Positions 1 to 64,000 of a stretch of DNA of 64,000 nucleotides are shown piece by piece; position 1 is the first letter of the stretch; every line of letters starts with the position of its first letter. The DNA lies in the NCBI RefSeq assembly GCF_901905185.1, contig NZ_CABFMQ020000131.1, positions 1 through 64,000 of the forward strand, read 5' to 3'. The translations under genes and the position numbers were made by a program. This stretch comes from Methylocella tundrae. GTDB taxonomy: Bacteria > Pseudomonadota > Alphaproteobacteria > Rhizobiales > Beijerinckiaceae. The notes under the pieces were generated by a model. It was given only the letters and a program-made list of their open reading frames with translations, searched no databases and was not told where the DNA came from.

Positions 1-122
1 ACAAGATCAAGCACTACCGCGGCGTCGCCACGCGCTACGACAAACGAGCCGACAATTTCCTCGCCGGAGTCAAGCTCGCCTCAATACGCATCTGGTTGCG
101 CCATAATGAGTCGATGACCTAG
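1..122 (+). pseudogene. IS5-family transposase, C-terminal end only
   Basis: An open frame enters from the left edge and stops at TAG 120-122, giving 39 residues. The residues TRYDK, then NFLAGVKLASIRIWLR, then NESMT are the typical C-terminal end of IS5-group (IS427-like) DDE transposases, where this stretch follows the catalytic Glu. The rest lies outside the window, so whether the element is intact cannot be judged. No terminal inverted repeat can be assigned with confidence. The dispersed hairpin repeat begins immediately at the stop codon. Confidence 0.75.
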
Positions 123-235
123 AGCATATTCCGGTCGGATCGGTTCGATCTGATCGACAGGAATATGCTCAAGCTTTTGAATCTGGAGCGATTTCTGATC
201 GATCGAACGACTCCATTCGATCAAAAAAGAGCAGG
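123..235. repeat. Dispersed intergenic repeat, copy A
   Basis: About 110 bp that recur, with roughly 85-90% identity by eye, at 43905-44020. It opens with a perfect 10-bp inverted repeat (AGCATATTCC at 123-132, GGAATATGCT at 160-169), followed by a conserved tail containing GGAGCGATTTCTGATCGATC. Both copies are intergenic. Copy A abuts the transposase remnant; copy B does not, so the repeat is probably independent of that insertion sequence. Confidence 0.75.
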
Positions 236-282
236 CTGCGTTCAGGCGCAATCGCATTCCGCTCTTTAAGCCTTTGCTTTAC

Positions 283-328
283 CGCATGCCGCTGGCCCGA
301 AAAGCCTGCGACTTTCCGGCATCATGCG
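283..328. repeat. Degenerate REP-like hairpin (same family as 25095-25264)
   Basis: The arms CCGAAAAG and CTTTCCGG followed by CATCATGCG match the unit tandemly repeated at 25095-25264 with several substitutions. It sits just past the 3' end of the hydrolase gene on the minus strand. Confidence 0.45.
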
Positions 329-1018
329 TTAGCGCCGTTCCGCCGGCTCGCTGCGGGTCGGCGTCGGCAGGCGCGGCGGATTGCCGAGGCGGCGATCGAG
401 ATAGATGCCGACTTCCTCGATCAGAGGCTCGACGCAATTTTCGAAGAAATGATTGGCGCCGGGAATCACGGCATGCTCGATCAATATGCCTTTTTGCGTC
501 TTCAGCTTCTCGATGAGTCCGGTGACTTCCTTCAAAGGCGCGACGCGGTCCTGGTCGCCATGCACGAAGAGGCCCGAGGAGGGGCAGGGGGCGAGGAAGG
601 AGAAATCGAAGCGGTTGGCGGGCGGCGCGATCGAAATGAATCCTTCGATCTCCGGCCGGCGCATCAGAAGCTGCATGCCGATCCAGGAGCCGAAGGAGAT
701 GCCGGCGATCCAGCAGGCCCGGGCTTCCGGATTGATCGCCTGCGCCCAGTCGAGCGCCGCGGCGGCGTCCGACAATTCCCCCTGGCCGTGATCGAAGCCG
801 CCCTGGCTGCGCCCGACGCCGCGGAAATTGAACCGCAGGACCGCGAAGCCGCGCTCGGCGAAAGCATAATAGAGGTTGTAGACGATCTGATTATTCATCG
901 TCCCGCCGAATTGCGGGTGGGGATGCAGAATAATGGCGATCGGCGCGCCGCGTACGGTCGAGGGGTGAAACCGACCCTCGATGCGGCCGGCCGGACCGTT
1001 AAACATTACCTCGGGCAT
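329..1018 (-). CDS. Alpha/beta hydrolase (COG2945-like)
   Basis: 229 aa, cytoplasmic, with no signal peptide. The alpha/beta-hydrolase fold is visible as an HPHP oxyanion strand (residues 32-35), the nucleophile elbow G-I-S-F-G with Ser108, a GDQD segment (154-157) that can supply the acid, and His190 in a GANHFF context. This arrangement is typical of the small dienelactone-hydrolase-like family COG2945, whose members have no agreed substrate. It stands alone, divergent from the suf operon. Starting at 1018 keeps the beta-strand before HPHP complete. The family is well supported; the substrate is unknown. Confidence 0.8.
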   Translation of the reverse strand: MPEVMFNGPAGRIEGRFHPSTVRGAPIAIILHPHPQFGGTMNNQIVYNLYYAFAERGFAVLRFNFRGVGRSQGGFDHGQGELSDAAAALDWAQAINPEARACWIAGISFGSWIGMQLLMRRPEIEGFISIAPPANRFDFSFLAPCPSSGLFVHGDQDRVAPLKEVTGLIEKLKTQKGILIEHAVIPGANHFFENCVEPLIEEVGIYLDRRLGNPPRLPTPTRSEPAERR

Positions 1019-1607
1019 CTTTGCTCCATGATCAGGGTTTGAATTTTTCCGCGGCGAGCGTTTTTACGCCAGAACCCCGCCACGCTTTGGCGCTCCATCA
1101 ACGCGCGGGACCTTGCGGCATGATCGTTTCCACCACGCCGCCTATTTTTCGTTATCGTCCATGATTTCTCTCAAAAAACGGCGGCGCGGAGGCGCTCGCC
1201 TTCCGTGTTCGGCGCGTCATTCGCTGTCCGCAAGCAAACACGCCCTCGTCCGCAAGCAAGCTCGCAGGCGTCCCGCTTCCGGGATCTGGCCGAAGCGGGC
1301 GACGATGGGCGCCCGGCTCATCCTTGACTTGCCTCCCGCGCGACCCCTAAATGGAGAGGGCCCTTTTGTCGTCAAAACCAGAGCGCCGCAGATCAACCCC
1401 AGACGCTCCTTTGTCTCATGTGAGCCCGAGAAGGGTCCTTCGGGATCCCGAAAAGCGCCCGAGCAGGTTCTTGGCGACCTCGCCAAATGAGGCTCATTTG
1501 GCCCCCGAAGGCGAATACTCGCCTTTTTAGCACGTTCGCCCCAAAGGATTGCAAGCACTTTAGGCGAATGAGCGAGAATTTGTCTCTTTAAACAGGATGA
1601 TGCCGCC
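1019..1607. other. 589-bp intergenic region between hydrolase and suf operon
   Basis: No convincing gene. Small overlapping frames on both strands (for example 1113-1490 plus) have arginine- and proline-rich translations with no family features and no good ribosome-binding site. The region holds several hairpins, including one around 1434-1455 and a terminator-like one at 1508-1528. It must also contain the promoters of both flanking genes. No IscR or Fur site could be recognised. Confidence 0.5.
1508..1528 (+). terminator. Terminator-like hairpin upstream of the suf operon
   Basis: Perfect 7-bp stem AAGGCGA (1508-1514) and TCGCCTT (1519-1525) with a 4-nt loop, followed by TTT. It lies 80 bp before the first suf gene and points toward it, so it would end a leader transcript rather than a known gene. 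Confidence 0.4.
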
Positions 1608-2789
1608 GTGCCGCCGCGCGCCTATCTCGACCATAACGCCACGACGCCTTTGCATCCGGCGGCGCTTGAGGCTATGCGCGCGGTCTTGGCGAGGCCTGGC
1701 AACGCCTCTTCCGTCCACGCCGAAGGGCGCGCGGCCCGAGCCGCGATCGAGAACGCCCGGCTTGAGCTTGGCGCTTTCGTCAATGCGCCCGCGAAGGCGA
1801 TCATTTTCACGTCGGGCGGCACGGAAGCGCTCAATCTGGCGCTGACGCCCTCGATCGACGGAGCCGATGGTCCTCGCCCTTTCGACCGGCTGCTCATCGG
1901 CGCCGCAGAACATTCTGCCGTTCTGAACGGCCATCGGTTTGCCGCCGATCGCGCCGAGATCGTTGCGCTGGCCGGCGACGGCGCGCTCGACCTTGAGGCG
2001 CTGGGCGCCGCGCTCGCGCGCGCCAGGGGGGAGCGCGTCATGCTGGCGCTGCAGGCCGCCAATAATGAGACGGGCGTCATCCAGCCGGTGGCGGCCGCGG
2101 CGGAGCTCGTCCATGCCGCCGGCGGATTTGTCCTCTGCGACGCCGTGCAGGCCGCCGGCAAGATCGATTGCGACATGACGCGGCTCGGCGCGGACGCGCT
2201 CGTTCTCTCGGCGCATAAATTTGGCGGCCCTCAGGGCGTCGGCGCGCTTTGTTTTGCCTCTCCGGCTTCCCATATAAGGGCGACGATGATTCGCGGCGGC
2301 GGTCAGGAGCGCGGGCTCCGCGCGGGCACCGAGAATGTCGCGGCGATCGCCGGAATGGCGGCGGCTTTGCGGGTTTCGGCGGAGCGGTTGCGGCGGCAGA
2401 GCGAAGTTTTAGCCTCCTGGCGCGACCGTCTTGAGGCCGAAGTCTCGCGCATCGCCCCCGATGCGGCGTTTTTCGGAGCGGAGCGGGAACGGTTGCCGAA
2501 TACCTCGTGCTTTGCTGTTCCCGGGATTGAGGCACAGGTTTTGCTGATGTGTCTTGATGTCGAAGGCGTCGCGGTCTCGTCCGGGTCTGCCTGTTCGTCA
2601 GGAAAGGTAAAGCGCTCCCACGTCTTGACGGCGATGGGCGTCGCGCCAAACTTGGCGAACGGAGCAATTCGGGTCAGTCTGGGCTGGGATTCGTCTGAGG
2701 ACGATTGCGCATTGTTCGTCAAGGCGCTCGAAAAGGCGGTTCGCTCTCTCAGGGCGAGGCTGCCGGGAGCGTCAGGTCAAGCAGCGTGA
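1608..2789 (+). CDS. Cysteine desulfurase, NifS/IscS type (group I)
   Basis: 393 aa, PLP-dependent. It would take sulfur from L-cysteine as an enzyme persulfide for Fe-S cluster building. The N-terminal YLDHNATTP motif, the PLP lysine K204 in SAHKFGG and the catalytic Cys329 in the SSGSACSSGK loop identify the group I (NifS/IscS) form. The start is GTG at 1608, because YLDHNATTP follows at once as in relatives. It is the first gene of the suf operon, 90 bp before sufB. A second desulfurase, SufS, lies downstream, so the operon carries both types. The assignment is firm; division of labour between the two is inferred. Confidence 0.9.
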   Translation: MPPRAYLDHNATTPLHPAALEAMRAVLARPGNASSVHAEGRAARAAIENARLELGAFVNAPAKAIIFTSGGTEALNLALTPSIDGADGPRPFDRLLIGAAEHSAVLNGHRFAADRAEIVALAGDGALDLEALGAALARARGERVMLALQAANNETGVIQPVAAAAELVHAAGGFVLCDAVQAAGKIDCDMTRLGADALVLSAHKFGGPQGVGALCFASPASHIRATMIRGGGQERGLRAGTENVAAIAGMAAALRVSAERLRRQSEVLASWRDRLEAEVSRIAPDAAFFGAERERLPNTSCFAVPGIEAQVLLMCLDVEGVAVSSGSACSSGKVKRSHVLTAMGVAPNLANGAIRVSLGWDSSEDDCALFVKALEKAVRSLRARLPGASGQAA

Positions 2790-2879
2790 CGTTACGCCGC
2801 TGACGCGGTTGACGAAGCCCGGACTAGGGTTGAGGTCTGAACCGGCGGTCCTTGAAACCGGCAGGGTGAGGAGAGTGTT

Positions 2880-4352
2880 ATGGCAGCGGTCCAGGAGACC
2901 GTCGACCGGGTCAAGTCGGTCGACGTCAGCGAATATAAGTACGGTTTCTTTTCCGACATTGAGTCCGAAAAGGCCCCAAAAGGTCTGAATGAGGACATTG
3001 TCAGATTCATCTCGGCGAAAAAGAACGAACCGGAATGGCTGACGGAATGGCGGCTTGAGGCTTTCCGGCGCTGGCTGACCATGCCCGAGCCGCATTGGGC
3101 GCGCGTCGACTTTCCGAAGATCGACTATCAGGATCTCTATTATTATTCGGCGCCCAAGACGGCGGCCGGACCGAAATCGCTGGATGAGGTCGATCCCGAA
3201 CTTCTGAAAGTCTACGCCAAACTCGGCATTCCGCTCGGCGAGCAGGAAATTCTGGCGGGCGTCGCCCCGGAGCGCCGCGTCGCCGTCGACGCCGTGTTCG
3301 ATTCGGTCTCGGTCGTCACCACCTTCAAGGAAGAGCTGGCGAAAGCCGGCGTGATCTTCTGCCCGATCTCCGAGGCGGTTCACTCCCACCCCGAGCTCGT
3401 GAAAAAATATCTCGGCTCGGTCGTGCCGACCACCGACAATTATTACGCGACGCTGAACAGCGCCGTCTTCTCGGACGGATCTTTCGTCTATGTCCCGCCG
3501 GGCGTCCGCTGCCCGATGGAGCTCTCGACCTATTTCCGCATCAATGAACAAAACACCGGGCAGTTCGAGCGCACGCTGATCATCGCCGACAAGGGCTCCT
3601 ATGTGTCCTACCTTGAGGGCTGCACGGCGCCGAAGCGCGATGAAAATCAGCTTCACGCCGCTGTCGTCGAACTCGTGACGCATGAGGACGCCGAGATCAA
3701 ATATTCGACCGTGCAGAACTGGTATCCGGGCGACGCGGACGGCAAGGGCGGCATCTATAATTTCGTCACCAAGCGCGGCGACTGCCGCGGCGCGCGCTCG
3801 AAGATTTCCTGGACGCAGGTCGAGACCGGATCGGCGATCACCTGGAAATATCCGTCCTGCATCCTGCGCGGCGACGAATCGCGCGGCGAGTTCTATTCGA
3901 TCGCGATTTCGAACGGACGCCAGCAGGTCGATTCCGGCACCAAAATGATCCATCTCGGCAAGAATACGACGAGCCGGGTGATCTCGAAAGGCATCGCGGC
4001 GGGGGCGTCGCAAAACACCTATCGCGGCCAGATCTCCTCGCATCGCAAGGCGACGGGAGCGCGCAACTTTACGAATTGCGATTCGCTTCTGATCGGCAAT
4101 TCCTGCGGCGCGCATACGGTGCCCTATATCGAATCGCGCAATACGAGCACGCAATTCGAACATGAAGCGACGACCTCGAAGATTTCCGACGATCAGCTGT
4201 TCTATTGTCAGCAGCGCGGTCTTTCGGCCGAGGAAGCGACGGCGCTGATCGTCAACGGCTTCGTGCGCGACGTCTTGCAGCAGCTTCCGATGGAGTTCGC
4301 GGTCGAGGCGCAAAAACTGATCGCGATCTCGCTCGAGGGCAGCGTCGGTTAG
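2880..4352 (+). CDS. sufB: Fe-S cluster assembly scaffold protein SufB
   Basis: 490 aa, cytosolic subunit of the SufBC2D scaffold that builds and transfers Fe-S clusters. The length and the conserved C-terminal core match Suf[12 protein letters not shown], then the [13 protein letters not shown] region with Cys400 in NCDSLLIG, then [11 protein letters not shown]. The N-terminal YKYGF and [11 protein letters not shown] segments are also standard. GGTGAGGAGAG precedes ATG 2880. It lies between the group I desulfurase and sufC in the usual order. Confidence 0.96.
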
Positions 4353-4504
4353 CGAAAAAGGCCGGGGCTGACGCCCGGCCTTCGACGGCCCCTCGGGACC
4401 TGCTCAGCATCAAATGGCGGCGTCCGCCCGCGCCGCCTCAACAGCCAGGGAGCGCGCCTTTGCCGCGCCTGGCGTCAGCCGAATGAATGCAAGGATTTTA
4501 AATC

Positions 4505-5260
4505 ATGCTCGAAGTCAAGAATCTCACTGTTTCGATTGATGGACGGACCATTCTCGACGAACTCAACCTGACGGTCCAGGACGGCGAAGTCGCCGCGATC
4601 ATGGGTCCGAACGGCACCGGCAAGTCGACGCTCTCCTATGTCATCGCCGGCCGCAAGGATTACACGATCGAATCCGGCGAAGTTCTCCTGAACGGCGTCA
4701 ATCTCCTTGACCTCGAGCCCGACGTGCGGGCGGCGCATGGCGTTTTCCTCGCCTTCCAATATCCGCTCGAAATCCCGGGCGTCGCGACGATGACATTCCT
4801 CAAGGCCGCCCTGAACGCGCAACGCAAGCAGCGCGGCGAGGCGGAGCTGACGACGCCGGAATTCATGAAGCGCGTCAAAGGCGCCGCCGACAAGCTCGAG
4901 ATCAAGCAGGAGATGCTGAAGCGCGCGCTGAATGTCGGATTTTCGGGCGGCGAGAAGAAGCGCATGGACATTCTGCAGATGGCGCTGCTCGAGCCGAGCT
5001 TCGCTATTCTCGATGAGACCGACTCGGGGCTCGACATCGACGCGCTGCGGATCGTCGCGAGCGGCGTCAACGCGCTGCGCTCGCCAAAACGCAGCTTCCT
5101 CATCATCACCCATTATCAACGCCTGCTCGACTATATCGTGCCCGACACCGTGCATGTCATGACAAAGGGCAAAATCGTGAAAACGGGCGGCGCGGATCTC
5201 GCGGTCGAACTCGAAAAGAGCGGCTATCGCGACTATTCCGTCGAAGAAGCGGCCGCCTGA
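4505..5260 (+). CDS. sufC: Fe-S assembly ATPase SufC
   Basis: 251 aa ABC-type ATPase that drives conformational change in the SufBCD complex. Visible motifs are Walker A GPNGTGKST (34-42), an ABC signature FSGGE (146-150), Walker B FAILDET (166-172) and the switch His203 in ITHYQR. There are no membrane segments, as expected for the soluble SufC. It lies 152 bp after sufB and 12 bp before sufD. The gap before it, 4353-4504, holds no gene. Confidence 0.96.
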   Translation: MLEVKNLTVSIDGRTILDELNLTVQDGEVAAIMGPNGTGKSTLSYVIAGRKDYTIESGEVLLNGVNLLDLEPDVRAAHGVFLAFQYPLEIPGVATMTFLKAALNAQRKQRGEAELTTPEFMKRVKGAADKLEIKQEMLKRALNVGFSGGEKKRMDILQMALLEPSFAILDETDSGLDIDALRIVASGVNALRSPKRSFLIITHYQRLLDYIVPDTVHVMTKGKIVKTGGADLAVELEKSGYRDYSVEEAAA

Positions 5261-5272
5261 GAGGAAGCAACG

Positions 5273-6607
5273 ATGAGCGCTCAAATCACTGCCGCGCGCA
5301 CGTCCGCGGAAACGGCTCTGGCCGAAACCTTCGACGCGGCCGTCTCCAAGCTGCCGGGCGGCGCCGATGTGAAGAAATTGCGCGAGGCGGCGTTCAGCGC
5401 ATTCTATACGGCGGGCCTTCCGCATCGGCGCATCGAGGCCTGGCATTATACCGATCTGCGCGCTCTGATGCGCGCCGCTTTGCCGCTCGCGGCTCCGCCG
5501 AGCGCGGCGGCGATCGCGGCCTTGCGCGACGAACTGTCGAAATCTGCGCCAGCGCAGCGTCTCGTCATCGTTGACGGCGTATTCGTTCCTGAACTCTCCG
5601 ACCCCCTGCCGGCGGGCGTCTTTGTGCGTTCGCTCGCCGCCGCGCTGAGCGAGGGGCGTCCCGAGATGATCGCTCTCATCGCGTCGCAGGATTTCGGCGG
5701 GACTGACACGATCGTCTCGCTCAATGCGGCGCTGATGCAGGATGGCGTCGTCATCGAGGTCGAGCCGGGCGTCGCCCTCGCTGCCCCGATCCGTCTCGTC
5801 TATGCGACGGCCTTGAGCGAGCCTTCCGCGCGCTATTCGCGCTCGGCGGTGGTCGTCGGCGCCGGCGCGTCCGTCCACATCGCTGAGGAAAGCCTTGGCG
5901 AGGGCGCGCGCACGGGCCAGACCAATGGCTGCCTCATCGTCTCGGTCGCCGATGACGCCAAATTCCAGCATACCGCGATGATGACCGGCATGGCGCCCGC
6001 GAGCCTTCGCATCGAAAGCCTCATTGCCCGCATCGGCGCGCGCGCCAAATTCGACAGTTTCGCGCTGATCACCGGCGCCGGCGTCGTCCGCCGCCAGATT
6101 TTCGCGCGCTTTGAGGGCGACGGCGCGGAAGGCTCGCTGCGCGGCGTCTCGCTGCTGCGCGGGCGCCAGCACGCCGACACGACTTTGCTGGTCGAACATC
6201 TGGCGCCGGGCTGCACCGGCCGCCAGACCTTCAAATATGTTCTCGACGAGGAAGCCACCGGCGTCTTCCAGGGCAAGATCAATGTGGAGAAGGACGCGCA
6301 AAAGACCGACGGCCGGATGCTGAGCAAGGCGCTGCTTCTGTCGGACAATGTCGCGATGAACAACAAGCCGGAGCTGGAGATCTTCGCCGACGACGTCGCC
6401 TGCGGCCATGGCGCGACCTGCGGCGGCCTCAATGACGACCAGCTGTTCTACCTTCAGGCGCGGGGCCTGCCTTTCGCCGAGGCCGAGGCCCTTCTGCTCG
6501 AAGCTTTCGCCGCCGACCTTCTCGACGAGTTCGACGACGAGGAGCTGGCCACGCCATTCCGCGCCGAAATCGCGCGCTGGCTGTCTGCGCGGGGGGAAAA
6601 GGCATGA
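5273..6607 (+). CDS. sufD: Fe-S cluster assembly protein SufD
   Basis: 444 aa paralogue of SufB forming the SufB-SufD heterodimer. The C-terminal portion has the family signature: a KNINV-like KINVEKDAQKTDG stretch, then NKPELEIFADDVACGHGAT and QLFYLQARGLP. The His in CGHGAT corresponds to the residue implicated in cluster assembly in E. coli SufD. The N-terminal HRRIEAWHYTDLR helix is typical. An AGGAAGC ribosome-binding site precedes ATG 5273. The stop overlaps the sufS start by 4 bp, implying coupled translation. Confidence 0.95.
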   Translation: MSAQITAARTSAETALAETFDAAVSKLPGGADVKKLREAAFSAFYTAGLPHRRIEAWHYTDLRALMRAALPLAAPPSAAAIAALRDELSKSAPAQRLVIVDGVFVPELSDPLPAGVFVRSLAAALSEGRPEMIALIASQDFGGTDTIVSLNAALMQDGVVIEVEPGVALAAPIRLVYATALSEPSARYSRSAVVVGAGASVHIAEESLGEGARTGQTNGCLIVSVADDAKFQHTAMMTGMAPASLRIESLIARIGARAKFDSFALITGAGVVRRQIFARFEGDGAEGSLRGVSLLRGRQHADTTLLVEHLAPGCTGRQTFKYVLDEEATGVFQGKINVEKDAQKTDGRMLSKALLLSDNVAMNNKPELEIFADDVACGHGATCGGLNDDQLFYLQARGLPFAEAEALLLEAFAADLLDEFDDEELATPFRAEIARWLSARGEKA

Positions 6608-7848
6608 ACAAGCATATCGTCGCGCCGGCGCCTTACGACGTCGCCAAAGTGCGCGAAGACTTCCCGATCCTGTCGATGGAGATCTACGGCAAGCCGCTCG
6701 TCTATCTCGACAATGGCGCCTCGGCGCAAAAGCCGAAGGCCGTCGTCGATCGGATGGTGCATGCGACCTATCATGAATACGCCAATGTTCATCGCGGGCT
6801 GCATTTTCTCGCCAACGCCGCGACGGACGCTTTTGAGGCCGCGCGCGAAAGCGTCAGATCTTTCCTCAATGCGGAGAGCGTGAACGAGATCGTCTTCACG
6901 AAATCCGCGACCGAGGCGATCAATCTCGTCGCCGCCTCCTTTGGCGAGGCCTTTATCGGAGCGGGCGATGAAATCGTGCTCTCGATCATGGAGCATCACG
7001 CCAATATCGTGCCCTGGCATTTTTTGCGCGAGCGCAAGGGCGCCGTGCTGAAATGGGTCGACGTCGACGATGAGGGCGAGTTCTCGCTCGAGCGTTTCGA
7101 GGCGGCCCTGAGCCCCAGGACCAAGATCGTCGCCATCACGCATATGTCGAACGTTCTGGGCACGGTGACGCCGATCAAGGAGATCATCCGCATCGCGCAT
7201 GAGCGCGGCATTCCGGTTCTCGTCGACGGTTCGCAGGCGGCGGTGCATCTTTCCGTCGACGTGCGCGATCTCGACGCCGATTTTTATGTCGTGACGGGCC
7301 ATAAGCTCTATGGGCCGACCGGCGTCGGCGCGCTCTACGGCAACGCGAAATGGCTGGAGCAAATGCCGCCCTTCCTCGGCGGCGGCGAGATGATCAAGGA
7401 AGTCACCCGCGATCTCGTCACCTATAATGATCCGCCGCATCGCTTCGAGGCCGGCACGCCGCCGATCATCCAGGCGGTGGGGCTTGGGGCCGCTCTCGAC
7501 TATATGCAGCAGCTCGGGCGCGATCGCATTCATGCGCATGAAACGGCGCTGAGCGAATATGCGCATGAGCGCCTGTCGCAAATGAATTCGCTGCGCATTT
7601 TTGGCCGCGCCAAAGGCAAGGGCGCGATCATCTCCTTCGAGATGAAGAACGCCCATGCGCATGATGTCGCGACCATTCTTGACCGCGCCGGCGTCGCGGT
7701 GCGCGCCGGAACTCATTGCGCGCAGCCGCTGCTGAGCCGGTTCGGGGTCACATCGACGTGCCGCGCGTCTTTTGCGCTGTACAATACCTTCGATGAGGTC
7801 GACAAGCTCGCCGAGGCCTTGACCAAGGCCGAGCGTCTGTTCGCCTGA
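6604..7848 (+). CDS. sufS: Cysteine desulfurase SufS (group II)
   Basis: 414 aa PLP enzyme supplying sulfur to SufBCD. Group II features are the YLDNGASAQKP N-terminus, the PLP lysine K234 in TGHKLYGPTG and the catalytic Cys372 in RAGTHCAQP, on the short loop typical of SufS/CsdA. Enzymes of this group usually need a SufE or SufU partner, which is not encoded in the window. It overlaps sufD by 4 bp. Confidence 0.95.
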   Translation: MNKHIVAPAPYDVAKVREDFPILSMEIYGKPLVYLDNGASAQKPKAVVDRMVHATYHEYANVHRGLHFLANAATDAFEAARESVRSFLNAESVNEIVFTKSATEAINLVAASFGEAFIGAGDEIVLSIMEHHANIVPWHFLRERKGAVLKWVDVDDEGEFSLERFEAALSPRTKIVAITHMSNVLGTVTPIKEIIRIAHERGIPVLVDGSQAAVHLSVDVRDLDADFYVVTGHKLYGPTGVGALYGNAKWLEQMPPFLGGGEMIKEVTRDLVTYNDPPHRFEAGTPPIIQAVGLGAALDYMQQLGRDRIHAHETALSEYAHERLSQMNSLRIFGRAKGKGAIISFEMKNAHAHDVATILDRAGVAVRAGTHCAQPLLSRFGVTSTCRASFALYNTFDEVDKLAEALTKAERLFA

Positions 7849-7849
7849 G

Positions 7850-7888
7850 GCGTGATCCTGCGAGAGTTGCAGATTTTTGGGATCATGG
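7850..7888. repeat. Degenerate REP-like hairpin remnant
   Basis: GTTGCAGATTTTTGGGATCATG resembles one arm and the tail of the 62-bp unit at 25095-25264. It lies in the 185-bp gap between sufS and the SufT-like gene and may be a processing or stalling hairpin within the operon. Confidence 0.35.
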
Positions 7889-8033
7889 CAGAAGGGAGCG
7901 CGAGTATGATCGGTTTAATCCAGATCGGTCATGCTCAACTGTGAAGGTTTGAAATTTTCGGGCCGCGAACACAAGTTTAAGCGAGCGTCGCCGGCCTTGA
8001 ACCGGTCCACGCGGAAGGATGAGGAGCCGATCC

Positions 8034-8426
8034 ATGGCCGAATTGCAAGCCGCCGAAACCGCGGACGTCATGCCGAACGAGCCGCAGTGGATATTCGACG
8101 GCTCCATTCCGCAACCCGAACGGGCTCGCTTCATCGACGACGCGATCGCGGCCTTCAAGACCGTATTCGATCCTGAGATACCTTGCGACATCTACGAACT
8201 GGGGCTGATCTATAAGGTCGAGCTCGAGGCCGAACGCGCGGTCAAGGTTGAAATGACCCTGACGGCGCCGGGCTGTCCCGTGGCGGGCGAACTGGCGCGC
8301 ATGGTCGAGACCGCGGTCGGCTCCGTCAACGGAACGCTCAGCGCGAAAGTCGACGTCGTTTTCGATCCGCCCTGGGATCAGAGCCGCATGTCGGACGAGG
8401 CCCGCGTCGCTCTCGACATGTTCTGA
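8034..8426 (+). CDS. SufT-like MIP18/DUF59 Fe-S assembly factor
   Basis: 130 aa from ATG 8034, which has GAGGAG about 7 nt upstream; an in-frame ATG at 8019 lacks such a site. The DUF59 (MIP18) core reads FDPEIPCDIYELGLIY followed by TLTAPGCPVAGE, with the conserved Cys of that motif, and ends VVFDPPWDQSRMS as in the SUF-linked and PaaD-like subfamily. Such proteins help load Fe-S clusters onto targets. It is the last gene of the suf operon. In many relatives sufA follows; here the next gene runs the other way and is a DsbA-like protein. Confidence 0.88.
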   Translation: MAELQAAETADVMPNEPQWIFDGSIPQPERARFIDDAIAAFKTVFDPEIPCDIYELGLIYKVELEAERAVKVEMTLTAPGCPVAGELARMVETAVGSVNGTLSAKVDVVFDPPWDQSRMSDEARVALDMF

Positions 8427-8437
8427 CGTCCCACAGC

Positions 8438-8476
8438 CAGGAAAGGCGCCGTCCTGCCGACGAGCGCCCTTTCCTG
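8438..8476. terminator. Hairpin between the suf operon and dsbA-like gene
   Basis: The arm CAGGAAAGGCGC (8438-8449) pairs with GCGCCCTTTCCTG (8464-8476), about 12 bp with one bulge, between two convergent genes. There is no U-tract on either strand, so it may protect 3' ends rather than act as a classic intrinsic terminator. Confidence 0.45.
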
Positions 8477-8528
8477 ACGCGGACCGGCTTCCGGACCGCC
8501 TGAAAATGCTTACGGGCCGCCCGCAGCC

Positions 8529-9197
8529 TCAGCTTTTCAGCAAAGGCTCCAAAATCTGGTCGAGTTTTTCAGGCGATATTTCGCCTGTCTGCTTCTGGCC
8601 GTTGAAGAAGAACGTCGGCGTTGCGCTCACTCCGAATTTCTCCGAGGCGTGATCGCGTATCTTATTGATCTTATCGTAAAGATCCTGGTTTTTGAGACAG
8701 GTCTCGAAGGCTTCCTGGCCCATGCCCGTCTGTTTCACGAGGTTGGCGAGGGATTCCACGGGCTTGTCGGTAAACGCCCAGTTCTTCTGTTGCAAGAACA
8801 GCAAATCGACGATGGCGTTGCGCTTGTCGTCGCCGGCGCAGCGGGCGAGCATGAAGCCTGCCGTGGCGAGCGGGTCCAGCGGAAACTCGCGCAGAATGAA
8901 GCGCACCTTGCCGGTGTCGATATATTTGCTTTTCAAGGTTGGAAATGTCTCGGCGTAAAACGCCGCGCAATGGGAGCAGGTCATCGAGGCGTATTCGACG
9001 ATCGTGACGGGCGCGTCGCTCTTGCCGAGAGCCAGATCCGGCAAGGCCTCGCTAGCCATGAGTTGATCGACCGGCACGCTGGAGCCTTGGGCGAATGCCG
9101 GGGAGCCCCCTGCAAGTCCAAGGAGGAGGGCGGCGGCGGCGATCCGGAAAAGGACGCGGCGGCTCTGAACGGCCGGGCTTTTGGTTAGCGTCTGCAT
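8529..9197 (-). CDS. DsbA-family thiol:disulfide oxidoreductase
   Basis: 222 aa with an N-terminal signal peptide (hydrophobic residues about 16-36, cleavage near AFAQ), so it acts in the periplasm. The thioredoxin-like active site is Cys74-Ser-His-Cys77 in EYASMTCSHCAAF, and the cis-proline loop is at Pro194 (SATPTFF). The spacing fits the DsbA/BdbD/Com1 group. It probably introduces or repairs disulfides in exported proteins. It lies downstream of the DUF721 gene on the same strand, a common arrangement in rhizobia. Confidence 0.88.
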   Translation of the reverse strand: MQTLTKSPAVQSRRVLFRIAAAALLLGLAGGSPAFAQGSSVPVDQLMASEALPDLALGKSDAPVTIVEYASMTCSHCAAFYAETFPTLKSKYIDTGKVRFILREFPLDPLATAGFMLARCAGDDKRNAIVDLLFLQQKNWAFTDKPVESLANLVKQTGMGQEAFETCLKNQDLYDKINKIRDHASEKFGVSATPTFFFNGQKQTGEISPEKLDQILEPLLKS

Positions 9198-9381
9198 GGG
9201 TTTCGATCCATCCGGAGGGCGAGAATTATCTCTAATGGTTTGTTTTATCGCGTTCTTTTCACGTAAGCGGCGACTTTTTGGTTTGCGGGCGTTTCTGATT
9301 GATAGCGGTGCGTCTGATTGAAGGCGCAGGCAAAACGATCATGGCGTAGCTGAAAAGCGGCATCAAGGCGTAGGAACCCCA

Positions 9382-9897
9382 CTAATCGCCGCCGCTCAGC
9401 GACGAGCGGGTTAGCACACAGGCCCCGAGCCGCGTCAAGGCCTTGCGGAGCGCTTCGTCGGGGATATTTCCCACAGCCGCTTCGGCGGCCTTCACGATCG
9501 CGAGAGCGGGAGGCGTGCGAGGCGGTCGCGCAGGCGCGCGCCTTTCGAGCGGACCTTGCTTCAGGAGCAGCCGGTCGACGCAACGCCAGCCAAGATGCGC
9601 GTTGACGCGCTCGATGACGGCGCCGGCGCGATGTTGCAGCTCCAGCGCAAAGCCCGTTTCGACGCGCACAATGAGCGAGGCCGGAGAAGATCCGCCCGCC
9701 GTCCCGCGCGGGCGCGGCGGCCATTGCAGCTTGATCGGCTGCGACATCGCGGCGAGGCGCTCGCCGACGATCTCGTCCCAAAACAAAATAACGTCGGATT
9801 GCCCGAATCCTCGCCGCGCCAACGTCGGATCGATGATGGGTCCGACAAGGTCGGCGAGCGGTCTTGACCAGGGATCTTTGGGACGGAACGCTCGCAT
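9382..9897 (-). CDS. DUF721 (DciA-like) protein
   Basis: 171 aa, no signal peptide. The DUF721 core is visible: helix FWDEIVGERLAAMSQP, then a KLQWP strand, and a C-terminal LIVRVETGFALELQH segment, followed by an Arg/Pro-rich linker and a short helix. DUF721 includes DciA, the helicase-loading adaptor of many bacteria without DnaC; whether this member does that is inference. It lies head-to-head with mutY, with a VOC gene between. Confidence 0.75.
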   Translation of the reverse strand: MRAFRPKDPWSRPLADLVGPIIDPTLARRGFGQSDVILFWDEIVGERLAAMSQPIKLQWPPRPRGTAGGSSPASLIVRVETGFALELQHRAGAVIERVNAHLGWRCVDRLLLKQGPLERRAPARPPRTPPALAIVKAAEAAVGNIPDEALRKALTRLGACVLTRSSLSGGD

Positions 9898-10027
9898 GGC
9901 TTTTTCTAGCGCTTTTACGGCTCAGCGGCAAAATATTGCGCCGGCCGGGCGGGATATCCCGAATGGGCGTCGAACACGAAAGCGATCTTCCTTTTCCAGC
10001 GCATGATCCTATCGCAACGGCCGCGGC

Positions 10028-10522
10028 TCAGCCGGTCTTCTCGGGCGCCCCGCCGTGCAGCGCCTCGGCGCGCCGGCGGATTTCATCGATGGAAACATCC
10101 TCGATGTGGCTTGCGATCCACCAGCGATGCCCGAACGGGTCCTCGAATTTGCCGCCCCGGTCACCGTAGAACTGGTTGGCCACCGGGCGCAGCACTTTCA
10201 GCCCCTCGTCCTCGGCGCGCCGGGTAAAGCCGTCGACATCCGCGACATAGAGATGGATCAGCACCGGCGTGCCGCCGATGGTCTGCGGCGACAGCGCCTC
10301 GTAATCGGGAAACTCGTCGGACAGCATGATGCAGGCGTCGCCGATTTCGAGTTCGGCGTGGCCGACGCAGCCTTCATGCTCGATGCGAACCCTTTCGACG
10401 GCGCCGAAGGCGCGCTTGTAAAAATCTATGGCGGCGCCGGCGGCGCGCACGCTGAGATAGGGCGTCGCGCCTTGCCGTCCCACGGGAACGGGGCTTACCT
10501 TCAAAGGCGACGGCTCATTCAT
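10028..10522 (-). CDS. VOC-superfamily (glyoxalase/PhnB-like) protein
   Basis: 164 aa from an ATG at 10522 preceded by GGGGGAG; a longer reading to 10549 has no such site. Two beta-alpha-beta-beta-beta modules are visible: TPYLSVRAAGAAIDFYKRAFG at the start and VADVDGFTRRAEDEG in the second half, ending DPFGHRWWIASH. This is the PhnB/YdcE-like branch of the vicinal oxygen chelate fold, often assigned as a putative glyoxalase or resistance protein. The substrate cannot be inferred. Confidence 0.8.
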   Translation of the reverse strand: MNEPSPLKVSPVPVGRQGATPYLSVRAAGAAIDFYKRAFGAVERVRIEHEGCVGHAELEIGDACIMLSDEFPDYEALSPQTIGGTPVLIHLYVADVDGFTRRAEDEGLKVLRPVANQFYGDRGGKFEDPFGHRWWIASHIEDVSIDEIRRRAEALHGGAPEKTG

Positions 10523-10587
10523 CACTTTGCTCCCCCGCAATGATGTCATGGCTTTTCGCGGGGAAGGAGAGCGGCTAAACGAGGCGC

Positions 10588-11658
10588 ATGTATGACGTTT
10601 CGTCTAATACTTCCCACGCCAGCGCGCTGCTCGTCTGGTATGATCGGCATCGCCGCGTGCTGCCCTGGCGCGCCGCCCCCGGCGAGCCGAGCGATCCTTA
10701 CGCGGTCTGGCTCTCCGAGATCATGCTGCAGCAGACGACGGTCACGGCGGTGAAGCCCTATTTCGCGGCTTTTCTCAAGCGCTGGCCCGACGTCGCGGCG
10801 CTGGCGGCGGCGCCCGTTGACGAGGTGATGCGGCAATGGGCCGGTCTTGGCTATTATTCGCGGGCGCGCAACCTTCACGCCTGCGCGCTTGCGATCGCCC
10901 AGCGGTTTGGCGGGCGCTTCCCGGACGATGAGGCGGCGCTGCGCGCGCTGCCGGGACTTGGGCCCTATACGGCGGCGGCGATCGCGGCGATCGCCTTCGG
11001 GCGGCGCGCCGTGGTGGTCGATGGCAATGTCGAGCGCGTCGTCGCGCGGCTCTTCGCCATCGAGACGCCGACGCCGGCGGCAAAGCCGCTCATTCGGGAA
11101 AGGGCCGCCGCGATCACGCCGGACCATCGCGCCGGCGATTACGCGCAGGCGATGATGGATCTTGGCGCGACGATCTGCACGCCAAAGCAGCCCGCTTGCG
11201 CGATCTGCCCGCTCTCGCAGGCTTGCGGGGGCAAAGCCCTTGGCGATCCGGCGCGCTTTCCGGTCAGAATGCCCAAAACCGTCCGTCCGCGGCGGCGCGG
11301 CGCGGCATTCTATGTCACGCGCGCGGATGGCGCGGTTCTGGTGCGCACGCGTCCGCCGAAGGGCCTGCTCGGAGGGATGACGGAAATTCCGGGAACGCCC
11401 TGGAGCGGTGATTTCATCGAAGGATCTGCGCTGGATCTGGCGCCGATCAAGGCCCGCTACCGCAAGCTCGACGGCTGCGTCGAGCATGTATTCACGCATT
11501 TTGCCTTGCAGCTTTCTGTTTATGTGGGCGAAGTTGAGACGGCAAGCGCGGCGCCCGAGGGTTGCCGCTGGACGCCCGCGGAAAGGCTCGACGGGGAGGC
11601 TCTGCCGAGCCTCATGCGCAAAGTCGTCGAGGCCGCGCGCGGCGCGACTGAAGTCTAA
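10588..11658 (+). CDS. mutY: A/G-specific adenine glycosylase MutY
   Basis: 356 aa DNA repair enzyme that removes adenine opposite 8-oxoguanine. It has catalytic Glu44 in LSEIMLQQT, a helix-hairpin-helix loop LPGLGPYTA (121-129), catalytic Asp145 in VVVDGNVERV and a 4Fe-4S ligand set Cys197, Cys204, Cys207, Cys213 (C-x6-C-x2-C-x5-C). The C-terminal Nudix-like domain (about 235-350) contains PPKGLLGGMTEIPG. Its Fe-S cluster would be a client of the suf operon nearby. Confidence 0.95.
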   Translation: MYDVSSNTSHASALLVWYDRHRRVLPWRAAPGEPSDPYAVWLSEIMLQQTTVTAVKPYFAAFLKRWPDVAALAAAPVDEVMRQWAGLGYYSRARNLHACALAIAQRFGGRFPDDEAALRALPGLGPYTAAAIAAIAFGRRAVVVDGNVERVVARLFAIETPTPAAKPLIRERAAAITPDHRAGDYAQAMMDLGATICTPKQPACAICPLSQACGGKALGDPARFPVRMPKTVRPRRRGAAFYVTRADGAVLVRTRPPKGLLGGMTEIPGTPWSGDFIEGSALDLAPIKARYRKLDGCVEHVFTHFALQLSVYVGEVETASAAPEGCRWTPAERLDGEALPSLMRKVVEAARGATEV

Positions 11659-11717
11659 AGTTTCGGGCTCATGGATGAGATCATGCGTCAATACAACATG
11701 AATGGGATGAGTTGAGC

Positions 11718-11984
11718 ATGGCCACGCGACGCGGGGGGCCGCGGATCACCCTGACGGAAGGCGCGATCCGCATTTTGTGGACCGACAAGGTTTTGACGAT
11801 CCTGCCGGCGGCGCAACCGCCGGATTCCGAGGAGGCGGTCGATTTCGTCATCGACATGGACCAGATCATGACCTGGGATCCGCCGCATCAGAGCGTCGAA
11901 ATCGGCGTTGAGGAATTGCAGATCATCATGCAGGCTATTGAAGCCGATCTCGAAAAACTCGGGCTCGTCGTCGCCTTCGAATAG
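11718..11984 (+). CDS. 90-aa-class conserved hypothetical protein
   Basis: 88 aa from ATG 11718 (a TTG two codons earlier is possible). It is acidic and soluble, with an N-terminal ITLTEGAIRI strand, a central DMDQIMTWDPPHQ segment and a C-terminal amphipathic helix LQIIMQAIEADLEKLG. Small proteins with this layout are sometimes grouped with the Imm74-like fold; that link is a weak impression. No toxin gene is adjacent. It lies 59 bp after mutY and is followed by a strong hairpin. Confidence 0.6.
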   Translation: MATRRGGPRITLTEGAIRILWTDKVLTILPAAQPPDSEEAVDFVIDMDQIMTWDPPHQSVEIGVEELQIIMQAIEADLEKLGLVVAFE

Positions 11985-12020
11985 GGCATGATCGACACGA
12001 TCATTCAAATGATCATGCCC
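11984..12020. terminator. Palindromic hairpin after the 88-aa gene
   Basis: A perfect 10-bp stem: GGGCATGATC (11984-11993) and GATCATGCCC (12011-12020), overlapping the upstream stop codon. There is no U-tract. It could be a terminator or an intergenic palindromic repeat. Confidence 0.5.
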
Positions 12021-12046
12021 CAGCATCGGGCGCCGGGAGTTTTGCC

Positions 12047-13672
12047 ATGTCTCGCGTCGCAGGCGGGTTTGAAGCGGGCTCCTTCAATCAGTCGCCGCGC
12101 TTCGAGGATATTGATCTCTTTGGCGCCGACGTCGCGCTTCGCGAGGCGGTTTTGCGCGCTGGCGTCGACCCCGATTGCTCGGGGCTCGCAGCCTTCGGCA
12201 AGGATTTCGGCTCGGCCGGGACGATCGAACTCGGCCGCCTCGCCAATGAGAATCCGCCGCGCCTTCGCATTGTCGAACCGGATGGCGAGCGCGCCGACAG
12301 AATCGAGTTTCATCCGGCCTATCATGCATTGATGCAAAAAAGCATGGCGGCGGGGCTGCATGGTTCGGCCTCCGAGGCGGGCGCCACGCGCGTCACCGAA
12401 CGCGCCGCGCGCCTTTATATGGCGACGCAGATCGAAGCCGGGCATATCTGCCCCCTGACCATGACCAATGCGGCGGCAGCGGCGCTCAGAGCCTCGTCAT
12501 CGCTCCTGTCGGCATGGCTGCCGCATATTCTGTCGCGCGACTACGACGGCGCGATGAAGCCGTGGTTCGAGAAAAAGGCCGCGACGATCGGCATGGGCAT
12601 GACGGAGCGCCAGTCCGGCACGGATGTGCGCGCGACGATTACCGAGGCCAAAGCCTGTAACGGACATTATGAGATTTCCGGCCATAAATGGTTCATGTCG
12701 GCGCCGATGTCCGACGCCTTTCTCGTGCTGGCGCAGGCGCCGGGCGGCCTCACCTGTTTCCTCGCGCCGCGCTTTCGTCCGGACGGCGCCGTCAACGGGC
12801 TGAGGCTCCAGCGCCTCAAGGACAAGCTCGGCAACCGCTCCAACGCATCCGCTGAGGTCGAATTCATCGGCGCCTATGCCGAGCGCGTCGGCGAGGAAGG
12901 CGCGGGCGTGCGGACCATCATCAATATGGTGCAATGGACGCGGCTCGACTGCACCGTCGCCGCCGCGGGCCAGATGCGCTTCGGCCTTGCTCAGGCGGGC
13001 CATCATGCGCGCCATCGGACAGTGTTTCAGCGCCGGCTCATGGATCAGCCGGCGATGCGCGCCGTGCTGGCCGATCTCGCTCTTGAGAGCGAAGCCAATG
13101 TCGCGCTCGCCTTTCGCCTCGCGGGCGCCTATGAGCGCGCGGCGGCGCATCCGGCGGAGGCGGCCTACGCCCGGCTGATGACGCCGGCGGCGAAATATCT
13201 CGTCACGAAATCAGCGCCGTCCTTCATCTATGAGACGCTCGAATGCCTTGGCGGCAATGGCTATGTCGAGGATTTTCCGATGGCGCGTCTTTATCGCGAG
13301 GCGCCGCTCAACGCCATCTGGGAGGGGTCCGGCTCCGTCATGGCGCTCGACATTCTGCGCGCCATGCGAAAGGACCGCGAGGCGACGGCGGGCGTGATCG
13401 ACGCTCTGGCGGCGGCGTGCGGCGCTCCGGGCAAAACGGCCGCCGCAGCAATCAAGCAGCTTGCCGCCAGCGCGGAGGCCGAAAGCCGCGCGCGGATGAT
13501 CGCAGAAAGGCTGGCGCGGCTCGGCGCGCTCGCCGCGCTTCATGAAACGAACGGCGTTTTCGCCGAGGCCTATGCGGCGACGCGCCTCGCGGGCGAACCG
13601 CGCGGCACCTGGGGCGCCTGCGACCTTGGGGCGGCGGAAGGCGTCGCCCTGTCGCGCCTGCTGGCGGAGTAG
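12047..13672 (+). CDS. AidB-like acyl-CoA dehydrogenase
   Basis: 541 aa flavoprotein. The acyl-CoA dehydrogenase fold is seen in the central MTERQSGTDVRA and HKWFMSAPMSDAF blocks, and the C-terminal ECLGGNGYVEDFPMARLYREAPLNAIWEGSG motif region matches the AidB (alkylation-response) subgroup. Its N-terminal NQSPRFEDIDLF opening is also AidB-like. AidB binds FAD and DNA in E. coli and is linked to alkylation damage defence. No ada gene lies nearby, so the role here is inferred from the subgroup only. Confidence 0.85.
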   Translation: MSRVAGGFEAGSFNQSPRFEDIDLFGADVALREAVLRAGVDPDCSGLAAFGKDFGSAGTIELGRLANENPPRLRIVEPDGERADRIEFHPAYHALMQKSMAAGLHGSASEAGATRVTERAARLYMATQIEAGHICPLTMTNAAAAALRASSSLLSAWLPHILSRDYDGAMKPWFEKKAATIGMGMTERQSGTDVRATITEAKACNGHYEISGHKWFMSAPMSDAFLVLAQAPGGLTCFLAPRFRPDGAVNGLRLQRLKDKLGNRSNASAEVEFIGAYAERVGEEGAGVRTIINMVQWTRLDCTVAAAGQMRFGLAQAGHHARHRTVFQRRLMDQPAMRAVLADLALESEANVALAFRLAGAYERAAAHPAEAAYARLMTPAAKYLVTKSAPSFIYETLECLGGNGYVEDFPMARLYREAPLNAIWEGSGSVMALDILRAMRKDREATAGVIDALAAACGAPGKTAAAAIKQLAASAEAESRARMIAERLARLGALAALHETNGVFAEAYAATRLAGEPRGTWGACDLGAAEGVALSRLLAE

Positions 13673-13882
13673 CAGCTATCGTCTTGAGGTAGGGTCTGGC
13701 CGTTTAGACCGGACACGTTGCCTCGCCGGCCAAGGCCCGCGCGGCCAAGCCTTTCGTGTTTTCATTGTTGTCGCCGGCGGCGCATTTAAATGCAGCCACC
13801 CTTGGTTATCCAGAAGGCCAGGTAGCCTATGTATCTTCGTCATCTCGAGAGTTGAAGATCTCAGGTGCAAGGAGATATGAAA

Positions 13883-14122
13883 ATGAAAAGGGCTAAAATC
13901 GGCCTTGTCGCCCTCGCTTTTGCGTCCGTAATATCAGTGGTCGGAGCAAAAGAGCTTTATGTCGACAAGCTCAGCAAAGCGTCGATAATTTATGAAATGA
14001 GAGAGACTGGCCGCTCTGTCGTCTCGACTGGCCATTCGGCGCGCGACGTTGGCATCGTCAATGAAACCCGCCTCGGCGCCGGCCTGAATTCGCCTGAACG
14101 CCCGACGGACCTCGCGAACTGA
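13883..14122 (+). CDS. Small exported protein of unknown function
   Basis: 79 aa from ATG 13883, which sits 8 nt after AGGAG; another ATG at 13877 is too close to that site. Residues 5-25 form a signal peptide with likely cleavage near VGAKE. The mature part is about 55 residues with no Cys. I do not recognise a family. It is isolated between aidB-like and two minus-strand exported genes. Confidence 0.6.
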   Translation: MKRAKIGLVALAFASVISVVGAKELYVDKLSKASIIYEMRETGRSVVSTGHSARDVGIVNETRLGAGLNSPERPTDLAN

Positions 14123-14166
14123 TGACGCCGGCGGCCATTGAGAAGCCACGCATCCGATGCTAACGG

Positions 14167-14487
14167 CTAACTCCGGCTCGGGTAAATGCCCGTCAGCGAT
14201 ATGCACTGGATCAGGCCGGCGCCCTGCGTCAGAGTGAGAACAGGCTTAGCCAGCGGCAGGGCGAACGTCGTTCTTCCGTCGCCCCCAAATGTTGTGCCGA
14301 GGAGGGAAAAGAGCGCCTGGTATTGGTTGATCGGAAGCAGCTGCCCGTTCAGCGGAGCCCAGTTAACAGGGCAGAAATTGTAAGGAAAAGTGTCAATCTC
14401 GCCCAAAAAGGGATTGCCGCCCGCCAACGCCGAACCGGCGCTGACGCAGATTGCTACGGCGGCTGCAGCGAAACAAAGAATGCGCAT
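14167..14487 (-). CDS. Exported protein with a phage tail-collar-like domain
   Basis: 106 aa with a signal peptide (residues 1-22, cleavage near ALAGG). The mature part carries GEIDTFPYNFCPVNW, then NGQLLPINQYQALFSLLG, then FGGDGRTTFALP, the hallmark of the phage tail-collar (Phage_Collar / microcystin-dependent-protein) domain. Only the collar and a short tail are present; phage fibres are much longer. Export plus a single collar domain suggests a surface or extracellular domesticated protein. The function is unknown. Confidence 0.7.
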   Translation of the reverse strand: MRILCFAAAAVAICVSAGSALAGGNPFLGEIDTFPYNFCPVNWAPLNGQLLPINQYQALFSLLGTTFGGDGRTTFALPLAKPVLTLTQGAGLIQCISLTGIYPSRS

Positions 14488-14536
14488 CTTGGCCTCCGCG
14501 AAATCACGCCTGGCGATGACTCAGCACAACAGCATG

Positions 14537-14986
14537 TCAGGCGCCATCGTAGACGGCATAAATCGGAAGCGTGCAATCTGGAAACGTGATCGAGAATTGC
14601 ACGACGAGCTGCTTAGCCGTCGCATTATAGGTTTCGCTATAGTTCGAGAACGGCGGGTCCTTGACATTTGCCGGCAGGGTAGGGGTCTGCTTGAAATGAA
14701 TATTGCCGCTCGTCGGCGAGGCGAATGTCATGGTCGCCTGGCCGCCCAAATCAAACGACGATTGATCGACGATCTCGGCAAATGAAATGACGGCCTTGAG
14801 GCTGGAGCCATTTCTTTGAAAGGTCGAAAAGCCTCTATTCAGATAGCAGCGCGCTCCAAAACCAACCGCGCCGATTGCCTCTCTTGTCTGCCCCGCGATC
14901 AGGACGTCCGGAGGGGTTTGAGCTTGGGCGAGGGATGGAAGCAGGGTTGCAAGGGCAATGGCGACGACGCCGGGCAAGCCGCGCAT
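14537..14986 (-). CDS. Exported protein of unknown function
   Basis: 149 aa from an ATG at 14986, which has GGAGG about 8 nt upstream; the open frame extends to 15061 but without a site. Residues 1-22 are a signal peptide with cleavage near AQAQT. The mature part is rich in Ser, Thr and beta-strand pattern, with two Cys. I know no family for it. It lies 49 bp upstream of the collar-domain gene on the same strand, so the two may be co-expressed. Confidence 0.6.
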   Translation of the reverse strand: MRGLPGVVAIALATLLPSLAQAQTPPDVLIAGQTREAIGAVGFGARCYLNRGFSTFQRNGSSLKAVISFAEIVDQSSFDLGGQATMTFASPTSGNIHFKQTPTLPANVKDPPFSNYSETYNATAKQLVVQFSITFPDCTLPIYAVYDGA

Positions 14987-15297
14987 AAGGGTCCTCCCGC
15001 GCCAAGATCGCAAAGACCAAACAGCGCAATGTTTAAGTGGCGCTTGGGCGCGCGAACCCAACTGGCGCTTCTGAAATCCTTATATGTCAAAAAGGAGGAC
15101 TGAGGAATCGTTTTCTGCCATGGTCGGCTCCGGCGGCGGAGCCGGCGCGATCGCCGCCCGTCCATGGTTCTTGCCGCGCAAGCGGTGCGGCGAACGCATG
15201 AATCCCATGAGAACCAGACGCTTGGGACGCCGTCGGACCTTGCGGAAGCGCGCCGATTTGCCCAAAAGAGACAAGTCGCCGCAAGGAGTGGTTCAAA

Positions 15298-15651
15298 ATG
15301 GCAACGCGCACGCCGCAAGAGATTTTCCAACATCACGCAGAGACGCTCATCGCCGGGGATCTCGAGGGCGTCGTCTCCGACTATAGCGAGGACGCCGTGA
15401 TCCTTTCGCCTGATGGAGTGAAGAGGGGCAAGGCGGGGGTTCGGGAAACATTCATCAAACTGCTCGCCGATCTGCCGAAAGCGGACTGGGAGGTGCCGAC
15501 CGTTCTCTTTGAGGGCGACGCGCTCTTTCTGGAATGGAAAGCGCGCTCCGAAGCGACCTACGCCGATGACGGCGTCGACACCTTTGTGTTTCGCGACGGC
15601 CAAATTCGCCTTCAAACGGTGCGCTACACGCTGAAGAAGACGCAAGGCTGA
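15298..15651 (+). CDS. SnoaL-like / NTF2-fold protein
   Basis: 117 aa. The opening helix with HHAETLIAGDLEGVVSDYSEDAV and the following GVRETFIKLL are typical of the NTF2-like superfamily, SnoaL-like branch, and the final strands (WEVPTVLFEGDALFLEW, then DTFVFRDGQI) complete a single cone-shaped domain. Catalysis or binding cannot be predicted from such small members. AAGGAG precedes the ATG. It converges on the ccrM gene. Confidence 0.75.
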   Translation: MATRTPQEIFQHHAETLIAGDLEGVVSDYSEDAVILSPDGVKRGKAGVRETFIKLLADLPKADWEVPTVLFEGDALFLEWKARSEATYADDGVDTFVFRDGQIRLQTVRYTLKKTQG

Positions 15652-15720
15652 ACGAAGGGTTTCAACGCACGACCGCTTCGGCGTGATCGCGCCGAAGCGG
15701 TCCTCGCTAAAATGGCAAGC

Positions 15721-16944
<1,224 letters not shown>

Positions 16945-17121
16945 CTACGCTACTGACGTAGTTTTTTTACCCTTGTGTCAGTGAAGGGCGCGTTACGCAG
17001 CGTCAGCGTGGTCTGTCCCGTTTTCGGACGCTGAAGGCGATAGGTTTGGGCCGCCGGGGCCAATCGAAAAGTCCTTTCGCAGCGCGATAAAAAAGCTTGC
17101 CCAATCATCGGCGCGCGATAA

Positions 17122-17142
17122 AGTCTATTAAATCTATAGACT
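17122..17142. promoter_or_regulatory. Inverted repeat in the ccrM / porin divergent promoter region
   Basis: AGTCTAT (17122-17128) and ATAGACT (17136-17142) form a perfect 7-bp inverted repeat with a 7-bp spacer, ending 5 bp before the AAGGAAG ribosome-binding site (17148-17154) of the porin gene. It is AT-rich within a GC-rich region. It may be an operator; the regulator is unknown. Confidence 0.4.
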
Positions 17143-17160
17143 AAAATAAGGAAGCGCGCG

Positions 17161-18705
17161 TTGCCCTCCCTCACTCTTCCCCGACGCTCAATGATTGCGT
17201 TTTCGCCCTTCTGGCCGCGATGGCTTAGCCCTCAGCAGCGCCAGGACTGCGCGTTCGGAGAGAAGGCGCGCGGGTCGCGGAGGAAAACATTCGCGTCCGC
17301 TTTCGCGCGAACGGCCGTCTTTCCGCTGCTATTCTTGGCCGGCGCTTTGTTTGCGCCTGCGGCGCACGCGCAATATTTCGCGCTCGGAAAGGGCGCTTAT
17401 CCGCTCGAATTCTACGACATTGATTTCAGCTATCTCGCCGATCCCGCCAACAGGACCGGCCAACTCGACGCCTTGCACTACATTCCGGTTGGAATCGGTT
17501 CTGAAGCCTATCTCTCCCTTGGCGGCGAGTTCCGCCAGCAGTTCTGGTCATGGAACAATGCGGGGCACGGTCTTCGCGCGCCGCTTCAAAATACTTATGA
17601 TCTCGAAAGGATCGTCGGGGACATCTATTTCCATTTCGATCGGCATCTGGCCGTTTTTCTTCAGCTTGCCCGTTATGACGCCTTCAATAGGATCAGCCCC
17701 AGTACGACGGACCAGGACCGAGGACGCATCCAGCAGGGCTTCATCGAGCTGAAGGAGCCGGTCGGCCCCGCCGACGTCACGGCGCGCCTCGGCCGGCAGG
17801 AGATATTCCTTGGGTCAGGGCGCTTTGTCTGGATCAACGACAGCTCCAACGTCCGCACCACCCAGGACGGCGTCCGCTTGCGTGCTCGATTTCCCAACGA
17901 GGCTACACTCGATCTTGCCGTCGCGAGGCCCGTCACATCGGTGCTCGACGCCTTCTCGGACTGGGACACCCATTCGGGCGTGTTCGGCGCGGCCTACGCC
18001 AGCCAGGTCTTGCTTCCGAATCAACTTCATCTGGACGAGTATTATTTTTATCGGCGAAACATCGGCGCCCAATATGTCGGGCTTGCCGGCAATGAAGATC
18101 GCCACACTGTTGGCGGCCGGGTCTGGGGCGCATTCGGACCGCTGCTCTATGACGGCGATTTCGCTTATCAGTTCGGGACGTTCAACAATAAAGCGATCTC
18201 GGCCTTCGGCGCCTCGACGCGCGTGCTCTATTCTTTTGAAAGCCTGCCCTGGAACCCTGGCCTGCAACTGCAAACCAGCTATTTCAGCGGCGGGGGCGGC
18301 CCCAACAGCAAGACCATCGGCACGTTCAGCGCCCCATTTCCCCGCCCGACGATGCTCAATTACGCGGGTCTCGAGACGCTCGAAAACCTGATCGAGGTCT
18401 ACCCGGCGTTCATCGTCAGTCCGACGCCGACCTTCGCCTTCAGATTTGGGCCGGAGATATTGTGGCGCGCCTCAAGATATGACGCCGTTTATGTTTCGAG
18501 AGCTACGCCGCTTCCAAAGACCATGACGCCGACGGACACAGCGGCCTATATCGGCACGAATCTCGTCGCGACCGCCCAATGGAGACTCGCTCCGAACATT
18601 ATCCTTTTTGGCGAATATCTGCATGAGCTCGCCGGCCCGGCCATCACTCTGGCGGGCGGTCATGGCGCGGATGTCGGCGTGGTCCAAATCGACTTCAATT
18701 TCTAA
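17161..18705 (+). CDS. Alginate-export-family outer-membrane beta-barrel protein
   Basis: 514 aa from TTG 17161, which has AAGGAAG 6 nt upstream; ATG 17191 is an alternative. A signal peptide ends near AAHAQY (about residue 70). The mature part carries repeated amphipathic strands with aromatic girdles, the ARLGRQEIFLGSGRFVW and DGVRLRARF blocks typical of the alginate-export domain, and a C-terminal Phe (IDFNF), the outer-membrane assembly signal. Such proteins form monomeric pores, sometimes for polysaccharides. No alginate biosynthesis cluster is nearby, so the cargo is unknown. Confidence 0.8.
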   Translation: MPSLTLPRRSMIAFSPFWPRWLSPQQRQDCAFGEKARGSRRKTFASAFARTAVFPLLFLAGALFAPAAHAQYFALGKGAYPLEFYDIDFSYLADPANRTGQLDALHYIPVGIGSEAYLSLGGEFRQQFWSWNNAGHGLRAPLQNTYDLERIVGDIYFHFDRHLAVFLQLARYDAFNRISPSTTDQDRGRIQQGFIELKEPVGPADVTARLGRQEIFLGSGRFVWINDSSNVRTTQDGVRLRARFPNEATLDLAVARPVTSVLDAFSDWDTHSGVFGAAYASQVLLPNQLHLDEYYFYRRNIGAQYVGLAGNEDRHTVGGRVWGAFGPLLYDGDFAYQFGTFNNKAISAFGASTRVLYSFESLPWNPGLQLQTSYFSGGGGPNSKTIGTFSAPFPRPTMLNYAGLETLENLIEVYPAFIVSPTPTFAFRFGPEILWRASRYDAVYVSRATPLPKTMTPTDTAAYIGTNLVATAQWRLAPNIILFGEYLHELAGPAITLAGGHGADVGVVQIDFNF

Positions 18706-19328
18706 TCCGCGCGCGGCTCCGGAGCCGCGCGGAACGGGCTGAAACTCATGCGGTGAAACGGGCAGGGGCCATGCGCCTCGATCGCCGCGAGATGGGCGGG
18801 CGTCGCATAGCCGGCGTGCCGGCTGAAGCCGTAGACGGGGTGGACGGCGCAGAGCCGGCGCATCAGCCGGTCGCGCGTGACCTTGGCGACGATGGAGGCG
18901 GCGGCGATGGAGAGAATGGCGCCGTCGCCCTTGACGATCGTCTCGGCCTCGCAGCAAAGCCCCGGCGCGAGGTCGTTGCCGTCGATCAGCACATAGCGCG
19001 GCGGGCTTGCGAGAGCCGCCAGAGCCCGGCGCATGGCGCGGAACGTCGCCTGACGGATATTGACCGCGTCGATCTCCGCGGCGCTGGAAAAGCCGACCGC
19101 GACCGCGAGCGCGCGCGCCATGATCGCTTCATAGAGGCTTTCCCGCTCCTCCGGCGTCAGAAGCTTCGAATCATTGAGGCCGCGCGGAAGATTGTGCGGA
19201 TCAAGGATCACCGCCGCCGCCGCGACCGGGCCGGCCAATGGCCCGCGCCCCGCCTCGTCAACGCCCGCGACAGGCCAGACATCACGCTTCAGGAGTTTCC
19301 GCTCCATGCGGAAATCGGGCTTTTCCAT
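18702..19328 (-). CDS. rnhB: Ribonuclease HII
   Basis: 208 aa. It removes RNA from RNA-DNA hybrids, including single ribonucleotides and primers. The catalytic DEAGRG motif is at residues 24-29, followed by GPLAGPVAAAAVIL; later acidic residues lie in LIDGND and in the SIVAKVTRDRLM helix. Length and motif order match RnhB. It overlaps the convergent porin gene by 4 bp. In many rhizobia it sits directly beside ccrM; here the porin gene separates them. Confidence 0.94.
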   Translation of the reverse strand: MEKPDFRMERKLLKRDVWPVAGVDEAGRGPLAGPVAAAAVILDPHNLPRGLNDSKLLTPEERESLYEAIMARALAVAVGFSSAAEIDAVNIRQATFRAMRRALAALASPPRYVLIDGNDLAPGLCCEAETIVKGDGAILSIAAASIVAKVTRDRLMRRLCAVHPVYGFSRHAGYATPAHLAAIEAHGPCPFHRMSFSPFRAAPEPRAD

Positions 19329-19648
19329 GCCTCAGTCTCTTAAATCGGCTCTTTGACAAAGGCCAGCGCCGGCGCCCCCTCAATCCGTGCGGAAGGCGCG
19401 CGGACTTGTTCCGGCGGCTAGCCGCGCTGCCGGAAACAGGCGACTTTTTGAACGCCAGCATATATAGATTTTGGCAAGCGCCAATTCAGGTCGAGCTTGC
19501 TTTTGAGCGCAAGACCCAAGGAGAAGCCGGCATCTGGGAGGAAACAATCACGCTGCGGCGTGATCGCTAAACGGAAACGCTCATGCTATAGCGCCCGAAA
19601 GTCGCTCAGGGTTGAAAATCAATCGATTTGCCTGCGGGGAAGTTAAGA
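19329..19648. other. 320-bp intergenic region upstream of manC
   Basis: It separates divergent rnhB and manC and should hold both promoters. I see no RNA gene, repeat or recognisable operator. Confidence 0.4.
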
Positions 19649-21061
19649 ATGGCGAAAATTCTTCCGGTCATTATGTGCGGCGGTTCGGGCACGCGGGTCT
19701 GGCCAGAGTCGCGTGAAAGCCTGCCGAAGCAATTCATTTCCCTCATCGGCGCGCGTTCGACATTCCAGATGGCGACCGAAATCCTCGACGAGAGCGTGTT
19801 CGAAACGCCGATCGTCATTTCCAATCATGATTACAGGTTCCTCGTCGCCGAGCAGTTGGCTGAGATCAACCGGGAGGCGCGCATCATTCTCGAGCCGGTC
19901 CGGCGCGATTCCGGCCCCGCCGTCGCTGTCGCGGCTGAACTCGCGGCGCTGTCCGATCCCGAGACGATCGTCGCGGTGCTCGCCGCCGATCATGTCGTGC
20001 AGAACAAGCAGGGTTTCGTCGATCTCTGCAAGCAGGCGGCGGAAGCGGCGGCGCTTGGCTATATTGTGACGCTTGGCGTCAAGCCGACGTCGGCCGCGAC
20101 AGGATATGGCTATATCAAGACCGGCAAGCCGGTCGCCCGCGATGGCGCGGTGCTGAAGGTCGCCGGCTTCGTCGAAAAGCCCGACGCTGCGACGGCCGAG
20201 CAATATGTCCACGACAATTACCTCTGGAACTCCGGCAATTTCTTCTTCCGCGCCGACGTCATGCAGGCGGAGCTGCGTAAGTATGAACCAGCCATCGCGG
20301 ACGCCGCCGCCGAGGCCGTCGCCAAGGCAAAACACGATCTGAACTTCCTGGTGCTCGACAAGGACGCCTTCAGCCAGGCGCCAAAAATCTCGATCGACTA
20401 CGCCGTCATGGAGCGCACCGACAAGGCGGCCGTCGTCCCGGCGGATATTGGCTGGTCGGACATCGGCAATTGGGGCGCCGTCTGGGAATTGTCGGACCGC
20501 GATGAAAACGGCAATTCGACGCGCGGACACGGCGTCATCATGAACGCCTCCAATGTGCATGTGCGCTCGGATGATTACCTGACCACCGTCGTCGGCGTCG
20601 ATAATGTCATCGTCGTCACGACGCAGGACGCCGTGCTGGTCCTGAACAAAGCATATGGCGATCAGGTCAAGCAGTTGGTCGACCGGCTTAAACTTGAGAA
20701 CCGGCCGGAGGCGCTGAGCCATAAGCGAGCGTATCGGCCCTGGGGCTACTATCAATCGGTCGACAATGGCGCGCGCTATCAAGTCAAGCGCATCGTCGTC
20801 AAGCCCGGCCAGCGCCTGTCGCTGCAAAAGCATTTCCATAGGGCCGAGCACTGGATCGTCGTCAAAGGCACGGCCGAGGTGACGCGCGACAATGAAGTCG
20901 TTCTCGTGCATGAAAACGAATCGATCTATCTGCCGATAGGCTGCATCCACCGCATGGCCAATCCCGGCCGCATCGATCTCGAATTGATCGAGGTGCAGAC
21001 CGGCTCCTATCTCGGCGAGGACGACATCGTCCGCATCGAGGATATTTATAACCGCGGATAA
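19649..21061 (+). CDS. Mannose-1-phosphate guanylyltransferase / mannose-6-phosphate isomerase
   Basis: 470 aa from ATG 19649, with GGGGAAG upstream. The N-terminal nucleotidyltransferase has the GGSGTRVWPESRESLPKQF motif (11-29), and a middle FVEKPD block is present. The C-terminal cupin (about 355-470) has GQRLSLQKHFHRAEHW, the metal-site motif of type II phosphomannose isomerases. It makes GDP-mannose for exopolysaccharide or O-antigen. It is monocistronic by appearance, with a strong terminator after it. ManC/XanB/AlgA names are all in use. Confidence 0.92.
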   Translation: MAKILPVIMCGGSGTRVWPESRESLPKQFISLIGARSTFQMATEILDESVFETPIVISNHDYRFLVAEQLAEINREARIILEPVRRDSGPAVAVAAELAALSDPETIVAVLAADHVVQNKQGFVDLCKQAAEAAALGYIVTLGVKPTSAATGYGYIKTGKPVARDGAVLKVAGFVEKPDAATAEQYVHDNYLWNSGNFFFRADVMQAELRKYEPAIADAAAEAVAKAKHDLNFLVLDKDAFSQAPKISIDYAVMERTDKAAVVPADIGWSDIGNWGAVWELSDRDENGNSTRGHGVIMNASNVHVRSDDYLTTVVGVDNVIVVTTQDAVLVLNKAYGDQVKQLVDRLKLENRPEALSHKRAYRPWGYYQSVDNGARYQVKRIVVKPGQRLSLQKHFHRAEHWIVVKGTAEVTRDNEVVLVHENESIYLPIGCIHRMANPGRIDLELIEVQTGSYLGEDDIVRIEDIYNRG

Positions 21062-21094
21062 GGCCTCCGCCGCGGCGGGTCCGAGCGCGAACGA

Positions 21095-21150
21095 CAGATA
21101 GGGCGGAGATGGGTTCGTATCGCGAACCGGTCTCCGCCCCATCTGTTTTT
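21095..21150 (+). terminator. Strong intrinsic terminator after the GDP-mannose gene
   Basis: CAGAT-A-GGGCGGAGA (21095-21109) pairs with TCTCCGCCC-C-ATCTG (21131-21145); an inner GGTTCG/CGAACC stem extends it, and TTTTT follows. This is the clearest intrinsic terminator in the first third of the window. Confidence 0.85.
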
Positions 21151-21540
21151 GGCCGCCGTCTTCGCGGCGCGCATGTTCTGAGCTGGGTTTGGCGCGATAA
21201 ATGCGTTGCGAGGCTTCAGAATGCAGACGTCTGGTCCGAAAGCCGACACTGAGCCGGCGCATTGGTAACGGCGCGGGCGTCGGTTCTTTCAAAAATGCAC
21301 GATAGAACAAAAGGATGGGCCGCCGCCCGGATGCTGGTGCCCTGATCCGGCGGCGTCCTTCGCAGCTTTCGGACAGTCCGCTTTCCGCCAATCGCCCTGA
21401 TTGGATCACCGCGCGGCCCGCGCGCTTCGAGCAGGGCGCTCGAAATCGATCGAAGCGCCGACGCCCGCAAGACTTACGCATAAAACCGGCCGTTATATTG
21501 TTGAATCTTTCAAGAATGAGCGGGAAAATGGACATTGAAA
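21151..21540. other. 390-bp intergenic region
   Basis: Short frames on both strands translate to arginine-rich sequences without family features. It probably contains the promoter for the gene at 21541; nothing else is apparent. Confidence 0.4.
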
Positions 21541-22068
21541 ATGACCTCCATCGACGTCACCGCCTTTCAGCGCCTCGAGGCCGAAGGCCGTCTTTTGAAG
21601 CCCGCCCTTAAAGCGCCGACGCATCGCGCGGGCCGCTTCGGCTTTCGCGGCGAAATAGCCCTCTCGCTCGATCCTCCGGTCACATTGGAGGCGGCTTTCG
21701 CCGCGACTGAAGAAGGTAACGCGGCCCTGTCGTTTCTTGCCGGTTCGCTCACGAGCTACAAGCAACTCCCCGCTCTTGTCGAAATCCTCGGCCCGAGTGC
21801 GAAGGCGGACGGCAAGTATTTTATTTATGTCGGCGATCTCGACCGCGCGTCACGCTATCAAATCAGCATTGACGGCGTGTCGTTATACGTTTTTCCTATT
21901 GACGATACGTCGGTCTATAATGAGCTGATCGACGTCCTTTATCTCGACAAGACAAAAATGAAAAAGTTCGACACGGCTGAAAAGCTTGACGTCATTGCCG
22001 ATGGCGCGGCCAAATACGATCAGACATTTGAAGCCATTACTTATGAGGAAGGCCTGAAGCGGCTCTGA
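21541..22068 (+). CDS. Conserved-looking hypothetical protein, 175 aa
   Basis: Soluble, with no signal peptide. It opens with an EGRLLKPALKAPTHRAGRFGFRGEIALSL segment of beta-strand pattern and has a middle YFIYVGDLDRASRYQISIDG block, ending with a Lys-rich helix. I do not recognise a domain. The start is ATG 21541; the upstream in-frame TTG 21535 is less likely. It stands between the GDP-mannose gene and an exported protein, both on the same strand. Confidence 0.6.
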   Translation: MTSIDVTAFQRLEAEGRLLKPALKAPTHRAGRFGFRGEIALSLDPPVTLEAAFAATEEGNAALSFLAGSLTSYKQLPALVEILGPSAKADGKYFIYVGDLDRASRYQISIDGVSLYVFPIDDTSVYNELIDVLYLDKTKMKKFDTAEKLDVIADGAAKYDQTFEAITYEEGLKRL

Positions 22069-22248
22069 GCCTCCGGTTTCAGATATAAGCGCCGACGCCC
22101 GGGGAGCGCGGGCGTCGGAATCGCCTGTTTGTGATCCCTTATGCTCCCGGCGGGGCTCTTGACGGCTTGGACTTTGCGACGCATCGTTCCCGCGAATTTG
22201 GGTCGCATTGATTGTGGCGCTCGAAAGCGGCGACAGGGCGGAGCGGGT

Positions 22249-22710
22249 ATGATGGCGCATAAGATGTTCAGTGTGGCTGCCGCGGCGGCGGTGATCGCCA
22301 TGGGCCCGGTCTCCATCCCCTCAGCGGGCGCGCGGCCCATCGTTCCGTCCGAGCGTCGCTATGAGCCCTTCGACACCGCCAATATGCCGGGCTGCGGCGA
22401 CCTGGCGCCGCTGACCGAGCTGCAGGCGCGCTTTCACGAACGCGAAAGCGAATTCTGGCGCACCGGCCTCGAGATAGCGGCCTTCGAGGAAATCAGGGAA
22501 ATCGGCTTCCGCTCCAATGGGCTCGACTATATTCCGCGGCGCTATTGTCAGGCCCACGTCATCATGAGCGACGCCAGGGTGCGCTCGGTGTCCTACTCGA
22601 TTTCGAAGGATCTCGGCGGCATTGGCGACCAGTTCGGCATCGAATGGTGCGTCGTCGGCCTCGATCGCAACGACTCCGATGCGCCCAATTGCAAGATGGC
22701 GCAGCCCTGA
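22249..22710 (+). CDS. Exported protein of unknown function next to RNase T2
   Basis: 153 aa from ATG 22249 (ATG 22252 equally possible; GGAG lies at 22240-22243). The signal peptide ends near AGARP. The mature part has three or four Cys that could form disulfides, and a HVIMSDARVRSVSYSISKD beta-strand stretch. There is no recognised domain. Its stop lies 14 bp before the RNase T2 start, so the two are almost certainly co-transcribed and both exported; a functional link is inferred from that. Confidence 0.65.
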   Translation: MMAHKMFSVAAAAAVIAMGPVSIPSAGARPIVPSERRYEPFDTANMPGCGDLAPLTELQARFHERESEFWRTGLEIAAFEEIREIGFRSNGLDYIPRRYCQAHVIMSDARVRSVSYSISKDLGGIGDQFGIEWCVVGLDRNDSDAPNCKMAQP

Positions 22711-22724
22711 CGAAAGACCCGGCG

Positions 22725-23540
22725 ATGCTTCGCCATAGGCTCGGCCCTGCTTTGGCGCGCGCGGCAAGCTGGCGCCGCGCCATCGCCACGATGGTTCTGG
22801 CCTGTCTGGTCCTTGCCGCCGCGCCATTTTTGCGCGCCGGGTTCGCCGCTTCCGCGGATGACTGCATCCTCGACAATTGCGCCGACAAAGCCGCTCCCGC
22901 TCCGGACAACGCCGCTCCGCGCGCGCCTTCCGGTTCGCTGCGGCCGGCGCCGATGGGGCGCGGCGCCTCCGCCGACTTCGATTTTTATGTCCTGGCGCTG
23001 TCCTGGTCGCCGGGCTTTTGCCGCACGCCTGCCGGGGCTCGGGCGCAGGGCCAGTGCGCTCCTGGCGCCAATCTCGGGTTTGTCGTACATGGACTCTGGC
23101 CGCAATATGAGCATGGCTATCCGCAAGATTGCCCGTTTGGCCCGGCAAGCCCGTCCCGGATAGCTCTCCAGAGCGCGGCCGGCCTCTATCCCAGCGAAGG
23201 GCTGGCGCGCCATGAATGGCGCAAGCATGGCGTCTGCGCCGGCAAAAGCCCGACGGATTATTTCAACGATGTGCGCCGCGCGCGCGAGGCTATCGCCATT
23301 CCGCCTCCCTTTCAGAACGCCAAAGGGGATCAGACCTGGACGGCAATCGATATCGAGCGCGCGTTTCTCGCCGCCAATGGGCGTTTGCGGCCCGGAATGA
23401 TCGGAGTCGCGTGCTCACGCGGCGTGCTGCAGGAAGTCAGGGTCTGTCTTTCGAAGGATCTGCGCGACTTTCACGCATGTCCCGAGGTCAGCCGCCGTCA
23501 CTGTCCGATCGGGCAGATCGCCGTTCCGCCGGCGCTTTGA
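22725..23540 (+). CDS. Secreted ribonuclease, T2 family
   Basis: 271 aa from ATG 22725 with an N-terminal hydrophobic signal (residues 20-42). Conserved active-site segment CAS I is HGLWPQ (122-127, His122) and CAS II is HEWRKHG (163-169, His163 and His168 with Glu164 and Lys167). Several Cys for disulfides surround them. T2 enzymes cleave single-stranded RNA through a 2',3'-cyclic phosphate. Bacterial members are periplasmic or secreted and may scavenge RNA. It lies in a three-gene run with the exported partner and rlmJ. Confidence 0.9.
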   Translation: MLRHRLGPALARAASWRRAIATMVLACLVLAAAPFLRAGFAASADDCILDNCADKAAPAPDNAAPRAPSGSLRPAPMGRGASADFDFYVLALSWSPGFCRTPAGARAQGQCAPGANLGFVVHGLWPQYEHGYPQDCPFGPASPSRIALQSAAGLYPSEGLARHEWRKHGVCAGKSPTDYFNDVRRAREAIAIPPPFQNAKGDQTWTAIDIERAFLAANGRLRPGMIGVACSRGVLQEVRVCLSKDLRDFHACPEVSRRHCPIGQIAVPPAL

Positions 23541-23543
23541 CCT

Positions 23544-24410
23544 TTGAATTACGCGCATGACTTTCACGCCGGCAATTTCGCCGATGTGTTCAAGCATATT
23601 TTTCTGACGCGAATCCTGCATTACCTCGCGCGAAAGCCGGCGCCGCTGCGCTACATCGAGACGCACGCCGGCAGCGGCCTTTATGATCTCGCAGGGCCGC
23701 AGGCGGAAAGGACGGCCGAATGGCGAACCGGCGTGCTGCGCCTCGCCGCAAGCCCGCTCGAGCCCGAAGCGCAGGCGCTTGTTGAGCCTTATCTCGATAT
23801 TGTGAAGCCGCTCATCGGCGCCGATTCGCCGCTCTATCCCGGCTCGCCTCTGATCGCCTCGGCGCTGCTTCGGCCACAGGATAAAATGCTCGCCTGCGAG
23901 CTTCATCCAGACGCCTTCCAGCGGCTCAGGGCCAATCTGCGGCGCGATCGGCGCGCAAAGGCGATGGAGATCGACGGCTACACAGGCCTCATGGCTTTTG
24001 TGCCCCCGGTCGAGCGGCGCGGCCTCGTTCTGATCGATCCGCCTTTCGAGGACGCCGCCGAGTTCGACCGCCTGGCGCGGGCGCTGCCCGCGGCTGCGCG
24101 CAAATGGACGTCCGGCGTCTTCATGCTGTGGCATCCGGTCAAGGATCGAGCGGCGGTAGGCGCCTTCGCCAGAGCGCTTGCCGAGGGCTTCGCCGCCAGC
24201 GGCGTCAAATCGGTCCTTCGAATCGAGCTTCAGATCGATGATGTGCGCCCGCAGGGCGCCTTGACGCGCTGCGGGCTGATCATCGCCAATCCTCCTTTTA
24301 CGCTGGAGGCGGAGGCAAGGCGCATCCTGCCGGGCCTCAGCCAACGCCTTGCGCGGAGCCTTGAGGCTCCCCGGGCCGATTATTTGGTCGAATGGCTGGG
24401 CCGAAACTAA
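23544..24410 (+). CDS. rlmJ: 23S rRNA (adenine-2030-N6)-methyltransferase RlmJ
   Basis: 288 aa beginning at TTG 23544, because MNYAHDFHAGNFADVFKH is the near-invariant RlmJ N-terminus. The SAM loop ETHAGSGLYDL and the catalytic DPPF in LVLIDPPFED follow. It methylates A2030 of 23S rRNA. It starts 3 bp after the RNase T2 stop. The assignment is secure. Confidence 0.94.
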   Translation: MNYAHDFHAGNFADVFKHIFLTRILHYLARKPAPLRYIETHAGSGLYDLAGPQAERTAEWRTGVLRLAASPLEPEAQALVEPYLDIVKPLIGADSPLYPGSPLIASALLRPQDKMLACELHPDAFQRLRANLRRDRRAKAMEIDGYTGLMAFVPPVERRGLVLIDPPFEDAAEFDRLARALPAAARKWTSGVFMLWHPVKDRAAVGAFARALAEGFAASGVKSVLRIELQIDDVRPQGALTRCGLIIANPPFTLEAEARRILPGLSQRLARSLEAPRADYLVEWLGRN

Positions 24411-24490
24411 GCGGCTCTGGCGCTCGTTATATGTTTCGCGGCCTTTGTGAACGATCGGGCAGGCCGAAATGAAAAACGCAAAAGGGAAGG

Positions 24491-25030
24491 ATGCGCTCGA
24501 TGCTAAGATCGACGCTGGTTTTCATCGCTGGAGCCGCCGGGTTCATGGCGGCGATGAGCTCTGGAAGAGCCGCTGAAACCTGTTTTCATGTCTGTTTGAA
24601 GGAAAAGATGACCGCGCCCGACATCGACGACCAAGGCATCCGCGATCTGATGTCGGATTGCCGCGACGTCTGCGCGGAGCGGGCCGAGGCGCGGCTGATT
24701 GAGGCGGGCCTCGGCGACAAGATCAAGGGCTGCGCGCCACAGCCCGTGGATGACGCGGACCTCAAAAAGATTCGCTCGGCCAGCCCCTCGGTCGTTGCTT
24801 TCGCCAATGCGTTCACATGGGACGTGAACAATGTTTTGCCCGGCAAAATCATCCGCCGCGTTGAAATCGGGACTCAGAGTCTTTCCCTGCAAGACGTTAC
24901 GCTGACCGCGAGCGGCATTGTCGAGCCCGGCGAAAGCGGCACATTCTTTATGAATAATGTCGCCGACGGCTATCCGAGCTTGCGCGTGACCTCGCGAATC
25001 AAGGCGATCTACGCCTGTCCGGTTGATTGA
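24491..25030 (+). CDS. Exported protein of unknown function
   Basis: 179 aa. Residues 1-27 are a signal peptide (cleavage near GRAAE). The mature region starts with four Cys in a CFHVCLKEK and CRDVCAERAEARL pattern, suggesting two disulfides, then a beta-rich half (TQSLSLQDVTLTASGIVEPGESG) with a last Cys near the C-terminus. I know no domain for it. It is followed by the tandem hairpin repeats. Confidence 0.6.
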   Translation: MRSMLRSTLVFIAGAAGFMAAMSSGRAAETCFHVCLKEKMTAPDIDDQGIRDLMSDCRDVCAERAEARLIEAGLGDKIKGCAPQPVDDADLKKIRSASPSVVAFANAFTWDVNNVLPGKIIRRVEIGTQSLSLQDVTLTASGIVEPGESGTFFMNNVADGYPSLRVTSRIKAIYACPVD

Positions 25031-25094
25031 GCGCCGCGCGCGGCGATTCCCGCCGCGCAGCTCAACGTTGATTATCGGTCCGGCGCGGCTTCGG

Positions 25095-25264
25095 AGCATG
25101 ATGCCGAAAAGTTGCAGACTTTTCGGACCCACATCATGCGTCGGAATGAAGACGAGAGCATGATGCCGAAAAGTTGCAGACTTTTCGGACCCACATCATG
25201 CGTCGGAACAAGGACGAGAGCATGATGCCGAAAAGTTGCAGATTTTTCGGACCCACATCATGCA
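25095..25264. repeat. Tandem 62-bp repeat with hairpins (2.7 copies)
   Basis: Units begin at 25095, 25157 and 25219. Each contains the hairpin CCGAAAAGT / ACTTTTCGG with a TGCAG loop, then ACCCACATCATGCG. Copies 1 and 2 differ at very few positions and copy 3 is truncated at its end. Each unit is itself framed by CATGATG and CATCATG arms. Degenerate single copies occur at 283-328 and 7850-7888, so this is a REP-like family. Coding frames drawn through it are artefacts. Confidence 0.9.
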
Positions 25265-25375
25265 TTAAGCAAAGACTAAAGCTGTATGCGGTCGCGCCTG
25301 AACGCATTGTGCTTTGGCTTTGGTCGGGCGCGTATTGGGCGGCCTGGCGCTCGCGCTTTGATTGGGAATGTCGAG

Positions 25376-25975
25376 ATGATGATTTTGCGAACGTCGGCGC
25401 CGTCGCCCTTCGGGCGGAAAGTGCGCCTCGCCGCCGCCATCGCGGGGCTGAGCGAGAAGATCCGTATCGTTACGACGGACGCCAACGACCCGGACAGGGG
25501 GCTTTTTGACCATAATCCGCTCGGCAAAATTCCGGTTCTCACCTTGCCTGGCGGAGAGGCCTATTTCGACAGCCGCGTCATCGTCGAATATTTCGATCAT
25601 CTTGCCGGCGGCGACGCGCTCATTCCCGCCGAATCCGGAGCAAGATTTCATGCGCTCACGCTGGCGGCTCTCGCCGATGGCGTCCTCGACGCCAGCCTGC
25701 TTCAGGTCTATGAGAAGCGCCGGCGCGAACCTGCGAAACAAGACGAAAAATGGCTGGCGTGGCAGGCCGATAAAGCAGCGCGCGGGCTTGCCGCGTTTGC
25801 AGGCGCGCCGCCGTCCGGCAAGCGTGATGTCGCGCATATCGGGCTCGCCTGCGTCCTCGGCTATCTTGATTTGCGTTTCGAGGGGCGCTGGCGCTCGGCC
25901 CACCCCGAGCTTGCCGCATGGCTCGCGGATTTTACCGCCGACGTTCCCGCCTTCGCGGCGACGCGCGCTCAATAG
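25376..25975 (+). CDS. Glutathione S-transferase-like protein
   Basis: 199 aa from ATG 25376 (a second ATG follows at 25379). The N-terminal thioredoxin-like half shows SAPSPFGRKVRLAAAIAGL, the cis-Pro region GKIPVLTLPGG and the FDSRVIVEYFD glutathione-binding segment; the C-terminal half is helical, ending in HPELAAWLADFT. This is the typical GST arrangement; the substrate is unknown. The reading frame extends upstream into the tandem repeat, but that part is not coding. Confidence 0.85.
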   Translation: MMILRTSAPSPFGRKVRLAAAIAGLSEKIRIVTTDANDPDRGLFDHNPLGKIPVLTLPGGEAYFDSRVIVEYFDHLAGGDALIPAESGARFHALTLAALADGVLDASLLQVYEKRRREPAKQDEKWLAWQADKAARGLAAFAGAPPSGKRDVAHIGLACVLGYLDLRFEGRWRSAHPELAAWLADFTADVPAFAATRAQ

Positions 25976-26283
25976 CAGGCGCCGGACCCACGAGGAGCGC
26001 CAGCCGCGCCTGCTCCTCGGCTGCGGATGCCGGGCGCGTTTCGCGCTGGCCATCGCTCGGGCCTCAAGCTATCCTGCGGCGGCGGGGCGCCGGCGGCGAA
26101 CCTTCATCTGTTTCTTTGTAGCTGTCGCGAGGCGCAGGCGCCGGTTGGAGCGCTGATGGGAGTGGTCCTCTTCGGCGCCTTCGTCGCAATCTTCGCCCAC
26201 GACCGCTGGCGGCGGGGTCAGCATCTGGCGAATTGTTCCACCGCATGCGCCGCCGCATCGTCAACTCGAGCCATGAAACCGCA
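25976..26283. other. 308-bp intergenic region
   Basis: Mostly featureless. A 44-codon frame from ATG 26156 (GGAG 6 nt upstream, hydrophobic first 13 residues) runs into the next gene and could be a small membrane peptide, but nothing else supports it. Confidence 0.3.
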
Positions 26284-26634
26284 ATGTTGAAAATCGCCCT
26301 TATAAATATGTGCGTCATTGGCGCCGCTCTCGCGGGGGCGCCCGCCTTCGCCGCTGAAGTCAATGATTATCCAACAGAGGCGCGCGCCGATTATGTTTAC
26401 GTCTGCATGAAAACCAACGGCGAGACGCGCGATATCTTGAAGCGCTGCTCCTGCTCGATCGACGTCATCGCTTCTCTCCTGCCTTACGACCGCTTTGTGG
26501 CGGCGGAGACAGTCGTGAGCATGGATCAGGCGATTGGCCAGATCGGCACGATGTTCCGCAACAGCCCACAGGCCAAAGCGACCTCGGACGAATTGCGCCG
26601 CGCACAGGCTGAAGCGGAAGTTCGCTGCTTCTGA
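26284..26634 (+). CDS. Exported protein of unknown function upstream of xoxF
   Basis: 116 aa from ATG 26284; a longer reading from 26233 would bury the signal peptide. The signal ends near AFAAE. The mature part has a YVYVCMKTNG segment and RCSCSIDVIASLLPYDRFVAAETV, so three Cys with a Cys-x-Cys pair, and a terminal RCF. My recollection, not checked, is that related exported proteins occur beside PQQ-dependent alcohol dehydrogenase genes in other Rhizobiales. It lies 540 bp upstream of xoxF on the same strand. Confidence 0.65.
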   Translation: MLKIALINMCVIGAALAGAPAFAAEVNDYPTEARADYVYVCMKTNGETRDILKRCSCSIDVIASLLPYDRFVAAETVVSMDQAIGQIGTMFRNSPQAKATSDELRRAQAEAEVRCF

Positions 26635-27173
26635 GTCGCCGCGGCGGCATTCCCGGTCTGAAAATCAACGGCCGCGGCCGCGATGCGCGCGGCAAAAATG
26701 TTGTGCGATCGCGAAGGATTGAATTTCTTGCAATGCAGCAATTATATTGCGGCAAAATTTGTCTTTTGCTGCAAGAAAAGTTCCCGCTTTTTTATGGCCG
26801 CTTTTGGACGCGAGCTTATCGGTAAGACGCTACAAGAATCACTCGCGCTTTCTGAATGTTGTTTTTGAATCAAAGGTCTACGCGCATGGCCCAAGCTTTG
26901 CTCGCGCCTTCTTTCCGGCCGATTTGGCGGGCTTGCGCGTTGCGCGAGGACTATTGTGTCGGGTCGCGGCCCAATATATACAGGTCACGTAGTTTTCCGG
27001 CTTCATGAGCTAACGGTCGGGGTCGTTGCTCTATTCGAAGACGGAGTGGGTCGTGCGGTGATGCATCGTCCCACTGAGGTGGTGACACGCTGCCGGAAAA
27101 AACACGCGGAAAAGCACTGCCGAAGCAAGATAAGCTTCGCAGCAGCGAAAGACAAACGGTCCGGAGGAAATTC
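26635..27173. promoter_or_regulatory. 539-bp leader / promoter region of the xox operon
   Basis: No gene is evident. An inverted repeat, CTTGCAATGCAGCAA (26727-26741) with TTGCTGCAAG (26766-26775), lies in an AT-rich patch. The xoxF ribosome-binding site GGAGG is just upstream of 27174. A long leader is consistent with regulated expression of methanol dehydrogenase, but no -35/-10 pair can be called with confidence. Confidence 0.45.
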
Positions 27174-28970
27174 ATGCGCAAACTTCTACTGATGTCCTGT
27201 GTCGCCGCAACTGCACTCATGGCGAACAGCGCGGTCTTCGCCAATGACGAGCTCGTCAAGATGCAGAAGAACGCCAAGGACTGGGTAATGCCAGGCGGCA
27301 ATTATTCGAATACCCGGTTCTCCGAGCTCAACCAGATCACCAACAAGAACGTAAAAGATCTGGTGCCGGTATGGACATTCTCCACCGGCGTTCTGCGCGG
27401 CCACGAAGGCGGCCCGCTCGTGATCGGCGACGTCATGTACTTCTCGACGCCATTCCCGAACATCGTCTACGCGCTTGACCTCAACAATGATGGCAAGATC
27501 ATCTGGAAGTATGAGCCGAAACAGGATCCGAGCGTCATTCCGGTGATGTGCTGCGACACTGTCAATCGCGGCGTTGCTTACGGCGATGGCAAAATCTTCC
27601 TGCATCAGGCTGACACCACGCTGGTCGCGCTTGACGCAAAAACCGGTCAGCCGGCCTGGTCCGTGAAAGACGGCGATCCGTCCAAAGGCGCGACCGGAAC
27701 TTCGGCTCCGCTCGTCGTCAAGGACAAGGTGCTGATCGGCGTGTCCGGCGGCGAGTTCGGCGTACGCGGCTATGTGTCCGCCTATAACATCAAGGACGGC
27801 AAGCTCGCATGGCGCGGCTATTCGATGGGCCCGGATGCGGACACCATCATCAATCCTGAGAAGACGACCGCCCTCGGCAAGCCGGTCGGCAAGGACTCCG
27901 GCACCAATACCTGGGAAGGCGATCAATGGAAGATCGGCGGCGGCGCGACCTGGGGCTGGATCTCCTATGATCCCGAGTTGAACCTCGTCTATTACGGGTC
28001 CGGCAATCCATCGACCTGGAACCCCGTGCAGCGTCCCGGCGACAACCGTTGGTCAATGTCGATCTGGGCGCGTAATCCTGATAACGGCGAAGTCAAATGG
28101 ATCTACCAGATGACGCCGCATGATCAGTGGGATTATGACGGCATCAACGAAATGGTGCTGCAGAATCAGGGCAACAAGAAAGTCCTGGTGCACTTCGATC
28201 GTAACGGCTTCGGCTACACGCTCGATCGCGCCACGGGTGAACTGCTGGTCGCCGAAAAATACGATCCGGCCGTCAACTGGGCGACCAAGGTCGACATGGA
28301 CAAGTCCTCGAAGACTTATGGCCGTCCGGAAGTCGTCGCCAAATATGCGCCGGGATCCCAGGGTGAAGACGTCAACTATAAGGGCATCTGCCCCGCGGCT
28401 CTCGGTTCGAAGGACGAGCAGCCTTCGGCTTATTCGCCCATCACGGAGCTGAACTACGTCCCGACCAATCACGTCTGCATGGACTATGAGCCGTTCAGGG
28501 TGAGCTATACCGCTGGTCAGCCCTACGTCGGCGCGACCTTGTCCATGTATCCGCCTCCAGGCCAGAGCAACATGGGCAATTTCATCGCGTGGGACGCGAA
28601 GGCCGGCAAGATCGTGTGGTCGGACAAGGAGCAGTTCTCGGTGTGGTCGGGTGCGCTCGCGACCGCCGGCAACGTCGTGTTCTACGGCACGCTCGAAGGC
28701 TACCTCAAGGCTGTCGACGCCAAGACGGGCGAAGAACTCTACAAGTTCAAAACTCCGTCCGGCATCATCGGCAACGTGAACACCTATGAGCACAACGGCA
28801 AACAATATGTCGCGGTTCTCTCGGGCGTCGGCGGCTGGGCCGGCATCGGCCTCGCGGCGGGCCTGACGGATCCGAACGCAGGTCTTGGCGCCGTCGGCGG
28901 TTACGCCGCTCTGTCCAACTATACGGCGCTCGGCGGTCAGCTGACCGTGTTCGCCCTCCACGGCAAATAG
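27174..28970 (+). CDS. xoxF: Lanthanide-dependent methanol dehydrogenase XoxF
   Basis: 598 aa periplasmic PQQ enzyme oxidising methanol (often to formaldehyde or formate). The signal peptide ends near VFAND. Catalytic Asp320 is followed by Asp322 in [11 protein letters not shown]; the second Asp is the extra lanthanide ligand that is Ala in calcium-type MxaF. Other metal ligands are Glu194 (GGEFGVRG) and Asn278 ([10 protein letters not shown]). Cys126-Cys127 form the vicinal disulfide over PQQ. The sequence resembles the XoxF5 clade of alphaproteobacteria. GGAGGAAATTC precedes ATG. It is the first gene of xoxFGJ. Confidence 0.97.
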
Positions 28971-29058
28971 TCTGCCTGGTTGAACGATGTGAACTTGGAC
29001 CTCGGCGCTCCTGCGCCGGGGTTCTATTCACTGGCGCCGTCGAATCAAGGATGTTTTC

Positions 29059-29589
29059 GTGCACATTAGCTCTCTGGCGCGGGCCATGTCCGCCGCCCTT
29101 CTCATCACGTCCGCAAGCGCCGCTATGGCCGACGCCCCCGGAGATCCCGCAGCCGTTAAAGAGGACGATCTCGGCAAATGGGTCGACGCGAAGGGCGATC
29201 CAACCTACAAGATTGAGCCTGACGGAAAGCTCGACTGGTTCGCCTATTCAGGATTTCGCCGCTATCATTCCGAGTGCCACGTCTGCCACGGCCCTGACGG
29301 CGAAGGTTCGAGCTATGCGCCTGCCCTGAAGAACTCCGTGAAGACGATGAGTTACGCCGAGTTCGTCGGCACTGTGGTGGGTGGCAGGAGGAACGTCACC
29401 AGCAGCCAGGAAAATGTTATGCCGGCCTTCGGCGATAACAAAAATGTCATGTGCTATCTGGACGATATTTACGTTTATCTTCGTGCGCGCTCCACCGACG
29501 CCGTTGCGCGTGGACGGCCCGCGGGCCACGTCGACAAACTGCCCGCGGCGACAGCGGCGGAAAAAGAATGTCTGGGATTGGAAAAATGA
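29059..29589 (+). CDS. xoxG: XoxG, cytochrome c electron acceptor of XoxF
   Basis: 176 aa from GTG 29059, with AAGG 8 nt upstream; ATG 29051 is in another frame. The signal peptide ends near AMADA. The single haem site is Cys73-His-Val-Cys76-His77, with a likely axial Met121 in NVMPAF. The protein takes electrons from XoxF in the periplasm and passes them to the respiratory chain. The gap from xoxF is 88 bp, and its stop overlaps the xoxJ start. Confidence 0.93.
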   Translation: MHISSLARAMSAALLITSASAAMADAPGDPAAVKEDDLGKWVDAKGDPTYKIEPDGKLDWFAYSGFRRYHSECHVCHGPDGEGSSYAPALKNSVKTMSYAEFVGTVVGGRRNVTSSQENVMPAFGDNKNVMCYLDDIYVYLRARSTDAVARGRPAGHVDKLPAATAAEKECLGLEK

Positions 29590-30431
29590 AACGGATCTGG
29601 CCTCTCGTCCTTTCAATCGCTTTCCTCGCGCCGTTAGGCTCGCGGTTCGCGGCATTGGCCGAGGGCGCCGCCGACGCGGCGATCGAGCTGGTCGATCCGG
29701 ACGTGCTGCGCGTTTGCGCCGACCCGCGCGATTTGCCGTTCTCCAATGAGGCCGGCGAAGGTTTTGAAAACAAGATCGCCGCCCTTCTCGCCCAAAAGCT
29801 CGGCAAATCGCTGGCCTACGTCTATTATCCGAACTCCACCGGCTTTATCCGCAACACGCTGAACGCCCACCGGTGCGATGTCGTGATGGAGATGCCACAG
29901 GGCAATGACTTCGTCCAGGTCACAAACCCCTATTACCGCGCGTCCTATGCGATGGTCACGAAAAAGGGCGGCGATCTCGATGGCGTCGTGACGCTCGAAG
30001 ATCCCCGGCTGAAGGGCAAGCATATTGGCATCGTTGCCGGAACCCCGCCAGCGACCAACCTTGCGGTTGACGGGCTGCTGCCGGGCATCAAATCCTATCC
30101 GCTGGTGATCGATACGCGCGCCGACGCGCCGACAGCGGACATGATGAAAGATCTTGAAGACGGCGTTATCGATGTCGCGATTCTCTGGGGCCCCATCGCG
30201 GGCAATCTCGCCAAGACCTCCAAGGCTTCGGTGACGGTGACGCCGCTCGTGAACGAGAAAATCGGGCCGCGCATGATCTATCGAATCGGCATGGGCGTCC
30301 GTCATAGCGATCAGGAATGGAAACGCACGCTGAACAAGCTCATTGCCGAAAATCAGGGCGAAATCGACAAGATCCTGCAGGACTATGGCGTGCCGCTTCT
30401 TGATGAGAACGACAAGCCCAGGGTGAACTGA
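29586..30431 (+). CDS. xoxJ: XoxJ, periplasmic substrate-binding-like accessory protein
   Basis: 281 aa from ATG 29586, overlapping the xoxG stop (ATGA). The signal peptide ends near AALAEG. It has the type 2 periplasmic-binding fold: LRVCADPRDLPFSNEAGEGFENKIAALLAQ at the start, then the MEMPQGNDFVQVTNPYYRASYAMV hinge and DVAILWGPIAG. This is the quinoprotein-dehydrogenase-associated family typified by MxaJ and XoxJ. XoxJ is thought to help activate XoxF; its ligand is not settled. Confidence 0.93.
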   Translation: MKRIWPLVLSIAFLAPLGSRFAALAEGAADAAIELVDPDVLRVCADPRDLPFSNEAGEGFENKIAALLAQKLGKSLAYVYYPNSTGFIRNTLNAHRCDVVMEMPQGNDFVQVTNPYYRASYAMVTKKGGDLDGVVTLEDPRLKGKHIGIVAGTPPATNLAVDGLLPGIKSYPLVIDTRADAPTADMMKDLEDGVIDVAILWGPIAGNLAKTSKASVTVTPLVNEKIGPRMIYRIGMGVRHSDQEWKRTLNKLIAENQGEIDKILQDYGVPLLDENDKPRVN

Positions 30432-30480
30432 GCCGGCGCAATTAAGGGCGCTGATTCGCGAGCGAGCCTGGAGCGTCTAG

Positions 30481-30512
30481 AATAGCGGGCCCTGCGGGGC
30501 GCGCTATTTTTT
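30481..30512 (+). terminator. Intrinsic terminator of the xoxFGJ operon
   Basis: AATAGCGGGCCC pairs with GGGGCGCGCTATT (one mismatch), followed by TTTTT, 50 bp after xoxJ. The stem is strong enough to also limit readthrough from the convergent minus-strand gene. Confidence 0.85.
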
Positions 30513-30518
30513 CGGTGA

Positions 30519-31190
30519 TTAGTCCAGATTGTTCTGGATCGCCCTTGAGAGGGCAAAAAGCCTTTGTTCGACCTGCGTCGGCGCCTCGCAGGCATAGGAT
30601 AGCGAGACGCGCCCTTCATCAAAGAGGCGAAGATCCCATTCGAGCTTTTGTGCGGCGGCGTTGCCTTCGACGGAGGGACCAGTGGGGCGCGATGCGTCCG
30701 GGCTCTTTTGAATCTCGGCGTTTTCAGCGCGAATCTTCGCGGCGAGCGCTTTCTGCTTACGTCCGAATCGGGATAATCCGTCGATGATCTCGAGCCGCTG
30801 ACTGTTGAGCGTTTCGAACAGCCCTGCAAACAAGGCGACAAGCTTTGCTTTCTTGTCCGGGCCGGCCGAGGCGGCGAAAGCCTCGATTGAATGTTCGGCC
30901 GCTTCAATCGGAGTTTTGCGCGCCGCGAGGTGGGCGACGAGATCGGCGACGGGCTCATCGCCTCGCCAGTCAACCCCCTCGATCGAAGGGCCGGCCCAGA
31001 CGGCCGGCAGGGAAATCTGCTCCACCAAAATCTGCTTGCAGGGCCAATCCGGATTAGCGGGTTCCGGCTTTGCCGCCTCGGCGAAGGCGTTCCCGTGGAC
31101 GATAGCCAACACAATCGTAACGGCGAAGGCGCGCGCCAATTCGCGCGAGGAGAGGGCGGCGGACGAAGGCGTGAATCCTTGAAATTGCAT
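30519..31190 (-). CDS. Exported protein of unknown function, convergent with xoxJ
   Basis: 223 aa from an ATG at 31190 preceded by GGAGGAATC; the open frame reaches 31268 but without a site. The signal peptide ends near AFAEA. The mature part starts PDWPCKQ, with a WAGPSIEG motif, then long helices (VADLVAHLAARKTPIEAAEHSIEAFAAS) and a final Cys in SYACEAPTQVEQRLFALSRAI. A helical bundle closed by one disulfide is plausible. I know no named domain. Its position beside xoxFGJ suggests, but does not prove, a methylotrophy link. Confidence 0.65.
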   Translation of the reverse strand: MQFQGFTPSSAALSSRELARAFAVTIVLAIVHGNAFAEAAKPEPANPDWPCKQILVEQISLPAVWAGPSIEGVDWRGDEPVADLVAHLAARKTPIEAAEHSIEAFAASAGPDKKAKLVALFAGLFETLNSQRLEIIDGLSRFGRKQKALAAKIRAENAEIQKSPDASRPTGPSVEGNAAAQKLEWDLRLFDEGRVSLSYACEAPTQVEQRLFALSRAIQNNLD

Positions 31191-31508
31191 GACGATTCCT
31201 CCGCTCTTTCCTTTTTGGCTCGCGGCGGGCGGCGCGCAATGCAGCCCGGAGCAAGCTCTAAATGGCACAAGTTGATAAGCGACGCCAACTGCCGATCTAA
31301 CGTTTTCGAACCGCCAGCGGCGGCCGGCGCGAGATCAGAAGGGCGGGAAATCGCCCAGGCGGCGGAAGCGGCGCGGTGATGACCGCAAAAAAGAGATTAG
31401 CGCCGGCATCGGAGCGCAGCGGCGCAACTTGTGCTTGTCTCGTGCATTGTGCATGTTCACCGCCGTGGTGGGGCCAATAAACTGGATTAGCCTGAAAGGA
31501 ACTCAGCA
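31191..31508. other. 318-bp divergent intergenic region
   Basis: It lies between the exported protein (minus) and the 71-aa protein (plus) and should hold both promoters. No repeat, RNA gene or operator is recognisable. Confidence 0.4.
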
Positions 31509-31724
31509 ATGGGGCTGATGGAATTGATTTTGACCGTTTGCTCTCTCGCGCAGCCCGCGCAATGTCAGGAACAAAACCTGACCTTCGTCGATCAGGGTGA
31601 AAGCTTGATGCAATGCGCGATGTCCGCGCCGCCGACCATCGCCGATTGGGTTAATCACCACCCGACGCGTTTCGTCGTGAAATGGCGCTGCGGCTATCCC
31701 GAGCAGGAAGGCAAGGATCTTTGA
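31509..31724 (+). CDS. Small conserved protein with Cys residues
   Basis: 71 aa. The sequence opens MGLMELILTVCSLAQP, has a LTFVDQGESLMQC segment and ends VVKWRCGYPEQEGKDL. I have seen this pattern in short uncharacterised proteins of many alphaproteobacteria; no function is assigned. Four Cys are present. Its stop overlaps the TTG start proposed for folP, so the pair is probably translationally coupled. Confidence 0.7.
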   Translation: MGLMELILTVCSLAQPAQCQEQNLTFVDQGESLMQCAMSAPPTIADWVNHHPTRFVVKWRCGYPEQEGKDL

Positions 31725-32593
31725 GCCAAACCGCCGAGCTTGCTGCAAAGTCTCATTCGATGCAGGCCAAGCGTGATCGCTTCCTGAACCGGATCGGGTC
31801 CGGCTCTCTTATCATGGGCATCGTCAATGCGACGCCGGACTCCTTTTCCGACGGCGGTCAATTTCAGACCGCTGCGGCGGCTGTGGCCCAAGCGCGAAAG
31901 CTGACCGCCGACGGAGCCGACATCATCGACGTCGGCGCTGAATCGACAAGGCCGGGGCATGAACCCGTCCCGGCGGATGTCGAATGCGCGCGGCTCGAGC
32001 CGCTGCTGCGCGCTGTCGTGTCGTCGATCGAGCAGCCGGTCTCGATCGACACGTCAAAGGCCTCGGTCGCCCGCTTCGCAGCCGATCAGGGCGTCGCCTT
32101 CATCAACGACGTGTGGGGCCTGCAGAAAGATCCGGCGATGGCCGATGTGGTGGCTGAAACTGAGACCGGCGTCGTCATCATGCACAATCGCGAGGAGACG
32201 GATCGCGATTGCGACATCATCGCGGACATGCGCCGTTTTTTCGATATCTCGCTCAGCCTTGCGGATAAAGCCGGGATCCCGATGAGGCACATCATCCTCG
32301 ACCCTGGCATCGGCTTCGCCAAGTCAAAAGCGCAAAATCTGCAGGCGCTGCGGGGCTTGCGCCAATTGCAGCATTATGGCTTGCCTATCCTTGTCGGTTT
32401 GTCACGCAAATCGCTGCTCGGCGCCATCGTTGAAGGGACGCCGGCCGGCGATCTGAAAATCGAGCCGCGCCTCATCGCCACCCTTGCCGCGAACATTGCC
32501 GCGGCGGCGGAGGGCGCCGCCATTTTCCGGGTTCACGACGCCGCCGAACATCTCGCCGCGTTCAAGGTTTTCGATGCAATCTCCCGTGCCTGA
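31721..32593 (+). CDS. folP: Dihydropteroate synthase
   Basis: About 290 aa from TTG 31721, which has AAGGATC just upstream; ATG 31760 is an alternative. It joins p-aminobenzoate to the pterin diphosphate in folate synthesis. The signatures are MGIVNATPDSFSDGG, ADIIDVGAESTRPG, the PVSIDTSK strand, LDPGIGFAKS and VGLSRKSLLG, all in order. It overlaps folK by about 20 bp. Folate supports C1 transfer in methylotrophs, though this gene is universal. Confidence 0.93.
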   Translation: MSQTAELAAKSHSMQAKRDRFLNRIGSGSLIMGIVNATPDSFSDGGQFQTAAAAVAQARKLTADGADIIDVGAESTRPGHEPVPADVECARLEPLLRAVVSSIEQPVSIDTSKASVARFAADQGVAFINDVWGLQKDPAMADVVAETETGVVIMHNREETDRDCDIIADMRRFFDISLSLADKAGIPMRHIILDPGIGFAKSKAQNLQALRGLRQLQHYGLPILVGLSRKSLLGAIVEGTPAGDLKIEPRLIATLAANIAAAAEGAAIFRVHDAAEHLAAFKVFDAISRA

Positions 32594-33092
32594 TCCTCAA
32601 AAGCCGAAAATCGTCGAAATCGGCCTCGGCCTTGGCAGCAACATTGGCGATAAACCCGCAAACATAGCTGCGGCGCTGGCGCGCCTGCAGGAGCGCGGGG
32701 CGCTTGTCGTCACCGCCGTCTCGTCAATCTATCGGACGGCGCCCTGGGGCTATCTCGATCAGGAAGATTTCGCCAACGCTTGCGCCTTGGCGACGACGAC
32801 GCTTCAGCCGGGCGAACTGCTGGCCGAGGTCAAGGCGGTCGAAACCGAATTGGGCCGCAAAGACGGCGTGCGCTGGGGACCGCGCCTCATCGACATCGAC
32901 GTTTTATTCTATGGCGATCAGGTTTTTGATTCACCCGAACTCGTTCTGCCGCATAAGGATCTGTTCAATCGGGCTTTCGTCCTCGTGCCCCTGGCCGAGA
33001 TCGCGCCAAAGCTGCGGCTTGGCGGACGCAGCGTCGGCGAGGCGGCCAAGGCGGCGACGGATCAAGGCGTCAAGCCCTGGGATGCGGCCTGA
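32574..33092 (+). CDS. folK: 6-hydroxymethyl-7,8-dihydropterin pyrophosphokinase
   Basis: 172 aa from ATG 32574, overlapping the end of folP. It pyrophosphorylates the pterin before FolP. The visible motifs are GLGSNIGDK at the start, SSIYRTAPWGY, GPRLIDIDVLFY and LPHKDLFNRAFVLVPLAEIAP. folB, often between folP and folK in rhizobia, is missing here. It is convergent with the S9 peptidase gene. Confidence 0.93.
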   Translation: MQSPVPDPQKPKIVEIGLGLGSNIGDKPANIAAALARLQERGALVVTAVSSIYRTAPWGYLDQEDFANACALATTTLQPGELLAEVKAVETELGRKDGVRWGPRLIDIDVLFYGDQVFDSPELVLPHKDLFNRAFVLVPLAEIAPKLRLGGRSVGEAAKAATDQGVKPWDAA

Positions 33093-33103
33093 GCGCGGCC
33101 GGC

Positions 33104-35017
33104 TCACATATTGGCGATTTTGACGCGTTCACTGAGCCCGGGCGCTGAAAATCCGAAAACGCGTCCATAGAAATCAAGCTCCAGCTCCAGCACGCGGCGA
33201 AGCGTCTCGGCCTTGCGGAAGCCATGCCCTTCTCCTGCGAATAAATAATAGGCGACCGGCAGAGCCCGCGCGGACATGGCCGCCACCATGGTTTCCGCCT
33301 GGTTGGGCGGCACAGTCTTGTCTTCCTCGCCCTGAAAGAAGATGACCGGACAGGCGAGCCGGTCGAGATGATGGATCGGCGAGCGTTCGGCGTAGAGCGA
33401 CTTGGTCTCAGGCAGCGGGCCGATGAGGCCGTCGAGATAGCGTGATTCAAACTTATGCGTGTCACTCGCGAGCAGCATGAGATCGGCGACGCCGTAAAGG
33501 CTCGCGCCAGCCTTGAACGCGTCGCTCGATGTGAGCGCGGCGAGCGTCGTGAAGCCGCCGGCGCTGCCGCCGCGAATGGCGAGGCGGCCGCCGTCGACAA
33601 GGCCCCGGGCGACAAGATACTCAGCGGCGGCGCGGCAGTCATCGACATCGACAATGCCCCACTGGCCATTGAGGAGACGGCGATAGGCGCGGCCATAGCC
33701 TGTTGATCCGCCATAATTCACGTCGACGACGCCGATGCCGCGGCTGGTCCACCACTGGATCTGCAAGTTGAAATGATTGGTCGTCATGCTGGTCGGGCCG
33801 CCATGCGACAGGATGACGAGAGGCGGCAAAGCGTCCTCGGGTCCTTCGAAATCGCGATTTTTCGGCGCATACCAGAAAGCGTGACCCGGCCCGTGCGAGG
33901 TCGGGAAGGTAATCGCCTCGCCGATCGAAACGGTCTCGGACGGCAGAACGGAAGGCGCGGCCGCTCTGACGAAGAGGGCGGGCTGATCGAAGCCAAGTTT
34001 CAGCATGATCGCCGGCGGCGCCGTTGGCGGCGTCGCGATATAGGCGAGGCCCGCGCCGACCGGCTGTGGAGATTCGGCGACCTGTCCGATATCGAGCGTC
34101 GTATAGGCGCCCTCCGTGATCAGCGCCGCGCGCTTGACGCCATGTTGGACTAGCGACGCAATGAGGCCGCCACTCTCGAGAAAGGCATAGAATCGCTGGC
34201 GAAACACCCAATGCGGGCCGCCCATTTCGGCTTCGACGGGGCAGAGCGCGACGTCGCGTCCCCCCTCACGCGCGTAAAGATTCCACCAGCCGGTTCGGTC
34301 CGAGGAAAAGTGCAGGATGTTCTCTGCCGACCAGCCCGGCTGGACGATCGCTTCAGGCTCGGCGCCGGCGATCATCTGCGGCGCCGCGAGCGCGCCGTCG
34401 TCCTTTATGCCCGCGCAGTAGAGTCGGGTCTCGTCCCAAGGCATGTGGGGGTGATCCCAGGCGATCCAGGCGAGCTTTTGACCATCGGGAGAAAGGCGCG
34501 GCGAACTCAGGAAATCCGGCCCCTTGACGAGCACGGTCTCGGCGGCGGCATCGAGGTCCAGAGCGACGATCGCAGCCTCGGGATCGGTCGGCGAACGCTC
34601 GCGGTGGTCTTCGCGCACCGCGAGGGCCCGCCGGCGCGGCAGGTCGAGTTCGAAATCGGCGTATCTACAGCCCTCCGGCGTTGCAATTTTTCGCGGCGGA
34701 TGGCGGGGCTCGATAATCCAGACGGAGCCGTCCCTACGCTCGCTGAAAACAATCACGCCGTTTTGAACGCCGAATGCGCCGCCGCCATATTCATGAACCC
34801 GGCTCCCGACATTGATCGGATCCGGCGTCAATTCCTCGATGACGCCGTCCGGGCGGCGCCGGAGCAGGGCGGTGCGGCCATTCTCGGCGGGGCGTCCCTC
34901 GAGCCAGTAGAGGGTTTCGCCGTCGACCGTGAGGCCGCCAAGGCTGATCGCGGCGGCGGTCATGAGATCGGTGGTGACCGGCGAAGTCCAGGTCCCGTAG
35001 GGCGCGATCTTTTTCAT
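33104..35017 (-). CDS. S9-family prolyl oligopeptidase-like serine peptidase
   Basis: 637 aa with no signal peptide, so cytosolic by sequence. The N-terminal two-thirds form a beta-propeller-like domain (repeated strands such as RLSPDGQKLAWIAWD). The C-terminal alpha/beta-hydrolase domain has the nucleophile in GGSAGG, a late acid in FFQGEEDKTVPPNQAE and His in GEGHGFRKAE. This is the dipeptidyl aminopeptidase / acylaminoacyl-peptidase type. It is single and minus-strand; the substrate peptide is unknown. Confidence 0.88.
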   Translation of the reverse strand: MKKIAPYGTWTSPVTTDLMTAAAISLGGLTVDGETLYWLEGRPAENGRTALLRRRPDGVIEELTPDPINVGSRVHEYGGGAFGVQNGVIVFSERRDGSVWIIEPRHPPRKIATPEGCRYADFELDLPRRRALAVREDHRERSPTDPEAAIVALDLDAAAETVLVKGPDFLSSPRLSPDGQKLAWIAWDHPHMPWDETRLYCAGIKDDGALAAPQMIAGAEPEAIVQPGWSAENILHFSSDRTGWWNLYAREGGRDVALCPVEAEMGGPHWVFRQRFYAFLESGGLIASLVQHGVKRAALITEGAYTTLDIGQVAESPQPVGAGLAYIATPPTAPPAIMLKLGFDQPALFVRAAAPSVLPSETVSIGEAITFPTSHGPGHAFWYAPKNRDFEGPEDALPPLVILSHGGPTSMTTNHFNLQIQWWTSRGIGVVDVNYGGSTGYGRAYRRLLNGQWGIVDVDDCRAAAEYLVARGLVDGGRLAIRGGSAGGFTTLAALTSSDAFKAGASLYGVADLMLLASDTHKFESRYLDGLIGPLPETKSLYAERSPIHHLDRLACPVIFFQGEEDKTVPPNQAETMVAAMSARALPVAYYLFAGEGHGFRKAETLRRVLELELDFYGRVFGFSAPGLSERVKIANM

Positions 35018-35176
35018 GCGCGGACGATGGCGCTCGCGCCGCGCGGCGCCTGTGTGCGACAGAAAGCAGAAAGCAAAAGAGCGGTTTTCAAGGTCATGCG
35101 CGCATTATGGGCTGTCGCCGGCGCGGAGTGCAAGCGGTCGCTCTGTGGCGTTCGCCCTTTGGCCCTTTGCGCTCAG

Positions 35177-35196
35177 CGATATAAAATCCTATATTG
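35177..35196. promoter_or_regulatory. Mo-box-like inverted repeat
   Basis: CGATATA (35177-35183), a 6-bp spacer, then TATATTG (35190-35196), with one mismatch between arms. ModE-type regulators bind TATA-rich inverted repeats of this build. It lies upstream of a ModE-like gene and directly against the ribosome-binding site of a 32-codon ORF. Confidence 0.5.
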
Positions 35197-35201
35197 GAGC
35201 A

Positions 35202-35300
35202 ATGGCTGGCGGATGCGGCGCCTGCTTGGGAGCCGCGGCAGAATCAGGCCCAAGGGAGTGCGGCTTTGCCGTCCGACTTTGCGAAGAGATAGAAGGTTGA
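35202..35300 (+). CDS. Possible 32-aa Cys-containing small protein or leader peptide
   Basis: ATG 35202 has GGAG 6 nt upstream and ends at TGA 35300. The peptide begins MAGGCGACLGAAAE and contains four Cys (residues 5, 8, 20, 27), the first two as Cys-x-x-Cys. It sits between the Mo-box-like repeat and the ModE-like gene, 64 bp before the latter. No homologue is known to me; the frame could be fortuitous. Confidence 0.35.
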   Translation: MAGGCGACLGAAAESGPRECGFAVRLCEEIEG

Positions 35301-35363
35301 GCGCGGCGGCTTCGCGGCCGGCGCGATTTGCTTTGCTTCAATGCTCCAGTTCAGGGACGCCTC

Positions 35364-35768
35364 ATGCCGAATAGCTCGCGAGAGACAGCCGTCATTTCGA
35401 TCGAAGTCCATTGGCCGAACGGCGCCTCCTTCGGACCGGAGGAACTGGCCTTGATCGATATGATTCGCAAAGAGCGCTCGATCATCGGCGCCAGCCGCGC
35501 CCTCGGCCTCTCCTATCGAAAATGCTGGCTGACCGTCGACATGCTGAACCGCTGCTTCGAATCGCCTGTGGTCGTGACGTTCCCGGGGCGGCGCAACGCC
35601 GGCGCGGAAATCACGCAATTCGGGGAGCGTCTCGTCGCGCTCTACCGGTCTATTGGACGCCAAGCCTCGGCCTCGTCCAAAAAGTCGCTGGACGAACTTA
35701 CGGCTTCCCTGGACTGGAATTTTGATCCAAAGGCCAGGGTCGCGGCTGTGGAGCGCGATCCGGCTTGA
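35364..35768 (+). CDS. ModE-like winged-helix DNA-binding protein
   Basis: 134 aa from ATG 35364 (AGGGA upstream). The N-terminal helix-turn-helix of ModE is visible: ELALIDMIRKERSIIGASRALGLSYRKCW, then VDMLNRCF and a wing FPGRRNAGAEITQFG. It lacks the C-terminal molybdate-binding TOBE domains of full ModE (about 260 aa), so it would need another sensor or act through a partner. It converges with and overlaps a TOBE-domain gene by about 70 bp, and a molbindin gene follows. Confidence 0.8.
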   Translation: MPNSSRETAVISIEVHWPNGASFGPEELALIDMIRKERSIIGASRALGLSYRKCWLTVDMLNRCFESPVVVTFPGRRNAGAEITQFGERLVALYRSIGRQASASSKKSLDELTASLDWNFDPKARVAAVERDPA

Positions 35769-36183
35769 GGTCGCGTCGCGAGATCGCGACAGCTTTGATC
35801 ATGACCCAGGCGCGAAGGCCGGGCACGAGCGCGAGCCGCTCCACCGATTCGCTCGTGACGAGCGCGTGAAGGCGTGTAGCGCCGAGACTGAAGGTCACCC
35901 GGACATAGGGCGGATCCAGATGAGAGATGTCCACGATCTCGCCGGGCAGGCGGTTGGTGATCGACACATCCATCGGCCGCGACAAGGCGATGGACACGTC
36001 GCGCGCATAGATGGTGACGATGACGCCGGAGCCGATCGGATCGGTGATCAAGGGCGCGCGCAGCTCGCCATCCTCGAAGAAAAGCGTGGTCATCGCCGTT
36101 GAAAGATCGTGACGCAGCACGCGCGCCGAAAGGGCGGCCTTGAGGGCCGGGCGCGCCGCGCGTTTTCTGGGGCTTTCCAACAT
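35698..36183 (-). CDS. Stand-alone ModC C-terminal (TOBE) domain protein
   Basis: 161 aa. It resembles only the C-terminal third of the molybdate ABC ATPase ModC: LRHDLSTAMTTLFFEDGELR, then GSGVIVTIYARDVSIALSRP, then the molbindin-like NRLPGEIVDISHLDPPYVRVTF. No Walker A or signature motif precedes it, and the upstream DNA does not encode one in any frame. It may be an independent molybdate-binding module or a decayed modC. The last 25 residues, overlapping the convergent gene, look like tail readthrough. Confidence 0.7.
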   Translation of the reverse strand: MLESPRKRAARPALKAALSARVLRHDLSTAMTTLFFEDGELRAPLITDPIGSGVIVTIYARDVSIALSRPMDVSITNRLPGEIVDISHLDPPYVRVTFSLGATRLHALVTSESVERLALVPGLRAWVMIKAVAISRRDLKPDRAPQPRPWPLDQNSSPGKP

Positions 36184-36283
36184 CGTTCTCGGCGCCGCTC
36201 TCCATCCGGCGTCTCTATCCGCCGCTGCGAAGCTTAGAAGAGCCGGCGGGAAAAGTCCTCGTCAAAGCTGTATTAAAAGGAAT

Positions 36284-36312
36284 TTATAAACTGTATCATT
36301 ATAGTTATAGAT
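36284..36312. promoter_or_regulatory. Weak Mo-box-like AT-rich element before the molbindin gene
   Basis: TATAA and TTATA arms around a core with AACT/AGTT symmetry, about 70 bp before ATG 36380. The symmetry is imperfect and overlaps a plausible -10 region. It resembles, loosely, a ModE site. Confidence 0.3.
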
Positions 36313-36379
36313 TAGCCCTCTCCGAAGCCGGAGGCGGCGCTTTGATGTGGGCGCCGCAAGGCAAGAAAGGGAAACTCGA

Positions 36380-36589
36380 ATGAAAATTTCCGCCCGCAAT
36401 GCGCTTGAAGGCACCATTAAGGAAGTCCACATGGGCGCAACCACCGCGCATGTCGAAATCGAGCTCAAGGGCGGTGGAATCGTCACCGCTTCCATCACCA
36501 ATGAAGCGGTCGAGGATCTCGGCCTGGCGGTTGGGAAGAAGGCCACCGCCATTATCAAATCATCCGACGTGATCGTTGCCGTCGATTAA
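36380..36589 (+). CDS. Molbindin (Mop), molybdate-binding protein
   Basis: 69 aa from ATG 36380 (AGAAAGGG upstream). One Mop/TOBE domain: MKISARNALEGTIKEVHMG, HVEIELKGGGIVTASIT and AVGKKATAIIKSSDVIVAVD, the classic molbindin pattern. Such proteins form hexamers that store or buffer molybdate (or tungstate). The longer reading from 36347 is not supported. It is followed by a terminator. Confidence 0.93.
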   Translation: MKISARNALEGTIKEVHMGATTAHVEIELKGGGIVTASITNEAVEDLGLAVGKKATAIIKSSDVIVAVD

Positions 36590-36620
36590 GCCATTTTCCG
36601 CACTCGCCCAGGGCGTTTGG

Positions 36621-36645
36621 AGGGGCGGTGAAACCACCGCCCTTT
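36621..36645 (+). terminator. Terminator of the molbindin gene
   Basis: GGGCGGTG (36623-36630), loop AAAC, then CACCGCCC (36635-36642) and TTT. It lies 33 bp after the stop. Confidence 0.75.
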
Positions 36646-36739
36646 CAGGACGGCGAGCGTCCCGAGGGGCGCCTTCCAATCCTTTATGTCGTTCATCTCA
36701 TTGACGCCGAGACCTTGGCTCAGCGCCGATCGCTCAGCC

Positions 36740-37069
36740 TCAGCCCTTCGGCGGCGTATAGCCGATTTTCAGCGAATCCTTCGCGTTGGAGGTCAGCACC
36801 CCCTGGATCTTGTTGGCCAATGACGCAAGCAGCCAGGGGAGTTGCGCCTCGATGCGCAAGCTATCCGGCATGACGTCGATCTGCGCCGTCACGGTCTGGG
36901 CAAAAGCGACAACGCGCACATTGGCCTGATCGCCGGCCCAGCTGATTTCAGAATAGCCCAGTTTGTCGATATAGTCCGTTCGCAGCACGTCTATGCGCTC
37001 CGAAATGCGCTTTTTCGCCGCGTCGGTCCCAAGAGCGTGCGGCACGATGATGACGATCGATTTCGACAT
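36740..37069 (-). CDS. Polyhydroxyalkanoic acid system family protein
   Basis: 109 aa. MSKSIVIIVPHALGTDAAKKRISERI at the start and the LPWLLASLANKIQGVL helix near the end match the family annotated as PHA granule-region protein (TIGR02610-type). The role in polyester granules is not defined. No phaC or phasin gene lies in the window. It stands alone on the minus strand. Confidence 0.85.
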   Translation of the reverse strand: MSKSIVIIVPHALGTDAAKKRISERIDVLRTDYIDKLGYSEISWAGDQANVRVVAFAQTVTAQIDVMPDSLRIEAQLPWLLASLANKIQGVLTSNAKDSLKIGYTPPKG

Positions 37070-37389
37070 TTATCTCCTCCACTCTCCCCATGTAGAGGTT
37101 CAACGCCGGGTCCGAAAGAACGCCAGCGGCATATTTCCGTCGGCTCCGTTTATGCGCACAAACGCCGCAACATCCATATCCATTCGATGAGCGGCTTTAT
37201 CTCGTTGTTTTGGCGTATCTATTGACCAGCGGCTCACGCATTGCAACGACGCCGTTCAAGATTTGCGCGCCGGCGCCACGGCGTTACTCTTGATTTCAAG
37301 CGGCGGCCGATGATCTACATAGAATGTCTCATCGCATTGCTTTTTCTTACCCAAAGGAAAGCCCGCGTCTTCAGCAAAGGATAGCCTAA
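37070..37389. other. 320-bp intergenic region before copA
   Basis: It includes the promoters of the PHA-system gene and of copA. I could not recognise a CueR or CopY box, and no gene is apparent. Confidence 0.4.
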
Positions 37390-39945
37390 ATGTCCCCTCA
37401 TCCGTCCGAGGCCGGCTCTGCTCCGGTCAGCGTTCCCGTCGAGGGCATGCATTGCGCCTCTTGCGTCGGGCGGGTCGAGAAAGCCATCAGCGCCGTCCCT
37501 TGCGTCGCTTCCGTCTCGGTCAATCTCGCGACCGAACGCGCCGACGTCAGCTTTAACGGACCGGCCGATCTCGAAGCGGTCATCGAAGCGATCAATAAGA
37601 CAGGTTTCGCCGCCGTCCTCACGACTGCGCAATTTTCCATCACCAGAATGACGTGCGAGGGCTGCGTCAAGACGGTGGAAGAGGCGTTCAAGGATGTCGA
37701 AGGCGTCGTCGAGGCCCATGTCAATCTTGCCACCGGCGCCGGCACGGTGCGCTTTGTCAGCGGAGCGACCAGCGCCGAGGCGATCGCAAGGGCCGCGACC
37801 GAGGCCGGCTATCCGACGCGCGAGATCAAGCCTGAAGCGCCCGCGCCGACGCAGGCCGACGACCGCCGCGCGCAAGGAAAAGCGCTGGCGCGCTCGACCC
37901 TCCTCGCAGCACTACTGACATTGCCCGTGTTCGCGCTCGAAATGGGCGCGCATCTCTTTCCCGCCGTACATATGTTCGTGATGGAGCGCGTCGGGATGCA
38001 GACCGCCCGCATCGCCGAATTCGTGCTGACGGCCCTCGTTTTGTTTGGTCCGGGCTGGCGCTTCTTCAAGAGCGGGATTCCGGCGTTGCTGCGCGGCGCT
38101 CCCGAGATGAACGCTCTCGTGGCTCTTGGCGCTGGCGCCGCCTTCGCCTATTCGACGCTCGCGACCTTCGCGCCCTCCCTGTTTCCAGCCGGAACAGGGC
38201 AGGTCTATTTCGAATCCGCCGCCGTCATCGTGACCCTGATCCTGCTCGGCCGCACGCTGGAGGCGCGCGCCAAGGGCCGCGCTGGCGCGGCGATCGAACG
38301 TCTTATCGGCCTCAAGGCGCGATCGGCCGTTGTGCTGCGGCAGGGCGGGCCCGTTGAGACGCCGCTCGACGAGGTCGTCGTCGGCGACATTGTTCTCGTC
38401 AAGCCCGGCGAAAAAATACCCGTCGACGGCGTCGTGGTGGAGGGCTCGTCCTTCGTCGATGAATCGATGCTGACGGGCGAGCCGCGTCCGGCGCCCAAAG
38501 GCGCCGGCGCCGAGGTCGTCGGCGCGACAATCAACACGACGGGCAGTTTTTCCTTCAAAGTGACCAAGACCGGCTCCGATACGGCCCTGGCGCGCATCAT
38601 TCGCATGGTGGAGCAGGCGCAGGGCGGGAAACTGCCGATCCAGGCCCTCGCCGACAAGGTGACGGGCTGGTTCGTGCCGGCTGTGATCGCCGTCGCGGTT
38701 CTGACGTTCCTCCTTTGGTTCTTCCTTGGCCCCACGCCTTCGTTCAGCTATGCGCTGGTCGCCATGGTCACCGTGCTGATCATCGCCTGCCCCTGCGCCA
38801 TGGGGCTTGCGACGCCGACCTCGATCATGGTCGGCACCGGGCGTGGCGCGGAACTCGGCGTCCTGTTTCGCAAGGGCGACGCCCTGCAGCAGCTGGCCGA
38901 CGTCACGGCTGTAGCGCTCGACAAGACAGGCACCATCACCAAGGGCGCTCCCGAACTGACTGACCTTGTTCCAGCGGCGGGCTTTTCGCGCGCGGACGTT
39001 CTGGCGCTCGTCGCCGCCGTTGAGGCGCGCTCCGAGCATCCGGTGGCGGTCGCCATAGCGACGGCGGCGCGCAGGGAGGGCCTTGCCCTGAAGCCGGCCG
39101 AGCAGTTCGACGCCAAACCCGGCCTCGGCGTCGAGGCCATCGTCGATGGCCGCCGCGTGGCGGTCGGGTCCGATCGCTTCATGGGCGGTCTCGGCGTCGA
39201 CGTCGGCGGCTTCGCGCAGGAGGCGGGGCGCTTCGGCGCGGAGGCGAAATCGCCGCTTTACGTGGCGATTGACGAAACGCTCGCGGCGCTGATCGTCGTC
39301 GCCGATCCGATCGCGGACGGCGCGAAAGAGGCCGTCGCCGCCTTGCGGGCCGAGGGGCTCGATCTCGTCATGATCACCGGCGACAATCAGAAGACCGCCG
39401 AGGCGATCGCCAGGGCCGTCGGCATCGACGCGGTCGTCGCCGAGGTCTTGCCCGAGGGCAAGGTCGAGGCGGTCGAGCGCATCAAGGCGAGGAGCGGCGC
39501 GACAGCCTTTGTCGGCGACGGCATCAATGACGCGCCGGCGCTCTCCGCCGCCAATGTCGGCCTCGCCATCGGCAGCGGTACGGATGTCGCCATCGAGGCG
39601 GCCGATGTCGTGCTGATCGGCGGCGATCTCGGCGCGGCGGCGACGGCCGTCGCGCTGAGCCGGGCGACGATGCGCAATATCAAACAAAATCTGTTCTGGG
39701 CCTTCGCCTACAATATTCTGCTGATTCCTGTGGCGATGGGCGCGCTTTATCCGTCCTTCGGCGTCATGCTGTCGCCGATGCTGGCGGCCGGCGCCATGGC
39801 GTTTTCGTCCATCTTCGTCGTCTTCAACGCGCTGCGGCTGCGCCGTTTTACGTCGCCGCTCGCGGCGCGCGACAAGAGGGAGGGGCGGCCGGGCCTCGCA
39901 AGGCAGGGCCTCGACGAAAATCTGGCGGAGGCGAAGCCGCGATGA
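37390..39945 (+). CDS. copA: Copper-exporting P1B-type ATPase
   Basis: 851 aa inner-membrane pump. Two heavy-metal-associated domains come first: Cys22-Ala-Ser-Cys25, and Cys89-Glu-Gly-Cys92, the second with a less usual EG pair. Then come the membrane core with Cys467-Pro-Cys469 in [13 protein letters not shown], the phosphorylation site DKTGT at Asp511 and the [10 protein letters not shown] hinge. CPC plus double HMA suggests Cu(I) export. It may defend the cell or supply cuproproteins. No cue or cop regulator lies beside it. Confidence 0.93.
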
Positions 39946-40015
39946 AACGAAGATAGGATCGGCTCCAGCTTCATGCTAACAGCCTGCTTTACGCAGCCAG
40001 CAGGTGGAAGCCTCA

Positions 40016-41608
40016 ATGCCGATCGAGTTCCGTCGCGCCGCACGGGCGCTGATCTCCGTCTCCGACAAAACCGGCCTCGTCGATTTCGCGCGCGGCCTCG
40101 CCGCTCTCGACATCGAGCTGATTTCGACCGGGGGCACCCATAAGGCGCTCGTCGAGGCGGGGCTCGAGGTCCTGGACGTCGCCGACGTCACCGGCTTTCC
40201 GGAGCTGATGGATGGGCGCGTCAAAACCTTGCATCCGAAAGTGCACGGCGGCCTCCTCGCGATCCGCGAAAACCCCGAGCATGAGGCGGCGATGCTGGCG
40301 CATGGCATCAGCCCGATCGACCTTCTCGTGGTGAACCTTTACCCGTTTCAGGCGACGATCGACGCGGGGGCCGATTTCGACCAATGCATCGAGAACATTG
40401 ACATCGGCGGTCCGGCGATGATCCGCGCCGCCTCCAAAAATTTCAATGACGTCGCCGTCATCGTCTCGGTCGAAGATTACGCGCCTCTACTCGCGGAACT
40501 GCGGGCGAATGGCGGCGCGACGACGCTCGCCCTGCGGCAGAAGCTCGCACAGAAGGCGTTTGCCCGCACGGCGACTTACGACGCCGCGATTTCGAATTGG
40601 CTCGCTGAACAGATCGGCGAGGATGCGCCGGCCTTCCGCGCTTTCGGCGGCAAGCTCGCGCAGACCCTGCGCTATGGCGAGAACCCGCATCAGAAGGCGG
40701 CTTTCTATGTGACGCCCGAACGGCGTTACGGCGTCGCCACCGCGCGGCAGCTGCAGGGCAAGCAGCTCTCTTATAACAATATCGGCGATACGGACGCGGC
40801 TTTCGAACTTGTCGCCGAGTTCGATCCCGAGCGCACCGCCGCCGTCGCCATCATCAAGCATTCAAACCCGTGCGGGGTCGCCGAGGCGGCCAGCATCGAG
40901 GCGGCCTATGCGCTGGCGCTTCGCTGCGACCCGGTTTCCGCCTTTGGCGGCATCGTCGCCCTCAATCGCCGCCTCGACGCCAGGGCGGCGGCGGAAATCG
41001 TCCAGGTCTTCACCGAAGTCATCATTGCGCCCGAGGCCGACGAAGAGGCGATCGCGATCGTCGGCGCGAAGAAAAATCTGCGCCTGCTGCTGACCGGCGG
41101 CATGCCCGATCCGCGCGCCAGCGGCCTGACGCTTCGTCCTGTCGCCGGCGGCCTGCTGGTTCAGGGGCGCGACAATGCCGTCGTCGACGATATGGAATTG
41201 CGCGTCGTCACCAAGCGCGCGCCGACCGAAGCTGAATGGCGCGATCTAACCTTCGCGTTCCGGATCGCGAAGCATGTGAAGTCGAATGCGATCGTCTACG
41301 CCAAGGACGGCGCGACGGTCGGCATTGGCGCCGGGCAGATGAGCCGCGTCGACTCGACGCGGATCGCGGCGATGAAAGCGGCGGACGCCGCCAAGGCGGC
41401 TGGATTGCCACGCAGCCTTGCCGTCGGCTCGGTGGTCGCGTCCGATGCGTTTTTTCCTTTCCCCGATGGCGTTCTGACGGCAATCGAGGCGGGGGCGACG
41501 GCGCTCATTCAGCCGGGGGGATCAGTACGCGACGCGGAGGTCATCGCGGCGGCGGACGCCGTGGGGGTCGCCATGGCATTCACCGGATTCCGTCATTTCC
41601 GCCACTGA
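40016..41608 (+). CDS. purH: Bifunctional AICAR transformylase / IMP cyclohydrolase
   Basis: 530 aa from ATG 40016; AGGTGGAAG is 6 nt upstream and the GTG at 40004 is less likely. The final two steps of IMP synthesis use 10-formyl-tetrahydrofolate. The N-terminal IMPCH part has [11 protein letters not shown] and STGGTH, with [14 protein letters not shown]. The transformylase part has [21 protein letters not shown] and the terminal [12 protein letters not shown] and [11 protein letters not shown]. The assignment is firm. Confidence 0.96.
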
Positions 41609-41861
41609 TTTTTCGCACACCCATTTTCTGGCGTGGCCCGGAGCCGCGGAGTTAATCCTCCGTTAAGGCTATATCTGATTGTTTTATTTAATAAAACGCT
41701 TTGCAATTTATTGTGAATGCTGCAATGCAGCAGGGTGTGATATGTCACCTACTGTTCAGTTTGAACGAGCGATAGTGATCTCAACGCCGGGACAATGACC
41801 CCCGGTTAAGTTTCGGGAAACTCTCGGCGGCTATCGCTGAATAGGTATCGGAGAGACTAAA
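41609..41861. promoter_or_regulatory. AT-rich region upstream of the YbjQ-like gene
   Basis: It contains a perfect palindrome GTTTTAT-TTA-ATAAAAC (41681-41697), which may also end purH transcription, and the 15-nt palindrome TGCTGC-AAT-GCAGCA (41718-41732). Confidence 0.55.
41718..41732. promoter_or_regulatory. PhaR-like CTGC-N3-GCAG palindrome
   Basis: TGCTGCAATGCAGCA is a perfect 6-bp inverted repeat with a 3-nt centre and fits the CTGC-N3-GCAG pattern published for the PHA regulator PhaR of Paracoccus. It is 130 bp upstream of ATG 41862. A 12-nt piece of it recurs upstream of xoxF (26729-26740). Confidence 0.4.
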
Positions 41862-42149
41862 ATGCTTATCAGCACAACGGACTCTATTGATGGAGGCCGT
41901 GTTCTTTATCCCATCGGCAAGATCAAGGCCGCTTCTGCCTGGCACGTCGTGCAGGTCGACGGCCTCCAAAGCAACTGGCGTGAACTCGCTCTGCGCGAAT
42001 TGATCCGTCAGGCGGAAGATGTCGACGCCGATGCAATCATCGATGTTAATTATGAGACGGACGGGGTTGTTCCTGTCGAGGAAACCGGCGTAAGCCTCCG
42101 GCGCATTCTTGCTACCGGAACGGCTGTGAAGCTCGCCCTCGCTGCTTGA
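41862..42149 (+). CDS. YbjQ/UPF0145-like protein
   Basis: 95 aa. The opening MLISTTDSIDGGRVLYPIGKIKA, a helix ALRELIRQAEDVDADAIIDVNYETD and the terminal ATGTAVKLA match the YbjQ-like (heavy-metal-binding-annotated) fold, normally about 105 aa. The metal-binding role in that family is not proven. Ribosome-binding site GGAGAGAC precedes the ATG. The gene has an unusually long AT-rich upstream region with two palindromes. Confidence 0.7.
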   Translation: MLISTTDSIDGGRVLYPIGKIKAASAWHVVQVDGLQSNWRELALRELIRQAEDVDADAIIDVNYETDGVVPVEETGVSLRRILATGTAVKLALAA

Positions 42150-42397
42150 GTATCAAGGCGTTCGAAAAGCCAATCCGCTCAGCGACTCGCCCCCGCGGCG
42201 AGTCGCGAGCCGGCCCGGATAGATCGAGAACGATCTCCGCCTCACGCCAAAGCGCGCCGCCGGCTCCGACCTAGCTCAAAACATGGAACCGCCGCCGCCA
42301 TCGAGCGCTGAATGGCGGCCCGCAGAATGCTTGCGCAACGCGCAATCCGCATCAGATTGCCGATAAGCGTAAAGGGCTGAGCGGCCGGCGCGTCTGC

Positions 42398-43750
42398 TCA
42401 GTGCTGGGCGTGCGGCCCGATTTGCTGAACCGATTCGCTGAATTGATCGACCTGATCGCCGAAATGATCGCGCGTCTCCGGATCGACGATGGCGACAGGG
42501 GCGGAAACAACGAGGCCGGCGGCGTGACCAACCGACGACGCGGCGCTCGCCGTCGTTTCCATGATTTTCTCGCCGAAGCCGACTTGTGAATTGGTCAGGG
42601 CCTGGCCGGACGCAAGGCTGCGGCCGATCAGTTCGACGATTTTCGGATCCTCGGCGAATTTGCCGTGATTGAATTGATCATGCGAAGGCAGGTGGGTGAG
42701 ATTGATGACGGTGATATTTTCCCGCTCGAGCATGGATTTGTAAGGCTCGATATCGGGATTGATGGCCCCTAAGCGCGGGGCGCCCCACAGCTGTTTCGAC
42801 GCGGCAAGCGCGCGGTCGTCTTCGGACACGAATAATGCGATATGCGGGCGATCAGGTCCCATCGCCGCGATCTGTTCGCGGGAGACGTCGACATCGACGT
42901 CCGGATCCGCGAGGAGGACGAGTTTGATCTTCTCGGCGACGCGTCCATCGCGGATCGCCATTTGCCGCAACGCTTCGAGGGTCACCCAATTACCCATCGA
43001 ATGGGCGAGGATCGAGATTTTCTTGACCTTCGGGTTTTTGACTAGATAGCGCAAAAGCGCTTCGAGAGAGTCGCGAGAATAATTTGTGCTTTCGCGATCA
43101 TAGCCATAGGCGAAGACATTGCCTTTCGAGGGCCAGGTGAACAGAACGGGCGCGACCTCGCCAAGAGCGCCCGAATCGTGCAGAATCTGCGCGAAGCCAT
43201 AGACAGTGTTTTCGTAGCGCTCATTGAAGCCATGCACGAAGACCAGCGCCTCGCTTTTATTCGATTCGCTGAGAAGCCGGGAGAATGTGGCGATCGCCTG
43301 ATCTTTGTTGATGACCTCGGCCTTAAGGGTCACAAAATCGGTTTCCGGATTGCCCGGAAGCTGCTTTGGCCACTGAACCTGGCCGATCGTGCGATTGGCG
43401 TCCGGCGGAATCGAAACCATCATGTCGGCGAAACTGGGCTCAAGGGCTCTGCCTCCCGCAAACATGATCGCTGAACTCTCAGCCCGCGTGCGCGTCGTCG
43501 CAACCACCATTTCGACGTGGGATGTTCCCGGCGCGTCGGCGTAGGAGGAGGGCACGGGAGCGAGGTAGCCATTGATGGTGGAGCAGCCGCCGAGGACCAA
43601 GGCGGCGATGCAGGCCAGCGGCGTGATGCGCAGGATCGACGCCGCGCCAAGCCGCGCATTCCTTCGCGCACGCGAAGGACGTGCATTGCAGCGCGCGCGC
43701 GAAGGAAACGCTTCGCCTCTACACAAAACCTGACGCATCTGACCAACCAC
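42398..43750 (-). CDS. DUF900 alpha/beta-hydrolase lipoprotein
   Basis: Up to 450 aa. It has the DUF900 core: EALVFVHGFNERYENTVYGFAQI, TWPSKGNVFAYGYDRES and the nucleophile elbow LAHSMGNW. A lipobox LVLGGC near residue 56 suggests a membrane-anchored lipoprotein. The N-terminal n-region is long and Arg-rich; an ATG with AAGGA just upstream (about 43658) is in the wrong frame by one, so the true start is unclear. ATG 43738 (residue 5) is an alternative. The C-terminal 60 residues are Ala/Ser-rich. Confidence 0.8.
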   Translation of the reverse strand: MVGQMRQVLCRGEAFPSRARCNARPSRARRNARLGAASILRITPLACIAALVLGGCSTINGYLAPVPSSYADAPGTSHVEMVVATTRTRAESSAIMFAGGRALEPSFADMMVSIPPDANRTIGQVQWPKQLPGNPETDFVTLKAEVINKDQAIATFSRLLSESNKSEALVFVHGFNERYENTVYGFAQILHDSGALGEVAPVLFTWPSKGNVFAYGYDRESTNYSRDSLEALLRYLVKNPKVKKISILAHSMGNWVTLEALRQMAIRDGRVAEKIKLVLLADPDVDVDVSREQIAAMGPDRPHIALFVSEDDRALAASKQLWGAPRLGAINPDIEPYKSMLERENITVINLTHLPSHDQFNHGKFAEDPKIVELIGRSLASGQALTNSQVGFGEKIMETTASAASSVGHAAGLVVSAPVAIVDPETRDHFGDQVDQFSESVQQIGPHAQH

Positions 43751-43904
43751 GCCGCCGCGCGGCCCGGATCTGGGCCGTCTGACCGGACCGTGGCTTTATC
43801 GCGGCGCCTCGTCAAGGCGCGAGGTCTTCGCAAGAGGCGTCAATTAAAAATTGCATTAAGGGCGCCGCATTGGCGCCACACCGTCGCGCAGGCCCTTCTG
43901 CGTG

Positions 43905-44020
43905 CTGGAGCACATTCCGATCAGATCGGTCGATCTGATCGACAAGAATATGCTCCAGCTTTTGAGTCTGGAGCGATTTCTGATCGATCGAATGACTCCA
44001 TTCAATCGGAAAGCGCTCTA
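43905..44020. repeat. Dispersed intergenic repeat, copy B
   Basis: It matches copy A at 123-235 over about 110 bp with few differences (for example GGAGCACATTCC for GAGCATATTCC). It lies just downstream of the transglutaminase-like gene on the minus strand, overlapping its stop region. Confidence 0.75.
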
Positions 44021-44860
44021 GGCGCTTTGCCGTTCCAGGCCGCGGACGAGCGTTTCGTCGACTTCTTCCGTCCAGACGCGAAAGCCCTTGAGAATGTGCG
44101 GGCCAAAAGAGGTCGCGAGCGGAATATCGGTGGCGTCCCGTCCCCGCGCCACGGTGATACGGCCGATGCGCGGCGTATTGTGGCGCGCGTCGAAGGTAAT
44201 CCAGCGGCCGTCGAGATAGGCTTCGAACCAGGCGTTGTAGTCCATCGGCGCGGGATCCGGCGGAACGCCGATGTCGCCAAGAAATCCGTTGGCGTAGCGC
44301 GCCGGAATATTCATGCAGCGGCAGAAAGCAACGGCGAGATGCGCGAAATCGCGGCAAACGCCGATGCGTTCATTATAGGCCTCATAGGCCGTGCGCGTCG
44401 CTCGCGCATATTGATAGCCGAAGGTCAGATGGTTGCAGACGAAATCGCAGATCGCCTTCACCCGCGCCCAGCCGCGCGGCGCCGATCCGAACAATTGCCA
44501 GGCGATGTCGCCGAGCTTGTCTGTCTCGCAGTAGCGGCTGCCGAGGAGATAAACCAGCGTTTCGCTCGGGAGAAATTCCAGCGGGACTTCCTGGGCGTGT
44601 TGCTCATAACCGTCCGGCAGACCATTGTCCTCGATGACGAAATCGCGCGAAACGGTGAGGTCGCCGACCGGGGCGACGAACCGTCGGACCTGATTGCCGA
44701 ATGAATCCACATAGGTATGCGTCGCGATCGACGGATTGGCGCTAAAGGGGGTTTTGTAGCGAATGCGATAATCATATTCGGGATGCGAATCGAGAAGACA
44801 CACCATCAATGTGGGTTGAAAGCATTGAAACGTGAGTTCGTATCCGTAGCGAATCAGCAT
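44018..44860 (-). CDS. Transglutaminase-like family protein
   Basis: 280 aa, no signal peptide. The N-terminal beta region is followed by a transglutaminase-like core: Cys169 in GVCRDFAHL, then the AWFEAYLDGRW block and Asp224 in FDARHN. The residue normally His before AWFE is Asn209 here (MDYNAWFE), so the classic Cys-His-Asp triad is incomplete; other rhizobial relatives, from memory, carry Ser at this site. It may be a non-canonical peptidase or inactive. Confidence 0.82.
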   Translation of the reverse strand: MLIRYGYELTFQCFQPTLMVCLLDSHPEYDYRIRYKTPFSANPSIATHTYVDSFGNQVRRFVAPVGDLTVSRDFVIEDNGLPDGYEQHAQEVPLEFLPSETLVYLLGSRYCETDKLGDIAWQLFGSAPRGWARVKAICDFVCNHLTFGYQYARATRTAYEAYNERIGVCRDFAHLAVAFCRCMNIPARYANGFLGDIGVPPDPAPMDYNAWFEAYLDGRWITFDARHNTPRIGRITVARGRDATDIPLATSFGPHILKGFRVWTEEVDETLVRGLERQSA

Positions 44861-44980
44861 GGGTGGTCCCGTTCATCTCTGTCGGCTGAAGGGACCGCCC
44901 GACGCGTGTCCCTCGCAACGTCAAATTCGCGTCATAAAGCGCCGACGACGTTTCGAGTTCCATGCGCCTCAGCCCATAAG

Positions 44981-45559
44981 TTAGGCATTGCGCTCGTAAA
45001 TTCCGATCATGCACCCCTTGGCCAGCGTGTGCCCACGCAGGATTTTAAGGATTTCCTTTTTGCCGGGAGGCTCATTGAGCTCCGGGATATGATCAATTGC
45101 ATAAATTTCGAATACATAACGGTGCGGCCCGTGGCCCGGCGGCGGATCGGGCGGCGTCCATGACGCCTGCATCAAAGAGTTCCGGCCAAGCAGCAGTCCC
45201 TCGGTCGCCGCGGCGCTTTTACGCGTCAATGCGCCAGGAATGAGATCATCGTCGCTGGCCGGCGTCTTGATCGCCAGAGCGTGAATGAAGGGCGCCGGCG
45301 TCGGGCTGTCCGCGTCCTCAACGACAAGCACGATGCCGGCGGCGCCATCCGGCACCCCGCGCCATCGCAGCGGCGGCGATTCGCCCTCCCCATCGGCCGA
45401 GAAAAGCGGCGGGATCGCTTCGTTGTCATCAAAGGCGACGCTCTCGACCCTGATGATTTCGGGCGCGTCCAAAGCAGCGTCGGCGTAGATCAGCTTTTCG
45501 AGCCCCGGCCGCACATTTTTGAGCGCATGGCCGATCGACGAGGGCAATTTCCCGAGCAT
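44981..45559 (-). CDS. PEBP/Raf-kinase-inhibitor-like protein (YbhB/YbcL)
   Basis: 192 aa, no signal peptide. The PEBP fold shows SPPLRWRGVP, VEDADSPTPAPFIHALA (the ligand-site loop) and PPGHGPHRYVFEIYAID. Bacterial YbhB/YbcL members have no settled role. An N-terminal extension of about 30 residues precedes the usual start. It is 120 bp from the transglutaminase-like gene on the same strand. Confidence 0.88.
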   Translation of the reverse strand: MLGKLPSSIGHALKNVRPGLEKLIYADAALDAPEIIRVESVAFDDNEAIPPLFSADGEGESPPLRWRGVPDGAAGIVLVVEDADSPTPAPFIHALAIKTPASDDDLIPGALTRKSAAATEGLLLGRNSLMQASWTPPDPPPGHGPHRYVFEIYAIDHIPELNEPPGKKEILKILRGHTLAKGCMIGIYERNA

Positions 45560-45644
45560 GGATCACCTCTTTTGGTAAGCTGAGGTAACGCGCCGGAAGC
45601 CGAATGGTTCGAAGCGAAAGCTTTGCGTGGAGAAGCGGGACCGT

Positions 45645-46082
45645 TCAGCCCCTGTAGGCGACGAGCAACGCGCCGCAGGCGATGAGCGCGACCCCGGCCC
45701 AATTGGGACCGCTGAGGCGTTCGCCCAGAAAAGCGACGCCGAAGATGGCGACAAGAACAGTCGAAAGCTTGTCGATCGGGGCGACGCGGGCGGCCTCGCC
45801 AAGTTTAAGGGCGCGAAAATAGCAGATCCAGGAGGCGCCGGTCGCAAGACCCGAGAGGGCGAGAAAAAGATAGGTGCGCGGCGAAATCGACGCGAGCGGC
45901 TGAAACTGCCCCGTCGCCGCGAGAATCGCGCTGAGCACGGCGACGATGATGACCGTGCGGATGAGTGTGGCGAAGTCGGAATTGACGTTGGCGACGCCAA
46001 CTTTTGCAAAAATCGCCGTCAATGCCGCGAAGCATGCGGAGAGAAGCGCCCAGATCAGCCAGGGCGCGGCGAGGCCCTTCAC
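45645..46082 (-). CDS. EamA-type single-domain membrane protein
   Basis: 145 aa with about five hydrophobic segments (10-30, 36-55, 68-85, 100-118, 122-140). The EamA pattern is seen in [21 protein letters not shown] and [18 protein letters not shown], then the [21 protein letters not shown] ending. It is one repeat long, as in small dimeric EamA or EmrE-like proteins. It overlaps prfA by 4 bp; the substrate is unknown. Confidence 0.82.
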
Positions 46083-47161
46083 AGCCTCTGGCTTTCGCTG
46101 TCCGCCAGCAGGGAGGCCTGATGATGGGTGATGAGGGCGTCGATGATTTCGTCCAGCGCCTCGCCGGTCATGACCTTGTCGAGCTTATAGAGCGTCAGGT
46201 TAATGCGGTGATCGGTCACGCGGCCTTGCGGAAAATTATAGGTGCGGATGCGTTCCGAACGGTCGCCCGAGCCGACTTGCGAGCGCCGGTCCGCCGCGCG
46301 CTCGGCGTCGAGCTTTTGTCTTTCGGCGTCGTAGATGCGCGAACGCAGGAGCGACATCGCCCGCGCGCGGTTCTTGTGCTGGGAGCGTTCGTCCTGCACG
46401 AAAATGATCGTGCCGGTCGGAATATGGGTGATGCGGATGGCCGATTCCGTCTTGTTCACATGCTGGCCGCCGGCGCCCTGCGCGCGCATGGTGTCGATTT
46501 TCAGATCAGCTTCGTTGATATCTACGTCGACGTCCTCCGCCTCGGGCAGCACGGCCACGGTCGCCGCCGACGTATGGATGCGCCCCTGCGTTTCGGTATC
46601 CGGCACGCGCTGGACGCGATGCGCGCCCGATTCGAACTTGAGGCGCGCGAAAACGCCGCGGCCGACGATCTCGGCGATGATCTCCTTGAATCCGCCCGCC
46701 GTTCCCTCGCTGGCCGAAATGATCTCGACCTTCCAGCCTTTCGATTCAGCGTAGCGTTGATACATGCGGAAAAGATCGCCGGCGAAAAGCGCGGCTTCAT
46801 CGCCGCCGGTTCCGGCGCGCACTTCGAGAATGGCGCTTTTTTCGTCCGCGGCGTCCTTCGGCAGGAGCGCGATCTTCAATTGCTGCTCCAACTCCTCAAG
46901 ACGCATGTGCGCGGCCCGCAGTTCCTCTTCGGCAAGGCCGCGCATCTCGGCGTCCGTCGCGGAATCAGCGAGCATCGCCTCAAGCCCGTCGACCTCGGCG
47001 GTCTGCGTGCGATAGTCGCGGATCGCCGCCGCGACGCCCTCAAGCCCGGCGAGTTCGCGCGAGAGCGAGACGAACAACGCCGGCTCGACCGCCTCGTTGA
47101 GGCGGGCGGAGATTTCCTCGAAGCGGCGTAAGATGAGATCGAGCTTTTCTTGCGGCAGCAT
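46079..47161 (-). CDS. prfA: Peptide chain release factor 1
   Basis: 360 aa. It has GGQ at residues 231-233 with [14 protein letters not shown], and a class I acceptor region [24 protein letters not shown]. It recognises UAA and UAG. Without RF2's SPF-type motif, and at this length, RF1 is clear. It is downstream of ptsP; prmC is not present in the window, unlike many genomes. Confidence 0.95.
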
Positions 47162-47214
47162 AATTGTGTTGAAATGGAAGGGAATGGACGCGGTTTGCGG
47201 AACAGGGACCCGAC

Positions 47215-49479
47215 TTATATAGGTATCCCCTGATCTTCTGCGAATGTGCGTAACGCGTCGCGCAGACTATGGCCAGCCGTCTTTTCGACGAGCAGGCCGG
47301 TGACGAAGGCGCGGGCGAGACGCAGATCAGTTGCAAGCGTCATCGCCTTCACAGGGCCGATCGAGGCGGCCGAGACCGAAAGTCCGCGGTAGCCGATCGC
47401 CAGCAGGGCCAGCGCCTCGATCGGTTTGCCGCCCATTTCGCCGCAGAGCGTTAGCGGCGTCGATGACGCGCGAGCCGTGTCCACGATCTGCTTCAAGGCG
47501 CGCAGGAAAGGCGCGGACAGGGAGTCGAAGCGCTTCGACACGCGCTTGTTGTCGCGGTCGGCCGCGTAGAAATACTGCATGAGATCGTTCGATCCGACCG
47601 AAATAAAATCGACGCGGCTGCACACTTCCTGCAGGTCCCACAGGAGTGAAGGCACCTCGACCATAATACCGACCTTGAGATCTTTCGGCGGCTCGCGTCC
47701 ATGACGAAGCAAGTGCGCCATTTCGCGATCGAGCAGGGTTTTTGCGGCGCTGAGTTCGTCAAGCGTTGCGATCATCGGAAACATGATGCGCAAATCGCGA
47801 CTGGCGGCGGCGCGCAGCAGGCCGCGGAGCTGGGTGCGCAAAAGCCCCGGCCGGTCGAGCCCGATGCGGATGGCGCGCCAGCCGAGCGCCGGATTCTCCT
47901 CCTGCAGCTGGGTCATGTAGGGAAGCACCTTGTCGGAGCCGATATCCAGCGTGCGGAAGGTGATCTGCTTGCCTTGCGCCAGATCGAGCGCCGCGCGGTA
48001 GAGCCGCTCCTGCTCGCTCATTTTTGGAAAGCGGGAGGCGAGCATGAATTGCAGCTCCGTGCGGAACAGGCCCACCGAGATGGCGCCGGTCTCGGCAAGA
48101 TGCTGCAGATCAACGAGAAGGCCGGCGTTCATGTGGAGGTCGATCCCGACGCCGTCTTTCGTGACGGCGGGGACATCCCGCAGCTTGCGATATTGCTCCT
48201 GCCGTTTGGCGCGCAGCCGCGCCTTTTCGGCATAGGCGTGTTCGACGTCGGGCGTTGGCCGCACCTGCACGTCGCCGAGCGCCCCGTCGACGATGATCGC
48301 GTCCCCCGGTTCGACGAAATCAAGGATATTGGCGACGTCGCCGGCCGCCGGAATGCCAAGCGCGCGGGCGACGATCGCGACATGACTGCCGCCGCCCGCG
48401 TCTTCGAGGATGAGCCCGCGTAATTTGGAGCGGTCATATTCGAGCAGCGCGGCCGGTCCCATCGTGCGCGCGACGATGATCGCATTATCGGGCAATTCAT
48501 CATGCGCCGAGACGAAACTCTGTCCTGTCAGCTCGTGCAGCAGGCGATTGGCGAGATCGTCGAGATCGTGCAGGCGCTCGCGCATCGAGGGATCGGTGTG
48601 GCGCTGCAGCTTGGCTCTCGCGTCGTTTTGGACGCGCTCGACGGCGGCCTCGGCCGTGAGGCCCGTCGTCACGGCCTCGCGCAGGCGGCGCAGCCAGCCG
48701 CGATCATGCGCGACCATGCGGAAGGTCTCGAGCACGTCGCGATGTTCGCCCGGCCCCATATTGCCGCGTTCAATCAGATTGTCGATCGAATCGCGCATCG
48801 CGGCGATGGCTTTGTCGAGGCGCGCTATCTCTTGCTTGACGTCTTCGGCGACGAGTTGTTTGACGATGATGCGCGGCTCGTGGAGGACGACATGGCCGAG
48901 GCCGAGCCCTTCAGCGAGAGGGGAGCCTTTGAGGCTGAGCGGACGGCCGAGGGCGATGTCGGCGCCGGGCTGCACGATCGATTGCAACTCCCCCGAGGCG
49001 ATCATCTCGGCGAGCAGCATGGCCGTCGTCTGGAGCGCCTCGATTTCCTCTTCCGTATAGACCCGGCGCGCCCGGTTCTGGATGTCGAGCACGCCGAGCG
49101 TATTGCCGCCGCGCAGGATCGGCACGCCGAGGAAAGAGGAATAAATTTCTTCGCCCGTCTCGGGACGATAGGAAAACGCGGGGTGATTTTGCGCGTCGGC
49201 GAGAGCAAGCGGCTCGGCGGTCTCGGCGATCAGTCCGACGAGGCCTTCGCTCGCCCGCATAGTGGTGAGATGGACGGCTTCGCGGTTCAGGCCCTCTGTC
49301 GCGTAGAGCTCAAGCCGGCCGTCGGCGCGAAGGACATAGACCGAACAAACCTCGGCGACCATATTGGCGGCGATGTGAACGACGATCTTGTCGAGCCTAG
49401 CCTGCGGACTGACCGGCTCCGCCATGACTTCGCGAAGCCGGCGCAGCAGCAGACGGGGTCCGCCGAGGGCGCCATACAT
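47215..49479 (-). CDS. ptsP: Phosphoenolpyruvate-protein phosphotransferase PtsP (nitrogen PTS)
   Basis: 754 aa from an ATG at 49479 with AGGAAAC upstream; the open frame runs to 49710 but the leader lacks features. The N-terminal GAF domain (about 15-160) marks EI-Ntr. The swivelling phosphohistidine domain carries His366 in [11 protein letters not shown], and a C-terminal TIM barrel has [25 protein letters not shown] and [12 protein letters not shown]. It starts the nitrogen PTS phosphorelay. It sits between lysC and prfA. Confidence 0.95.
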
Positions 49480-49642
49480 GGCTGTTTCCTGTCCAGGCCT
49501 TGAGGCCTCATGATCATGCGCCAAGGGCGCGAAAAGAGCGCTGAGCAGGCTCTCTCCTGCCTTGGGTTCGTTTAACCAGTGCAAACCCCGGACCGCAAGA
49601 GAATGTAGGGCGTTTGCGAAGGAATGCGCGGCAATTTGCGCT

Positions 49643-50881
49643 TCAGGCTTTATCGAGGCCGTAAAGCGAATGAAGAGTCCTGACCGCCAATTCCGTGTAG
49701 GCCGCCTCAATCAGCACCGAAAACTTAATCTCGGACGTGGTGATCGCCCTGATATTGATGCCTTTTTCCGCCAAAGCCTTGAACGCGCGGGCGGCCACTC
49801 CCGCGTGGCTGCGCATGCCGACCCCGATGGCGGAGATTTTGACGACATCATTCGCTCCGTGGAGGCTGGCGAAACCAATCTGTGGCTGCGCCTTAAGCAG
49901 AATGGCTTTGGTTCGTTCAAAATCGGCGGCTGGCACCGTAAAAGTCATGTCGGTCGATCCCGCATCCTCGGAAGCGACCTGAATGATCATATCAACATTT
50001 ATGTTAGCTTCGGCGAGCGGCATGAATATGGCGGCGGCGACGCCCGGATGGTCCGCCACCTGCCGCAAAGTGACCTGCGCTTCATCCCTTGAAAAAGCAA
50101 TGCCGGTGACGACCTGCTGCTCCACAATATCCTCCTCATCGCAAATCAAGGTGCCGGGTTGCGGATTTTCCGGATCATCAAACGACGAGCGCACGAATGT
50201 CTTGACCTTGTGCACCATGGCGAGTTCGACCGAGCGCACCTGCAGGACCTTGGCCCCGAGCGAAGCCATTTCCAGCATTTCTTCGAACGCCACGCGATCG
50301 AGGCGGCGCGCTTTCGGAACGATCCGCGGATCGGTCGTATAAACGCCGTCGACGTCGGTATAAATGTCGCACCGGTCCGCCTTGATCGCGGCGGCGATGG
50401 CGACGGCGCTGGTGTCGGAGCCGCCGCGGCCAAGCGTCGCGATGCGGCCGGTGTCCTTGTTGACGCCCTGAAAGCCAGAGATCACAGCGACTTCGCCGCG
50501 CGCTTCAAATCCCTTGATGATCGCCGACCCGTCGATGTCGAGAATGCGCGCCGACCCGTGCGAATCGGAGGTGAGGATCGGCACCTGCCAGCCCTGCCAT
50601 GAGCGCGCCGGGATGCCGGCGTCCTGCAGAACCAGCGCGAGCAGCCCGGCGGTGACCTGTTCGCCCGACGAGACCACCGCGTCATATTCGCGCGCGTCAT
50701 AGAGTTTCGCGGCTTCACGGCACCAGCCGACGAGTTCGTTGGTCTTGCCCGACATGGCGGAGACGATGACGGCGACGTCAAAGCCAGCCTTGCGCTCGCG
50801 CGCGACATGCCTTGCCACATTCCGGATGCGTTCTATGTTTGCGACCGACGTGCCGCCAAACTTCATGACTAGACGGGACAT
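49643..50881 (-). CDS. lysC: Aspartate kinase
   Basis: 412 aa. First step of lysine, threonine and methionine synthesis. KFGGTSVANIERI at 8-20 is the ATP-binding kinase start, with FQGVNKDTGRIATLGRGGSDTSAV and the KADRCDIYTDVDGVYT segment. Two ACT domains occupy about 265-405 (ending SEIKFSVLIEAAYTELAVRTLH), so it is probably feedback-inhibited. ptsP follows on the same strand, and the order lysC-ptsP-prfA is often seen in Rhizobiales. Confidence 0.95.
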   Translation of the reverse strand: MSRLVMKFGGTSVANIERIRNVARHVARERKAGFDVAVIVSAMSGKTNELVGWCREAAKLYDAREYDAVVSSGEQVTAGLLALVLQDAGIPARSWQGWQVPILTSDSHGSARILDIDGSAIIKGFEARGEVAVISGFQGVNKDTGRIATLGRGGSDTSAVAIAAAIKADRCDIYTDVDGVYTTDPRIVPKARRLDRVAFEEMLEMASLGAKVLQVRSVELAMVHKVKTFVRSSFDDPENPQPGTLICDEEDIVEQQVVTGIAFSRDEAQVTLRQVADHPGVAAAIFMPLAEANINVDMIIQVASEDAGSTDMTFTVPAADFERTKAILLKAQPQIGFASLHGANDVVKISAIGVGMRSHAGVAARAFKALAEKGINIRAITTSEIKFSVLIEAAYTELAVRTLHSLYGLDKA

Positions 50882-51076
50882 CGGGGCGAAAAGCGCTCCT
50901 TGGCTGGGCTTGCGCGAGAGGGGTCATTCGGCGGCCGATTTGCGTCGATAGGCTCCCGGAGCCTATCAAGTCGAATCAGCCTTCGCCGGCGCGGCGAAGG
51001 CGGTATCGCTTCGCCTCGCGGCGGCGCATTCATGCAAAGGCCGGCGCGGCGAGTCAATGCAATAAAGCCCAGCGGA

Positions 51077-51859
51077 ATGCAAACCATGGTTCAAAGGGAA
51101 AAAATCGCGCCCGAATCGACCGTCGATCCGGAGGATGTCGCAAGATTCGACCGGCTGAGCGACGAATGGTGGCGCCCTGACGGGCCGATGGCGGCGCTGC
51201 ACAAATTCAATCCCGTGCGCGTCGCTTATCTGCGCGATCTGCTGAGCCGCCATTTCACGGTCGACGGGCGCCCGCGCGACCGTCACGGGTCCCAGCCGCT
51301 CGCCGGCCTGCGCGTGCTCGACATCGGCTGCGGCGCCGGCATTCTGGCCGAGCCGCTCGCCCGGCATGGCGCGGTTGTGACCGCGATTGATCCGGCGCCC
51401 CGGAATATAGAAGCGGCGAAGGATCACGCCGCTCTGGCGGGCCTCAAAATCAACTATCGCTGCGCGACCGCCGAGGCGCTGAACGCCGAGGGCGAGGTTT
51501 TCGACGTCGTCCTCGCGATGGAGGTGCTGGAGCATGTGCGCGACGTACAAGGCTTCCTGCGCCACGCCGGCGCGATGACGCGGCCCGGCGGCGTGCTCGT
51601 CGCCGCGACGCTCAACAGAACCTTCAAAAGCTTCGCCTTTGCGATCGTCGGGGCCGAATATGTGCTGCGCTGGGCGCCGCGCGGCACGCATGACTGGAGC
51701 CAGTTCATCACCCCGGCTGAGCTCGGAAAGTCGCTCGAGGCGGCGGGCCTGCGCGTTTTCGATGAGACAGGGGTCGTCTTCGATCCGCTGGCGGGCAAAT
51801 GGCGGCTCGCGCATGATATGAGCATCAATTACATCATGGCCGCGGTCAAACGCGTCTGA
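51077..51859 (+). CDS. ubiG: Ubiquinone biosynthesis O-methyltransferase UbiG
   Basis: 260 aa from ATG 51077 (ATG 51086 also possible). FDRLSDEWWRPDGPMAALHKFNPVRVAYL is the UbiG opening; the SAM site is LDIGCGAGILAEPLA, with AMEVLEHV and LNRTFKSFAFAIVGAEYVLRW. It methylates two hydroxyl groups in ubiquinone synthesis. It is divergent from lysC, as in many rhizobia. A reading from 50900 adds Arg-rich junk. Confidence 0.94.
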   Translation: MQTMVQREKIAPESTVDPEDVARFDRLSDEWWRPDGPMAALHKFNPVRVAYLRDLLSRHFTVDGRPRDRHGSQPLAGLRVLDIGCGAGILAEPLARHGAVVTAIDPAPRNIEAAKDHAALAGLKINYRCATAEALNAEGEVFDVVLAMEVLEHVRDVQGFLRHAGAMTRPGGVLVAATLNRTFKSFAFAIVGAEYVLRWAPRGTHDWSQFITPAELGKSLEAAGLRVFDETGVVFDPLAGKWRLAHDMSINYIMAAVKRV

Positions 51860-52037
51860 ACCGCTTATCCCGTACTCTTTCCGGCCGGGGAGGGCGCGTT
51901 TTTGACAGATCCGTCGCTTGCGTTTGCCGCTCATCCCATCGCGTTTTGGAAAGCATTATTCCCTCTGGCGGGCGCTGGCTTGGACGCGGCGACGAGGCTA
52001 TCGCGAATCGGCGCGGGATTGGTCAGAATTCGAGCTG

Positions 52038-53960
52038 TCATGAGGCGAGATTTCGCAGCGCCTCCGCGACGCGCGACATTGGCTCGCTCCAGTCGCCGAG
52101 CCGGCTTTGCCTTACAAGGCGCATCGAGGGATACCAGGGGCAATCCTCGCGATCGAGCAGCCAGCGCCAATCGGGAATGCGCTGCAGCAAAACGGTGACG
52201 GGCCGGCCGAGAGCGCCGGCGAGATGCGCGGTCGAGGTATCGCAGGAGACGATAAGGTCGAGGCTCTGCATGAGAGCCGCGGTGTCGATGAAACTGTCCG
52301 GACCGGCGTCGAAGTCCGCGCCCATCTGTTCGAGCCAGGGTAGGGCGGCGAGATCGTCCTGCGGCGGCAGGTCGGCCGGCCTTTGCAGGCTGATCAGCCG
52401 CACGCCCTCGCCGGTCCGCCCTGCGCCTATGAGCCTCTCGAACAGGGCGAGCGGCACGGCGCGGCCGCGATCGGCCTTCAGATTGGCGCTCCCGCGCCAG
52501 CAAATCCCGACCTTGAGGCCGTGCGAGCCAAGCCGAGACGCCCATTTTTGGACAAGAGCCGGCTCGGCAAAAAGATAGGGAATAGGCGTCGGGATCGAAT
52601 GGAGCCGCGTTTTCAGCGCGCGCGGCAGGCTGCAAAGGGCGATTTGAAAATCAAAGCGCTCACCGCGTCCAAGATCGCCCGGCTCGAGGCGGTCAATAAG
52701 CCGAAGCGGCGGCGCGAGGCTCTTGAAAAGCCGGTGCAGACGCCGGCGGCAGAAGAAGGTGACGTTGGCGCCAAGCTCGGTGAGAACGAGGCAAAAGCGC
52801 ACAAACTGAATCGTGTCGCCAAAACCCTGTTCGTCGAAAACGATGATGCTTTTGCCCGCGAGCTTCTGACCTTCCCATTCGGGAACGGCAAGCTTGAGCG
52901 CGTGCTTGGGCGTTCTGCTGATAATCCAGCGCGATTCATAAAAATCCCAGCCCCGTGCGAACTCGCCGCGCAGCAGCAGCAGGACCGCTTTGTTGTTCTT
53001 CGCATGGTCCGAGTCCGGCTGCAACGCGAGGGCGTTATCCAGCCCGGCCAGAGCTTCGCCGAGCCGGCCGAGCTGCTTTTGCGCGCCCGCGCGTCCGATC
53101 AACGCTTCCGAATAGTCAGCGCGCAAAGCGAGCGCCCGCTCATAATCGGACAGCGCCGCCTCCGGGCGCTGCGTCGCCAGCATCAGATTGCCGCGATTGT
53201 TCCAGGCTTGAGGAGAATGTGGGTCGGCGCGCAAAGCGGCGTCAAACGCCTTGTCAGCCTCCCCATAGCGGCCGAGCGTCAGCAGAGCGGCGCCGAGGTT
53301 GTTCCAGGCGGCGGCGTTGTCCGGATCGTTGTTCAATGCGCGATCGTAACAGGCGATGGCCTCGTCCAGACGATCGAGACCTTGCAGAATATCGCCGCGA
53401 TCAATCAGGGCTTCGGTGAAGCTCGGGCTGAGGCGCACCGCCTCGTCGAGAAATTCGATGGCGCCCTGCGGATAGCCGAGATCACGCAGGACAAGCGCGC
53501 CGGCGCGTAAAGCCTCCGGATAGGCGGGATTGAGCCGCAAAGCGGCATCGTAAGACACAATCGCCTCATCGAGCCGGCCGGCCGCGCGCAAAAGATTGCC
53601 GCGATTATAGAAGAGCGCCGGCTCTGCGAGTCCAAGACGATGCGCCTCGTCATAGCATGCGAGCGCCTCCGCCCGGCCAAGCTGCTGCAGCGCCGCTCCG
53701 CGATGGAGCCAGGCTTGCGTATTGGCGGGATCGAGGCTGAGCGAACGATTGAACCAGTTAAGCGCCGTCTCATAGTCCGCGGCGCTGAGGCAAATCAGGC
53801 CGATGAGCGTGGATTTTTCCGGACTCCCAACTTGCTGCGAGTCCAAAGGGCGCACACCAAGCAGGGCGTCCTCGGTCCGGCCGCTGCGAAGCTGCGCGAT
53901 CGACCGCTCGATGGCCGCGTCAACGCCATCCTCAACGCGCTGTCCTTGATCGTAATTCAA
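52038..53960 (-). CDS. TPR-repeat protein with glycosyltransferase-like C-terminus
   Basis: 640 aa. Residues about 14-370 are consecutive tetratricopeptide repeats with the alanine/tyrosine pattern ALIGRAGAQKQLGRLGEAL and NNLGAALLTLGRYGEA. The final 270 residues include KVGICWRGSANLKADRGRAVPL, VSCDTSTAHLAGALGRPV and PDWRWLLDREDCPWYPSMRLVRQ, the GT9/ADP-heptosyltransferase-like signature. Such proteins may glycosylate or bind a glycan. No glycan cluster is nearby. The start is assumed at the first ATG. Confidence 0.82.
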   Translation of the reverse strand: MNYDQGQRVEDGVDAAIERSIAQLRSGRTEDALLGVRPLDSQQVGSPEKSTLIGLICLSAADYETALNWFNRSLSLDPANTQAWLHRGAALQQLGRAEALACYDEAHRLGLAEPALFYNRGNLLRAAGRLDEAIVSYDAALRLNPAYPEALRAGALVLRDLGYPQGAIEFLDEAVRLSPSFTEALIDRGDILQGLDRLDEAIACYDRALNNDPDNAAAWNNLGAALLTLGRYGEADKAFDAALRADPHSPQAWNNRGNLMLATQRPEAALSDYERALALRADYSEALIGRAGAQKQLGRLGEALAGLDNALALQPDSDHAKNNKAVLLLLRGEFARGWDFYESRWIISRTPKHALKLAVPEWEGQKLAGKSIIVFDEQGFGDTIQFVRFCLVLTELGANVTFFCRRRLHRLFKSLAPPLRLIDRLEPGDLGRGERFDFQIALCSLPRALKTRLHSIPTPIPYLFAEPALVQKWASRLGSHGLKVGICWRGSANLKADRGRAVPLALFERLIGAGRTGEGVRLISLQRPADLPPQDDLAALPWLEQMGADFDAGPDSFIDTAALMQSLDLIVSCDTSTAHLAGALGRPVTVLLQRIPDWRWLLDREDCPWYPSMRLVRQSRLGDWSEPMSRVAEALRNLAS

Positions 53961-54300
53961 GAGTCAGCGGCCTGCGCCGGGCGATCGCGCTGCATGTCGA
54001 TCGAACTCCATCCTCAAAGGTCCGTTGCGCGATGCATCGGATCCAGCGCGCGGGAAATCATTGCAAGAAGAAAAGCATCCCAGTCTTGCGCCGTGCTGGA
54101 CTGCGCGAAGCGCGGCGCCGTCAGGGGCTGGCGCGTAGGATTGGCAGACAATGCGAGCGATTCTCGCGATCGTAGGCGTGGCTCGGCGGCCGCCGTTCTA
54201 CGGTTATGAACGGCGCGGACACGACGGATTTCTCCGTCGTGTCCGATCGAAGGTTAGCGCGAGCTGGCCGGTTCAGACCGAATGAAGCAACAATGCGCGT
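53961..54300. other. 340-bp intergenic region with a long hairpin
   Basis: No convincing gene. A perfect 11-bp stem GGACACGACGG (54217-54227) and CCGTCGTGTCC (54234-54244) with a 6-nt loop lies 57 bp past the beta-helix gene's stop and could end or stabilise its transcript. Confidence 0.5.
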
Positions 54301-56790
54301 TCAATCATGTCCGATCACTGTGCCAATCGATCCCGGAACCCAGTAATTCAACTGGCTTGTATCGAGCAGCAATGTCGAGGTAACTCCGGGGGAGTTTACG
54401 GTATATGAATTCCAGATGACCGTATCGAGATCCCCGGTGCCGATCTGGAAGTCAACCGGGCAATTGATGCAGGCGTTTCCCTGGAAAATATTTCCGACAA
54501 GAGCTGACTTGCCTTGTTCTACATAAGGAGTCTGCCCCTGGTAATAGACGACATTCTGAAAGCCTTGCGGGTATGGGTAAGAATAGGTGCCTGAGCGCGT
54601 CGTGATGCTGTTGTTGCGTACTTCGACGCCGAGGGTGCTATACCCCCAAAAGGTGTTCGGCCAGATGTTCGTCAGGTTTATGTTGATAAAGGGCGATCTC
54701 GTAGAGTTTATGTTAGCGAGAGTGTTTCCTTTTATTTCGATGTTTCGCGACACGCTGAACTCGGGGAGCCCAACGGCGTCGGAATTGGTCGATATCGGAT
54801 TGAGATAAATGCCGCCGTTGTCCGTCATTTTGTTAGAAGAGACGTTGGTGTTGAGAAATGCGCCTGCCCACAGACTGATCCCTTGGGGATTGTTGCTCAT
54901 GGTGTTGCCATTGATCCAGGCGTTTTCAAAAGAAGGAACCGCGATGGTGAAATGATCGCCCGCCGCGGGAACGACGTCCCAGGGTTGATCAATGGTGAAA
55001 GTGCTGTTGTTGCTCAACTGTGTGATGTGTCTCCACTGCCCGGCTCCCGCGCCGCTGACGATGATGACCATCGAATTTGAATAATAATTCCAGCTTTTGG
55101 CGTTGGCGCTGACGCTCGTGCTATTTGCCGAGGTCACGACGCCTTCGTCCTCACGGCCTCTCGATTCATTCAGAAACGTTTCGCCATCGTTCAGGGTGCT
55201 GTCGAGGGAGCCGTCCGACACGTCAAAAATGTTGTTTGCAATAATGATGTTTTTGCCGAACTGGATCGTCAACTGGCGTCCGAGCCTGCGACTGACCATC
55301 TGACCGGTCCCGACCGGCGTGCTTGTGCAGCACGCGGCGGCAGCCATCGCCGACGTCGCGGCAACCTTATCGGACGCGCTGCGCGTGAAGTGATTGCTTT
55401 CGATGAAAGCATTAACCATGTCATTCATCAGAACCTGATCGGTCGCCCATTTGACGGTGTTGCCGACAAAGACGAGATTGCTTGATCCGAGGATATAAAT
55501 CGGTCCCAATCCGCCGGTCGCCGGGCTTCCATTCTGGAAGTTGACCGCCTGATGGAAGTTGGAATTCATAATGCTGATTCGATCGCCGACCGGAAAAATA
55601 GACGCTCCGCTGCCGAGTTCCCAATTGACGCGCTGAATGAAGAACTTGCTGATGGTCCCGCCTCGCGTGTCGAGATTGATGACCCTCTGGCTCGTGAGGT
55701 CGACATTCTGAATCGAAAGATCCGCGATCCCCGTCAACACCGCGTTGTCGGGAACTTCAATGCCCGACATGCCGAAGGACGAGCCCTGAGCGGACGTCGG
55801 GCCGAAGATGATTTTCGTGTCGGCATTGCTATGGCCCTGAATGACGACGCCGGGCCGGATGGCGATGCCCGTCACTCCGAGATTGTAGGTTCCCGCGGGA
55901 AGGTAGACGATGCCGCCGCCGTTTCTTGAGGCCTGGTCGAGCGCCGATTGAATCGCGCCGGCGTCATTGGTGACGCCGTCACCCCTCGCGACAGGGTTCA
56001 GGCTCGGGTCCGTCCTGACGTTGAAAATATGGTGGTCGGACTGTTTCGTGCCTGCGACGCCGGCGTTATAGCCAGGTCCGTCCCGGGTGACGAAGTCATA
56101 GGCCCAGGGCGCGTCAACGCCGAAATAGTCGCCTCCGGCCGCATGCCCGAGCACTGTCGCTTCTGTGGTGGTCGAGGCTAGCCCATTCGACACAATGGCC
56201 TTGTAAGTGTGACCCGCGACAATGCCGGCCGGCGGTATGAAAGTGAGAAAAAAGAAAGTGCTGTTGCTGGGGGCGACGCTGGCCGCCAGTTGAGCGTTGG
56301 TCTGCGTATCGAGCAAAGTGATGCTTGGCGATCCGCCGGCGACGAGCAGATTGCGGCCATAGAGGCGGGTGGGTCGGCCCGGGGCGATGTCCGCCCGCCA
56401 GAACTGAAAAGCCTGCGGCGCATTGATGGCGACCGAGTTGCTGGTCGACGACGCATTATCGTAGACCTGAACCGTGTAGAGGCTGAACGCCCAGTTTTGG
56501 GGAATGCGCAGGACGACGACATTGTCCTGGCCTTTCGTGACCGGCACCTGGGTTCTGACTTTCGTATTGCCGGGCGTGATGAATACCTGCGGCGCTGCGC
56601 CAAAGCCCGAGCCCTCGAGGGATATGAAATCGCCCGGATTGGCGGTAAAAGGCGCATTGATGATGGTCGCTTTAGCCCAGGCCGTGCAAGGCGCGGCGCA
56701 TAAAAGGGCAATGCAACCGGCGAGAGATGCTCGCCCGATTAAAGATAAATGGCGCAATCTATTGAAAAATCGAATTATTGTTCCCGGCAT
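54301..56790 (-). CDS. Secreted right-handed beta-helix protein (pectate-lyase-like)
   Basis: 829 aa from an ATG at 56790 with AAGGAG just upstream; the frame extends to 56919 but lacks a site. A signal peptide covers about 1-38. An N-terminal Ig-like/IPT-like part (INAPFTANPGDFISLEGSGFG) leads into the Pectate_lyase_3 signature GDGVTNDAGAIQSALDQASR, GGIVYLPAGTYNL and many short beta-helix rungs with Asn and Ser stacks (NIEIKGNTLANINS). The substrate could be a plant or microbial polysaccharide; no catalytic residues could be assigned. Confidence 0.8.
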   Translation of the reverse strand: MPGTIIRFFNRLRHLSLIGRASLAGCIALLCAAPCTAWAKATIINAPFTANPGDFISLEGSGFGAAPQVFITPGNTKVRTQVPVTKGQDNVVVLRIPQNWAFSLYTVQVYDNASSTSNSVAINAPQAFQFWRADIAPGRPTRLYGRNLLVAGGSPSITLLDTQTNAQLAASVAPSNSTFFFLTFIPPAGIVAGHTYKAIVSNGLASTTTEATVLGHAAGGDYFGVDAPWAYDFVTRDGPGYNAGVAGTKQSDHHIFNVRTDPSLNPVARGDGVTNDAGAIQSALDQASRNGGGIVYLPAGTYNLGVTGIAIRPGVVIQGHSNADTKIIFGPTSAQGSSFGMSGIEVPDNAVLTGIADLSIQNVDLTSQRVINLDTRGGTISKFFIQRVNWELGSGASIFPVGDRISIMNSNFHQAVNFQNGSPATGGLGPIYILGSSNLVFVGNTVKWATDQVLMNDMVNAFIESNHFTRSASDKVAATSAMAAAACCTSTPVGTGQMVSRRLGRQLTIQFGKNIIIANNIFDVSDGSLDSTLNDGETFLNESRGREDEGVVTSANSTSVSANAKSWNYYSNSMVIIVSGAGAGQWRHITQLSNNSTFTIDQPWDVVPAAGDHFTIAVPSFENAWINGNTMSNNPQGISLWAGAFLNTNVSSNKMTDNGGIYLNPISTNSDAVGLPEFSVSRNIEIKGNTLANINSTRSPFININLTNIWPNTFWGYSTLGVEVRNNSITTRSGTYSYPYPQGFQNVVYYQGQTPYVEQGKSALVGNIFQGNACINCPVDFQIGTGDLDTVIWNSYTVNSPGVTSTLLLDTSQLNYWVPGSIGTVIGHD

Positions 56791-57400
56791 GGCCACCACT
56801 CCTTGTAGCATCTGCTCCAACCGCGCCGCCGAAGCAGAGCCTTGACCGGAGCCGTAAGCTTTCGGGTAATTGCAAATTATGTCAACAACATGTAAATGTT
56901 GTGGCATATCATTTATCATATTTGGGCTTGTGCTAAACTCGATCGGGTGAGCTGATAAAATATAATTACGAATAATTCATTCATGTGTTGGTATCGTTTC
57001 ATTTGTGGAAATAGTCAATTGTAAATTTAGTGCATATATTTCGGGTATGTTTGACTACCTGACCGTATTTGGTGCTGAATACATGTGTCTCGGGCGGGTA
57101 GATTTTATAAAACGAGAATCGCGCCTGAAATTCTCGAATAGATTTCTTGCATTCGGTTTCTTTGTTCTTTTTCAGAAGCTTTGGCGGCAGGATCGCAGGC
57201 GGCTGTGCCAAGCAGGCGTCTGCCTGGGCGGAGCATGGCGAATCAGTCGACGTTGCGGCGGGGCGATCGCTAGCCGTCGCCTCATCTGACGTTCCGTCAG
57301 CGTCATATCCGCGGCTGCCTCGACAGCACAGGACACCGGGCTTCATCGTTGCGATCGGCCATGGGTTGCTTTACAAAGGGCGAAAAGGCGAGGGCGCTGG
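56791..57400. promoter_or_regulatory. 610-bp AT-rich intergenic region upstream of the beta-helix gene
   Basis: It has lower GC than the surroundings, between divergent genes. A perfect 7-bp inverted repeat ACAACAT-GTAA-ATGTTGT (56885-56902), 95 bp before the beta-helix start, may be an operator. Short ORFs here on both strands (for example 57005-57289) show no family features. Confidence 0.45.
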
Positions 57401-58618
57401 ATGGCTGACGACAAGGACGAGCTTTTTCAAAAGGCGACCCAAGCTGGCCCCGCGCCAGATGGCGATGCGGGGGACACTTCTTCTCTGACGGCGTCAGGCG
57501 AAACCGCGACAACCCCAATCCCCCAGCCTGAGGCGGCGTCGAGCGGTGATTCGCTTGGCGAGGCGAGGCCGGAGCCAGAGACCATCGCCCCTGGCCAGCC
57601 AAAAGTTGCGCCTCGGATCGAAAAGGTGAAACAGCCTTCGCGTGCGCCTGTTTTGGCCGCGGCGCTGATCCTAGGAGCGCTGGCCGGGTTTGGCGGCGCT
57701 TTCGCATTGCGCATGCTGGACCAGCAGCAGGCTCCGGACGACGGAGACCATGTTGCCGAATTGAACGCGCATATTGTGGAACTCGAGCATAAGAGCGAGG
57801 CTTCCGCAGCCGCGTTAGCCGCGATCGGAAGCCGTTTGACGGCCGCTGAGAACAGCGCCGGCAAGGCAGCGGCCTCGGCTGACTCGGCCTTGAATGAACT
57901 GCACGCGGAGCTCGCTGCGCAGCCGAAGGCGGCCGGCGAATCGCCTGGCGCCGAAGCGCCGGACATTGCGCCGATCGAAGCGAAAATCGCCGCATTCGAA
58001 CAAAAGGTCAGCGCGCTCGAGACAAAGCTCGCGGCGCCGAAGGTCGACATCAGGGCGCAGCAGCAGGATCGCGAGGCCGCCGTTCAAAGCGCGCGGGCTT
58101 TGGCGGCTGTTCCTGCGAAAGGCGTCGCCGCGATCAGCTTGCTGCAGCTCGTGACGCGCGGCGAGCCTTTCGCGGGCGAACTCGCCGTGCTGGACTCGCT
58201 TGGCGAAGATCCGGCAAAACTTGCGCCCTTGCGCGCGGCCGCGAAGACCGGGGTCGCGAGCGTCGGCGACCTCGCGGACCGGTTCGCAGCTCTCGCGCCG
58301 ACGCTCGATGCGCCGGCGCAAAAGCACGATAGCGGCATTCTCGATCGGCTCGCGCATGACGCCGCAAATCTCGTCCACATTCATCGGCAAGGCGATCCCA
58401 ATGATCCCGACCTTCCCGGCCGCGTCGCTGCGATCGAGAAGGCTCTGGCGCGCCTTGACGTCGCCAAAGCCTATGCCATTTGGTCGCAGCTCCCGGCCGA
58501 AGTTAAGGTCAAGTCGGCGGCATGGGGCGAGGCGGCGAAAGCGCGTCTTGACGCCGTGGCCGCGGCGAGCGCGATCGAAGCGGACGCGGTGACGGCGTTA
58601 GGCAAGCCGAAGTCTTGA
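57401..58618 (+). CDS. COG4223 mitofilin-like inner-membrane protein
   Basis: 405 aa. A Pro/Ala/Glu-rich cytoplasmic stretch precedes one transmembrane helix (about 84-104, LAAALILGALAGFGGAFAL), then a coiled-coil-rich periplasmic part with heptads (about 120-220) and a helical C-terminal domain. COG4223 proteins are the alphaproteobacterial relatives of mitochondrial mitofilin/Mic60 and are usually encoded before hemY, as here. The crista-like role in shaping intracytoplasmic membranes is inferred from the family; methanotrophs do have such membranes. Confidence 0.82.
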   Translation: MADDKDELFQKATQAGPAPDGDAGDTSSLTASGETATTPIPQPEAASSGDSLGEARPEPETIAPGQPKVAPRIEKVKQPSRAPVLAAALILGALAGFGGAFALRMLDQQQAPDDGDHVAELNAHIVELEHKSEASAAALAAIGSRLTAAENSAGKAAASADSALNELHAELAAQPKAAGESPGAEAPDIAPIEAKIAAFEQKVSALETKLAAPKVDIRAQQQDREAAVQSARALAAVPAKGVAAISLLQLVTRGEPFAGELAVLDSLGEDPAKLAPLRAAAKTGVASVGDLADRFAALAPTLDAPAQKHDSGILDRLAHDAANLVHIHRQGDPNDPDLPGRVAAIEKALARLDVAKAYAIWSQLPAEVKVKSAAWGEAAKARLDAVAAASAIEADAVTALGKPKS

Positions 58619-58676
58619 TCGTCGCGAGGATCTGCGCCTCGCAAACATCCCAAATCGCGCTTTTGACAGGAAACAC

Positions 58677-60254
58677 ATGATCCGCGTCCTCCTGTTCTTC
58701 GCCGTCCTCATCGCTCTGGCATTTGGCGAGGCCTGGCTCGTCGATCGGCCCGGCGAACTCGTGCTCAATTGGCAGGGGTATCGCATTGAAACCTCTGTCC
58801 TTGTCGGCATCGGCGCCATTTTCGTCGCGGCGGCGGCTCTGGTCGCCTTATGGAGCGTCATCCGCTTCATCTTCAAGTTTCCCTCCCTGATGGCGCTCGC
58901 GACGCGGGGACAACGGCGGGAGAGAGGCTATGCCGCTCTCTCGCGCGGGATGATCGCGGTTGGCGCTGGCGATGCGCTGGTTGCGCGCAAGGCGTCCGCC
59001 GAGGCGCAGAAGCTTCTCCGCGACGAGCCTTTAGCGCTGCTTTTGAAAGCGCAGGCGGCCCAGCTTTCGGGGGAGGCGAGCCAGGCCGCGGCGGCGTTTG
59101 AGGAAATGAGCAAACGCAACGATATGCGTCTTCTCGGGCTGCGTGGCCTTCACGTCGAGGCGCAGCGCCAGGGCGACGTCGAGAAGGCGCAGCAATATGT
59201 GGATGCCGCGCATCAGATCGCGCCGTTGCCCTGGGCGGCGAAGGCGAATTTCGATCATAAGGTGGCAGCCGGCGACTGGCGAGGCGCATTGGCGTTGCTC
59301 GAGGGCGCGTCGGGCGCGAAACTGTTCGACAAGACGATTCGCGAGCGCCAGCGGGCGGTTCTCGAGACCGCGATTGCGCTCGAAAAAGCGGACGCGCAAC
59401 CGGCCGAAGCCTTGACGCTCGCGCGCGCCGCTCTGAAACGCGCGCCGACCCTCGTCCCCGCCATTATGCTTGCCGCAAGGCTCGCTGGCGATGCCGGCGA
59501 TGTGCGCAAAGCGACGAAACTGATCGAAACCTCCTGGGCCGCGACGCCGCATCCAGATCTCGCCAAGATTTATCTGGGGTTGCATCCAGGAGACTCCAGC
59601 GCCGGCCGGCTGGCGCGGGCGCTGACGCTCGCGCGGCTCGCTCCGCGCGAGGCCGAGAGCAAAATCATGATCGCGCAGGCGGCGATCGCGGCCGGCGATT
59701 ACAAGGCCGCCCGCGAAGCGATGCAGCCGTTGATCGAAGGGCCGGAGCGACCGACCGCCCGCATGTGCCGCCTCATGGCGGAGATCGAAGAGAAGCAGCA
59801 TGGCGGCGCCGGCTATTTTCGCGAATGGTTGACGCGAGCCTCGCACGCGCCGCGCGATCCTACCTGGGTCGCGGATGGGGTAACGTCCGACCAATGGCGT
59901 CCGATTTCGCCGGTGACGGGCCAGCTCGACGCCTTCGTCTGGCAAAAGCCGGTCGAACGTCTGAGTTCTGGCGATGAAGTGGAGGAAGCGGTTTTCGCTC
60001 AGATTCTTCCACCGGTTCCGCCCTTGCTGCTCGGTGAGGCGCAGAGCAAATCGCTTTCCTCAGCGCCAGTGACGCCGCAAGCCGAGCCGCCCGTCGCGAA
60101 GCCTGAGGCGGGCGCGGCGGTCGTCACAGACGAGGAGCCGCCGGCGCCTGAGCAATCGCGCCCCGAGGAGCTGGCCGCTTTGGGCCAGCAGCCGGACGAG
60201 GAAAAGGAACAGCCCAAGGAGTTCGCGCAGCTCTTCGACGTCAAGCGGAAATGA
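58677..60254 (+). CDS. hemY: HemY-domain TPR membrane protein
   Basis: 525 aa. Two N-terminal transmembrane helices (about 2-20 and 40-60) bracket GEAWLVDRPGELVLNWQGYRIETS, the HemY_N signature. The following region is TPR-like, and the final 100 residues are Pro/Glu-rich, ending LFDVKRK. The name comes from E. coli position in a haem operon; the family is not protoporphyrinogen oxidase. It lies 58 bp downstream of the COG4223 gene; upstream hemC/hemD, its common neighbours, are missing. Confidence 0.85.
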   Translation: MIRVLLFFAVLIALAFGEAWLVDRPGELVLNWQGYRIETSVLVGIGAIFVAAAALVALWSVIRFIFKFPSLMALATRGQRRERGYAALSRGMIAVGAGDALVARKASAEAQKLLRDEPLALLLKAQAAQLSGEASQAAAAFEEMSKRNDMRLLGLRGLHVEAQRQGDVEKAQQYVDAAHQIAPLPWAAKANFDHKVAAGDWRGALALLEGASGAKLFDKTIRERQRAVLETAIALEKADAQPAEALTLARAALKRAPTLVPAIMLAARLAGDAGDVRKATKLIETSWAATPHPDLAKIYLGLHPGDSSAGRLARALTLARLAPREAESKIMIAQAAIAAGDYKAAREAMQPLIEGPERPTARMCRLMAEIEEKQHGGAGYFREWLTRASHAPRDPTWVADGVTSDQWRPISPVTGQLDAFVWQKPVERLSSGDEVEEAVFAQILPPVPPLLLGEAQSKSLSSAPVTPQAEPPVAKPEAGAAVVTDEEPPAPEQSRPEELAALGQQPDEEKEQPKEFAQLFDVKRK

Positions 60255-60371
60255 ATCAGCCGGCGTCAATCTGAGCGTGCTGAACTGGATTTGCAGAGGA
60301 CGGTTGCGAAGCGCCGCGCTTATCGCTAAGAGGTGACGCCGAAGATCGCAGCTTTTGATCAAGACGGAATT

Positions 60372-60447
60372 GCCGCAATAGCTCAGCTGGTAGAGCACCT
60401 CATTCGTAATGAGGGGGTCGGGGGTTCGAATCCCTCTTGCGGCACCA
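60372..60447 (+). tRNA. tRNA-Thr(CGT)
   Basis: 76 nt including encoded CCA. The acceptor stem is GCCGCAA/TTGCGGC. The D-arm contains GCTCAGCTGGTAGAGC, the anticodon stem is CCTCA/TGAGG with loop TTCGTAA (anticodon CGT), and the T-arm has GGTTCGAATCC. The fold is clear and the anticodon reads threonine ACG codons. It borders an accessory segment, so it is a candidate integration site. Confidence 0.95.
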
Positions 60448-60824
60448 ATGAAATCAAATAGTTAGACCGAAATTTCAACCACGATTAAAATCTGCACTTC
60501 CTGTCGGGTAACGTTTCGGGTAACGGCTGCCATCCCTTGGCGACGCGTTTAGTCGCCAAACGCTAGCCTTGGTGAAGACGGCGTGTATTTGGTAAGGCAG
60601 CGCACTGATTTTCGAGCTCCTCCTCTGTTCTCTCGTGATTCTTGCTATCTACGCCGTCACGGCTAAGCCATCAGCTTAGAACCAGGCGTCGAGGCTGCTC
60701 TCAGTCAGTGCCGTCTTGCAATGTGTAGCCCCGACGCTCATCATGATTTGCGGCAGTTCCAGCACGGATCGCCGAAAAACGATAACGGGCGTCGCAAGAA
60801 TGCTCGAACGGTGGGGAAGAAATG
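60448..60824. other. 377-bp region after tRNA-Thr, start of accessory segment
   Basis: Two direct repeats CGGGTAACG (60505-60513 and 60517-60525) and a perfect 8-bp hairpin TTGGCGAC-GCGTTTA-GTCGCCAA (60537-60559) lie here. I see no integrase gene and no duplicate of the tRNA 3' end in the window. Any insertion boundary is therefore unproven. Confidence 0.4.
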
Positions 60825-61043
60825 ATGTGCGGCAACTGCGAAGGGCATCCAACGTGCTCCTGTAACGCACCATGCGAGTGCGCCAGTGGAAGATATTGCG
60901 AGCATTGCGGGCACTATCCATCCGGGTCGAAATCGTTCGACGACAAGGGGTTCGCCGAGAGATCGACCGTTGCAATGGTCGCCCGGTCATCATCCGTCAT
61001 TTCGGTGTCCGTTCGCGAACCATCTGCATCCAAATCGGGCTAG
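60825..61043 (+). CDS. Cys-rich putative metal-binding mini-protein
   Basis: 72 aa from ATG 60825, or 73 from ATG 60822. GGGGAAGA (60813-60820) is an excellent ribosome-binding site. Eight Cys at 2, 5, 11, 13, 17, 19, 25 and 28, and His at 8, 27 and 30, sit in CGNC, CSC, CEC and CEHC clusters, like a metallothionein or small zinc- or iron-binding fold. The tail from residue 40 is Ser/Val-rich and unremarkable. I know no named family. Confidence 0.55.
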   Translation: MCGNCEGHPTCSCNAPCECASGRYCEHCGHYPSGSKSFDDKGFAERSTVAMVARSSSVISVSVREPSASKSG

Positions 61044-61065
61044 GCGGACCGAGTTCGGTGTTTTT

Positions 61066-61080
61066 GTCTCAAGTTGAGAC
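61066..61080. promoter_or_regulatory. 15-nt palindrome
   Basis: GTCTCAA-G-TTGAGAC is a perfect 7-bp inverted repeat with one central base, between the Cys-rich gene and the minus-strand pair. It could be an operator or a short transcription stop; no T-tract follows. Confidence 0.35.
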
Positions 61081-61156
61081 GACAATACTAAAACGTCGCA
61101 CTCGGCCGCCTTTAGAAACTGTCGCAAGTTGGGCCAGTTTATCAGTCAGCCAGATC
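61079..61156 (-). pseudogene. ParB-like remnant
   Basis: Reading the minus strand gives a short frame starting at IWLTDKLAQLATVSKGGR and continuing VRRFSIVVST to a stop. This matches the linker found after the nuclease-like domain in island-type ParB proteins, also seen in the ParB gene at 63505 (WIGLTDKVGQLAPPLGG). The DNA itself agrees at about 28 of 37 positions with 63697-63731 of that gene. Only this piece remains here. Confidence 0.45.
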
Positions 61157-61610
61157 TCTCGGCGCTCGCCACGATCCGATCAGCAAGGGCGATCATCTGC
61201 CGCGCGAGCCAGACTTTCGCCTGAAACTTGAGGGGTGATAACGGAGCCATAATCCCACTCGCGGAGATGTCTCGCAGTGACTCGGCAATTGTCGAGATCG
61301 CCTTGGTCAGGCTGAAGTCAGCGCCGTCGAAAGTTGCGATGCGAGGATATCTCAAAACGTGAGAAGCAAAAGCCTCCGCTCCAGCCACGGTGGTCGCCTT
61401 CGTCGAGAAAAGACGCCGCTGCGCTTCACATTCTAGCTTATAGAGGGCGTCGTAGTGGCTGTTATCTGCTTCAGAGATATTCTCCCCCGGCTTACTTGCC
61501 ATCTCTCTGTCGAGCCTCTCCCAATCTGCATACGCTGCTGCATGTCCTTCGATTAGTGCGAAGACAGGGTCTGCTTCGACCGCGGCGCGGCGGGATGGAT
61601 TGTCAGCCAT
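61146..61610 (-). CDS. Hypothetical protein of the accessory segment, 154 aa
   Basis: Helical and soluble, with GGAGG upstream of ATG 61610. It contains VFALIEGHAAAYADWERLDREM near the start, which resembles LIEAHRSAHDALTRAVTR in the upstream gene at 61614, and YKLECEAQRRLFSTKATTVAGAEAF aligns with DAEDEALTALCAYRCATLKE there. The two may be diverged copies. Three bases separate the genes, so they are co-translated. I know no domain. Confidence 0.65.
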   Translation of the reverse strand: MADNPSRRAAVEADPVFALIEGHAAAYADWERLDREMASKPGENISEADNSHYDALYKLECEAQRRLFSTKATTVAGAEAFASHVLRYPRIATFDGADFSLTKAISTIAESLRDISASGIMAPLSPLKFQAKVWLARQMIALADRIVASAERSG

Positions 61611-61613
61611 AGC

Positions 61614-62339
61614 TCAGGCCTCCATCTTGCGAGAAGCCTGAAGCAGCGCCTTGAAATGACGTTCCTCAAACCATTCGACCTCGATATGATCGGCAGACAG
61701 ATAGTCGGCCTTGATTTGCACCTCTTTGAGCGTCGCGCATCGATAGGCGCATAGAGCCGTCAGTGCCTCATCCTCCGCATCGGAAGCTTGATCTACATCG
61801 CGTTTCGCGGCGGCGAATCCAGACGACTGCCGAGCCGCCTCATCCTCAGCGAAAGCGGCGTCGATGACAGCGAAGGCATCGTTCTTTATCGCTTTGCGCG
61901 CCGCCTGGAGCTGTTTTAGCCGCTTCGGCGACGCAAATTCGTCAATGCCTCCCCCTATTCTATCGGACCAATCCAAGCTTCTTATGACGCGACTCTTGCA
62001 CTCGTCCACGCCAAGAGAAATGTCGAGCGGCTTATAGTCGGCGCCGTACTCTTTGCCAGCCCACATATCCTTGAACGGGATGCTCGGGCGTATGCCATTG
62101 TAGGAAACTTCGGCCTCGTCGCAGCGGGTGACTGCCCGCGTAAGGGCGTCGTGTGCGGACCGATGAGCTTCGATCAATCGTAGGAGTTCTGACGAGACCG
62201 CAGCCTCCACGGGAGCGGCAGCGGCGATCGTCGCCAACGACGCGCCCCCGGCAATGCCCATGCCAAGTTTCGCGAGGGCTGATCTGCGGTTGAGATTTGG
62301 CAAGCCGGCATCGGCTGCCGGAACGGTGCTGTTCGGCAT
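61614..62339 (-). CDS. Hypothetical exported-looking protein of the accessory segment, 241 aa
   Basis: The N-terminus has a twin-arginine-like pattern, NRRSALAKLGMGIAGGASLATIAAAAPVEA, suggesting export or a lipid-free anchor, though the RR context is not perfect. The rest is helical (DECKSRVIRSLDWSDRIGGGIDEF, then RLKQLQAARKAI). It resembles, at low level, the 154-aa protein that follows. GGAGCAACC precedes the ATG. No family is known to me; similar proteins are common in Rhizobiales islands by recollection. Confidence 0.6.
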   Translation of the reverse strand: MPNSTVPAADAGLPNLNRRSALAKLGMGIAGGASLATIAAAAPVEAAVSSELLRLIEAHRSAHDALTRAVTRCDEAEVSYNGIRPSIPFKDMWAGKEYGADYKPLDISLGVDECKSRVIRSLDWSDRIGGGIDEFASPKRLKQLQAARKAIKNDAFAVIDAAFAEDEAARQSSGFAAAKRDVDQASDAEDEALTALCAYRCATLKEVQIKADYLSADHIEVEWFEERHFKALLQASRKMEA

Positions 62340-62438
62340 TGTGGTTGCTCCATAGAAGCTGTTAATATGGCTTCGAGCATCACTTGTAGATTGACTTCCA
62401 GCATCACGTCAAGCATCGTTTGGGGAATAGTGATTTTT

Positions 62439-62666
62439 ATGGAGCAGGACAAAGTGCGCGAGAATCGTTTGCGCCGGGCGGCTGACCGGCAAGGGTACAG
62501 ACTCGTCAAAAGCCGAAGCCGAGATCCGCGCGCTGTGGACTTCGGCCGCTATGCCCTAGTCGATGCTCAAACCGGAGGCGCTGTAAATCCCGCTCTTGCG
62601 GACCGATGGACATGCAGTTGGACCCTCGATGAGGTTGAGGCGCACCTCGGCGGCATCGAGAAATGA
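62439..62666 (+). CDS. Small conserved hypothetical protein, 75 aa
   Basis: ATG 62439. The sequence MEQDKVRENRLRRAADRQGYRLVKSRSRD is followed by YALVDAQTGG and a WTLDEVEAHL helix. This ENRLRR-x-AxRQGxxLxKSRxRDP layout recurs in small proteins on rhizobial mobile elements, from memory. The role is unknown. It is divergent from the 61614 gene. Confidence 0.65.
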   Translation: MEQDKVRENRLRRAADRQGYRLVKSRSRDPRAVDFGRYALVDAQTGGAVNPALADRWTCSWTLDEVEAHLGGIEK

Positions 62667-62903
62667 GCTTATATTGTACATAGAACAGGCATGTTTTCGT
62701 ACGATCTGCGATGGGACGAAAAAAATGAATTTTTGCGGGCCATTCAGCATGCTCTCGTCGCGCCGCTCTCTATGCTGTGACCGGCTTGTCGCCAAACGAG
62801 GACAGGGCTGCGCAGATCATATACTATCTGGCTTTGACGATAACTGCGTACCAGACAGGGCTAATCTACCTGTGGAGCGTCAGGCTAAGAAGGGATGGCT
62901 AAA
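62667..62903. other. 237-bp intergenic segment
   Basis: A 29-codon frame (62691-62780) beginning MFSYDLRWDEKNEF is possible but lacks a clear ribosome-binding site. Nothing else is seen. Confidence 0.25.
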
Positions 62904-63434
62904 ATGAATCTTGATTCACTCGAAGCTGGTATTCTTTCCAACTGCAAGCCTGGCGAACTGATCAAGCTTAAACTAGGAGAGCAAATTTATTTGGCGATTG
63001 TCACCGAATTTGAACGCACGCCATCAGACTATCGTCCAATTGTCATTCTGAACCGCCCGGACAGTCCGTTCATCATGAATGCAGCGGACTATGGGCAGGT
63101 AATAGTATTACGTTATGGTGATCGCTACGGCATTAGAGTTGATCAGCATTCTGAATTCTTTCTTGGTCAAAAGGCCGAATCCCGCAAATCTGGCTTAGTT
63201 CTTATGGCTCAGTCGAACGGCGAATCGCGGGCATATCTGCGCGCCGACGTTACTGGCGTGGTTGATAGCATTGTTCGATTCTATGACTTTCAAGATGGGA
63301 TCTTGAAGAGCCAGGCGGGCGTCCATCGCGTCACCTTGACGGGCTGGTCGATTTGGCTTGAGAATTCTTATAGAGAGTCCGTCGAGCACTCTGCCATTTT
63401 TTCTTTTGGCACGTCAGATCAGGCCGTTCCATGA
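62904..63434 (+). CDS. Hypothetical protein, 176 aa
   Basis: Start ATG 62904, 9 nt after AGAAGGG (ATG 62895 is too close to it). The protein is soluble, with alternating strands (GELIKLKLGEQIYLAIVTEFE, then YGQVIVLRYGDRYGIRVD) and a long beta-rich second half. Base composition is less GC-rich than the core genes. I recognise no domain. Confidence 0.55.
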   Translation: MNLDSLEAGILSNCKPGELIKLKLGEQIYLAIVTEFERTPSDYRPIVILNRPDSPFIMNAADYGQVIVLRYGDRYGIRVDQHSEFFLGQKAESRKSGLVLMAQSNGESRAYLRADVTGVVDSIVRFYDFQDGILKSQAGVHRVTLTGWSIWLENSYRESVEHSAIFSFGTSDQAVP

Positions 63435-63504
63435 GCCGAGGCGCTGAATGCGAAAGCAACCCAGCGCCTAACCGTATCGCGGTCCAATCGAAGACACCGC
63501 CCTT

Positions 63505-63921
63505 TTAGTCAACATGCGCAGCGGTTAGCAACGCGCTCTGGTTGTCGTCGAGACCAACCTCGCGAGCCGCTGCTTTGGCCTCAGGCGAGAGTCCGGCGAT
63601 CTTGTCGGAGCGCCTCGCTTCGGTCCGCTCGATGCCGAGTTCGCGGACAGCCCTTCGGACGCCTTTATCATTAGGCTGTATTCCTCCTAAAGGTGGGGCA
63701 AGTTGCCCCACCTTATCAGTCAGCCCGATCCACTCTGAGATAAGCTCGCTACGCTCCAACGCCGTCAGCTCGGCGCGGTGTAGGTTCTCCGCGATCTCCC
63801 ACAGGCGCGCTTGTTCGTCAGGCTCATCATAAAGGGTAAGACAAGGTATCTCGGACCATCCAAGTTTCTTAGCCGCCGCCAGTCGATGCGCGCCGGCGAC
63901 GAGGGCATACTGTCGTCGCAT
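63505..63921 (-). pseudogene. ParB-like protein, truncated at the N-terminus
   Basis: 138 codons. It starts inside the ParB/sulfiredoxin-like domain at YALVAGAHRLAAAKKLGW, followed by IAENLHRAELTALERSELISEWI, a linker and the RELGIERTEARRSDKIAGL DNA-binding-type region. The preceding beta-strands and helix that start a normal ParB are absent. Just upstream on the same strand, another frame reads PPDINLVAV and then a stop, which looks like a normal ParB N-terminus cut off. The C-terminus also ends early. Likely a decayed copy. Confidence 0.6.
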
Positions 63922-64000
63922 CGCTGCGCCGCCGGCTCCCTAACGCGCCATTAAACCGCAACAAGGTTGATGTCAGGCGGCGACCAAGACGCATAGCTGT

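Follow-up and report, generated by a model that had tools for sequence, protein, structure and literature searches.

An XoxF5 lanthanide methanol-oxidation locus of Methylocella tundrae with two flanking proteins, probable accessories of known families

What do the two exported-looking proteins that flank the xoxFGJ operon of Methylocella tundrae contribute, and do they belong to lanthanide methanol oxidation or to the handling of PQQ in general? The answer bears on how lanthanides reach XoxF and on how XoxF matures. The window analysed here is the whole 64,000-nucleotide stretch of contig NZ_CABFMQ020000131.1. A preliminary description had placed xoxFGJ between an upstream exported Cys-x-Cys protein, here called pA, and a convergent helical protein with a WPC motif, here called pB, and the open reading frames were found as described:

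26284-26634, plus strand: pA, open reading frame with ATG at 26284, 116 residues; assigned to the Orf6 (META1p1746) family by gene order
27174-28970, plus strand: xoxF, PQQ methanol dehydrogenase of predicted XoxF5 type with a WDYDG metal site; 754 bits with TIGR03075
29059-29589, plus strand: xoxG, c-type cytochrome; TIGR03874
29586-30431, plus strand: xoxJ, periplasmic binding-protein-like; TIGR03871; ATG at 29586 read from the sequence
30519-31190, minus strand: pB, open reading frame with ATG at 31190, 223 residues; assigned to the LutG (META1p1784) family by gene order

The three xox genes all score above their family cut-offs (754 bits against 480 for XoxF, 236 against 162 for XoxG and 309 against 212 for XoxJ), and the start of xoxJ at 29586 overlaps the stop of xoxG at 29589. 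Residues 319-323 of XoxF read WDYDG, the second Asp of which we take to be the mark of the lanthanide type. A lanthanide-coordinating aspartate has been remarked on in published work and agrees with this reading of the metal site (PMC9291206). The window XoxF is 74% identical to a Phyllobacterium protein annotated as XoxF5. Its metal site has the second Asp and xoxGJ adjoin the gene, which makes XoxF a clade 5 methanol dehydrogenase, with the clade assigned by similarity. Between pA and xoxF lie 539 bp, and pB is oriented towards the operon, convergent with xoxJ; a longer pB starting from a TTG at 31268 is possible. Given the gap and the orientation of pB, the term "bracketed" describes position and not a single transcript. 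Promoter and terminator scans returned counts close to the mean for shuffled sequence (3 versus 2.0 and 8 versus 6.0, respectively), and therefore no claim is drawn from them. Most probably, the locus serves lanthanide methanol oxidation by XoxF5, and its two flanking proteins are accessories that belong to families already described.

The upstream protein, pA, is helical and exported-looking (signal peptides of both pA and pB were judged by eye), and carries an NDYPT motif and four conserved cysteines, C41, C55, C57 and C115, that include a C-S-C. Eighty loci were fetched with pA, the best 80 of 496 matches, and DYPT is found in pA at 79 of them. All four cysteines are kept in 62 of the 62 rows of an alignment (A3) composed of window pA and 61 of the 79 extracted relatives, near-identical ones having been omitted by eye. 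The invariance of NDYPT in this alignment is partly due to selection, because the relative at L129 was left out for reading NDFPT. No match to pA was detected in Pfam or NCBIfam, or among PDB sequences, up to E 1, and when relatives were compared with Pfam one by one, only DUF6162 was matched, weakly, in 5 of 62 (best E 0.071). A fold search returned nothing at E <= 0.001; on a second look the best match had Z 4.5 (1zkr_A, rmsd 3.9, 82 aligned).

The identity of pA comes from gene order. In genomes G008, G035 and G130, the order is pqqE, an orf7-like gene and pA, with xox genes close by, and the same order recurs at two Xanthobacter autotrophicus loci. The pA relative of G008 adjoins the orf7-like gene and pqqE, lies near xoxFGJ and retains the four cysteines. 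In M. extorquens AM1, tags 1748, 1747 and 1746 correspond to pqqE, orf7 and orf6 in that order (PMC7391723). Based on this order and on the homology of its relatives, pA is identified as probable Orf6 (MexAM1_META1p1746). However, the window pA differs in being solitary and upstream of xoxF, and no orf7-like, pqqE or pqqC match was found within the window.

The downstream protein, pB, is also helical and exported-looking, with the WPC motif at C51 and a further cysteine at C201. It is present at 53 of the 80 pA loci (the best 80 of 496 matches), and WPC is kept in all 53 extracted relatives, 48 of which were aligned with window pB (A4). Conservation of the pA cysteines and of the pB WPC is far beyond chance. 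Up to E 1, no Pfam family was matched by pB itself, and NCBIfam gave one match, at 0.19 to a family of ATP synthase subunits, which was read as chance. Members of the pB family gave weak Pfam matches to ATG16 (20 of 49, best 0.002), MIC19_MIC25 (16 of 49, 0.013) and Metal_resist (PF13801; 12 of 49, 0.0064), the last of which was not matched by window pB. As the coiled-coil families match more members than Metal_resist does, the Metal_resist matches probably reflect helix composition, and the same probably holds for the weak Pfam matches of pA and pB members as a whole. Against PDB sequences, pB produced 17 matches, all of them weak and to helical proteins of no relation, the best at 0.012. The fold search found nothing for pB at E <= 0.001, and on a second look the best match had Z 8.7 (3u0c_A, rmsd 2.6, 108 aligned); many unrelated helical proteins tie with it, indicating a common arrangement rather than kinship.

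Again, gene order is informative. Among the best 80 of 496 pA matches, the 5' neighbour of pB is a LutF-like permease at 40 of 53 loci, where the pB relative closes the lut run, and is some lut-like gene (LutF, LutB or LutE) at 46 of 53. In G008, a pB relative 37% identical to window pB occupies the lutG place between LutF and a TonB receptor. At L098, a lutA-B-E-F run ends with LutF (10633-11448), and is followed by pB (11478-12074) and a TonB receptor reading frame (12508-14958; PF00593 and PF07715). The AM1 report places lutG between lutF and lutH (PMC7391723). By gene order and homology, pB is identified as probable LutG (META1p1784), whose gene closes the lutABEFG operon for lanthanide import, although the window pB differs in being apart from lutABEF, alone and convergent with xoxJ. 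In the window genome, lutABEF lies on another contig (C76), where the next match is a cytochrome and no pB was found beside lutABEF; pB stands alone beside xoxJ because the rest of the operon is elsewhere. Four further loci (L112, L113, L116 and L122) likewise have no lut-like gene 5' of pB.

The preliminary description regarded the flanking pair as a candidate for undescribed biology, a view that does not survive these identifications, since by gene order both proteins correspond to genes that mutants of M. extorquens AM1 had already brought to light. In that strain, orf6 and lutG were both transposon hits, and their deletion slows growth on methanol with La, from 0.16 per h in the wild type to 0.03 for orf6 and to 0.03 after a 12 h lag for lutG; the need for lutG in La-dependent methanol growth is backed by complementation (PMC7391723).

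In a sample of 149 genomes from the family, pA is present in 47 and pB in the identical 47, with XoxF called at E<=1e-80. Three of the 47 fitted poorly at first, two because a contig end truncates xoxF (G057 and G130) and one that fell below the XoxG cut-off (G035), and XoxF matches are partial in several further family genomes. In the order sample, pA and XoxF occur in 69 of 249 genomes, the identical ones, and pB in 70, the genome with pB and without pA or XoxF at the thresholds used being a 270-contig assembly (G286). In the phylum sample, pA and XoxF share 18 of 209 genomes and pB is found in 17; G449, which does not belong to the class, carries XoxF together with pA and gave no pB match at E <= 0.001. 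The order and phylum thresholds for XoxF (1e-220 and 1e-150, respectively) were chosen after the family run showed other PQQ enzymes at weaker E, the three samples overlap, and the Fisher values for co-occurrence ignore kinship. In the genomes sampled, co-occurrence of pA and pB with XoxF5-type genes is near perfect, this being a check proposed in the preliminary description, and neither family was found to be widespread away from xoxF in the family and order samples.

It is conceivable that pA and pB are simply long-standing neighbours of xox carried along with it. Distances were taken in 40 of the 47 family genomes to the best-scoring XoxF (or to a nearer second-best in G049 and G071), and pA is no more than 25 kb away in 27; counting query genes only, the 3' neighbour of pB is a convergent CXXCW gene at 45 and xoxJ at 8 of 53 loci among the best 80 of 496 pA matches, so that one or the other adjoins it at every locus. 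However, co-occurrence persists where pA is more than 300 kb from XoxF on the same contig (5 of 40) or on a different contig (8 of 40). Both genes are single-copy in all 47 family genomes and single copies are retained throughout the order. Together with the mutant phenotypes of the AM1 counterparts (PMC7391723), this makes hitchhiking scarcely credible.

The preliminary description also suggested that the pair are partners in lanthanide or PQQ handling. The lanthanide half of this holds, given the co-occurrence with XoxF. General PQQ handling by pA and pB could account for the pqq genes close to pA at several loci, but both proteins are absent from 17 family genomes that have other PQQ dehydrogenases only. 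Sixteen PQQ dehydrogenases were read in 11 of these genomes and 14 are of the lanthanide type, which indicates that the pair serves the XoxF5 system and not PQQ handling generally. In addition, the AM1 orf6 defect is reported only with La (PMC7391723), and we regard a general PQQ role as very improbable.

Taken together, we favour with moderate confidence a XoxF5 locus in which LutG is an importer accessory and Orf6 a disulfide-held helper of XoxF5 maturation. LutG (pB) would most likely assist the LutAEF ABC importer from the periplasm, as a helical accessory protein. Orf6 (pA) is predicted to be a small helical periplasmic protein, probably with two disulfides, and would most likely aid XoxF5 maturation or loading for all XoxF5 copies in a cell, which number three, of at least 70% identity, in genomes such as G009, G114 and G116. 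The narrower proposal, that Orf6 is a hitherto unrecognised maturation factor dedicated to XoxF5, folding the enzyme or supplying each copy in the cell with lanthanide and PQQ, we put forward tentatively. The calcium-dependent MxaFI enzyme has insertion proteins, MxaA, MxaK and MxaL, which would be functional counterparts of pA, the comparison being by role alone. If the proposal is true, Orf6 is the missing counterpart of these proteins and nearly as universal as XoxF5 across the samples.

Two other roles for pA come from its neighbours. The right-hand neighbour, defined as the nearest among the query genes and not of all genes, is a SoxYZ-like carrier gene at 56 of 80 loci (the best 80 of 496 matches), many of which are from Bradyrhizobium, so that neighbour counts are not independent. 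Accordingly, pA might be the thiol partner of a quinoprotein relay set (the SoxYZ-like carrier, a SoxH-like zinc hydrolase and a CXXCW rhodanese-like protein), moving or guarding a thiol-bound group instead of acting in XoxF maturation. The NCBIfam names of the set are quinoprotein-linked with scores above cut-offs, and the carrier exceeds its family cut-off in 10 of 10 pA-positive versus 1 of 10 pA-negative genomes. Nevertheless, the carrier of the window genome is on a different contig (C1:263558), and at the G008, G130, G035 and Xanthobacter loci pA is instead with the orf7-like gene and pqqE, leaving the relay a rather unlikely role. Less likely still is that pA acts as periplasmic sensor partner to a two-component system reporting lanthanide or methanol-oxidation status. 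Paracoccus alcaliphilus and Paroceanicella do show the order histidine kinase, response regulator, orf7-like gene and pA, and a kinase and regulator are close to the pqq genes in G008 and Xanthobacter, but no such pair was detected beside pA within the window with the queries used, and loss of orf6 cuts growth as much as loss of transport genes does (PMC7391723).

Their near-constant association with XoxF5 in the genomes sampled and the mutant phenotypes of their AM1 counterparts make pB and pA concrete proteins for purification and testing. No curated model exists for either family; the two give recognition profiles, and set the XoxF5 system apart from other PQQ dehydrogenases, including those of the lanthanide type. 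The idea that pA oxidises the vicinal CC of XoxF was also considered and rejected. The CC is found in all 16 of the other PQQ dehydrogenases read, which come from genomes without pA, and so gives no reason for a thiol factor confined to XoxF5.

The preliminary description had placed an exported protein on either side of a xoxFGJ operon, and all five genes were confirmed at their coordinates:

G000:C131:1-64000, the window
26284-26634, + strand, pA, a four-cysteine protein of 116 residues
27174-28970, + strand, xoxF
29059-29589, + strand, xoxG
29586-30431, + strand, xoxJ
30519-31190, - strand, pB, a helical WPC protein of 223 residues, convergent with xoxJ

XoxF, XoxG and XoxJ exceed the cut-offs of family models TIGR03075, TIGR03874 and TIGR03871, respectively, and Pfam and NCBIfam searches gave no accepted family for pA or pB. 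The four cysteines of pA are conserved in 62 of 62 aligned rows and, by eye, are also kept in a genome from outside the class (G449). A DYPT motif is present in 79 of 80 pA loci, the remaining locus having DFPT. WPC is found in all 53 extracted pB relatives, and C201 in all 49 rows of the pB alignment. The predicted structure of pA (mean pLDDT 85.6) consists of a signal helix followed by five helices, whose positions suggest that C41 may pair with C55 and C57 with C115. That of pB (mean pLDDT 85.4) has a helix of 53 residues (110-162) and, towards the C terminus, two shorter ones.

The proposed link to lanthanide methylotrophy is supported by co-occurrence with XoxF. Among 249 genomes of the order, pA and XoxF occur in the same 69, and pB in 70, the extra one being G286. 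Among 209 genomes of the phylum, pA and XoxF share the same 18, and pB is found in 17, G449 having none. In the family sample (n = 149), pA and pB occupy an identical set of 47 genomes, one copy of each per genome, and XoxG is above cut-off in 46 of these, the sole exception being G035. A PQQ dehydrogenase at E <= 1e-80 was detected in 63 family genomes, 46 pA-positive and 17 pA-negative; in the 47th pA-positive genome, G057, xoxF is cut by a contig end. For G130 the listed matches, 51% at best, belong to PQQ enzymes of other kinds, since its xoxF runs off a contig end (83% over 119 aa). Seven genera (g2, g12, g17, g22, g33, g85 and g104) are mixed for presence, with pA, pB and XoxF switching together. 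Distances were compared in 40 genomes: pA and XoxF are no more than 25 kb apart in 27, share a contig but are separated by over 300 kb in 5, and are on different contigs in 8. Among 72,556 plasmid records, pA is found in 126 and pB in 116.

PQQ handling at large had also been suggested. We read the metal sites of 16 PQQ dehydrogenases encoded in 11 of the 17 family genomes without pA and pB. The vicinal CC is present in all 16, the lanthanide-type Asp in 14, including an XoxF-like enzyme of 55% identity (G003a), and Ala in two (G003b and G061a). Given that 14 of the 16 enzymes read are lanthanide-type in genomes lacking both proteins, pA and pB in this sample follow XoxF5 and not PQQ or lanthanide-type enzymes generally.

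Gene order argues strongly that pB is LutG. We fetched 80 named loci with pA and found pB in 53, scoring neighbors as the nearest among the query genes. On the 3' side of pB this is a convergent CXXCW gene in 45 and xoxJ in 8. Upstream on the same strand it is a LutF-like permease in 40, a LutB-like gene in 4, a LutE-like gene in 2, another ABC ATPase at 5 kb in 1, and none in 6. Plasmids of Phyllobacterium (two records) and Paracoccus alcaliphilus are annotated in the order binding protein, beta-propeller, small proteins, ABC ATPase, ABC permease, pB. Within one stretch of ~28 kb, the Phyllobacterium plasmids (L091, L092) also hold lut, pqq, xox and relay genes and a Calvin-cycle operon. On an Azospirillum argentinense plasmid, pB faces xoxJ and ABC genes are about 5 kb off; in Paroceanicella, some 4 kb separate pB from the xox genes downstream of it. 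G008 has pB flanked by LutF and a TonB receptor, the position of lutG in Methylobacterium extorquens AM1 (lutF 1783, lutG 1784, lutH 1785). The window genome carries lutABEF on contig C76 (L200 7408-11154), where the next match is a cytochrome and no pB was found; the convergent exported protein would thus be a lutG separated from its operon. Likewise, no lut-like gene was found 5' of pB in L112, L113, L116 and L122 (Methylocella, Methylocapsa and a Beijerinckiaceae MAG).

The same kind of evidence strongly favors pA being Orf6. In AM1 the tags run pqqE 1748, orf7 1747, orf6 1746 and xoxFGJ 1740-1742. The order pqqE, orf7-like, pA recurs in Xanthobacter autotrophicus AM3 and DSM 432 (L154, L168), in G035, adjoining xoxJ and xoxF, and in G130, adjoining xoxJ, xoxG and the end of xoxF. 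In G008, xoxF-xoxG-xoxJ is followed by an L,D-transpeptidase, then by folate-type genes and pA; an orf7-like gene, which shares 20 bp with pA, comes next, and after it pqqE and pqqC. Members of the orf7-like family (L094:11297-11938, L093:11152-11844, L097 about 8981-9760) adjoin pA, together with pqqE or a histidine kinase and response regulator pair; the L094 member had no match in Pfam or NCBIfam. Outside the class, L193 (G449:C13:415000-434900) contains xoxF-G-J, an orf7-like gene (25% identity) beside xoxJ, and pA (39% identity, four cysteines kept), with no pB match.

The two families had been put forward as undescribed biology, which published genetics corrects: they are described genetically and unexplained chemically. 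According to the accessible text of PMC7391723, an AM1 transposon screen for XoxF1 function found orf6 and lutG four or more times each. On methanol with La, the wild type grew at 0.16 per h versus 0.03 for the orf6 mutant; the orf7 mutant grew at 0.08 per h after a 9 h lag, and the lutG mutant, which was complemented, at 0.03 per h after a 12 h lag. The requirement for orf6 and orf7 is reported there only when La is supplied, and loss of lutG, lutA or lutB lowers the La-dependent growth rate by ~80% without abolishing it. Elsewhere, again from partial texts, LutFG homologues of Beijerinckiaceae RH AL1 are lower with La (log2 -0.63 and -0.89; PMC8316094), a Gd-accumulating strain shows raised lut genes, LutG among them (PMC8969499), lutA, B, E, F and G homologues are reported in Bradyrhizobium and Sinorhizobium (PMC12628762), and Ln induces XoxF5 in Methylocella silvestris (PMC9291206). 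The name LutG is absent from the accessible parts of PMC12482762 and PMC10848612. Our literature search, with most subscription papers outside its reach, recognized no report of a biochemical function for Orf6 or LutG.

LutG shares its operon with a beta-propeller and an ABC importer that has a binding protein, and is probably a periplasmic accessory of LutAEF. For Orf6, the La-only defect in AM1, the XoxF5-only distribution, the single copy and the dispensable linkage suggest a maturation or loading factor that would be shared among XoxF5 enzymes. A SoxYZ-like carrier adjoins pA in 56 of 80 loci and is above cut-off in 17 of 29 relatives (10 of 10 pA-positive, 1 of 10 pA-negative and 6 of 9 of unassessed pA status), from which pA could instead be a thiol partner in a quinoprotein relay set with no part in XoxF maturation; we consider this unlikely.

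Other genes of the region deserve mention. Upstream of pA, 24491-25030 (+) encodes a third exported-looking, cysteine-bearing protein (179 aa; no match in Pfam or NCBIfam), which has counterparts in the Methylocella loci L099 and L112, again upstream of pA, and in L117 and L147, where ABC, lut and pqq genes are close by. Beyond pB lie dihydropteroate-synthase-type and HPPK-type genes (31682-33092, +), and genes of these two kinds sit between xoxJ and pA in G008 (L097). Between pB and the pterin gene, a small 71-aa ORF with several cysteines looks exported (31509-31724, +; no Pfam match). Finally, the window's own contig carries a second XoxF-type gene (G000:C131:180557-182215; L111 16506-18215) with 68% identity to the first.
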